Shown in pieces: positions 1 to 23,271 of a stretch of 23,271 nucleotides of DNA (position 1 is the first letter of the stretch; every line of letters begins with the position of its first letter). The DNA comes from a virus: the IMG/VR virus record IMGVR_UViG_3300010293_000039, positions 1 to 23,271 of that record; one strand, given 5' to 3'. The notes beneath the pieces were generated by a model, which was given only the letters and a program-made list of their open reading frames with translations, was not told the origin of the DNA and did not search any database. The position numbers and the translations under genes were made by a program.

Positions 1-95
1 ACCGGGATACACTGGCAGCTCGGAATATAGTGACCTTCGCATTGACCAAACTAGCTAATGGCTGGGGCGCAGCCAATAAAAAAGAGTCCACCTAA
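1..95 (+). pseudogene. tnpB: C-terminal end of a TnpB-family protein, cut by the window edge
   Basis: The frame starting at base 3 reads the last thirty residues of a TnpB RuvC-like nuclease and stops at TAA 93-95. It is almost identical to the end of the complete TnpB at 2664-3809: both contain RD-x-LAA-x-NIVTFALTKL and end GWGAANKKEST. Differences such as ILAAS versus TLAAR and LNVG versus LANG show that this is a second, diverged copy and not an assembly repeat. Only the final part is inside the window, so whether the gene upstream is intact cannot be seen; it is listed here as a partial gene. It is followed at once by the element right end (hairpin 89-100, then GATACGTCAGT at 100-110). 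Confidence 0.85.
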
Positions 96-110
96 GGGTG
101 ATACGTCAGT
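89..110 (+). repeat. Right end of the first TnpB element
   Basis: A short hairpin (CACC at 89-92, GGTG at 97-100) spans the tnpB stop codon and is followed by GATACGTCAGT, which is repeated exactly at 3817-3827 after the second tnpB copy. The loop and stem bases differ between copies but pairing is kept, as expected for an IS200/IS605-type right end. In this family the transcript across the tnpB 3' end and right end gives the guide (omega) RNA. The bases just after position 110 would then be the guide. Confidence 0.6.
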
Positions 111-645
111 AGATGGTTAGGCGCTTTATGATGTCCGGTGTGACCTTGACCAGGAATTCAGCCAGGTCCATGAGCACCAGGTCAGGTAAGCCATTGGTAT
201 AATTGAGCAAAATGCACTTAGGCATCTCTCTGGTTAAGTCCACCAATTGATCATATACAGAACGTTCAATCCCGATGATTGGCTGGTTACCTTTCTTCTT
301 GAAGATGAGCATACCGGACTTATTGTCCTCACGGGCTCCTGTAATACATTGATTCCAGAACTGTTCCACCTCATCATTTTTTACAGGCCGGAGGTGCTTG
401 AATAGACAGGCATGGGGATAGCCGGTCTTGGCCTCAATGGAAAACAACCTGGTCAGGAACTCACCTTCCGGCTTAATGGCTATAATGTCCCCAGACACAT
501 TTTCCGCGGTTTTGATGGTCCCGAGTCCCCCGCTCGCCGGGGAGCGCCAGAACAGGTAGGGCTTCTCTACCCCTGTGATCCATTTGGTGAATAACCTGGC
601 GATGTCCCTCTCCCAGGACGAACCTTTTGCCTTTCCGTTTGCCAT
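106..645 (-). CDS. PD-(D/E)XK nuclease resembling archaeal-type Holliday junction resolvase
   Basis: A 179-residue protein with the pattern of Hjc-like nucleases: KGSSWERD near the N-terminus (E12), RSPASGGLGT (R34-T43), SGDIIAI with D53, and the core IEAK with E71 and K73. These would form the metal-binding PD-(D/E)XK site. The family cuts branched DNA; in a T4-like phage that would suit recombination or packaging-linked resolution, acting in the cytoplasm. The start ATG at 645 has the ribosome site TTAGGAGA about six bases upstream. The last codons and the TGA stop (106-108) lie inside the right end of the neighbouring TnpB element, so the original C-terminus has probably been replaced. It could instead be a general phage endonuclease of the same fold; the fold assignment is firmer than the substrate. 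Confidence 0.7.
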   Translation of the reverse strand: MANGKAKGSSWERDIARLFTKWITGVEKPYLFWRSPASGGLGTIKTAENVSGDIIAIKPEGEFLTRLFSIEAKTGYPHACLFKHLRPVKNDEVEQFWNQCITGAREDNKSGMLIFKKKGNQPIIGIERSVYDQLVDLTREMPKCILLNYTNGLPDLVLMDLAEFLVKVTPDIIKRLTIY

Positions 646-720
646 AACAGTCTCCTAACACAGTTTTACCTATTTACAGTGTCCTGAGACTGTTGTAAAC
701 GTCATGTTCTATATATGAAA

Positions 721-755
721 CATATGACCATATTCAATATGGGATGTGTCATATG
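721..755. repeat. Nested inverted repeat between the nuclease gene and the tRNA cluster
   Basis: CATATGA (721-727) pairs with TCATATG (749-755), and inside it CCATATT/AATATGG (728-742) forms a near-perfect palindrome around one central base. It lies in the 119-nt gap between tRNA-Gln and the nuclease gene. There is no T-run on either side, so it is not a typical terminator; a transcript processing hairpin or a protein-binding site is possible. Related partial words (ATGAAACATATG, ATGTGAAACATG) flank it. Confidence 0.4.
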
Positions 756-764
756 TGAAACATG

Positions 765-838
765 CTTAGGCGGCTGGTCTCGAACCAGCAGTCTCCGGAT
801 TCAAAGTCCGGCGGATTTACCAATTCTCCTACGCCTAA
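765..838 (-). tRNA. tRNA-Gln (anticodon TTG)
   Basis: The acceptor stem pairs TTAGGCG with CGCCTAA (832-838 with 766-772). The anticodon stem CCGGA/TCCGG holds loop CTTTGAA, giving TTG. The T-arm is CTGGT-TCGAGAC-CAGC-like and the discriminator is G, as usual for Gln. CCA is not encoded. This is the promoter-distal end of the minus-strand tRNA cluster. Confidence 0.9.
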
Positions 839-844
839 ATATAC

Positions 845-918
845 TGGAGCTCCGTGCTGGAAGCGAGCCAGCGTTTCATCCTTACCAAGGATGCGTTCTA
901 CCACTGAACTAACAGAGC
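845..918 (-). tRNA. tRNA-Thr (anticodon GGT)
   Basis: Acceptor GCTCTGT pairs with ACGGAGC; the anticodon arm is CATCC-TTGGTAA-GGATG and the T-arm GCTGG-CTCGCTT-CCAGC. TCCA is encoded at the 3' end (845-848). Position 33 is a normal T, unlike the two other Thr tRNAs that follow. Confidence 0.9.
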
Positions 919-926
919 GTGTGTTC

Positions 927-1003
927 TGGAGCTGGCGGAGGGCCATGATCCCCCAACCTCGGCCTTACAGGGGCCTTGCTCTACCTACTTGAGCTACGCC
1001 AGC
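927..1003 (-). tRNA. tRNA-Thr (anticodon TGT), with unusual loops
   Basis: Acceptor GCTGGCG/CGCCAGC is perfect and TCCA is encoded. The anticodon arm is GGCC-CCTGTAA-GGCC, giving TGT but with C at position 33 instead of the near-universal T. The T-loop reads ATCATGG, without the usual T54 and A58. It is probably a real but divergent tRNA. Confidence 0.7.
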
Positions 1004-1004
1004 T

Positions 1005-1080
1005 TGGAGCCAGGAGAAAGGTTTGAACTTTCATCACCGGTCTTACGGGGACCGTGTTTTACCGGTTAAACTACCCTGGC
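1005..1080 (-). tRNA. tRNA-Thr (anticodon CGT)
   Basis: Acceptor GCCAGGG pairs with TCCTGGC, the T-arm is GAAAG-TTCAAAC-CTTTC, and TCCA is encoded. The anticodon arm CGGTC-CCCGTAA-GACCG gives CGT with C at position 33. With GGT and TGT before it, three adjacent Thr tRNAs cover all ACN codons. Confidence 0.85.
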
Positions 1081-1082
1081 AA

Positions 1083-1160
1083 TGGAAGGCCCGATGGGAC
1101 TCGAACCCACATATCATTCCGGTCCGTAGCCGGACGTTCATCCATTTGAACTACAGGCCC
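1083..1160 (-). tRNA. tRNA-Arg (anticodon ACG)
   Basis: The acceptor stem GGGCCTG/CGGGCCT closes with two wobble pairs. The anticodon arm is TCCGG-CTACGGA-CCGGA and the T-arm GTGGG-TTCGAGT-CCCAT. TCCA is encoded at 1083-1086. Confidence 0.9.
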
Positions 1161-1165
1161 ATATC

Positions 1166-1241
1166 TGGTGCCGTGTTTCCGAGTTGCACGGAGTTATCCG
1201 GTTCTTCAGACCGGCGCAATCACTGGACTTGCTCACACGGC
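1166..1241 (-). tRNA. tRNA-Phe (anticodon GAA)
   Basis: Acceptor GCCGTGT/ACACGGC with encoded ACCA. The D-arm is GCAA/TTGC and the anticodon arm CCGGT-CTGAAGA-ACCGG. The T-loop is TGCAACT, with G in place of T55. Confidence 0.9.
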
Positions 1242-1246
1242 GTATC

Positions 1247-1320
1247 TGGTCGGAAATGATTGAGTCGAACAATCTCCACATGGTCCCAGGCCACGGATGC
1301 AACCCCTACACCAATTTCCG
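1247..1320 (-). tRNA. tRNA-Pro (anticodon TGG)
   Basis: Acceptor CGGAAAT/ATTTCCG with encoded ACCA. The anticodon arm CGTGG-CCTGGGA-CCATG gives TGG with C at position 33. The T-loop is TTCGACT. Confidence 0.88.
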
Positions 1321-1330
1321 ATATGCTTAT

Positions 1331-1405
1331 TGGCTGCGTTGGCAGGTAACGATCCTGCTTATCCCATATTAACAGTATGGTGCCTGTCCTTTCGGCCACA
1401 ACGCA
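1331..1405 (-). tRNA. tRNA-Asn (anticodon GTT)
   Basis: Acceptor TGCGTTG/CAACGCA, discriminator G and encoded CCA. The anticodon arm is CCATA-CTGTTAA-TATGG. The T-stem is GCAGG/CCTGC with loop ATCGTTA, again an A at position 54. Confidence 0.88.
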
Positions 1406-1413
1406 TTATGTTC

Positions 1414-1503
1414 TGGAGAGATGAGGTGGATTTGGACCACTCGTCGGCCACTCCGCTTATTTTATGACAGCCGGGTTGCAGCCGGCCACGGAGAACTCAC
1501 CTC
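1414..1503 (-). tRNA. Long-variable-arm tRNA-like gene, anticodon unresolved
   Basis: The ends are clearly tRNA: acceptor GAGGTGA/TCATCTC, a T-arm with loop TCCAAAT, and encoded TCCA, total 90 nt. A variable stem CGG-AGTGG-CCG fits a Leu/Ser/Tyr-class tRNA. The middle does not fold normally. A strong hairpin GCCGG-CTGCAAC-CCGGC could show GCA, but it leaves no room for a D-arm. The expected anticodon position gives only CC(G)GCT/AGCGG around an 11-nt loop GTCATAAAATA. It may be a decayed tRNA, or one with an unusual decoding loop. Confidence 0.5.
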
Positions 1504-1510
1504 TTATGTT

Positions 1511-1595
1511 TGGTGGAAGTGCATGGAATCGAACCATGACGGTCATAGACGGCTGATTTACAGTCAGCGGAGCCCACCACCTGCTCAACACTTCC
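1511..1595 (-). tRNA. tRNA-Tyr (anticodon GTA)
   Basis: Acceptor GGAAGTG/CACTTCC with encoded ACCA, a long variable arm, anticodon arm GCTGA-CTGTAAA-TCAGC and T-arm CATGG-TTCGATT-CCATG. Confidence 0.92.
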
Positions 1596-1604
1596 ATTTA
1601 TTTT

Positions 1605-1690
1605 TGGTGGGAGACCAGGGAGTTGAACCCTGACGGTGCTAAACCACTGGTTCCTAAGACCAGCGCGGCTGCCAGTTACGCCAGTCTCCC
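1605..1690 (-). tRNA. tRNA-Leu (anticodon TAG)
   Basis: Acceptor GGGAGAC/GTCTCCC with encoded ACCA. The anticodon arm CTGGT-CTTAGGA-ACCAG and a long variable arm identify a Leu tRNA. The T-arm is CAGGG-TTCAACT-CCCTG. Confidence 0.92.
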
Positions 1691-1699
1691 ATGTTATCC

Positions 1700-1786
1700 T
1701 GGTAGCTGAGGAGAGACTCGAACTCTCACGGCCATAGGCCACTCGCTCTTGAGGCGAGCGCATCTGCCAAATTACGCCACTCAGCC
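1700..1786 (-). tRNA. tRNA-Leu (anticodon CAA)
   Basis: Acceptor GGCTGAG/CTCAGCT (first pair G-U) with encoded ACCA. The anticodon arm is CTCGC-CTCAAGA-GCGAG, the variable arm is long, and the T-arm is GAGAG-TTCGAGT-CTCTC. It is the promoter-proximal gene of this cluster. Confidence 0.92.
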
Positions 1787-1793
1787 AAAACAA

Positions 1794-1826
1794 AACCCCT
1801 AAGCCTCGTTGGAGGACTTAGGGGTT
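1794..1826 (-). terminator. Rho-independent terminator between the tmRNA unit and the tRNA cluster
   Basis: AACCCCTAAG (1794-1803) and CTTAGGGGTT (1817-1826) form a perfect 10-bp stem, extended inward by CCTC/GAGG around GTTG. On the minus strand it is followed by TTTTGTTTT. It should stop part of the transcription coming through the tmRNA. No separate promoter is visible for the tRNAs beyond it, so they probably depend on read-through. Confidence 0.75.
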
Positions 1827-1842
1827 CCATGTACCTGATTGT

Positions 1843-1917
1843 GAACGAACCTCTATATCCTCCATCTCCCAAACGTGGGCAGGCAGTTATAGCGTTGCAA
1901 TGTAGTGAGGTTCGTTC
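1843..1917 (-). ncRNA. Candidate small structured RNA closed by an 11-bp stem
   Basis: GAACGAACCTC (1843-1853) and GAGGTTCGTTC (1907-1917) are perfect inverted repeats enclosing 53 nt, which contain a further hairpin CCCACGTTTGGG. It lies between the tmRNA 3' end (22 nt away) and the terminator, so it would be co-transcribed with the tmRNA. It has no T-arm or CCA and no plausible reading frame. I do not recognise a family. Confidence 0.5.
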
Positions 1918-1938
1918 TCATAATCATATTCCTTTCCT

Positions 1939-2297
1939 TGGTGGACGTGGCCGGTTCTGCCCCGGCGTCCGTAAATACGTCATTACAGTTTCCACATGCT
2001 TCTCCTTTGCTTTGTTCTCGTTACCTGGAAACTCTCAAAGGCTAAGATTTTCCAGTAACATCCTTATGTTGTTTCGCCTTAGTCCCACTAAGGTCTGGTA
2101 CTAAAGCTATCTTACCTTAATGACACCATTAAAGAGCCCGGTAAGAAAGTCTCGATAATGATGTACGCCGTCTAGGCAGCGTAAGCGTAATCGTAGTTAT
2201 CTGCGATTATGGTTTTCTACTGGTTTTACGAGGCCTAGTAGACACCTCGACATGCACCTGTAATTTCAGTTATCTCCGTCGAAACTAATTCACGCCC
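1939..2297 (-). ncRNA. ssrA: Transfer-messenger RNA (tmRNA) encoded by the phage
   Basis: tmRNA rescues stalled ribosomes: charged with alanine and aided by SmpB, it adds a degradation tag. The 5' end carries the invariant TTCGACGG followed by GGTGCATGTCGAGG. The acceptor GGGCGTG (2297-2291) pairs with CACGTCC before an encoded ACCA ending at 1939. Pseudoknot PK1 is visible: CGAGG/CCTCG interleaved with TCTACT/AGTAGA. After ATAATC comes resume codon GCA (2204-2202), and the frame reads A-D-N-Y-D-Y-A-Y-A-A then TAG (2174-2172). The 3' domain has TTTACGGACGCCGG, close to the bacterial consensus. The T-loop is GGCAGAA and not TTCRANN, which is odd. Length is about 359 nt, normal for the family. 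The 5' end overlaps the stop of the basic-protein gene by 13 bases, so both come from one transcript. Confidence 0.95.
2172..2204 (-). other. tmRNA tag-peptide reading frame (ADNYDYAYAA)
   Basis: The ten-codon frame begins at resume codon GCA and ends with TAG. The tag ends AYAA; two terminal alanines are the feature recognised by ClpXP and related proteases in known tags. The xDNYxYAxAA shape resembles tags of some deltaproteobacteria and Chlorobi (from memory). Confidence 0.85.
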
Positions 2298-2449
2298 CCT
2301 TTCTTTTTGCTTTTTTTGGCCAGCATCTTTGCAATCTTACGGGCCACACGGGCTTTGTTCTTCTCCCGTCGTCCAGAGGCTCGGTACTGAGCACAATGTG
2401 TTTTGTGACGGCCAATTTTTTTGCCGCCACCACTGGCTGCTTTACTCAT
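2285..2449 (-). CDS. Small basic Lys/Arg-rich protein, 54 aa, unknown function
   Basis: The frame starts at ATG 2449 and ends TAG 2287-2285. It has a strong ribosome site (AGGGGGTGAT, five bases before the ATG). The protein begins MSKAASGGGKKIGRHK and is about 40 percent Lys and Arg, with a central RRxKNKARVARKIAK helix-like stretch. This suggests binding to nucleic acid or ribosomes, but I do not recognise the family. Its last four codons (GGVN and part of the preceding codon) and stop lie at the tmRNA 5' end. It is the first sizeable gene after the promoter at 2526-2554. Ribosome-related function would fit the linkage to tmRNA, but this is only inference. Confidence 0.7.
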   Translation of the reverse strand: MSKAASGGGKKIGRHKTHCAQYRASGRREKNKARVARKIAKMLAKKSKKKGGVN

Positions 2450-2468
2450 AACATATCACCCCCTAAGG

Positions 2469-2501
2469 TTAATTTATGTCATGGATGCCTCCTGCGCTCA
2501 T
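2469..2501 (-). other. Possible 10-aa leader peptide (MSAGGIHDIN)
   Basis: A short frame with its own ribosome site (AAGGAGA, six bases upstream) lies in the leader of the basic-protein/tmRNA transcript, about 20 nt after the expected start of transcription. It could act in translational coupling. It is too short to judge by composition. Confidence 0.3.
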
Positions 2502-2525
2502 ATACTGTCTCCTTCATTTTAGCTA

Positions 2526-2554
2526 ATTGTAGCATATTGCAATAAATCTGTCAA
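2526..2554 (-). promoter_or_regulatory. Early-type promoter for the basic protein and tmRNA
   Basis: -35 TTGACA (2554-2549), 17-bp spacer ending TGC, -10 TACAAT (2531-2526), read leftward. The extended -10 TGN is shared with every other promoter of this class in the window. Confidence 0.85.
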
Positions 2555-2558
2555 CCTT

Positions 2559-2566
2559 TATTTATA
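2559..2566 (-). promoter_or_regulatory. Possible late promoter TATAAATA on the minus strand
   Basis: The T4-late-type -10 TATAAATA lies just upstream of the early promoter of the same transcript and would allow late synthesis of the tmRNA. It rests on the eight-base match alone. Confidence 0.4.
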
Positions 2567-2619
2567 CAAAAATATTTTCACTATTTTAGCTAAAAGTGTC
2601 TCCGGAAGCATCAGTCTCT

Positions 2620-2627
2620 TATAAATA
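2620..2627 (+). promoter_or_regulatory. Late promoter TATAAATA upstream of tnpB
   Basis: Exact match to the T4 late -10 element, 36 nt before the tnpB ATG. Its position fits a leader of about 30 nt. Confidence 0.6.
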
Positions 2628-2663
2628 GGAGTGTCTACACAAATTTACTATTTTGGATAGGTT

Positions 2664-3809
2664 ATGCTCCGAGCGATAAAGATAAGGTTATATCCGACCA
2701 AAACACAGGCCAGTTCACTTGACCATACATTTGATTGTTGCCGATACATCTATAATTGGGCCTTGGAGAAGAAGATAGCCTACTACACCGAACATAAAAG
2801 GGGGTTAAGTCGGGTTACTATTTCCTCAATGCTCACTGAACATAAGAAGGAAAAGGAATGGCTTAAGGAAGTCAATGCCCAATGTCTCCAGCAGGTGTTG
2901 GTTGACCTGGAATCAGCCTTTAGCCATTTCTTCCGGAAGAACAATGGTTTCCCCAAGTTCAAATCCAAAAAGCAAGCTAAACGGACCTTTCGATGTCCAC
3001 AGAGTATTGATGTGGTTGGTAAAACTCTTACCCTGCCAAAATTGGGTAAGGTTCGGTTCAAGGACCGGTTCAAATTCCAGGAACATTATGACCTTCGGAA
3101 TGCAACCATATCAAGGTCTTCCACTGGTAAATACTACGCCTGCATCCTATATGAAAATGGATTGGTTGAACCAGAACCAAAACCGGTTTCCAGTGAAACC
3201 ATGGTAGGTATTGACCTAGGCCTTACCCACTATGCAACCCTTTCTAACGGTACCAAAATAGACAATCCAAGGAACTTAGCCAAATCACTCAAACACCTGG
3301 CGGTGGCTCAACAGAACCTTAGTCGGAGGACTAAGGCCAGTAAGAACTACAATAAACAAAGAACCAAAGTGGCTCGGATATATAAAAAGGTCAATAACAG
3401 AAGAAAGGACTTCCTACATAAGCTGGTAAACAGCCTGGTTGAGAACCAAGGCCACGGCTCGTTTGCCATTGAGGACCTCTCCATTAGGTCAATGATGCAG
3501 AATGGTCAGACCTATATGTCCAGGTCAATAGGGGATACATCCTGGTACACTTTTCGGCAAATACTGGAATATAAGACCAAGGAAGCCGGTAAACAAGTGA
3601 TTACCATCGGCCGATTTGATGCTTCCTCCAAGACCTGTGTCTGTGGGTTAGTGAACCAAGAATTGGAATTAGGGGATAGATTATGGACCTGCTCCGCCTG
3701 TGATGCAACCCATGACAGGGATATCCTGGCAGCTAGCAACATAGTGACCTTTGCATTGACCAAGCTGAATGTTGGCTGGGGCGCAGCCAATAAAAAAGAG
3801 TCCACCTAA
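2664..3809 (+). CDS. tnpB: TnpB-family RNA-guided nuclease (IS200/IS605 type), complete
   Basis: A 381-residue TnpB, normal length for the family. It has the N-terminal KIRLYPT segment and a RuvC-like nuclease with D184 (GIDLGLTHYATL), E270 (IEDLSIRSMM) and D351 (THDRDILAASNI). A zinc ribbon is formed by C325/C327 and C343/C346. All catalytic residues are present, so it should be active. TnpB uses an RNA derived from the element's right end to cut matching DNA; this favours retention of the element, and some copies have been adopted for regulation. No TnpA transposase is visible, so this is a stand-alone copy that would need TnpA from elsewhere to move. A late promoter lies upstream; the right end with a hairpin follows the stop. 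A second copy ends at base 95. Confidence 0.95.
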   Translation: MLRAIKIRLYPTKTQASSLDHTFDCCRYIYNWALEKKIAYYTEHKRGLSRVTISSMLTEHKKEKEWLKEVNAQCLQQVLVDLESAFSHFFRKNNGFPKFKSKKQAKRTFRCPQSIDVVGKTLTLPKLGKVRFKDRFKFQEHYDLRNATISRSSTGKYYACILYENGLVEPEPKPVSSETMVGIDLGLTHYATLSNGTKIDNPRNLAKSLKHLAVAQQNLSRRTKASKNYNKQRTKVARIYKKVNNRRKDFLHKLVNSLVENQGHGSFAIEDLSIRSMMQNGQTYMSRSIGDTSWYTFRQILEYKTKEAGKQVITIGRFDASSKTCVCGLVNQELELGDRLWTCSACDATHDRDILAASNIVTFALTKLNVGWGAANKKEST

Positions 3810-3827
3810 TCAAGTGGATACGTCAGT
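3801..3827 (+). repeat. Right end of the second TnpB element
   Basis: Hairpin TCCAC/GTGGA (3801-3805 with 3814-3818) overlaps the tnpB stop codon and runs into GATACGTCAGT (3817-3827), identical to the end of the first copy. In TnpB systems this is the scaffold end of the omega RNA, and the roughly 16-20 nt that follow (from 3828) would be the guide. Confidence 0.65.
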
Positions 3828-3854
3828 TATATCACATCTCATGTCATTTGTCAA
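3826..3854 (-). promoter_or_regulatory. Early-type promoter facing leftward, abutting the TnpB element
   Basis: -35 TTGACA (3854-3849), 17-bp spacer ending TGA, -10 TATAAC (3831-3826). The last two bases of the -10 are the final GT of the TnpB right end on the other strand. Transcription from it would run antisense through tnpB. It probably served the basic-protein/tmRNA unit before the element inserted. Confidence 0.7.
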
Positions 3855-3863
3855 GCTTTATTT

Positions 3864-4463
3864 TCACCCATGATACATTTTATCCAGCTTGTCATAAAGC
3901 AGGTTCATATGTTTCACAGGTAGCTCTTTAACCAACTGATACATATGAACATTGTCCTCATCTTTACAGGTCTCAATGGTCCAAATTTTCTGGTAGGTAC
4001 CTTTCTTGTATCCATGGTCCTGGCGGAACCTATTCAGGACCTGCTTGCCAATGTACAGTTTATACAGGTCAGGTACATCCATACCCATGCGCTCACATAA
4101 CATTAAGAATGTGTCGATGGGAAATCCACACCTGGTAATGGCCTGTGAAGCAATGAATTCCAGGACTTCCACATCCGTTTTTCCAGGCCAGGCGCAATCA
4201 TTGATATGTGGTGTTATGTTCCGCTGTAGGTACCAGCTCATGCCAAAGTGGAAAATATCCACCAACTCAATTTGGAGGTTCAATAGGTCCATGGGTTTAT
4301 TGGCCCACCACTTCCAATTCATATATCCCATGGCCTCCCCGCATTCCACCCAGACCGCCCTCAACCAGTCCAGGTTCAAATCGCGCCAATGGGGCCCCTT
4401 GATCCTGATGTTCAGCTCCTCTTGAAGGGCGAACATATGATCTATCATTTCATGTTCTTTCAT
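3864..4463 (-). CDS. Dimeric all-alpha dUTPase (dUTP diphosphatase)
   Basis: A 199-residue protein of the dimeric dUTPase (MazG-like all-alpha) family, which hydrolyses dUTP to dUMP and keeps uracil out of phage DNA. Motifs include the metal-binding helix VECGEAMGYMNWKWW, then IELVDIFHFGMSW, and the late signature LNRFRQDHGYKKGTYQKIW followed by EDNVHM. Length and motif order are normal. It is the last gene of a leftward operon, with its start overlapping the preceding stop (ATGA at 4460-4463), so translation is probably coupled. No hairpin terminator is seen after it. Confidence 0.9.
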   Translation of the reverse strand: MKEHEMIDHMFALQEELNIRIKGPHWRDLNLDWLRAVWVECGEAMGYMNWKWWANKPMDLLNLQIELVDIFHFGMSWYLQRNITPHINDCAWPGKTDVEVLEFIASQAITRCGFPIDTFLMLCERMGMDVPDLYKLYIGKQVLNRFRQDHGYKKGTYQKIWTIETCKDEDNVHMYQLVKELPVKHMNLLYDKLDKMYHG

Positions 4464-4708
4464 CTGTGATCCTTTAGGAATTGATCCATAGCCATATCAA
4501 ACCACCACTTCTCAATGTCTTGTGGTTTGTCTCGGAGGAAATCTATTTGGCAGGTGGAGCATTGCATTTCGCCATCATCACCATACAGTGTGGTACAGCC
4601 ATGTCTTATCCACAGTAATCGCCGGAGATGATTATTCTCTTCCCGTAGCCGTTGAACTTGTAATGATAGTGCGTTACTCAATTTCATCTCACTTAGTTCA
4701 CCATCCAT
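4460..4708 (-). CDS. Small protein with coiled-coil start and Cys pair, unknown
   Basis: 82 residues. The N-terminal half (LSNALSLQVQRLREENNHLRRLL) has heptad-like leucines suited to a coiled coil. The second half contains HGCTTLYGDDGEMQCSTCQIDF, where three cysteines and a histidine could bind zinc. It sits between two genes with four- and two-base spacing in the dUTPase operon. I do not recognise a family. Confidence 0.7.
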   Translation of the reverse strand: MDGELSEMKLSNALSLQVQRLREENNHLRRLLWIRHGCTTLYGDDGEMQCSTCQIDFLRDKPQDIEKWWFDMAMDQFLKDHR

Positions 4709-4710
4709 AT

Positions 4711-5106
4711 CTATTCCATCTTACCTCCAGCTCTTATCTTAGTCCGACAAGTATCACACAGAGTATGTATCCACCCATACTCATTCTGGCTAACATTCTC
4801 CTTGGTTCCACAGCTCTCACATGTGTTATAGGACTCATCCTCCGCGTTACTAATGAGAGGATACACCATGTCAGACCTGGTACCATTGATATAGAACCTT
4901 AGGCCGCCGAACTTCTCCTTGACCTGGACGGCCTGGCACTCAGGATCCAGCTCGGTGATCTTTTGGCTCAGGTTGTATATAATGTCGAACCAGCCTGATC
5001 CACATTCAAATCCCCAGCACATGCAAGTCTGGCTAGGTGGTAGGCCGATCTGGCCGTATAGAGCCGGGAAGTCTTTAACCAGTGTATCTTGGAGTTCCTT
5101 TCTCAT
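4711..5106 (-). CDS. Phage protein with FGGLRFY motif and C-terminal zinc ribbon, unknown
   Basis: About 131 residues from ATG 5106, chosen because it overlaps the preceding stop (ATGA) and lies behind AGAGGTGG; an in-frame GTG at 5115 is less likely. The middle has VKEKFGGLRFYI, a motif I have seen in phage hypothetical proteins. The C-terminus has CESCGTKE and TLCDTCR, two CxxC pairs typical of a zinc ribbon. An early CMCWGFECGSGW segment adds more cysteines. Nucleic-acid binding is possible; function is unknown. Confidence 0.75.
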   Translation of the reverse strand: MRKELQDTLVKDFPALYGQIGLPPSQTCMCWGFECGSGWFDIIYNLSQKITELDPECQAVQVKEKFGGLRFYINGTRSDMVYPLISNAEDESYNTCESCGTKENVSQNEYGWIHTLCDTCRTKIRAGGKME

Positions 5107-5288
5107 GATGGCCACCTCTTATCCACATATGTACCGATAGCAGCGGTAGATACCCAAGCCACCACCGCCATGGTGATAATCAAAGGTAGAGCGTACCACT
5201 CTCGGTAGTTCACCATTGTAAAGAGTATGTATATATCAACCCATACATTTATCAATACCCATATGATTACAGCTATTAAAGCTTTCAT
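5103..5288 (-). CDS. Small membrane protein with two transmembrane helices
   Basis: 61 residues, very hydrophobic: helix one about residues 3-25 (LIAVIIWVLINVWVDIYILF) and helix two about 33-52 (ALPLIITMAVVAWVSTAAIG), separated by a short NYREW loop, with a basic tail. Both ends overlap neighbours by four bases. It is not near a lysis cassette, so holin function is not supported; superinfection exclusion or a partner for the upstream GHKL protein are only possibilities. Confidence 0.7.
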   Translation of the reverse strand: MKALIAVIIWVLINVWVDIYILFTMVNYREWYALPLIITMAVVAWVSTAAIGTYVDKRWPS

Positions 5289-6727
5289 CTCATCCTCCCT
5301 ATCTTCTCATACACTTTGAAATTCAAGGCCGTCTTGGCCCGGATCACATGCATAGCGGCCACAAAGTTTTCGTTATGGTCACTATATTTGATATGGGCCA
5401 CCTCATGGATCGCCTTGTCCCGAAGCTCCTCGGCCAGAAGGAACCGATTGGACAACACCTTCTTATCCCAGCCACCTTCTTTACCAATCAAGGTGGGGTT
5501 AATATGGATGGAGACGTTGCTTCCTTCCTTCTTCAAGCACGCCGCGGTATCCTTGTCAAACGTAAACCCAGCAGTGAACTCCATGTAGCCGGAACTATTG
5601 TCCAAGATGACCTGCTTGCATATCTCTGTCCACACGTTAGCCAAGGTTAGCGCCTTTCGCTGTTTCATGAACCGGCGGACCGCATTGGCCTGGCGCTTTG
5701 TATACATCAGCTCAAAGTCCGGCTTGTAGCCAATGAACGACCACCTTTCCTGGTCTATTTGGTGCTCGTTCCCAAGGCGAAGCTTGAGTATTTCAGCATT
5801 ATAGCCAAGCTTGGTCAAGGCAGCCTCAAAGTTTATCTTAGCGGTGGTTGTATTGAGATTATGAAACACCTCATACATCATTTCAGGTCTAACACGTACC
5901 TTGCCAGCGCCGGTTATGACCCTTTCCACCATATCTTTCTTTGAAGTGGTCACGGTCTTTTCATTGGCAATCACATCCCGAACAAAGGCCATGAGCTGGG
6001 ACCTGTATTCCCATTTCAAGTCATCCCGATTGGACGTCAAACAGTCAATAGATGACTTAGATAACTCCAGGACGAACTGGCCACAGCTTGTCCCGAGGTA
6101 ATGACTGAACATCCAGATACCCTGGACTTTGACCTCCATGTAGCTTGAATTGATAGACTTATTGAGGTACAGTTCACCAAATGGTAACGACTTTATGTGT
6201 CGGCCCTTCCGGCTTTTTGATTCCACAAGGTCTCCATTGATATAAATTTTGGTCCTTGTGTCCATCTTCTGAGCCACCTCATAGAAATATGAGGACATAG
6301 CGCCAATGGAATCATCGTCAATGGTGATCTTGGATACAGTGCCGATAGTGTAGCTAGAGGTTCGGTTGATTGTATATTCCGGACCCGATCCTTCTACCAA
6401 TAAGTCGCCTGTCTTGATTGACCACTGTGGCCATGAGAAGTACAGTAGCTCCTTGGCCTTACCAAAGGCGCCGACAGCTCCGCCAGCATCTTTTCCGGAG
6501 GCGCCAAGCACCAGCAGCTTATTTTGGATGACGTCCAGGGTCATTCCGGTACCATCATCCACCACGGTCACGGTGTTACCATCAAAGGTGACATGTATGG
6601 TCTTGGCCCTTGCGTCAATACTGTTCTGGAAAAATTCCCTCGGTAAAGCAGTTTTCCAGCTTGTGTAATCCAGGCTTGCCATTTTGCGGAAATAACTGGC
6701 CGGACACTGTACTGTACCTTGTATCAT
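5285..6727 (-). CDS. GHKL-type ATPase with a C-terminal HExxH metallopeptidase-like motif
   Basis: 480 residues. The N-terminus has the Bergerat ATP-binding fold: N-box REFFQNSIDA (E31, N35), G1 box DDGTG (D57-G61) and the GASGK...GAFGKAKELL lid region (about 75-92), as in MutL, Hsp90 and MORC-like proteins. E31 in the N-box position suggests real ATP hydrolysis. The C-terminus has RDKAIHEVAHIKYSDHNENF, giving H441-E442-x-x-H445 and H451, a zincin-like site resembling the SprT/YgjP style of phage and bacterial metallopeptidases. The middle (about 200-400) is unrecognised. A fusion of these two activities is unusual. T4 RIIA is also reported as GHKL-like, but I see no other RIIA similarity. 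It starts three bases after a small upstream gene and overlaps the downstream membrane-protein gene by four. Confidence 0.75.
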   Translation of the reverse strand: MIQGTVQCPASYFRKMASLDYTSWKTALPREFFQNSIDARAKTIHVTFDGNTVTVVDDGTGMTLDVIQNKLLVLGASGKDAGGAVGAFGKAKELLYFSWPQWSIKTGDLLVEGSGPEYTINRTSSYTIGTVSKITIDDDSIGAMSSYFYEVAQKMDTRTKIYINGDLVESKSRKGRHIKSLPFGELYLNKSINSSYMEVKVQGIWMFSHYLGTSCGQFVLELSKSSIDCLTSNRDDLKWEYRSQLMAFVRDVIANEKTVTTSKKDMVERVITGAGKVRVRPEMMYEVFHNLNTTTAKINFEAALTKLGYNAEILKLRLGNEHQIDQERWSFIGYKPDFELMYTKRQANAVRRFMKQRKALTLANVWTEICKQVILDNSSGYMEFTAGFTFDKDTAACLKKEGSNVSIHINPTLIGKEGGWDKKVLSNRFLLAEELRDKAIHEVAHIKYSDHNENFVAAMHVIRAKTALNFKVYEKIGRMR

Positions 6728-6730
6728 GGC

Positions 6731-6922
6731 TTAATAGGCCTTTCTGAACCAGGTGTAACCTTTCACATGGTTCTGTAGGTAATCGATTGCACCCCACAAC
6801 TTGATCCCGGTCTTCGGGCCAACCTCAATCAGTTTGGCCTCTGTGTCCACGATCACACCATTGTTCCTCAGCCGAGCAATGGCCGAATTTGCATCTGCAT
6901 AAATTTCACGTTCCGTCTGCAT
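6731..6922 (-). CDS. Small protein, unknown (63 aa)
   Basis: Begins MQTEREIYADANSAIARLRNNGVIVDTEAKLIEVGPKTGIKLWGAIDYL. The start ATG follows GGAG by six bases. The first half looks helical and the second like a small alpha-beta domain. It lies directly before the GHKL gene in the same operon. I do not recognise a family. Confidence 0.65.
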   Translation of the reverse strand: MQTEREIYADANSAIARLRNNGVIVDTEAKLIEVGPKTGIKLWGAIDYLQNHVKGYTWFRKAY

Positions 6923-6932
6923 TCCACACTCC

Positions 6933-7151
6933 TCATCTGTATAATATTACAAATTCGCCGAAATAGCGATCAAACACGGCAACCAGGTTCTCATAGTCAC
7001 CGGAGGTCATTTCGTCTATAATGGCCTCCTTGTCAAGGTCCAACTGCTTGGCCAAACGGCCCGCCACACCTAACAGGTTGAAGGCATTCCCGGCAGGCCC
7101 CGTAAGGTCAATTTCTATCCGGCCGCTATTTTTCTTCTTTTTGATCGTCAT
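6933..7151 (-). CDS. Conserved small phage protein, unknown (72 aa)
   Basis: Starts at ATG 7151 (MTIKKKKNSGRIEIDL) behind AAGGTAG; an in-frame ATG further upstream lies inside the promoter and is rejected. The sequence GRIEIDLTGPAGNAFNLLGVAGRLAKQLDLD followed by an acidic DRYFGEFVILYR end resembles small proteins common in T4-like phages, of unknown role. It is the first gene after the promoter at 7180-7208. Confidence 0.75.
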   Translation of the reverse strand: MTIKKKKNSGRIEIDLTGPAGNAFNLLGVAGRLAKQLDLDKEAIIDEMTSGDYENLVAVFDRYFGEFVILYR

Positions 7152-7179
7152 GTCACTACCTTTCTCATTTTGATGATAT

Positions 7180-7208
7180 ATTATACCATAAAAATGTAAA
7201 CATGTCAA
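7180..7208 (-). promoter_or_regulatory. Consensus early-type promoter for the dUTPase operon
   Basis: -35 TTGACA (7208-7203), 17-bp spacer ending TGG, -10 TATAAT (7185-7180): a perfect consensus. Upstream is AAACATTTTTC, also seen before other promoters of this class. It drives genes from 7151 leftward to 3864. Confidence 0.92.
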
Positions 7209-7237
7209 GAAAAATGTTTCATAACCATATTAGGTGG

Positions 7238-7507
7238 TTAGACAACCCACAGCTTTCTACCTGCCTCCGTGTATGAGAAAACCATGTCCCTGAAACGACC
7301 TTTATCCTCATTATCCCATATGGTTATATAACCCTTCTTGATCAATGAGGACACAACACCCCTATACTGTTTTTCATTCATCTTGGCTGCTTCACAGACG
7401 GCAAATGACCATTGGCCTTCAGCCAGGCAGTCACCATAATCTGTTTGTCGGGACGCTCTGAGTACCATCTCTTCCGATTTGGTAAGGTCTTTGGTGTTCA
7501 ACCACAT
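7238..7507 (-). CDS. Small winged-helix-like protein, unknown (89 aa)
   Basis: Begins MWLNTKDLTKSEEMVLRASRQTD behind AAGGAGT. The pattern of helices followed by KQYRGVVSSLIKKGYITIWDNEDKGRFRDMVFSYTEAGRKLW looks like a winged-helix domain with a beta wing; GYI..D.....V..T..G is common in MarR-like and replication-initiator-like folds. It follows a structured non-coding region and tRNA-Asp on the same strand. DNA binding is likely; the target is unknown. Confidence 0.65.
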   Translation of the reverse strand: MWLNTKDLTKSEEMVLRASRQTDYGDCLAEGQWSFAVCEAAKMNEKQYRGVVSSLIKKGYITIWDNEDKGRFRDMVFSYTEAGRKLWVV

Positions 7508-7520
7508 AATGACTCCTTAT

Positions 7521-7590
7521 GGGCCACACGATAGGCTAACTGCTGTCTGACGGAAACTCTCCGCCTGCTACGTCTCCTATCATGTAGCCC
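7521..7590 (-). ncRNA. Structured RNA closed by a 15-bp stem
   Basis: GGGCTACATGATAGG (7590-7576) pairs with CCTATCGTGTGGCCC (7535-7521) with only wobble exceptions. Inside, GGCGGA-GAGTT-TCCGTC forms another hairpin. It lies between tRNA-Asp and the ribosome site of the 7507 gene. No T-run follows, so it is not a standard terminator. It may be a processing hairpin, a leader regulator or a small RNA. Confidence 0.55.
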
Positions 7591-7596
7591 AATGTT

Positions 7597-7675
7597 TGGC
7601 GATCCGTGTGAGATTCGGACTCACGATCTCTGGCGTGACAAGCCAGTGCTTTAAGCCGGACTAAGCTAACGGACC
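7597..7675 (-). tRNA. tRNA-Asp (anticodon GTC)
   Basis: Acceptor GGTCCGT/ACGGATC, discriminator G with encoded CCA. The anticodon arm is CTGGC-TTGTCAC-GCCAG and the T-arm GTGAG-TCCGAAT-CTCAC. The D-loop is somewhat long. Confidence 0.9.
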
Positions 7676-7684
7676 ATATTCGGC

Positions 7685-7811
7685 GGGATGATCTACCCTA
7701 ACAGGCTTCGGTCTATAGAGATTTTTACAGCCCTCTCATATGCCTGTCATTGACTTCCGCGCGGTAAGAATGACTTCCAGCATCAAGGGACTATAACCTG
7801 TATAACATCCC
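7685..7811 (-). ncRNA. Candidate structured RNA (about 127 nt)
   Basis: GGGATG (7811-7806) and CATCCC (7690-7685) close a region with two internal elements. One is GTCATT/AATGAC (7769-7774 with 7746-7751) capped by CTTaCCGC/GCGGAAG. The other is an 8-bp helix 7742-7749 with 7699-7706, holding an AGAG/CTCT hairpin. The two helices share bases 7746-7749, so they may be alternative folds. There is no T-arm and no reading frame. The family is not recognised. Confidence 0.45.
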
Positions 7812-7818
7812 ATATCTT

Positions 7819-7846
7819 TGGTGGGGCGTCCCGGACTTGCACCAGG
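7819..7846 (-). tRNA. 3' half of a degenerate tRNA (T-arm, acceptor strand, ACCA)
   Basis: The T-arm CCTGG-TGCAAGT-CCGGG is followed by ACGCCCC and encoded ACCA, clearly a tRNA 3' end. Upstream a D-arm-like GTC/GAC and a weak anticodon arm CCTTA-GTTGCCG-TATGG (TGC, Ala) can be drawn, but no 5' strand complementary to ACGCCCC is in place. Either a decayed tRNA or the tRNA-like end of a longer structured RNA. Confidence 0.5.
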
Positions 7847-8030
7847 TTCTCCTCGGCCATACGGCAACTAAGGTGTCTTACTACATAAACGACCGCCGTC
7901 ATATTTTCAAAGCTCCTGGATTTTGATCCTACCATGAAAAGCCAGGTCTCTGTCCTCAATGCATTACCGGTTACCCCATGCTCGGATGTTTGTCCGGCCT
8001 TCCTGAGTAATCATGTTTTTCTCATTTCGT
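7847..8030 (-). ncRNA. Structured leader region upstream of the tRNA-like 3' half
   Basis: This 184-nt stretch starts at the expected transcription start of the 8037-8065 promoter. It has no reading frame or complete tRNA. It contains GCAT/ATGC around two nested palindromes (GGTAACC, ACCGGT), a CCT/AGG-GGAT/ATCC hairpin and ACGGC/GCCGT. I cannot assign a family; it is probably non-coding RNA. Confidence 0.4.
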
Positions 8031-8036
8031 GAACAC

Positions 8037-8065
8037 AGTATATCACACCAAACCAGCTTTGTCAA
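8037..8065 (-). promoter_or_regulatory. Early-type promoter for the non-coding RNA/tRNA-Asp region
   Basis: -35 TTGACA (8065-8060), 17-bp spacer ending TGA, -10 TATACT (8042-8037). Upstream AAATATTTTTC matches the stretch before other promoters. It lies back to back with the uvsY promoter. Confidence 0.88.
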
Positions 8066-8107
8066 GAAAAATATTTCATAAATATTTCATGAGGTTGTCA
8101 TACCCTA

Positions 8108-8136
8108 TTTACATGTCCCATCAAATATGCTAAAAT
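8108..8136 (+). promoter_or_regulatory. Early-type promoter for uvsY-uvsW
   Basis: -35 TTTACA (8108-8113), 17-bp spacer ending TGC, -10 TAAAAT (8131-8136). Confidence 0.8.
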
Positions 8137-8163
8137 GACAATTATTACTCCAGGAGCCACCCT

Positions 8164-8622
8164 TTGGAAATCGATACCAAGAAGCTTATCAAAGACATAA
8201 AAGACACTGCCAATGAACAAGGGTCTCTATTGGCTGAGCTAAAAGCCAAGTACCCCATCACCGATTTCGTCTCCTATGATGAATTTAACCTCCAAGACAG
8301 GCTCAGCATACTTCCCATGAAGATAGTTGAATACCAGGAATACCATATCAAAGAAAAGGCCATGCTGGAAGCCTTAGAGGATCAACGGGTAGATATAGCC
8401 GGACAGCTTTATGAACACTATCGGTTCTCTGCCAATGAGAAACTGGACAAGTATGAGATCAAGGAATACTATATACCACGTCACCCCTCAATACAATCCA
8501 TGGATAAGATTATCAGGCGCCAAAGGATCACGGTGGAATATATGGAAGGATGCCTGAAGGCCCTGGATAAAATGTCTTGGGGAATCAAGGATTTCATCAA
8601 GACGGCAAGAGGTGCCTTGTGA
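8164..8622 (+). CDS. uvsY: UvsY-like recombination mediator
   Basis: 152 residues, close to T4 UvsY (137). UvsY helps load the UvsX recombinase onto gp32-covered single-stranded DNA. The C-terminal half follows the T4 layout: a basic segment (KLDKYEIKEYYIPRHPSIQSMDKIIRRQRITVEYM), then a helix ending WGIKDFIKTAR, comparable to the T4 end FAIKHIQDMRA. Similarity is weak but supported by the adjacent uvsW, as in T4. The start is TTG 8164, seven bases after AGGAG; no ATG fits. It ends GTGA, where the GTG starts uvsW. Confidence 0.7.
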   Translation: MEIDTKKLIKDIKDTANEQGSLLAELKAKYPITDFVSYDEFNLQDRLSILPMKIVEYQEYHIKEKAMLEALEDQRVDIAGQLYEHYRFSANEKLDKYEIKEYYIPRHPSIQSMDKIIRRQRITVEYMEGCLKALDKMSWGIKDFIKTARGAL

Positions 8623-9314
8623 TCCGGCTTGAGCTACACGACCCACTTCACATCAGGATAGACACGGAAGACAGGTCCATACTGATGGGCCTGAAGGAAC
8701 ACTTTAGTGCGATGGTGCCTGGCGCCAGGTTCATGCCACAGTATGGAATAGGAGGATGGGATGGTAAGGTCTGCATGTTCAATAGTGGGTCCAGAACACT
8801 ACCATATGGTCTCCTAACAGATTTCCTCAGGTATATGAAAAAAGAATATCCGCTGGAAGAACTGGGTATCTCACCGGACATAGCCTCCCTGTTCAAATGC
8901 ATAGAAGATCCCAAGATTACCGCGGAGCTGGCCCTTACGCCACGTCCTTATCAGCTTGATTGCATAACCACAGCTTTACGCTACGGCCGTGGTCTGATCA
9001 AGTCCTCCGTTGCATCCGGCAAGAGCCTTATCATGGCATACATACTCAGTGAGCTATTCCACGCTAAAAAGATCAAAAAAGCTCTCATTATCGTGCCTAC
9101 TACAAATCTATGCGTGCAGCTTGAATCGGATTTTATAGAGTATGGACTGGGGTTACCAGTGGATGTAATATATTCGGGGTCGGAAACATCTTCTAAGGTG
9201 TGTGTTACATTTGGTGATGGCTCAAAAAAACTCTATAATAGGAATGATGTTGTGGAATCAAAGCGTGGCAAAATCCTTGCCAAGGAGTTAACCTCCACGG
9301 ATGAGATTCTATAA
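8619..9314 (+). pseudogene. uvsW: UvsW-like helicase, N-terminal fragment (uvsW-N)
   Basis: Starts at GTG 8619, overlapping the uvsY stop. T4 UvsW is a 3'-5' helicase that migrates forks and Holliday junctions and unwinds R-loops. The N-domain matches it (LHIRIDTEDRSILMGLKEHFS, then GGWDGKVCMFN and LPYGLLTDF). Walker A ASGKS and motif Ia LIIVPTTNL follow. After VIYSGSETSSK the similarity ends and a 38-residue tail begins VCVTFGDGSKKLYNRND and ends KILAKELTSTDEIL, then TAA. This tail resembles part of an intein Hint domain. Motif II onward is encoded separately at 10243-11271. The product alone cannot hydrolyse ATP, so function requires assembly with the other fragment. Confidence 0.85.
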
Positions 9315-9317
9315 ATA
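9310..9317 (+). promoter_or_regulatory. Late promoter TATAAATA for the endonuclease inside uvsW
   Basis: Exact T4 late motif, 33 nt before the endonuclease ATG. It contains the TAA stop of uvsW-N. Confidence 0.6.
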
Positions 9318-9350
9318 ATTCCAAACACACACAACAAAGAGGTAAGAAAT

Positions 9351-10286
9351 ATGACACGTAATGAAATGGTACCTTACTGGAACACTGTATTGAATAGCTA
9401 TAATAGCGATCTCACTGTTTTATCATATGATGGTCAAGTTATAAAACTGAGTAATGGTGTTATTCTATCAGGAAAGCTTGAAATACAAAGCTTTCGGAGA
9501 CGTTTATCCAAACATCCAACACTAATTGATGAAATATACAGCACTGATACCAGTATCTCCACGTCCGCGCGAAAGCGAATAAAAAGTTTGGGATGCAGAC
9601 AAGGAGGGCTTGCAGCACAAAGGCTATATCCAGAATTGAGAAAAAATATGAATACCGGTATACCATGGAATAAGGGAACCGTTGGTATGGTGAATATTTG
9701 GAATAAAGGTCTGACAAAAGAGATAGATGACCGGGTGCTAAAACATTTCTCACAAGGTAGGTTAGGTGACAAAAACCCCGCCTTTGGTAAACCAGTGTCC
9801 GATGAGCTGAAAGAACAAAAATCGAACCACATGAAACATCTTATTTTGGAGGGTCTCTTTACGCCACCAGTTCATAATTCCTTGACACGTAAGAATTTAG
9901 AGTTCAATGGCAAAAAATACCGGTCGAGTTGGGAAGTGTTATTTGCGTTTCTTCACCCAGACTTTTTGTATGAAAAGGTTAGGATACCATATAAGGATTC
10001 TGGTAAGCCAAAGGTGCATATTACAGACTTCTTGGACCCAACAAATAACATAATCTATGAAATTAAGCCGGAGTGTAATAGGAAAAAGATCACCACAAAG
10101 CTAAGGGAATCAATAAAATGGTGTAAAAAGAACGGTTACACATACGTACTCATCACGGAAAACGAATTATTTGGTAACGTAGATACAAACATATTTGAAA
10201 ATTTTGAACCCCATGTGAGAAGGTTATTGACAGGAGCGTATAATGCATTTCAAAAAAATCAAAAACATCGAAATTGTAAAACATGA
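9351..10286 (+). CDS. Homing endonuclease, PD-(D/E)XK type, inserted in uvsW
   Basis: 311 residues behind the ribosome site AGAGGT. The middle has NTGIPWNKGT, NIWNKGLTKEIDDR and LGDKNPAFGKPVSDELKEQKS, NUMOD-like DNA-binding repeats typical of phage homing enzymes. The C-terminal nuclease has KYRSSWEVLFAFL (E195), VHITDFLD (D226) and IIYEIKP (E237, K239), a PD-(D/E)XK core. Such enzymes cut intact target genes so that repair copies the element across. It separates the two halves of uvsW and overlaps the uvsW-C start by 44 bases in another frame. Base composition is more AT-rich than uvsW, suggesting recent transfer. Confidence 0.85.
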   Translation: MTRNEMVPYWNTVLNSYNSDLTVLSYDGQVIKLSNGVILSGKLEIQSFRRRLSKHPTLIDEIYSTDTSISTSARKRIKSLGCRQGGLAAQRLYPELRKNMNTGIPWNKGTVGMVNIWNKGLTKEIDDRVLKHFSQGRLGDKNPAFGKPVSDELKEQKSNHMKHLILEGLFTPPVHNSLTRKNLEFNGKKYRSSWEVLFAFLHPDFLYEKVRIPYKDSGKPKVHITDFLDPTNNIIYEIKPECNRKKITTKLRESIKWCKKNGYTYVLITENELFGNVDTNIFENFEPHVRRLLTGAYNAFQKNQKHRNCKT

Positions 10287-11271
10287 GAGTCCAATAGTAA
10301 TATCAACATGGCAGTCTATATATGCTGATCTTCCACAAAACACATCATTATTGAGTTCCATGGATTGTGTATTGGTGGATGAAGCACATGTCTCCAGGGC
10401 AAGATCATTACAAAAGATCCTCTCCAAGTCAACCAATGCGTCGGTCCGGCTTGGTTTCACCGGTACATTGCCTATACCAAAACTTGAAATGTGGCAAATA
10501 CAGGGCTATCTTGGCCCAGTGCTGAAGGAATACACGGCTTCCGACTTGGCTAAGCTTGGCTATGTGTCCCACTGTACTGTCCATTCAATTTCGGTAAAAT
10601 ACGCATCCAGGATCACTGGCGAATATAACGAGATCAAGGATGCTGTGTTCCAAAATGAGTACCGGCTTAGGCTAATCAAGGACATCTTGAGCCAATGTGA
10701 TTCTAATATATTGGTCCTGGTGGGGAAAATAGAAAAAGAGGGCCATTTGCTCAAGGAATACTTGGACGCTAACAATGATATGGGTAAGGAAGTCGTTTTT
10801 ATATGGGGTGATACCAAAACTAGTGAAAGGGATCATTGGCGGGCTGAATTGGAGAAGCGTAAAAATATCATCTTGATTGCCACTTACCCAATATTCAGCA
10901 TGGGTGTTAATGTACCTAGTCTCGCCTATATTATATTGGCAAGCCCTTTCAAGAGCAATGTTAGAGTGTTACAGTCCGTAGGCAGGGCTCTTAGGATACA
11001 TGCCGACAAGATAGGCGGAGCGCATATATATGATATTATTGACCTGGTCAAGTTCCTAAATAAGCACGGTGATACCAGGCTCCGGTATTTTATCCGGGAG
11101 GGATTTCACATCATGGATTATAGTATGGTTGAAGGGAAGGATACCACCTTCTTGACAAACGGAAATCTATGTGCTATGGTACCAAATAAAACTGTGGAGG
11201 CTGAAAATGTCAAAAAAGAGCATAATCAGAGTTCAAATGATGAACCGGTTGATGAAGGGTCTAAAGTGTAG
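10243..11271 (+). CDS. uvsW: UvsW-like helicase, C-terminal fragment (uvsW-C)
   Basis: 342 residues. Starts at ATG 10243, seven bases after AGGAG inside the endonuclease gene, so it has its own ribosome site. After a 13-residue start (MHFKKIKNIEIVK) it matches UvsW from just before motif II: PIVISTWQS, VLVDEAHVSRA (DEAH), LGFTGTL (motif III), LVLVGKIEKEG, NIILIATYPIFSMGVNVPSL (motif V) and VLQSVGRALRIH (motif VI). All motifs after Ia are intact, with no extra stops, which argues that the fragment is still under selection. The start MHFKKIKNIEI resembles the opening of phage C-inteins, but the HN terminal motif is absent. Confidence 0.88.
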   Translation: MHFKKIKNIEIVKHESPIVISTWQSIYADLPQNTSLLSSMDCVLVDEAHVSRARSLQKILSKSTNASVRLGFTGTLPIPKLEMWQIQGYLGPVLKEYTASDLAKLGYVSHCTVHSISVKYASRITGEYNEIKDAVFQNEYRLRLIKDILSQCDSNILVLVGKIEKEGHLLKEYLDANNDMGKEVVFIWGDTKTSERDHWRAELEKRKNIILIATYPIFSMGVNVPSLAYIILASPFKSNVRVLQSVGRALRIHADKIGGAHIYDIIDLVKFLNKHGDTRLRYFIREGFHIMDYSMVEGKDTTFLTNGNLCAMVPNKTVEAENVKKEHNQSSNDEPVDEGSKV

Positions 11272-11740
11272 TGAGGTATATGGCACAATTCCCTATAAGC
11301 GGCAGGACGAAAAGGAAATCAAGCAATACATCCATCCTTTCCTCCTAAAAGAGGTGGAGGAAATTTATAAATGCCTTGTTGGATGTAATCCCCGTCTTGC
11401 TGCCAAAAAGAGCAAGAAAAACCTGCTGTGGGAGTCAAATGTTGCTACTACTATCAACCATATCCAGCTGTTTGGTACCAATCATAGACCGGACTTTGTG
11501 TTCAAATTCAATCCAGGTACAAAGGTGGCTGTAGAGATCAAGAAAGGTGAGTCTGGACCAGAGTTACGTGAGGGCATAGGCCAGGCAATAGTGTTTTCCA
11601 CCCATTATGAGTTTGTGTCCCTACTGTTTATTGACACCTCCAAGGAAGGCAAGATCAAAGCATCCTTGAAAGGTGAAAAGGAGCAGGAATTGATCACAAG
11701 TCTATGGGACCATTACAATATCATGTTCGACATCGTTTAG
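11207..11740 (+). CDS. PD-(D/E)XK nuclease-like protein, unknown role
   Basis: 177 residues from ATG 11207, chosen for the ribosome site GGAGG seven bases upstream; it overlaps uvsW-C by 65 bases. The core NHRPDFVFKFNPGTKVAVEIKKG carries D96, E110 and K112, the classic restriction-endonuclease-fold pattern, followed by a QAIVFS helix and a VSLLFID strand. It may act with UvsW in recombination or protect against foreign DNA. The fold is well supported; the role is not. Confidence 0.7.
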   Translation: MSKKSIIRVQMMNRLMKGLKCSEVYGTIPYKRQDEKEIKQYIHPFLLKEVEEIYKCLVGCNPRLAAKKSKKNLLWESNVATTINHIQLFGTNHRPDFVFKFNPGTKVAVEIKKGESGPELREGIGQAIVFSTHYEFVSLLFIDTSKEGKIKASLKGEKEQELITSLWDHYNIMFDIV

Positions 11741-11753
11741 GCTAAAATAATAC

Positions 11754-11782
11754 TTGACAAATGGAGCCGGTTGTGTTAGGAT
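11754..11782 (+). promoter_or_regulatory. Early-type promoter for the split-tRNA region
   Basis: -35 TTGACA (11754-11759), 17-bp spacer ending TGT, -10 TAGGAT (11777-11782). Confidence 0.75.
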
Positions 11783-11793
11783 GTGTAAAATTT

Positions 11794-11820
11794 GGTTGCG
11801 TAGCTTAGTCCGGCTAAAGC
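11794..11820 (+). pseudogene. tRNA 5'-half remnant
   Basis: GGTTGCG-TA-GCTT-AGTCCGGCT-AAAGC looks exactly like an acceptor strand and D-arm. No anticodon arm, T-arm or complementary CGCAACC follows before the next tRNA begins at 11846. It is a truncated tRNA. Confidence 0.55.
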
Positions 11821-11845
11821 CCCTAATTGCTAAATTTGAACTTGG

Positions 11846-11880
11846 AGGACTGTAGCTCAGTTAGTAGAGCCGGCATCTCA
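11846..11880 (+). tRNA. 5' part of a tRNA gene split by an HNH endonuclease gene
   Basis: AGGACTG-TA-GCTC-AGTTAGTA-GAGC is a perfect acceptor strand and D-arm. The acceptor pairs fully with CGGTCCT at 12576-12582, 700 nt downstream. Continuing into GGCAT-CTCAAAA-ATGGT (to about 11891) gives a partial anticodon arm, so the exact break point is uncertain. Confidence 0.75.
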
Positions 11881-11913
11881 AAAATGGTTTATGTGTACCT
11901 TCAGTGAGTTTCT

Positions 11914-11921
11914 TATAAATA
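11914..11921 (+). promoter_or_regulatory. Late promoter TATAAATA for the HNH gene in the tRNA
   Basis: Exact T4 late motif, 28 nt before the chosen HNH start and within the tRNA interruption. T4 intron endonucleases such as I-TevI are likewise expressed from an internal late promoter. Confidence 0.6.
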
Positions 11922-11949
11922 CATGATAAGAAAGTGCTGGAGGGTTTAT

Positions 11950-12555
11950 ATGAGCTATGAGGAAGTAAAACGATGGAGAAGTCGGACAAAACAAAGAATG
12001 ATCGACGCTTTTGGAGGAAAATGTGGTATTTGCGGTTACAACAAAACACACCGCTCATTATGTTTCCACCATACAGATGGAAACATAAAAGATTTTATTC
12101 TTGGTAATGCTAAATCCTGGGCAAAGATTGTTGTGGAGCTACGAAAGTGTGTTTTGTTGTGCGCGAATTGTCATGGTGAAGTCCATGATGGGTTGTTAGA
12201 AATACCAAACAATGTTCAAATGTTTGATGAGACTTTCGAGGATTATAAACATGGTCAACTTTTTGACGTTTGTCCTATTTGTGGAAATGAGAAGTATAAA
12301 AAGCTGCACACATGTTCACGGGCCTGCGCCGCGAAGGCCACTCAAAAAATCGATTGGGATGGAATAGATTTGGTTGAATTACTCAAACAAACCAAAAGCT
12401 TTGTTGGAACAGGTGATATGTTAGGTGTAAGTGGCGCAACGGTCAAAAAAAGATTGGTAAAAATGTATGGTATCGATAGTATCAATAATATACGACGATG
12501 TTTACCATCCGGAAAACTGGAACCTTGGAGTCAACACGGTGTTGATAACCGATAG
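11950..12555 (+). CDS. HNH homing endonuclease inserted in a tRNA gene
   Basis: About 201 residues from ATG 11950, chosen for CTGGAGGG just upstream; an in-frame ATG at 11923 has no such site and overlaps the late promoter. The HNH core has GKCGICGY, LCFHHTDGN and CVLLCANCHGEVHDG, so two CxxC zinc knuckles flank the His-Asn-His site. A second Cys cluster (CPICGNEK, CSRACAAK) and a C-terminal helix-turn-helix (TGDMLGVSGATVKKRL) would bind DNA. The last residues (DNR) and the stop are encoded by the 3' part of the tRNA. With the frame filling almost the entire insert there is little room for a self-splicing intron. Confidence 0.88.
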   Translation: MSYEEVKRWRSRTKQRMIDAFGGKCGICGYNKTHRSLCFHHTDGNIKDFILGNAKSWAKIVVELRKCVLLCANCHGEVHDGLLEIPNNVQMFDETFEDYKHGQLFDVCPICGNEKYKKLHTCSRACAAKATQKIDWDGIDLVELLKQTKSFVGTGDMLGVSGATVKKRLVKMYGIDSINNIRRCLPSGKLEPWSQHGVDNR

Positions 12556-12586
12556 GTCGCAGGCGCAAATCCTGCCGGTCCTACCA
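12541..12586 (+). tRNA. 3' part of the split tRNA gene
   Basis: TTGATAACCGAT could be the 3' side of an anticodon arm (Ile GAT-like, or CAT if joined to CTCA). It is followed by variable loop AGGTC, T-arm GCAGG-CGCAAAT-CCTGC, acceptor CGGTCCT and encoded ACCA. Acceptor pairing with 11846-11852 is complete, but no single join I tried gives a good anticodon stem. Confidence 0.75.
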
Positions 12587-12595
12587 AATAAAAAT

Positions 12596-12669
12596 GGGGT
12601 CGTAGCTTAATGTAAAGCGTAGTCCTTATAAGGCTTTGACTGTTGGTTCAAGTCCAACCGATCCCACCA
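12596..12669 (+). tRNA. tRNA-Ile (anticodon TAT)
   Basis: Acceptor GGGGTCG/CGATCCC, D-arm GCTT/AAGC, anticodon arm TAGTC-CTTATAA-GGCTT (one mismatch, one wobble), T-arm GTTGG-TTCAAGT-CCAAC and encoded ACCA. Confidence 0.85.
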
Positions 12670-12687
12670 ATATATGAAAGGTGTGAT

Positions 12688-13638
12688 ATGAAAACCATCG
12701 TGGAAATGCATTATGGCAGTCAACTCTACGGTCTGGCCACTCCGGAAAGTGACCAGGATTACCGGGGTGTTTTCCTTCCGGACATGAGGTCCATCTTGCT
12801 TGGTAGGATTCCAAGGAGCCTGAATACAAGCATCAAGAAGTCCCTCAGTGACCGTAATGGTCCGGAGGACACGGATATCGAGTTTTTCTCCCTACACCAT
12901 TTCATTAATATGGCCTGTGAGGGTAATACCATTGCGTTGGATATGCTCCATGCACCTAACAACATGTTGATCCAAACCAGTTCTTTATGGGATGAAATTG
13001 TGGCCAATAGGTCCAGGTTCTACACCACCAAGCTGAAGTCCTACCTTGGATACGCCCGGACTCAGTGCCACAAGTACGGTAACAAGGGTGATAGGCTAAG
13101 GTCCGCCACCATGGTACATAATTTTTTGACCAGTGTCAATACTGATATTGCAAATGATTATTTCCGTATGGATGAGATTTGGTCTATGCTACCGACTGAC
13201 CAAAATGTCCAATTTGTCAATACCGAAACGCCATATGGCCCAAAGATTTTCTATGAAGTGTGTGGCCGTAAGATCGAAAAGACTCTTACCGTTTCCGGTG
13301 CATTGGATATTGTGTTCCGGATCATGGAGAAATATGGCAACAGGGCCAGGTTGTCCTTGGATGGCCACGACTGGAAAGCGATCACCCATGCTGTCCGGGC
13401 CTGTCTCCAGCTAAAAGAGCTATACAAGGATGGTACTATCACGTTCCCACTGAAAGCGCGGGAATTACTGATGAACATCAAGCTGGGTAAGCTGGGCTTT
13501 GAGACCGTGGTGTCCCCAATGTTGGATGGTTTGATCCAGGAGGTAGAGGAGCTGTGTAACAAATCCACCTTGCCGGATAAAGTGGACCGACATTTCTGGG
13601 ATGAGTTTATCATCACCAATGTGAAAAATATTTTATAG
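12688..13638 (+). CDS. Nucleotidyltransferase of the RlaP (RNA-ligase-associated) type
   Basis: 316 residues from ATG 12688, behind AAGGTG. The N-terminus has MHYGSQLYGLATPESDQDYRGVFLPD, the GS-x(n)-DxD signature of minimal nucleotidyltransferases in the form seen in the PF10127-type family found near RNA ligases and in many phages. Later DIEFFSLHHFINMACEGNTIALDML and LSLDGHDWKAITHAVRACLQLKELY are also family-like. The family is thought to add nucleotides or end groups to RNA. Its place 18 nt after tRNA genes, one of them broken, fits tRNA repair, though this is inference. No RNA ligase is in the window. Confidence 0.75.
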   Translation: MKTIVEMHYGSQLYGLATPESDQDYRGVFLPDMRSILLGRIPRSLNTSIKKSLSDRNGPEDTDIEFFSLHHFINMACEGNTIALDMLHAPNNMLIQTSSLWDEIVANRSRFYTTKLKSYLGYARTQCHKYGNKGDRLRSATMVHNFLTSVNTDIANDYFRMDEIWSMLPTDQNVQFVNTETPYGPKIFYEVCGRKIEKTLTVSGALDIVFRIMEKYGNRARLSLDGHDWKAITHAVRACLQLKELYKDGTITFPLKARELLMNIKLGKLGFETVVSPMLDGLIQEVEELCNKSTLPDKVDRHFWDEFIITNVKNIL

Positions 13639-13645
13639 GCACATG

Positions 13646-13674
13646 TTTACAATCAGGCCTTAGCCTGATAAAAT
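13646..13674 (+). promoter_or_regulatory. Early-type promoter with a palindromic spacer, for the HU gene
   Basis: -35 TTTACA (13646-13651), 17-bp spacer ending TGA, -10 TAAAAT (13669-13674). The spacer carries the perfect inverted repeat ATCAGGC-CTTA-GCCTGAT (13652-13669), placed where a repressor would block RNA polymerase. Confidence 0.75.
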
Positions 13675-13709
13675 AGCGGTAACAATAAAAATTGGAGGTT
13701 GTACATTTT

Positions 13710-13982
13710 ATGCGTAAGAAAGATTTGGTAGAATTTGTGGCGGGTACCACCAATATTAGCAAGCGGGATGCCGGTATGGTTGTGGCGGCGGTGGTCGAAG
13801 GTCTTCGATCAGGTTTAATCGAGGACGGTGAAGTCGGTATTGTTGGTTTTGGCTCATTCAAGGTCAAAGACAAACCGGCACGCACGGCAAGAAACCCCAA
13901 AACAGGTGAAACGGTGGATGTAGAGGCGCGCCGGGTGATCAAGTTCAAGCCCTCTGGTGAGCTGAAAACAGCCGTACAGTAA
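13710..13982 (+). CDS. HU/IHF-family DNA-bending protein
   Basis: 90 residues from ATG 13710, behind TTGGAGG. It shows the full HU layout: N-terminal helices (MRKKDLVEFVAGTTNISKRDAGMVVAAVVEGL), GEVGIVGFGSFKVK, the arm RTARNPKTGETVDVEA and RRVIKFKPSGELK. HU-like proteins bind and bend DNA as dimers. In a phage this may help compact the genome or assist initiation and recombination. It has its own promoter with a likely operator and its own terminator, so it is a single-gene unit that might regulate itself. Confidence 0.93.
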   Translation: MRKKDLVEFVAGTTNISKRDAGMVVAAVVEGLRSGLIEDGEVGIVGFGSFKVKDKPARTARNPKTGETVDVEARRVIKFKPSGELKTAVQ

Positions 13983-14022
13983 CCAGAGCAACCAAGGTGT
14001 GATGTTGTACCAGTACAGAGTG

Positions 14023-14059
14023 AACGCTGGATCTTAACCATCCAGCGTTTACTTTTTGT
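14023..14059 (+). terminator. Rho-independent terminator after the HU gene
   Basis: AACGCTGGAT (14023-14032) and ATCCAGCGTT (14040-14049) form a 10-bp stem with a 7-nt loop, followed by TACTTTTTG. The -35 of the next promoter overlaps its 3' arm. Confidence 0.85.
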
Positions 14060-14076
14060 ACCAACCATGCTATACT
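14048..14076 (+). promoter_or_regulatory. Early-type promoter for the clamp-loader genes
   Basis: -35 TTTACT (14048-14053), 17-bp spacer ending TGC, -10 TATACT (14071-14076). Confidence 0.78.
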
Positions 14077-14095
14077 AATCCCATAGGAGACCATT

Positions 14096-14992
14096 ATGGA
14101 TAAAACAACGCTTTGGACCTTTTCCAACGAGCCCCAATCTCTCCAAGAGATGTGCTTAGACCCATCTATAAAAGCCAAGCTTGAGAAGGCCTTGGTTGAA
14201 ATGCCTAACCTTATGCTATCGGGACCCCCTGGTATTGGTAAAGGAACTTTCACCAATATTTTCCTACGAACCACTGGTGTTGATTATATTAAGATCAATG
14301 CATCAGATGAAAACAATGTGGATACAGTCCGGACAAAAATCAAGGCCTTCGCCACAGCACTGGGCTTTGCGGCCACCAAGAAATATGTCATACTTAACGA
14401 AATGGACGCACTTTCCGTAAATGCGCAATGGGCCATAAGGGATTTACAGGAGTCTGTCCAATCAATCACCAGGTTTATCTATATGTGTAACTATGAGCAG
14501 AAGATCATACCGGAGATCATATCCAGATGTCAATGTGTTAGCCTTAATAGCCCGCCACCAAAGGACATCTATATGTTCCTACAGGGTATCCTCAAAAAAG
14601 AGAAGGTGGTCTTAGAGTCCAAAGAGGACCTTGTGGCCTTGATCAAAAGCTATTATCCGGATATTCGCCGGATGATCAATACACTCCAGCTCAATACAGT
14701 GAATGGTAAGATAAGTCATGTCACCTTAGACAAAGCCAACACCATATATGATGAAATACTGAAAGCCATGTTGGAACATGACCTGGATACAATCAGGAAG
14801 ATACTGCGGAGCAACATGATTATGTACCCAGATTTGTACCAGCATTTGTTTGACAATGTGGATCAGTTCAAGTCGCCTGGTGATGCCATCATTGAGATCG
14901 GTAACGCATTGTACCGAAGCAGTATCGTGGCCATACAGGAAATCAACTTTTTGGCTATGGTTGCGCGGATGATGAGGGATGGTGTGATTTGA
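14096..14992 (+). CDS. 44: Clamp-loader large subunit (T4 gp44-like AAA+ ATPase)
   Basis: 298 residues against 319 in T4. It uses ATP to open and load the sliding clamp at primer ends. Walker A is LSGPPGIGKGT; the Walker B region reads KKYVILNEMDAL, with N where the family has D; sensor 1 is FIYMCNY and the arginine finger SRC is in IISRCQCVSL. Like the T4 protein it has an AAA+ core followed by a helical collar. The start follows AGGAGA. It overlaps the gp62-like gene by four bases, so the two subunits are probably made together. Confidence 0.92.
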   Translation: MDKTTLWTFSNEPQSLQEMCLDPSIKAKLEKALVEMPNLMLSGPPGIGKGTFTNIFLRTTGVDYIKINASDENNVDTVRTKIKAFATALGFAATKKYVILNEMDALSVNAQWAIRDLQESVQSITRFIYMCNYEQKIIPEIISRCQCVSLNSPPPKDIYMFLQGILKKEKVVLESKEDLVALIKSYYPDIRRMINTLQLNTVNGKISHVTLDKANTIYDEILKAMLEHDLDTIRKILRSNMIMYPDLYQHLFDNVDQFKSPGDAIIEIGNALYRSSIVAIQEINFLAMVARMMRDGVI

Positions 14993-15324
14993 AAAAGCAA
15001 TCCTTCAATGAGTTTTTTGCTCCGCTGAACAACATCTTCTATAAGAAGCAGGAGCCATATGATCCCAGAGTGATGCCGGCCTATTTGATGTCACTCTGGT
15101 TGTCACACTCCAACGATCTCTTAGAATTGATTAATGACATTAACGACATTCACTTCCTGATCGATGACCGACTCATCCAAAAGTATTATTACCACATGGT
15201 TCCAAAAGGCAGAAGGTTCCTTAAATGGATCAAAAAAGATAAAGCCGATGAGAATGAAATCGACACCAGGAAGGAACTTGGGATCAGTCGAATAGAATAT
15301 AGATGGTATAAAGAGTTGATGTGA
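14989..15324 (+). CDS. 62: Clamp-loader small subunit (T4 gp62-like)
   Basis: 111 residues, shorter than T4 gp62 (187). It begins at TTG in the overlap TTGA with the gp44-like stop; translation should be coupled, giving a lower dose for the single small subunit per loader. The segment YYHMVPKGRRFLKWIKK matches the T4 pattern AVPRGKRYGKWAK, and position between 44 and 45 supports the call. The C-terminal region of T4 gp62 is missing or replaced. Confidence 0.8.
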   Translation: MKKQSFNEFFAPLNNIFYKKQEPYDPRVMPAYLMSLWLSHSNDLLELINDINDIHFLIDDRLIQKYYYHMVPKGRRFLKWIKKDKADENEIDTRKELGISRIEYRWYKELM

Positions 15325-15353
15325 TTTACAAAAACTTGTCTGTGTGTTACAAT
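15325..15353 (+). promoter_or_regulatory. Early-type promoter for the sliding-clamp gene
   Basis: -35 TTTACA (15325-15330), 17-bp spacer ending TGT, -10 TACAAT (15348-15353). The -35 begins just after the gp62-like stop. Confidence 0.78.
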
Positions 15354-15375
15354 TCAATAAAACTAAGGAGACCCT

Positions 15376-16113
15376 ATGATTATCAACATCGAAAAATTTA
15401 AGGAATTGCTGCGTAAAGCTACGGTCAACTACTCCATTGAGTCCGTACAGCTTAATTTTGAGAAGGGGTTGGTGGAGTCCAAGATGATCTCCTCCGCAAG
15501 CGATGTTATTGCCATACTAAAGACCGAGAATGATGTGCTTCCGGAGCTAAAAACCGATATGTCCTTCTCCTTTGCTGATCCGGCTCAGAACCTTTTGCCT
15601 TACCTCAACCTGATAGATGAGGCTGAAACGGTCATCAAGGTTAGTGAGGAGAAGATCACCCTTCTCACAGGCCATCAGTCATCCCATGTTTTCTTTTGCT
15701 CGCCTCAAATTGTAAGTGTTTTTGGCCATACTGAACCGAAGGCCAGTTTCCCGGTGTTTCACCAGGTCAAAGTGGATAAGTCATTCAATGACACTTTTGA
15801 GAAGATCAAGAAGATCGGATCCAAGTTTGGTAAGGTCTACTTTGGGGTGGATAAAGGCTCATTCTATATTGAGACCAGTGACAAGACCAATAAGTTTTCT
15901 AACAGCTTCCGGGTGGATCTCAGCCAGGTAAAGTATTCCGATGTATCGATATGCCTTGATTACAAAAACATCGTGAACCTCATGTCCATCATAGAATCGG
16001 ATGACTTTACCATGGAATTCTACTATGTCAAGGAACGAGGTTTGGGTATGGTTCGCACATCCAACAAGAGTGGCAGTGAGAATTATTACCTTATGTCAAA
16101 AAAAGAAACTTAG
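15376..16113 (+). CDS. 45: DNA polymerase sliding clamp (T4 gp45-like)
   Basis: 245 residues (T4: 228), following AAGGAGA. The clamp is a ring that tethers DNA polymerase; in T4 it also activates late transcription together with gp33 and gp55. The N-terminus IINIEKFKELLRKATVNYSIESVQL, the middle MSFSFADPAQNLLPYLNLI and the C-terminus DDFTMEFYYVKERGLGMVR have the repeated alpha-beta pattern of gp45. The presence of TATAAATA late promoters here agrees with a clamp-dependent late system. Confidence 0.88.
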   Translation: MIINIEKFKELLRKATVNYSIESVQLNFEKGLVESKMISSASDVIAILKTENDVLPELKTDMSFSFADPAQNLLPYLNLIDEAETVIKVSEEKITLLTGHQSSHVFFCSPQIVSVFGHTEPKASFPVFHQVKVDKSFNDTFEKIKKIGSKFGKVYFGVDKGSFYIETSDKTNKFSNSFRVDLSQVKYSDVSICLDYKNIVNLMSIIESDDFTMEFYYVKERGLGMVRTSNKSGSENYYLMSKKET

Positions 16114-16127
16114 TATTGAACTCTTTA

Positions 16128-16135
16128 TATAAATA
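16128..16135 (+). promoter_or_regulatory. Late promoter TATAAATA
   Basis: Exact T4 late motif, 41 nt before the start of the 16177 gene. Confidence 0.6.
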
Positions 16136-16176
16136 AGTCAGGAGGGCTAATACCCCTTGACCTATAAGGAGAGTAT

Positions 16177-16512
16177 ATGATAAAGCTACGTGATTACCTA
16201 CAGTCCCCTACAACCAATCCTATGGTAACTGAGTCTAAGCTGGATAAACAAGACACGAAGATGATCTACTCGGTTCTTGAAAAACCGAGAAACATCAAAT
16301 TCGTGTTACGCTCATTTAGCCAAGAGTTAGGCGAAGATGACAGAGAGGTTAATGTGTCATTACGCAACAATGGTGTATTAACCTTTTCCTATAACATGGA
16401 ATTATATGATTTTACTGAAAAGCTTGTGGATATACTTGACACCCTTAGGCTGAAATTCAAGGCCGAGGAAGAGAGAAACATCAACACCGTCAATATAGTA
16501 GTCCAACTCTAA
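16177..16512 (+). CDS. Unknown protein, 111 aa, probably late
   Basis: Begins MIKLRDYLQSPTTNPMVTESKLDKQD behind AAGGAGAG. The N-terminal MxKLRDYL opening is common in small T4-like virion-associated proteins. The rest has charged strands (REVNVSLRNNGVLTFSYNM) and a helix. It has a late promoter and no early one, so it is probably structural or assembly-related. Confidence 0.7.
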   Translation: MIKLRDYLQSPTTNPMVTESKLDKQDTKMIYSVLEKPRNIKFVLRSFSQELGEDDREVNVSLRNNGVLTFSYNMELYDFTEKLVDILDTLRLKFKAEEERNINTVNIVVQL

Positions 16513-16541
16513 CTACCTGTTATCATTCATAAACATTTTGC

Positions 16542-16570
16542 TTGACAAATCATCCATCATATGATATACT
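16542..16570 (+). promoter_or_regulatory. Early-type promoter for the 16591-17656 genes
   Basis: -35 TTGACA (16542-16547), 17-bp spacer ending TGA, -10 TATACT (16565-16570). AAACATTTTGC lies just before the -35. Confidence 0.88.
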
Positions 16571-16590
16571 GAGTAATGTGGAGGTAAACT

Positions 16591-16647
16591 ATGTTTGTAT
16601 TTTGGAGAAATTGGCTGTTTGGTGAAGGAGGTTATAGTGCCAGTTAA
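16591..16647 (+). CDS. Possible 18-aa leader pept­ide (MFVFWRNWLFGEGGYSAS)
   Basis: A short frame behind a strong ribosome site (GGAGGT, six bases upstream), directly after the promoter. It runs over the ribosome site and start of the next gene in another frame, ending at TAA 16645-16647. Such an arrangement suggests translational coupling. It may also be a real micro-protein. Confidence 0.45.
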   Translation: MFVFWRNWLFGEGGYSAS

Positions 16648-16888
16648 ACCCGCACCAAAGGTCAGGTTTTACCTTTGGATCAAAGGTCGGCAAGATTCCA
16701 TAGATATGTCAGCGCCCTATAATCCTACCAAAAAGATATGGTTGCCATGGAAGTCATTCTACAAATGGTATTTTGGTAAAAATGGTAAGCCGTGGTATAT
16801 CTTTAGGACATCAAAAGCTGAAACGATGATCCGGAGGGATGAAATAAGCCATTGGATGATCTTTAAGCCAAACGAGGAGGAAAAATAA
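16637..16888 (+). CDS. Unknown protein, 83 aa
   Basis: Start GTG 16637, five bases after AAGGAGG. Further in-frame upstream codons have no ribosome site. The sequence VPVKPAPKVRFYLWIKGRQDSID then KIWLPWKSFYKWYFGKNGKPWYIF is rich in aromatic and basic residues and ends with an acidic tail. No family recognised. Confidence 0.65.
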   Translation: MPVKPAPKVRFYLWIKGRQDSIDMSAPYNPTKKIWLPWKSFYKWYFGKNGKPWYIFRTSKAETMIRRDEISHWMIFKPNEEEK

Positions 16889-16889
16889 A

Positions 16890-17384
16890 ATGATACCGGA
16901 AGTTGTGAAAAATTATTACATCATGTATGAATGGAGAGATAAATCTGGTAGAGATCACCGTTCTCCAAGAATATCTGTGGCCGTGCTCAGAGACTCGGAG
17001 GGCCTCTACCATAGAGGATTGGCCATGTGCTCGTTTGAAGAAACGCCGGTAAAGGTCTACGGACGAAGTGTGGCCATTAACCGAGCTAACTTGGCCTTGG
17101 AATACAAAGAGTCCTCCGGGAATATTATTTACCGGGAGAAAACCGAAACACTTTACCTACTTCTCAACGACGAAGGAATACAACCGGATTTCAAGTCCCA
17201 GTACAATGTTACACCCACCGCTTTTGAAAAGAAGCTATTTGGTAATGGCTGGAAGCCGACCAAACAGACCGAGGATGACATCGAAGGAGTGGCCGACTTT
17301 ATAGTACATGACCTTACAGAGTCGGAAAGCAAAAAACTCAATGATTTCCTTAACTATCTCATAAGCTTGAGGACAAAACGATGA
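16890..17384 (+). CDS. Unknown protein, 164 aa
   Basis: Begins MIPEVVKNYYIMYEWRDKSGRDHRSPRISVAVL behind GAGGAGG. It seems a mixed alpha-beta soluble protein with an acidic C-terminal helix (LTESESKKLNDFLNYLISL). It starts one base after the previous stop and overlaps the next gene by four, so it belongs to one early operon. No family recognised. Confidence 0.65.
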   Translation: MIPEVVKNYYIMYEWRDKSGRDHRSPRISVAVLRDSEGLYHRGLAMCSFEETPVKVYGRSVAINRANLALEYKESSGNIIYREKTETLYLLLNDEGIQPDFKSQYNVTPTAFEKKLFGNGWKPTKQTEDDIEGVADFIVHDLTESESKKLNDFLNYLISLRTKR

Positions 17385-17656
17385 CCAAATGTATAACCAC
17401 AAGACCAGGAAAAGAGTGTTTCCTGATGGGTAAGTCCATGTGTACATTGTATCCACTAACTTGTTTACCAGTAGTGGATAAATGTGATACATGTAAACAT
17501 GTAGACCCAATGGGTTATTGCAATGTATATATTAGCCCAAAAGCACGTTGGTCGCTGCTCGGAGGATGCCCTCTAAATACCAACCGTGTCGTAAAAGAGG
17601 AGGAGAAGAAAAGGATCAATCCCTTGAAGGCGTCCAAAAAGTCCAAGGGCAAATAA
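17381..17656 (+). CDS. Cys-rich small protein, 91 aa
   Basis: Ten cysteines lie in pairs: CITTRPGKEC, CTLYPLTC, CDTCKHVDPMGYC, and finally SPKARWSLLGGCPLN. The W-x4-GCPLN ending after CxxC resembles short zinc or iron-binding modules that I associate with deltaproteobacterial proteins; this is from memory. The C-terminus is lysine-rich. Metal binding is likely; function unknown. Confidence 0.65.
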   Translation: MTKCITTRPGKECFLMGKSMCTLYPLTCLPVVDKCDTCKHVDPMGYCNVYISPKARWSLLGGCPLNTNRVVKEEEKKRINPLKASKKSKGK

Positions 17657-17658
17657 CC

Positions 17659-17674
17659 ATTGCAACCGTGCAAT
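17659..17674. repeat. Perfect 6-bp hairpin before the transglycosylase gene
   Basis: ATTGCA-ACCG-TGCAAT, 21 nt before the transglycosylase start and without a T-run. It could protect or process the transcript, or bind a regulator. Confidence 0.4.
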
Positions 17675-17694
17675 ATGTATGAAGGGAGGTACAT

Positions 17695-18186
17695 ATGAAA
17701 CGAGCTACAATAGCGATTTTGCTAACATTGGCCTTGACATATCAGGTACAATCAATTTCATCCATGATTCACCCCGTCAATGGCAACATAGAAACCAAAG
17801 AAAACCCATTAAAACTGGCCGCGATGAAAACCGGATTGGGTGATCCTGGTGAAAAAATCCTTAATGCAATAGGTATAGCATCCAAACAAACAGGTCTAAA
17901 GGAAACATTTATACTGGCATTGATGTTTTCCGAGTCCTCATTCAAGACTCATGCTGTTTCCAAGAAGCAATATAAAGGCCTGATGCAAATTCCACACGCC
18001 GTATATTACGAGGATGCCAATGTCCTTATAGGCAGCCGTATATTTACCGAGAAGCTATTTTTGGCTAAAGGGGATTACAGAAAAGCAATAGTTCTATACA
18101 AAGGTTGGTCATCAGATCATCCGGAGGGTTGGAGACAAGCAGATAAGGTTTTACACATATCTAAAAGACTGGAGGCTCACGTATGA
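17695..18186 (+). CDS. Exported lytic transglycosylase (SLT-like)
   Basis: 163 residues behind AAGGGAGGT. A signal peptide or N-terminal anchor (MKRATIAILLTLALTYQVQS) is followed by a GH23-like domain: ALMFSESSF with catalytic E80, then YKGLMQIP and the late GDYRKAIVLYKG. The enzyme would cleave peptidoglycan in the periplasm. It may serve lysis or local wall opening. The following gene encodes a small membrane protein overlapping by four bases, so the pair may be a lysis or wall-associated module. The promoter upstream is of the early class, which would be odd for a main lysis enzyme. Confidence 0.82.
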   Translation: MKRATIAILLTLALTYQVQSISSMIHPVNGNIETKENPLKLAAMKTGLGDPGEKILNAIGIASKQTGLKETFILALMFSESSFKTHAVSKKQYKGLMQIPHAVYYEDANVLIGSRIFTEKLFLAKGDYRKAIVLYKGWSSDHPEGWRQADKVLHISKRLEAHV

Positions 18187-18392
18187 CATTGGATAAACTA
18201 GTTCCATCTAAAGAAAAACAAGGTATGTTATATAAAATAGGCTTTTGGTTTCTAACGATATTTCTGGTGGGATTCCTTTGTGGTACATACTTTGCTCAAC
18301 AGTTGATTATACTACCAAAGTTGATGGAAGCTCAAAAAATTGGTGCGGTGGTCATCAACAAAGAAATATACGATCTCAAAAGACGTCCGTAA
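18183..18392 (+). CDS. Small single-span membrane protein, 69 aa
   Basis: One hydrophobic helix (about residues 16-38, LYKIGFWFLTIFLVGFLCGTYF) with a charged N-terminus and a helical C-terminal part ending in KRRP. It overlaps the transglycosylase by ATGA. It might be a spanin-like or holin-like partner, but one helix and no lipobox make this weak. Confidence 0.6.
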   Translation: MTLDKLVPSKEKQGMLYKIGFWFLTIFLVGFLCGTYFAQQLIILPKLMEAQKIGAVVINKEIYDLKRRP

Positions 18393-18421
18393 ACCATCGA
18401 ATCCATTACATAACATTTTTC

Positions 18422-18450
18422 TTGACATGGTATAGATATTATGATATAAT
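18422..18450 (+). promoter_or_regulatory. Consensus early-type promoter
   Basis: -35 TTGACA (18422-18427), 17-bp spacer ending TGA, -10 TATAAT (18445-18450), preceded by TAACATTTTTC. Serves the 18479-19517 genes and perhaps the second tRNA cluster. Confidence 0.92.
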
Positions 18451-18478
18451 ACTTCCAACAAATAAGAGAGGTGTTGAT

Positions 18479-18661
18479 ATGTCATCGGTTAAGACGGTCA
18501 AGAGAGATGAGAAAACAGGTTGGTATATTGATCGCGTCCATGTTGGTGGCACTGTCTGGTTCTTGAAGGACAGGAAAGGTAACGCGGTAGCTCATGGTAA
18601 ATATAGACCGATGCTGGAATGCTATAAAATATCAATCAAGGAGGCCAAAAATGTGGGCTAA
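18479..18661 (+). CDS. Unknown small protein, 60 aa
   Basis: Starts at ATG 18479 (MSSVKTVKRDEKTGWYIDRVHVGGTVWFLKDRKGN) behind AGAGAGGTG; longer in-frame starts lie upstream of the promoter and are rejected. It looks like a small beta-strand protein and ends EAKNVG, overlapping the next gene by 11 bases. No family recognised. Confidence 0.65.
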   Translation: MSSVKTVKRDEKTGWYIDRVHVGGTVWFLKDRKGNAVAHGKYRPMLECYKISIKEAKNVG

Positions 18662-18974
18662 ACCTACAAAGGCTATGCTGGCAAAGGTTCCGAAACTGTA
18701 TTCCACGGAGAAGATCAAGGCCAAGGACAAGATGATCTACCTGCACTTCTTCATTGGAGCCTGTGACTGGTATATTGCGGAATATGATGGCAAAGACATG
18801 TTCTTTGGGTTTGCGATCCTCAATAACGACCTCCAAAACGCTGAGTGGGGCTATGTTTCCTTCAGTGAATTGAAGGAATTGAACGTTCGCGGCTTCGAGG
18901 TGGACACTGATAAATACTGGGATGTCCGTAAGGCTATTGAAGTCAGTAAGATTGTTGCAGCAAATGGGGTGTAG
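18651..18974 (+). CDS. DUF2958-like protein
   Basis: 107 residues from ATG 18651 behind AAGGAGG. It reads MWAKPTKAMLAKVPKLYSTEKIKAKDKMIYLHFFIGACDWYIAEYDG, then FGFAILNNDLQNAEWGYVSFSEL and VDTDKYW: the PxLYxT-HFF-WYxxEYDG-FG-EWGY pattern of the DUF2958 family. This family is widespread on plasmids, conjugative elements and phages, and its biochemical role is unknown. Located in an early operon. Confidence 0.78.
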   Translation: MWAKPTKAMLAKVPKLYSTEKIKAKDKMIYLHFFIGACDWYIAEYDGKDMFFGFAILNNDLQNAEWGYVSFSELKELNVRGFEVDTDKYWDVRKAIEVSKIVAANGV

Positions 18975-18975
18975 T

Positions 18976-19311
18976 GTGGAAAAATACCTGTATGAGTTTG
19001 CTAATATTGGAAGCCGACGCACCGGTATTAAGAAGGTTCATGTACATGTGTATAGCCAAGGGGATAAAGAATTGGCTCATTCTCCGCGTATAAAGGTGAG
19101 CAATGTATATGGTAAGTTCAGAACAGATGACTGTTTCACAGTTTCCATTGTCACCAAGAAGGTTATGGAAGGCAAGGTAAAGATAAAAGTTGAGGAGTTT
19201 GCGGAAGTACTGAACTGGATTGACTTAAACAAGGAGCTTTTAATAGAATATTGGAAAGTCGGTAATGATATGGATACTGATGAATTTTTAGACAGTTTGA
19301 GGAGCATATGA
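18976..19311 (+). CDS. Unknown protein, about 111 aa
   Basis: Start GTG 18976, one base after the previous stop and shortly after GGGGTG; ATG 18964 in the same frame is the alternative. Contains KYLYEFANIGSRRTGIKKVHVHVYS, LAHSPRIKVSN and a C-terminal FAEVLNWIDLNKELLIEYW. The last part resembles DUF4160-like small proteins, but the match is weak. It overlaps the next gene by ATGA. Confidence 0.6.
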   Translation: MEKYLYEFANIGSRRTGIKKVHVHVYSQGDKELAHSPRIKVSNVYGKFRTDDCFTVSIVTKKVMEGKVKIKVEEFAEVLNWIDLNKELLIEYWKVGNDMDTDEFLDSLRSI

Positions 19312-19517
19312 GAGACTTTGTTGGTAAGGAAATATCCCTCGGAGATAAGGTGGTAATGATAGCACCAAAATACCGTTCACTGGTCATAGGAACGGTTATC
19401 AAATTCACACCTACCGCCCTAAAGATATCTTATAGAAACACATGGAATGTACCGACCGGTTGGGACCTTGAAATCCTACAGAAACCCAACCAAGTCGTTA
19501 AGGTTAGTGATGTATAG
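19308..19517 (+). CDS. Small KOW/SH3-like protein, 69 aa
   Basis: MRDFVGKEISLGDKVVMIAPKYRSLVIGTVIKFTPTALKISY shows the GD-x-V...L..GTV..FT pattern of small beta-barrel (KOW or SH3-like) phage proteins. Its TAG stop shares two bases with the start of tRNA-Glu. Function unknown. Confidence 0.65.
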   Translation: MRDFVGKEISLGDKVVMIAPKYRSLVIGTVIKFTPTALKISYRNTWNVPTGWDLEILQKPNQVVKVSDV

Positions 19518-19590
19518 AGCATTAGTATAAAGGTCAGTACAATGGCCCTTCAAGCCATAGGTCCGGTTTCAAGATCCGGATGCTCTACCA
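19516..19590 (+). tRNA. tRNA-Glu (anticodon TTC)
   Basis: Acceptor AGAGCAT/ATGCTCT with encoded ACCA. The anticodon arm ATGGC-CCTTCAA-GCCAT gives TTC with C at position 33. The T-loop is TTCAAGA. Confidence 0.87.
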
Positions 19591-19597
19591 GATTTAT

Positions 19598-19670
19598 TGC
19601 GGCGAGGCTTGGAAGCCCAGTGGCGCTCATAACGCCATCTTAGACAGTTCGATTCTGTCCGCCGCTACCA
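19598..19670 (+). tRNA. tRNA with anticodon CAT (Met or Ile2), short D-arm
   Basis: GCGGCG/CGCCGC acceptor pairing (first pair T-T), anticodon arm TGGCG-CTCATAA-CGCCA, T-arm GACAG-TTCGATT-CTGTC and encoded ACCA. The D-arm is only GCT-TGGA-AGC, a four-base loop, far smaller than usual. Confidence 0.78.
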
Positions 19671-19680
19671 AATACACAAG

Positions 19681-19740
19681 TTGGTGCATCGATTGGTTGT
19701 AGAATACCGGAGCTTCCGGACTTACCAACCCATCCGCCAA
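19681..19740 (+). ncRNA. Stem-closed non-coding element between tRNAs (60 nt)
   Basis: TTGGTG pairs with CGCCAA at the ends; inside, TGGTTG/CAACCCA and CCGGA-GCT-TCCGG stack into a longer hairpin. It lacks an anticodon arm or T-arm with TTC. It may be a decayed tRNA or a processing or regulatory RNA. Confidence 0.4.
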
Positions 19741-19752
19741 CATAGGATCACA

Positions 19753-19827
19753 GCGGGGTTAGCTTAATGATAAAGCGGTTGACCGCCAGTCAATCAGATA
19801 CCAGTTTGAGTCTGGTGCCCCGCTCCA
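19753..19827 (+). tRNA. tRNA-Gly (anticodon GCC)
   Basis: Acceptor GCGGGGT/GCCCCGC with encoded TCCA. The anticodon arm GTTGA-CCGCCAG-TCAAT gives GCC with C at position 33. The T-arm is ACCAG-TTTGAGT-CTGGT. Confidence 0.87.
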
Positions 19828-19835
19828 AAACATCA

Positions 19836-19910
19836 GTGTTCGTGGTCTAATACTAAGGCTCCACCCTTCCAAGGTGTAAGATGCCGGTGGAACTCCGGCC
19901 GGACGCTCCA
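19836..19910 (+). tRNA. tRNA-Gly (anticodon TCC)
   Basis: Acceptor GTGTTCG/CGGACGC with encoded TCCA. The anticodon arm has CACC-CTTCCAA-GGTG, giving TCC. The T-arm is GCCGG-TGGAACT-CCGGC, with G at 55 and 56. Confidence 0.87.
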
Positions 19911-19925
19911 AAACGTCCTGGAGGA

Positions 19926-20010
19926 GTAAACAGAGGCACACTTATCCAAAGGAACCCAGTGCCAGAAGTACAGAGGATAAGGCTGTTTACTGTGAGGTTC
20001 GATTCCTCAC
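19926..20010 (+). ncRNA. Pseudoknotted RNA with a T-arm-like hairpin
   Basis: Three perfect helices: P1 GTAAACAG/CTGTTTAC (19926-19933, 19983-19990); P2 CTTATCC/GGATAAG (19941-19947, 19975-19981); P3 GGCAC/GTGCC (19935-19939, 19959-19963). P2 and P3 interleave, so they form a pseudoknot enclosed by P1. Immediately after is GTGAGG-TTCGATT-CCTCAC, a textbook T-arm with its loop (19992-20010). No acceptor partner exists, so it is not a normal tRNA. The family is not recognised. Confidence 0.6.
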
Positions 20011-20021
20011 CACTATATTAT

Positions 20022-20095
20022 GGTGACTGTAGCTTAGTGGTAAAGCCACAGGCTGTGGCCCTGTTCACTCGGGTTCGATTCCCGGCAGTTACCCA
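20022..20095 (+). tRNA. tRNA-His (anticodon GTG)
   Basis: Acceptor GTGACTG/CAGTTAC with the extra 5' G (20022) opposite C73, the His identity element. The anticodon arm is ACAGG-CTGTGGC-CCTGT and the T-loop TTCGATT. CCA is not fully encoded after C73. Confidence 0.88.
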
Positions 20096-20104
20096 AAGAT
20101 TTAC

Positions 20105-20133
20105 TTGACAAACGTGTTGTAATATGATAGTAT
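20105..20133 (+). promoter_or_regulatory. Early-type promoter
   Basis: -35 TTGACA (20105-20110), 17-bp spacer ending TGA, -10 TAGTAT (20128-20133). Serves 20161-21308 and tRNA-Trp. Confidence 0.82.
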
Positions 20134-20160
20134 GGTCTATCAAATTTGTGGAGATAAAAG

Positions 20161-20763
20161 ATGTATCCAAGTAAGATTGTCCTTGATACCATAGATAATG
20201 CTTATGGCCACTTTCATACAGTTAAGGCCTTTGATGCCTATCTCACTGAAAAGTTTCCTTATCTACCAGACTATGCTCTGGGCTTAGCCCACTGCATCCG
20301 CCGGTTGAAAATGTGTAACCCTAAAGATGTGGAACGTGAGATATGTGCTATAAGGGGTATAATGTGGCTCAAGTCCGACTCATTCGATGGCAAACTCGAT
20401 GATGTGTTTTTTGAGATCAAGGGTCAATACACAGGAAACTTAGCTGGAAAGTGTTCGTGGAGTCATCTTTCACTAAAGATACTCGGCGGTATTAGAGACC
20501 TTGGCGAAAAGGCGCGCCTAATAGTATGTGGATTCATTGATGCCGAGCTGATTTTTGCCTTTGAGGTGCCATATGGATTCATCCTGGAAGACTTGGAGAA
20601 ATTGTTGAAGGATAGAGACTGTGGCTCTGTCTGTATCTGTTGGATGAGGTTTGCCGAGTGTACCGATTTTACCATCCTCTTCCTTAATGAGGATATTGAT
20701 ACCTATAAAGACCGGATAAGCAAGGATCTATTAACCCAACTCAAAGAAAGGACCAAAAGATGA
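20161..20763 (+). CDS. Unknown protein, 200 aa, possible PD-(D/E)XK fold
   Basis: Starts at ATG 20161 after GGAGATAAAAG. A helical N-terminus is followed by DGKLDDVFFEIKGQYTG, where D...E-x-K resembles a PD-(D/E)XK core, and later strands (ARLIVCGFID, SVCICWMRFAE, FTILFL). The nuclease idea rests on this one motif and is tentative. It overlaps the next gene by ATGA. Confidence 0.6.
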   Translation: MYPSKIVLDTIDNAYGHFHTVKAFDAYLTEKFPYLPDYALGLAHCIRRLKMCNPKDVEREICAIRGIMWLKSDSFDGKLDDVFFEIKGQYTGNLAGKCSWSHLSLKILGGIRDLGEKARLIVCGFIDAELIFAFEVPYGFILEDLEKLLKDRDCGSVCICWMRFAECTDFTILFLNEDIDTYKDRISKDLLTQLKERTKR

Positions 20764-21119
20764 ATGAACAGTCGGTAACATCAGCCCCTAGTAGAAAGGG
20801 TGAACGTCTTACTTACGAGGATAAGGTCATTGTTTGTGGACTTATTAGAAAAATGCCGAAGAGTACCGCCAATGAAGTGGTTGCTGCGGCACTCACACAA
20901 GGCGTGGAAGTTTCCGGTGCCACTGTCTACGCTTACCGGAAGAATCCACCAGTTATCTTGGAAATAGGTACCGCCGTTGAACCTCCAAGGGATCCAAGAG
21001 AGGTCATCCAGGCCATTGAGAATATGTATGGTAAATATAGCTGGAAAGTACTCATTGTCCTTTCCGAAGAACTCACCGATGTACTTGTGGCCTATAAAGC
21101 CTATGAGGAGGCCCTTTAA
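20760..21119 (+). CDS. Helix-turn-helix-like protein, 119 aa
   Basis: GERLTYEDKVIVCGLIRKMPKSTANEVVAAALTQGVEVSGATVYAYRKNP reads as a helix-turn-helix region that could bind DNA. The C-terminal half ends with two helices (SEELTDVLVAYKAYEEAL). The promoter spacer palindrome at 13652 is one possible kind of target, but nothing links the two. No family recognised. Confidence 0.6.
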   Translation: MNEQSVTSAPSRKGERLTYEDKVIVCGLIRKMPKSTANEVVAAALTQGVEVSGATVYAYRKNPPVILEIGTAVEPPRDPREVIQAIENMYGKYSWKVLIVLSEELTDVLVAYKAYEEAL

Positions 21120-21122
21120 CCC

Positions 21123-21308
21123 ATGGACCAAGAAACCCACAACCTGCTGTATCGCATATCCTGTCTTGAGCAGGACGTGAAAACCTTGATAGATGCCAAC
21201 AAGGAGCTAGCCTGGTCTGTATATGAGAAGGACAAGCTGATAGAGGCGTTCAAGGATCAGATCCGGTACATGAGAGAACTGATGCCAAGGGATGAAACCC
21301 TTCACTAA
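21123..21308 (+). CDS. Small coiled-coil protein, 61 aa
   Basis: MDQETHNLLYRISCLEQDVKTLIDANKELAWSVYEKDKLIEAFKDQIRYMRELM is almost entirely helical with heptad leucines and isoleucines. The ribosome site GAGGAGG lies in the preceding gene, about 12 bases upstream. tRNA-Trp begins three bases after the stop. Function unknown. Confidence 0.6.
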   Translation: MDQETHNLLYRISCLEQDVKTLIDANKELAWSVYEKDKLIEAFKDQIRYMRELMPRDETLH

Positions 21309-21311
21309 TAC

Positions 21312-21388
21312 GAGTCGGTGGTGCAACGGTATAGCATATCCGCCTCCAAAGCGGTAAGATCAGGGTTCAAATCCTTGCCGGCTCGCCA
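21312..21388 (+). tRNA. tRNA-Trp (anticodon CCA)
   Basis: Acceptor GAGTCGG/CCGGCTC, discriminator G and encoded CCA. The anticodon arm is TCCGC-CTCCAAA-GCGGT and the T-loop TTCAAAT. Confidence 0.9.
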
Positions 21389-21418
21389 AGTATATGATAC
21401 TATTGATGAACATTTTAT

Positions 21419-21447
21419 TTGACAAAACATTGTGATTGTGGTATAAT
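21419..21447 (+). promoter_or_regulatory. Consensus early-type promoter
   Basis: -35 TTGACA (21419-21424), 17-bp spacer ending TGG, -10 TATAAT (21442-21447), preceded by GAACATTTTAT. Serves the 21513 gene and the ligase. Confidence 0.92.
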
Positions 21448-21512
21448 ACAACCAAGAAATATCTAAAAATGGGTAAAATATATCTATATTTGGTGTGAAA
21501 GGAAATAACATA

Positions 21513-21806
21513 TTGACCAAAGAACAAGCTGTTGCATTGGCCGAGTCAAAATTTTGGGAGAAGATGAGCCAGAAAGACATAGCTCGGTTCCAAATCAACC
21601 AGAAATTGCTCTGTATGCCATTTTCTGTGTTCCACGAAGCGGTTGAAAAAACAATCGGTCGGCCTGTGTGGACACATGAGTTTGGTGTAAATGCGGATGG
21701 ATTACGACGTGAAGTAAATGAAGGTGGACCAGCACCGACGTTTCAGGAAATCATAGAAATGATTCCGGCAGACAAACGGATTATACTCATTAAAGAGGTC
21801 AAATGA
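21513..21806 (+). CDS. Conserved phage protein of unknown function, 97 aa
   Basis: Start TTG 21513, nine bases after AAAGGA; GTG 21495 in frame lacks a ribosome site. The segment DIARFQINQKLLCMPFSVFHEAVEKTIGRPVWTHEFG matches a motif (LCMPF-x-FHxAVExxxGRPVWTHEF) I recall from many phage hypothetical proteins. It overlaps the ligase start by ATGA. Co-expression with ligase is likely; role unknown. Confidence 0.72.
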   Translation: MTKEQAVALAESKFWEKMSQKDIARFQINQKLLCMPFSVFHEAVEKTIGRPVWTHEFGVNADGLRREVNEGGPAPTFQEIIEMIPADKRIILIKEVK

Positions 21807-22843
21807 TGAACAAAGACACCACAATACGCCAACTGAAACAGTGGGATAAACAATACCATACCCTTGGTAAGACTTCGGTATCTGATACTCAATATGACAG
21901 GCTAAAAACCGAAGCCAAAACTCTCTGGCCCGACCATCCATACTTCCAGACAGTTGGTTCCAGCACGGCCGGTGAGAAGGTCAAGTTGCCATATGTGCTT
22001 GGCTCATTGGATAAGGTAAAGGTTGATACAGTCAAGGCCTGGCTTGATTCCCACAAGGGTCCATTCCAGGTCATGTCTAAACTTGATGGAATATCATTTT
22101 ATATAGAATACAATAATGGTGTTGTTGTCCGCGGAGCCACTAGAGGTGATGGCTCATATGGTCAAGATATTAGTGATAAACTAAAAGTGATTTGTCCGGA
22201 AATCAACACAAATGATAAAATTATATTCCGTGGTGAGTTGGTATTAAAGAAGGACGTTGATATAACGAAGCTTGGCTATAAGAACCGACGTAATGGTGTG
22301 GTTGGTATTACCAACCGGAAGGGGTTAGAACACGTCGAATTAATTAGTCCTGTATTTTATGAAGTTATAGTACGCAATGGAAAGTCAATTACAGCATATG
22401 AGGCTGATAAAATTTTGCAAACCATTGGTTTATCTACACCAAAGTCTCGGGTATTTGAGAACGCCGGTAATATGTCAGAATTTCTTGTGGATAAATTGGT
22501 TGAATGGAAAACCGATGAGGAGTACGATATAGATGGCTTAGTTATTGTGGTATATAATTCATTACGCGAAAACATCATGATTCCAGAAAATAAAGTTGCG
22601 TTCAAATGCAACACCGAAGCTATAGAGGCAAAGGTTGTTAGTGTTGAATGGAATACCAGCCGGTTAGGTAGAGTTATACCAACTGTATTACTCGAACCAA
22701 TAGATATTGGTGGCGTAACCATTTCAAAAGCAACGGGGTTTAACGCCTTATTTATTAAGGAAAATAAAATTCAACAAGACACCATAGTGACCATAATTCG
22801 TGCGGGAGAAGTTATACCCCATATAGTGGATATATTATCGTAG
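21803..22843 (+). CDS. ligA: NAD+-dependent DNA ligase (LigA-like), probably C-terminally truncated
   Basis: 346 residues. It seals nicks using NAD+. An Ia-like start (DTQYDRLKTEAKTLWPDHPYFQTVGS) precedes the active-site lysine K93 in MSKLDG, then TRGDGSYGQDIS, FRGELVL, NRRNGVVG, EYDIDGLVI and AFKCN. The OB domain follows (EWNTSRLGRVIPTVLLEPIDIGGVTISKATGFN) up to IIRAGEVIPHIVDILS. Bacterial LigA continues with a zinc finger, HhH and BRCT; here the frame stops right after the OB fold. Its last nine bases overlap the convergent homing endonuclease gene at 22835, which may have cut off the rest. The catalytic core is complete, so it may still work. T4 itself uses an ATP-dependent ligase. Confidence 0.9.
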   Translation: MMNKDTTIRQLKQWDKQYHTLGKTSVSDTQYDRLKTEAKTLWPDHPYFQTVGSSTAGEKVKLPYVLGSLDKVKVDTVKAWLDSHKGPFQVMSKLDGISFYIEYNNGVVVRGATRGDGSYGQDISDKLKVICPEINTNDKIIFRGELVLKKDVDITKLGYKNRRNGVVGITNRKGLEHVELISPVFYEVIVRNGKSITAYEADKILQTIGLSTPKSRVFENAGNMSEFLVDKLVEWKTDEEYDIDGLVIVVYNSLRENIMIPENKVAFKCNTEAIEAKVVSVEWNTSRLGRVIPTVLLEPIDIGGVTISKATGFNALFIKENKIQQDTIVTIIRAGEVIPHIVDILS

Positions 22844-23271
22844 AAAATTATCAATGAGTGACCAATCTTTGTTTTGTAACCATTGATCCTCATGAATAAC
22901 CAATAGATCAATGCCTTTTATTCGACATTGTTCTTGTTTTACCATATCACAAGATTGTCTTTCCGGTAAGCTATGCCAATAAGAGCCATTATATTCAATA
23001 GCTTTATTAGTATCCGGTAACCATATGTCTAGTTCAAGCTTTCGTTTGGTTAATGGATTAGTAATTTGTTTTTTTTATCATTGGGTTTCACTATACCGGT
23101 ATATATTTTTTTAACATATTCAAGTATTTCTTTTTCTGGTTTTGAGTATGTTTGGCATTCCCAACATATTTGGCATCTTTTACCCCTTTGGAAATTACTA
23201 AGTCTGGTGTTGTAAACATGGCCTTTTGGACATTTGACCTTTAGAGAGGAATTGACATTTTTTATAGACAC
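22835..23271 (-). pseudogene. Vsr-like homing endonuclease with a frameshift, cut by the window edge
   Basis: The first frame (from the window end to TAA 23050) reads a zinc knuckle KCPKGHVYNTRLSNFQRGKRCQIC then SKPEKEILEYVKKIYTGIVKPNDKK. After an A-run of eight (23076-23069) the protein continues in another frame: QITNPLTKRKLELDIWLPDTNKAIEYNGSYWHSLPE, then GIDLLVIHEDQW, ending at TAA 22837-22835. This LELDIxxP-x-AIEYNGxYWH order is that of Vsr/PD-(D/E)XK-like homing endonucleases. One more A in the run would restore a single frame. The gene runs against the ligase and overlaps its end. Confidence 0.8.

Follow-up and report, generated by a model that had tools for sequence, protein, structure and literature searches.

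A one-piece tmRNA gene in a T4-like phage contig carries a T-loop of the permuted tmRNA type

The RNA gene at 1939-2297 raises two questions: whether a phage-borne gene of this kind encodes a working tmRNA, and how a tmRNA in standard gene order came to carry an elbow of the permuted (two-piece) type. The window, that is, the whole stretch of DNA analysed, is 23,271 bases long and forms a virus record of its own in IMG/VR. An initial annotation of its sequence had proposed a complete tmRNA at 1939-2297, and cmscan identified a one-piece tmRNA gene (ssrA) at exactly these positions on the minus strand, matching RF00023 with 138.9 bits (E 1e-54), well over the cut-off of 47. The match spans model positions 1-374 of 374, which is the full length, and the score was identical when the sub-region was searched. 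All the elements listed in that annotation, namely the 5' blocks (TTTCGACGG and GGTGCATG), PK1, the tag ADNYDYAYAA and a tRNA-like 3' end with ACCA, were found in the sequence. The features of the gene and of its neighbourhood are:

1939..2297, minus strand: one-piece (standard-order) tmRNA gene, ssrA, matched by RF00023 over its full length
2291..2297, minus strand: 5' strand of the acceptor stem, GGGCGTG, pairing with 1943-1949 and including G3:U70 (6 Watson-Crick pairs and 1 G-U of 7)
2278..2290, minus strand: D-loop segment AATTAGTTTCGAC, in which, by sequence comparison, the usual GG has A as its first base
2216..2249, minus strand: PK1, CGAGG/CCTCG and TCTACT/AGTAGA (11 of 11 pairs Watson-Crick)
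2172..2204, minus strand: tag reading frame ADNYDYAYAA followed by TAG, with ATAATC just before it
2124..2163, minus strand: outer helix of PK2 (7 Watson-Crick pairs and 1 G-U of 8, by eye)
2076..2107, minus strand: PK3 helix (7 Watson-Crick pairs and 1 G-U of 8, by eye)
2020..2059, minus strand: PK4 helices (11 of 11 pairs Watson-Crick, by eye)
1950..1966, minus strand: T-arm GCCGG-GGCAGAA-CCGGC, with a T-loop (1955-1961) of the type seen in alpha tmRNAs, which are permuted and two-piece
1939..1949, minus strand: 3' strand of the acceptor stem, CACGTCC, and encoded ACCA (ACCA at 1939-1942)
2285..2449, minus strand: Lys/Arg-rich ORF of 54 amino acids that has a ribosome-binding-site-like sequence and ends in a stop codon formed by tmRNA bases 11-13
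2526..2554, minus strand: promoter-like site TTGACA-17-TACAAT with TG ahead of the second hexamer (11 of 12 matches)
764..1786, minus strand: ten tRNA genes downstream of the tmRNA, called by ARAGORN

The gene has the standard order, with the 5' acceptor strand at 2297 and the 3' strand at 1943, and not the acceptor-piece-first order of permuted genes. The alanine-acceptor features G3:U70, discriminator A and CCA are present (GGGCGTG/CACGTCC and ACCA), and the tag reading frame with its resume region stands after PK1, as a standard tmRNA requires; the resume codon starts at 2204, the stop ends at 2172 and the codons read GCA GAT AAC TAC GAT TAC GCT TAC GCT GCC TAG. Nine helices were scored, giving 57 pairs (54 Watson-Crick and 3 G-U), counts that describe the structure and are no test of it, since the helices were chosen by eye as complementary runs and the distal part of H2 was left out. 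By our count, 28 positions in Rfam's alignment carry the mark for a non-standard pair, each such pair counting twice. ARAGORN, which had been suggested as a second check, called 18 tRNAs and no tmRNA in the window and no tmRNA on the 66.7-kb contig described below, probably because of the non-canonical T-loop; a census of phage tmRNAs made by ARAGORN alone can miss some.

A second IMG/VR record, IMGVR_UViG_3300025115_000007 (66,707 bases), includes window positions 1-23266 with one mismatch and the same tmRNA, which sits inside this phage contig and not at its end. The flanks hold phage genes, with a TnpB-like transposase gene adjoining, and no host DNA was seen in them. Genes near the tmRNA in the window encode two clamp-loader proteins (gp44- and gp62-like) and UvsW, besides an NAD-dependent ligase and a small protein that binds DNA, and the 66.7-kb contig also encodes a DnaB-like helicase, a DNA polymerase and a ribonucleotide reductase; the clamp-loader, UvsW, helicase and polymerase genes, of T4 type, support the T4-like setting put forward by the initial annotation. 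Neither a megablast of the window nor a search with the tmRNA region matched any of 50,697 phage records. The gp44-like protein is 35.1% identical to the best of the 15 phage matches listed and 39% identical to the best of 79 other viral loci, indicating, with the empty megablast, a phage far from known phages and T4-like in its replication genes. The search for a phage SmpB gene, also suggested beforehand, yielded none in the window or in the rest of the 66.7-kb contig, which is probably incomplete.

TnpB-like (IS605 OrfB) sequence was noted at 2664-3809, beside the tmRNA, at window positions 1-110, where a second copy has its tail, and at G001 27276-28418; in DNA the two copies are about 79% alike. 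As a host marker the TnpB gene was uninformative (36% identity in the D. piger genome). The UvsW helicase is split at 8577-11271 by an endonuclease-like ORF of 311 amino acids (phrog_15427; TnsA-like and Tox-REase-7 folds in Pfam), and a group I intron was rejected here as Rfam gave no match. The NAD-dependent ligase (21803-23271; G001 2722-4173) seems to be interrupted by an ORF with repeated Cys-containing units, by reading possibly a homing endonuclease, and at G001 55703-58981 a ribonucleotide reductase frame has an intein-like insert between PHROG matches 43-207 and 616-1091.

Upstream, the 54-amino-acid ORF runs into the 5' end of the tmRNA, an arrangement with a parallel in the smpB-ssrA genes of Carsonella (PMC4131195). 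This ORF could be placed in no known family: searches of PHROGs, Pfam and the phage records came back empty, and the sole viral contig to match it was the 66.7-kb record itself. The promoter-like site would serve one transcript of this ORF, the tmRNA and the tRNAs; the consensus match alone is no proof of a promoter, since a scan of 600-2700 found 4 sites and shuffled sequences average 2.3. Between the tmRNA and tRNA-Leu (1787-1938) we noticed an inverted repeat, GAACGAACCT/AGGTTCGTTC, by reading possibly a processing hairpin, and no tRNA was called in the gap at 1406-1510.

The tag is not foreign to bacteria. Scanning 84,980 species genomes for tags ending in YAYAA returned 87 stretches, a few of them not tmRNA-looking, which ruled out this ending as a phage invention; among the 80 of 87 for which titles were obtained, Desulfovibrio-type bacteria, Armatimonadetes and Firmicutes/Bacillota are frequent. 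Of the 87, 11 bacterial loci have tags ending in DYDYAYAA; they are titled Desulfovibrio, Mailhella, Desulfovibrionaceae, Deltaproteobacteria and, for one metagenome-assembled genome, Betaproteobacteria. The phage tag ADNYDYAYAA resembles the Desulfovibrionaceae tags (ANNDYDYAYAA) and shares YDYAYAA with those 11 alone among the 92 loci examined, and for this reason a Desulfovibrionaceae-like host is a fair guess and no more. The phage tmRNA is 0.67-0.71 identical to bacterial tmRNAs in the meaningful rows of the best 15 (rows of 25 columns or fewer being meaningless). Against the tmRNA of D. piger (L305), an alignment read by eye shows both bases altered in four pairs, the fourth and sixth of the acceptor and the second and third of the T-stem, and this apparent keeping of pairing despite sequence change we count for function. 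In the class of D. piger, 140 of 149 genomes have a standard tmRNA.

The elbow, whose abnormal T-loop the initial annotation had missed, departs from this standard picture. The T-loop is GGCAGAA in place of TTCRANT, which is usual in one-piece tmRNAs, and the D-loop has TTAG in place of the usual TTGG. None of the 121 other one-piece tmRNAs collected has a GGCRG T-loop, 120 being of the TTC(A/G)A type and one TTTAATT, in a set that does not sample such tmRNAs evenly: the YAYAA-tag scan contributed 72, a class search 26 and pattern hits on viral contigs 23. Likewise, the T-arm pattern occurs in none of the genomes scanned from the class (297) and the phylum (395) to which D. piger, like the guessed host, belongs. 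TTCRANT is not defining for tmRNA as such, because permuted alpha tmRNAs lack it, and the idea that the elbow is unique in biology was withdrawn once GGCRG was found in permuted tmRNAs. Decay or an assembly error was also rejected as the source of the T-loop: the second IMG/VR record, perhaps not an independent sample, has identical bases, and the loop type recurs with paired T-stems.

Non-canonical T-loops are also frequent in the tRNAs of this phage, at 6/18 (845-918, 927-1003, 1331-1405, 7597-7675, 19753-19827 and 19836-19910; for example ATCATGG, ATCGTTA and TGGAACT), compared with 2/72 in stretches from other phages that were picked partly for holding tRNAs or a tmRNA, one low-pairing row being dropped (one-sided Fisher p 0.0006), and with 0/13 at bacterial loci. 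Both Gly tRNAs of the phage are also without GG in the D-loop.

The RF01849 consensus T-loop is GGCgGUA, and the GGCAGAA of the window is of the same GGCRG type. A scan of viral contigs with the T-arm pattern returned at least 120 stretches; in all 120 listed the T-stem is paired at 5/5 positions, a pairing that the pattern itself imposes at one position, and all 12 that were run through Rfam are permuted tmRNAs by the alpha, beta or general model. Judged on these sequences the T-loop is not random decay, GGCRG being the RF01849 consensus and the stems being intact. An acceptor partner lies downstream, as in permuted genes, in 108 of the 120 (under stricter criteria 106, 105 of them used for comparison); those left out by the first rule are the mini candidates L370 and L378, with only a tRNA-like domain (TLD), L363, L367, L412, L419 and L429, which end 0-215 bases downstream, and L362, L398, L431, L436 and L458, with no acceptor partner within 2.5 kb. 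One viral permuted tmRNA, L389, has a T-arm identical to that of the window at 21/21 bases, the only such case among the 120 listed. The D-loop segment matches at 12/13 in 4 of the 105 permuted forms (L346, L371, L416 and L440), whereas the best one-piece match is 11/13, reached by 14 of 121, D. piger included; this evidence is modest, since likeness overlaps widely (means 10.0/13 in permuted and 9.3/13 in one-piece forms). An acceptor beginning with GGGC was seen in 13 of the 105 permuted tmRNAs and in none of the 121 one-piece ones. The likeness of the permuted set in the T-loop arises by construction, the set having been gathered through the T-loop pattern, and GGCRG is not universal in permuted forms, the permuted tmRNA of phage Mosig having TGCAACT. 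The permuted families gave no match over cut-off at the locus; the partial matches to RF04321 (36.3 and 19.9 bits, cut-off 47) were rejected as proof of permuted origin, since one-piece controls score as well or better (L142 45.2, L095 37.4 bits). Together, the T-arm, D-loop and GGGC comparisons point to a standard-order tmRNA with a tRNA-like domain of the permuted type.

A tmRNA acts through trimming by RNase P, charging by alanyl-tRNA synthetase (AlaRS) via G3:U70, entry into stalled ribosomes and translation of the tag (PMC3968760, PMC8363625). SmpB is described as binding the elbow and contacting A15, U17, G19 and A334 (PMC8363625), and its binding and the function of the tmRNA are reported to depend on contacts between the D- and T-loops (PMC3968760, citing Barends 2002). 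In our own alignment mapping, TTTCGAC and GGAC preserve the bases corresponding to U17, G19 and A334, and the position of A15 has U, as in D. piger. The positions corresponding to G13, U341, U342 and A345 hold different bases in this mapping, and the sites of m5U and pseudouridine are altered too. Since a whole group of bacteria has this loop type as its tmRNA consensus (RF01849), the phage tmRNA probably works with the SmpB of the host. The reading that we favour, at a probability of roughly 0.6, is that the gene encodes a working one-piece tmRNA, carried by a T4-like phage whose host is probably Desulfovibrionaceae-like. Transcription of the ORF, the tmRNA and the tRNAs would start at the promoter-like site at 2554-2526 with the RNA polymerase of the host, both the transcription and its timing being what we infer; host enzymes would then trim the tmRNA, host AlaRS would charge it through G3:U70, and host SmpB would bring it to stalled ribosomes, where it would add a host-like tag ending in YAYAA and free the ribosome.

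The alternative elbow, with its GGCRG T-loop, may have been acquired from a permuted phage tmRNA through recombination, or may have arisen convergently. The first of these, a chimera of a four-pseudoknot one-piece body with the acceptor, D-loop and T-arm of a permuted phage tmRNA, is a tentative proposal, and the re-permuted mitochondrial tmRNA of Jakoba libera (PMC11915505) offers a precedent for return from the permuted order. It is also quite possible that no exchange took place and that the one-piece tmRNA of the phage evolved this elbow by itself: T-arms are short, the permuted set was chosen by its T-loop, the D-loop is just two bases off that of D. piger, and the T-loops of the phage tRNAs drift too, which allows for plain relaxation of the tmRNA T-loop. 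The complete identity of the T-arm with that of L389 and the GGGC acceptor start, found on the permuted side alone, speak against convergence.

The same looseness of the phage tRNAs could mean that the tmRNA was captured and has come under relaxed selection, a spare RNA gene in a tRNA array and unimportant to the phage. The search of related phages proposed by the initial annotation bears on this, and it did find a second one-piece tmRNA, on contig G010, but that was the only standard-form tmRNA over the RF00023 cut-off among 36 related contigs (fragments longer than 10 kb from the 79 gp44-bearing relatives, L006-L084), a search in which RF00023 could miss permuted forms. The gene on G010 (L221, L334), a distant T4-like contig, has the tag GNDQPTYAYAA, a canonical T-loop and a 3' end reading CCACAA rather than CCACCA. 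We consider a passenger gene unlikely, given that some acceptor and T-stem pairs differ from those of D. piger in both bases and that the changed loop is of a recurrent type, not a random one.

An RNA that binds host SmpB (or AlaRS or EF-Tu), works poorly and so dampens trans-translation by the host during infection would fit the elbow, abnormal as it is for a one-piece tmRNA. Inhibition of tmRNA, perhaps through titration of SmpB, is reported for the TLD-only form of mycobacteriophage DS6A (PMC4131195, PMC11915505), and L370 and L378 have TLD-only mini candidates with the same type of T-loop. Such a decoy would need neither a tag frame nor four pseudoknots, yet both are present here, and we regard it as improbable. 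The mini candidates (L370 3612-3682, plus strand, 71 nt; L378 21-101, minus strand, 81 nt, near the contig end) have a 7-bp acceptor, a D-loop-like segment, a GGCAGTA T-loop and CCA, and, like DS6A's, are without an mRNA-like part; they match alpha_tmRNA weakly, at 28.2 and 25.4 bits (cut-off 50).

That the gene is a piece of host DNA restoring host ssrA after integration is very improbable: ssrA is a common integration site (PMC11590407, PMC12656738) and many of the pattern-found tmRNAs of viral contigs are in records that, in our reading, have isolate-genome-like IMG-style numbers, but this tmRNA lies within a phage contig and not at its end, the phage has T4-like replication genes, and the genomes searched from the guessed host's class and phylum lack the T-arm pattern.

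If the functional phage tmRNA is indeed a chimera, its elbow would be an exchangeable module traded among phages, the alternative D/T elbow would work outside the two-piece state and escape modification at U54/U55 (the TrmA/TruB sites), and the phage tmRNA may be handled differently from that of the host. A one-piece tmRNA with a two-piece elbow lets one ask whether SmpB-dependent rescue needs the canonical T-loop and its modifications, and whether tmRNA domains are exchanged among phages. In the literature searched we found no description of a one-piece/two-piece tmRNA chimera and no report testing the effect of a full-length phage tmRNA for its phage. As far as our searches reach, a one-piece tmRNA with a mixed elbow is new, and the 84,269 standard forms in the tmRNA database (PMC11915505) may already include one.

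A phage-borne tmRNA as such is of an already known kind. The initial annotation took phage tmRNAs to be reported in few lineages, a rarity at odds with the tmRNAs reported in 402 of 18,146 phage genomes, the T4-like myophages Melnitz and Mosig included (PMC9004378); the tmRNA database holds 79 unique phage sequences (PMC11915505), and others are described in Streptomyces BE1 phages (PMC5764925) and in Bradyrhizobium phages (PMC12656738). The permuted tmRNA of Mosig was also found in this analysis. The marine phages Melnitz and Mosig share T4-like replication genes and a phage-borne tmRNA with our phage, but theirs is permuted and accompanied by a glutamine riboswitch (PMC9004378), whereas the tmRNA of the window is in one piece beside a tRNA array. 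Streptomyces phage Peebs (BE1), Bacillus phage G and contig G010 carry one-piece tmRNAs, near tRNAs in Peebs and G, and all three have canonical T-loops, unlike the window. The TLD-only tmRNA of DS6A (PMC4131195) shares a phage-borne tRNA-like domain, to which the tmRNA of the window adds a whole mRNA-like domain. The permuted families RF01849 and RF04321 resemble it in the GGCRG-type T-loop, in the T-arm of L389 and in the 12/13 D-loop matches, and differ from it in that the tmRNA of the window has the standard order and PK3/PK4-type helices in its body. With the standard tmRNA of RF00023 it has in common the gene order, the acceptor with G3:U70, PK1, the tag frame, PK2-PK4 and H2, and it is set apart by its T-loop, by its D-loop and by its location in a phage.
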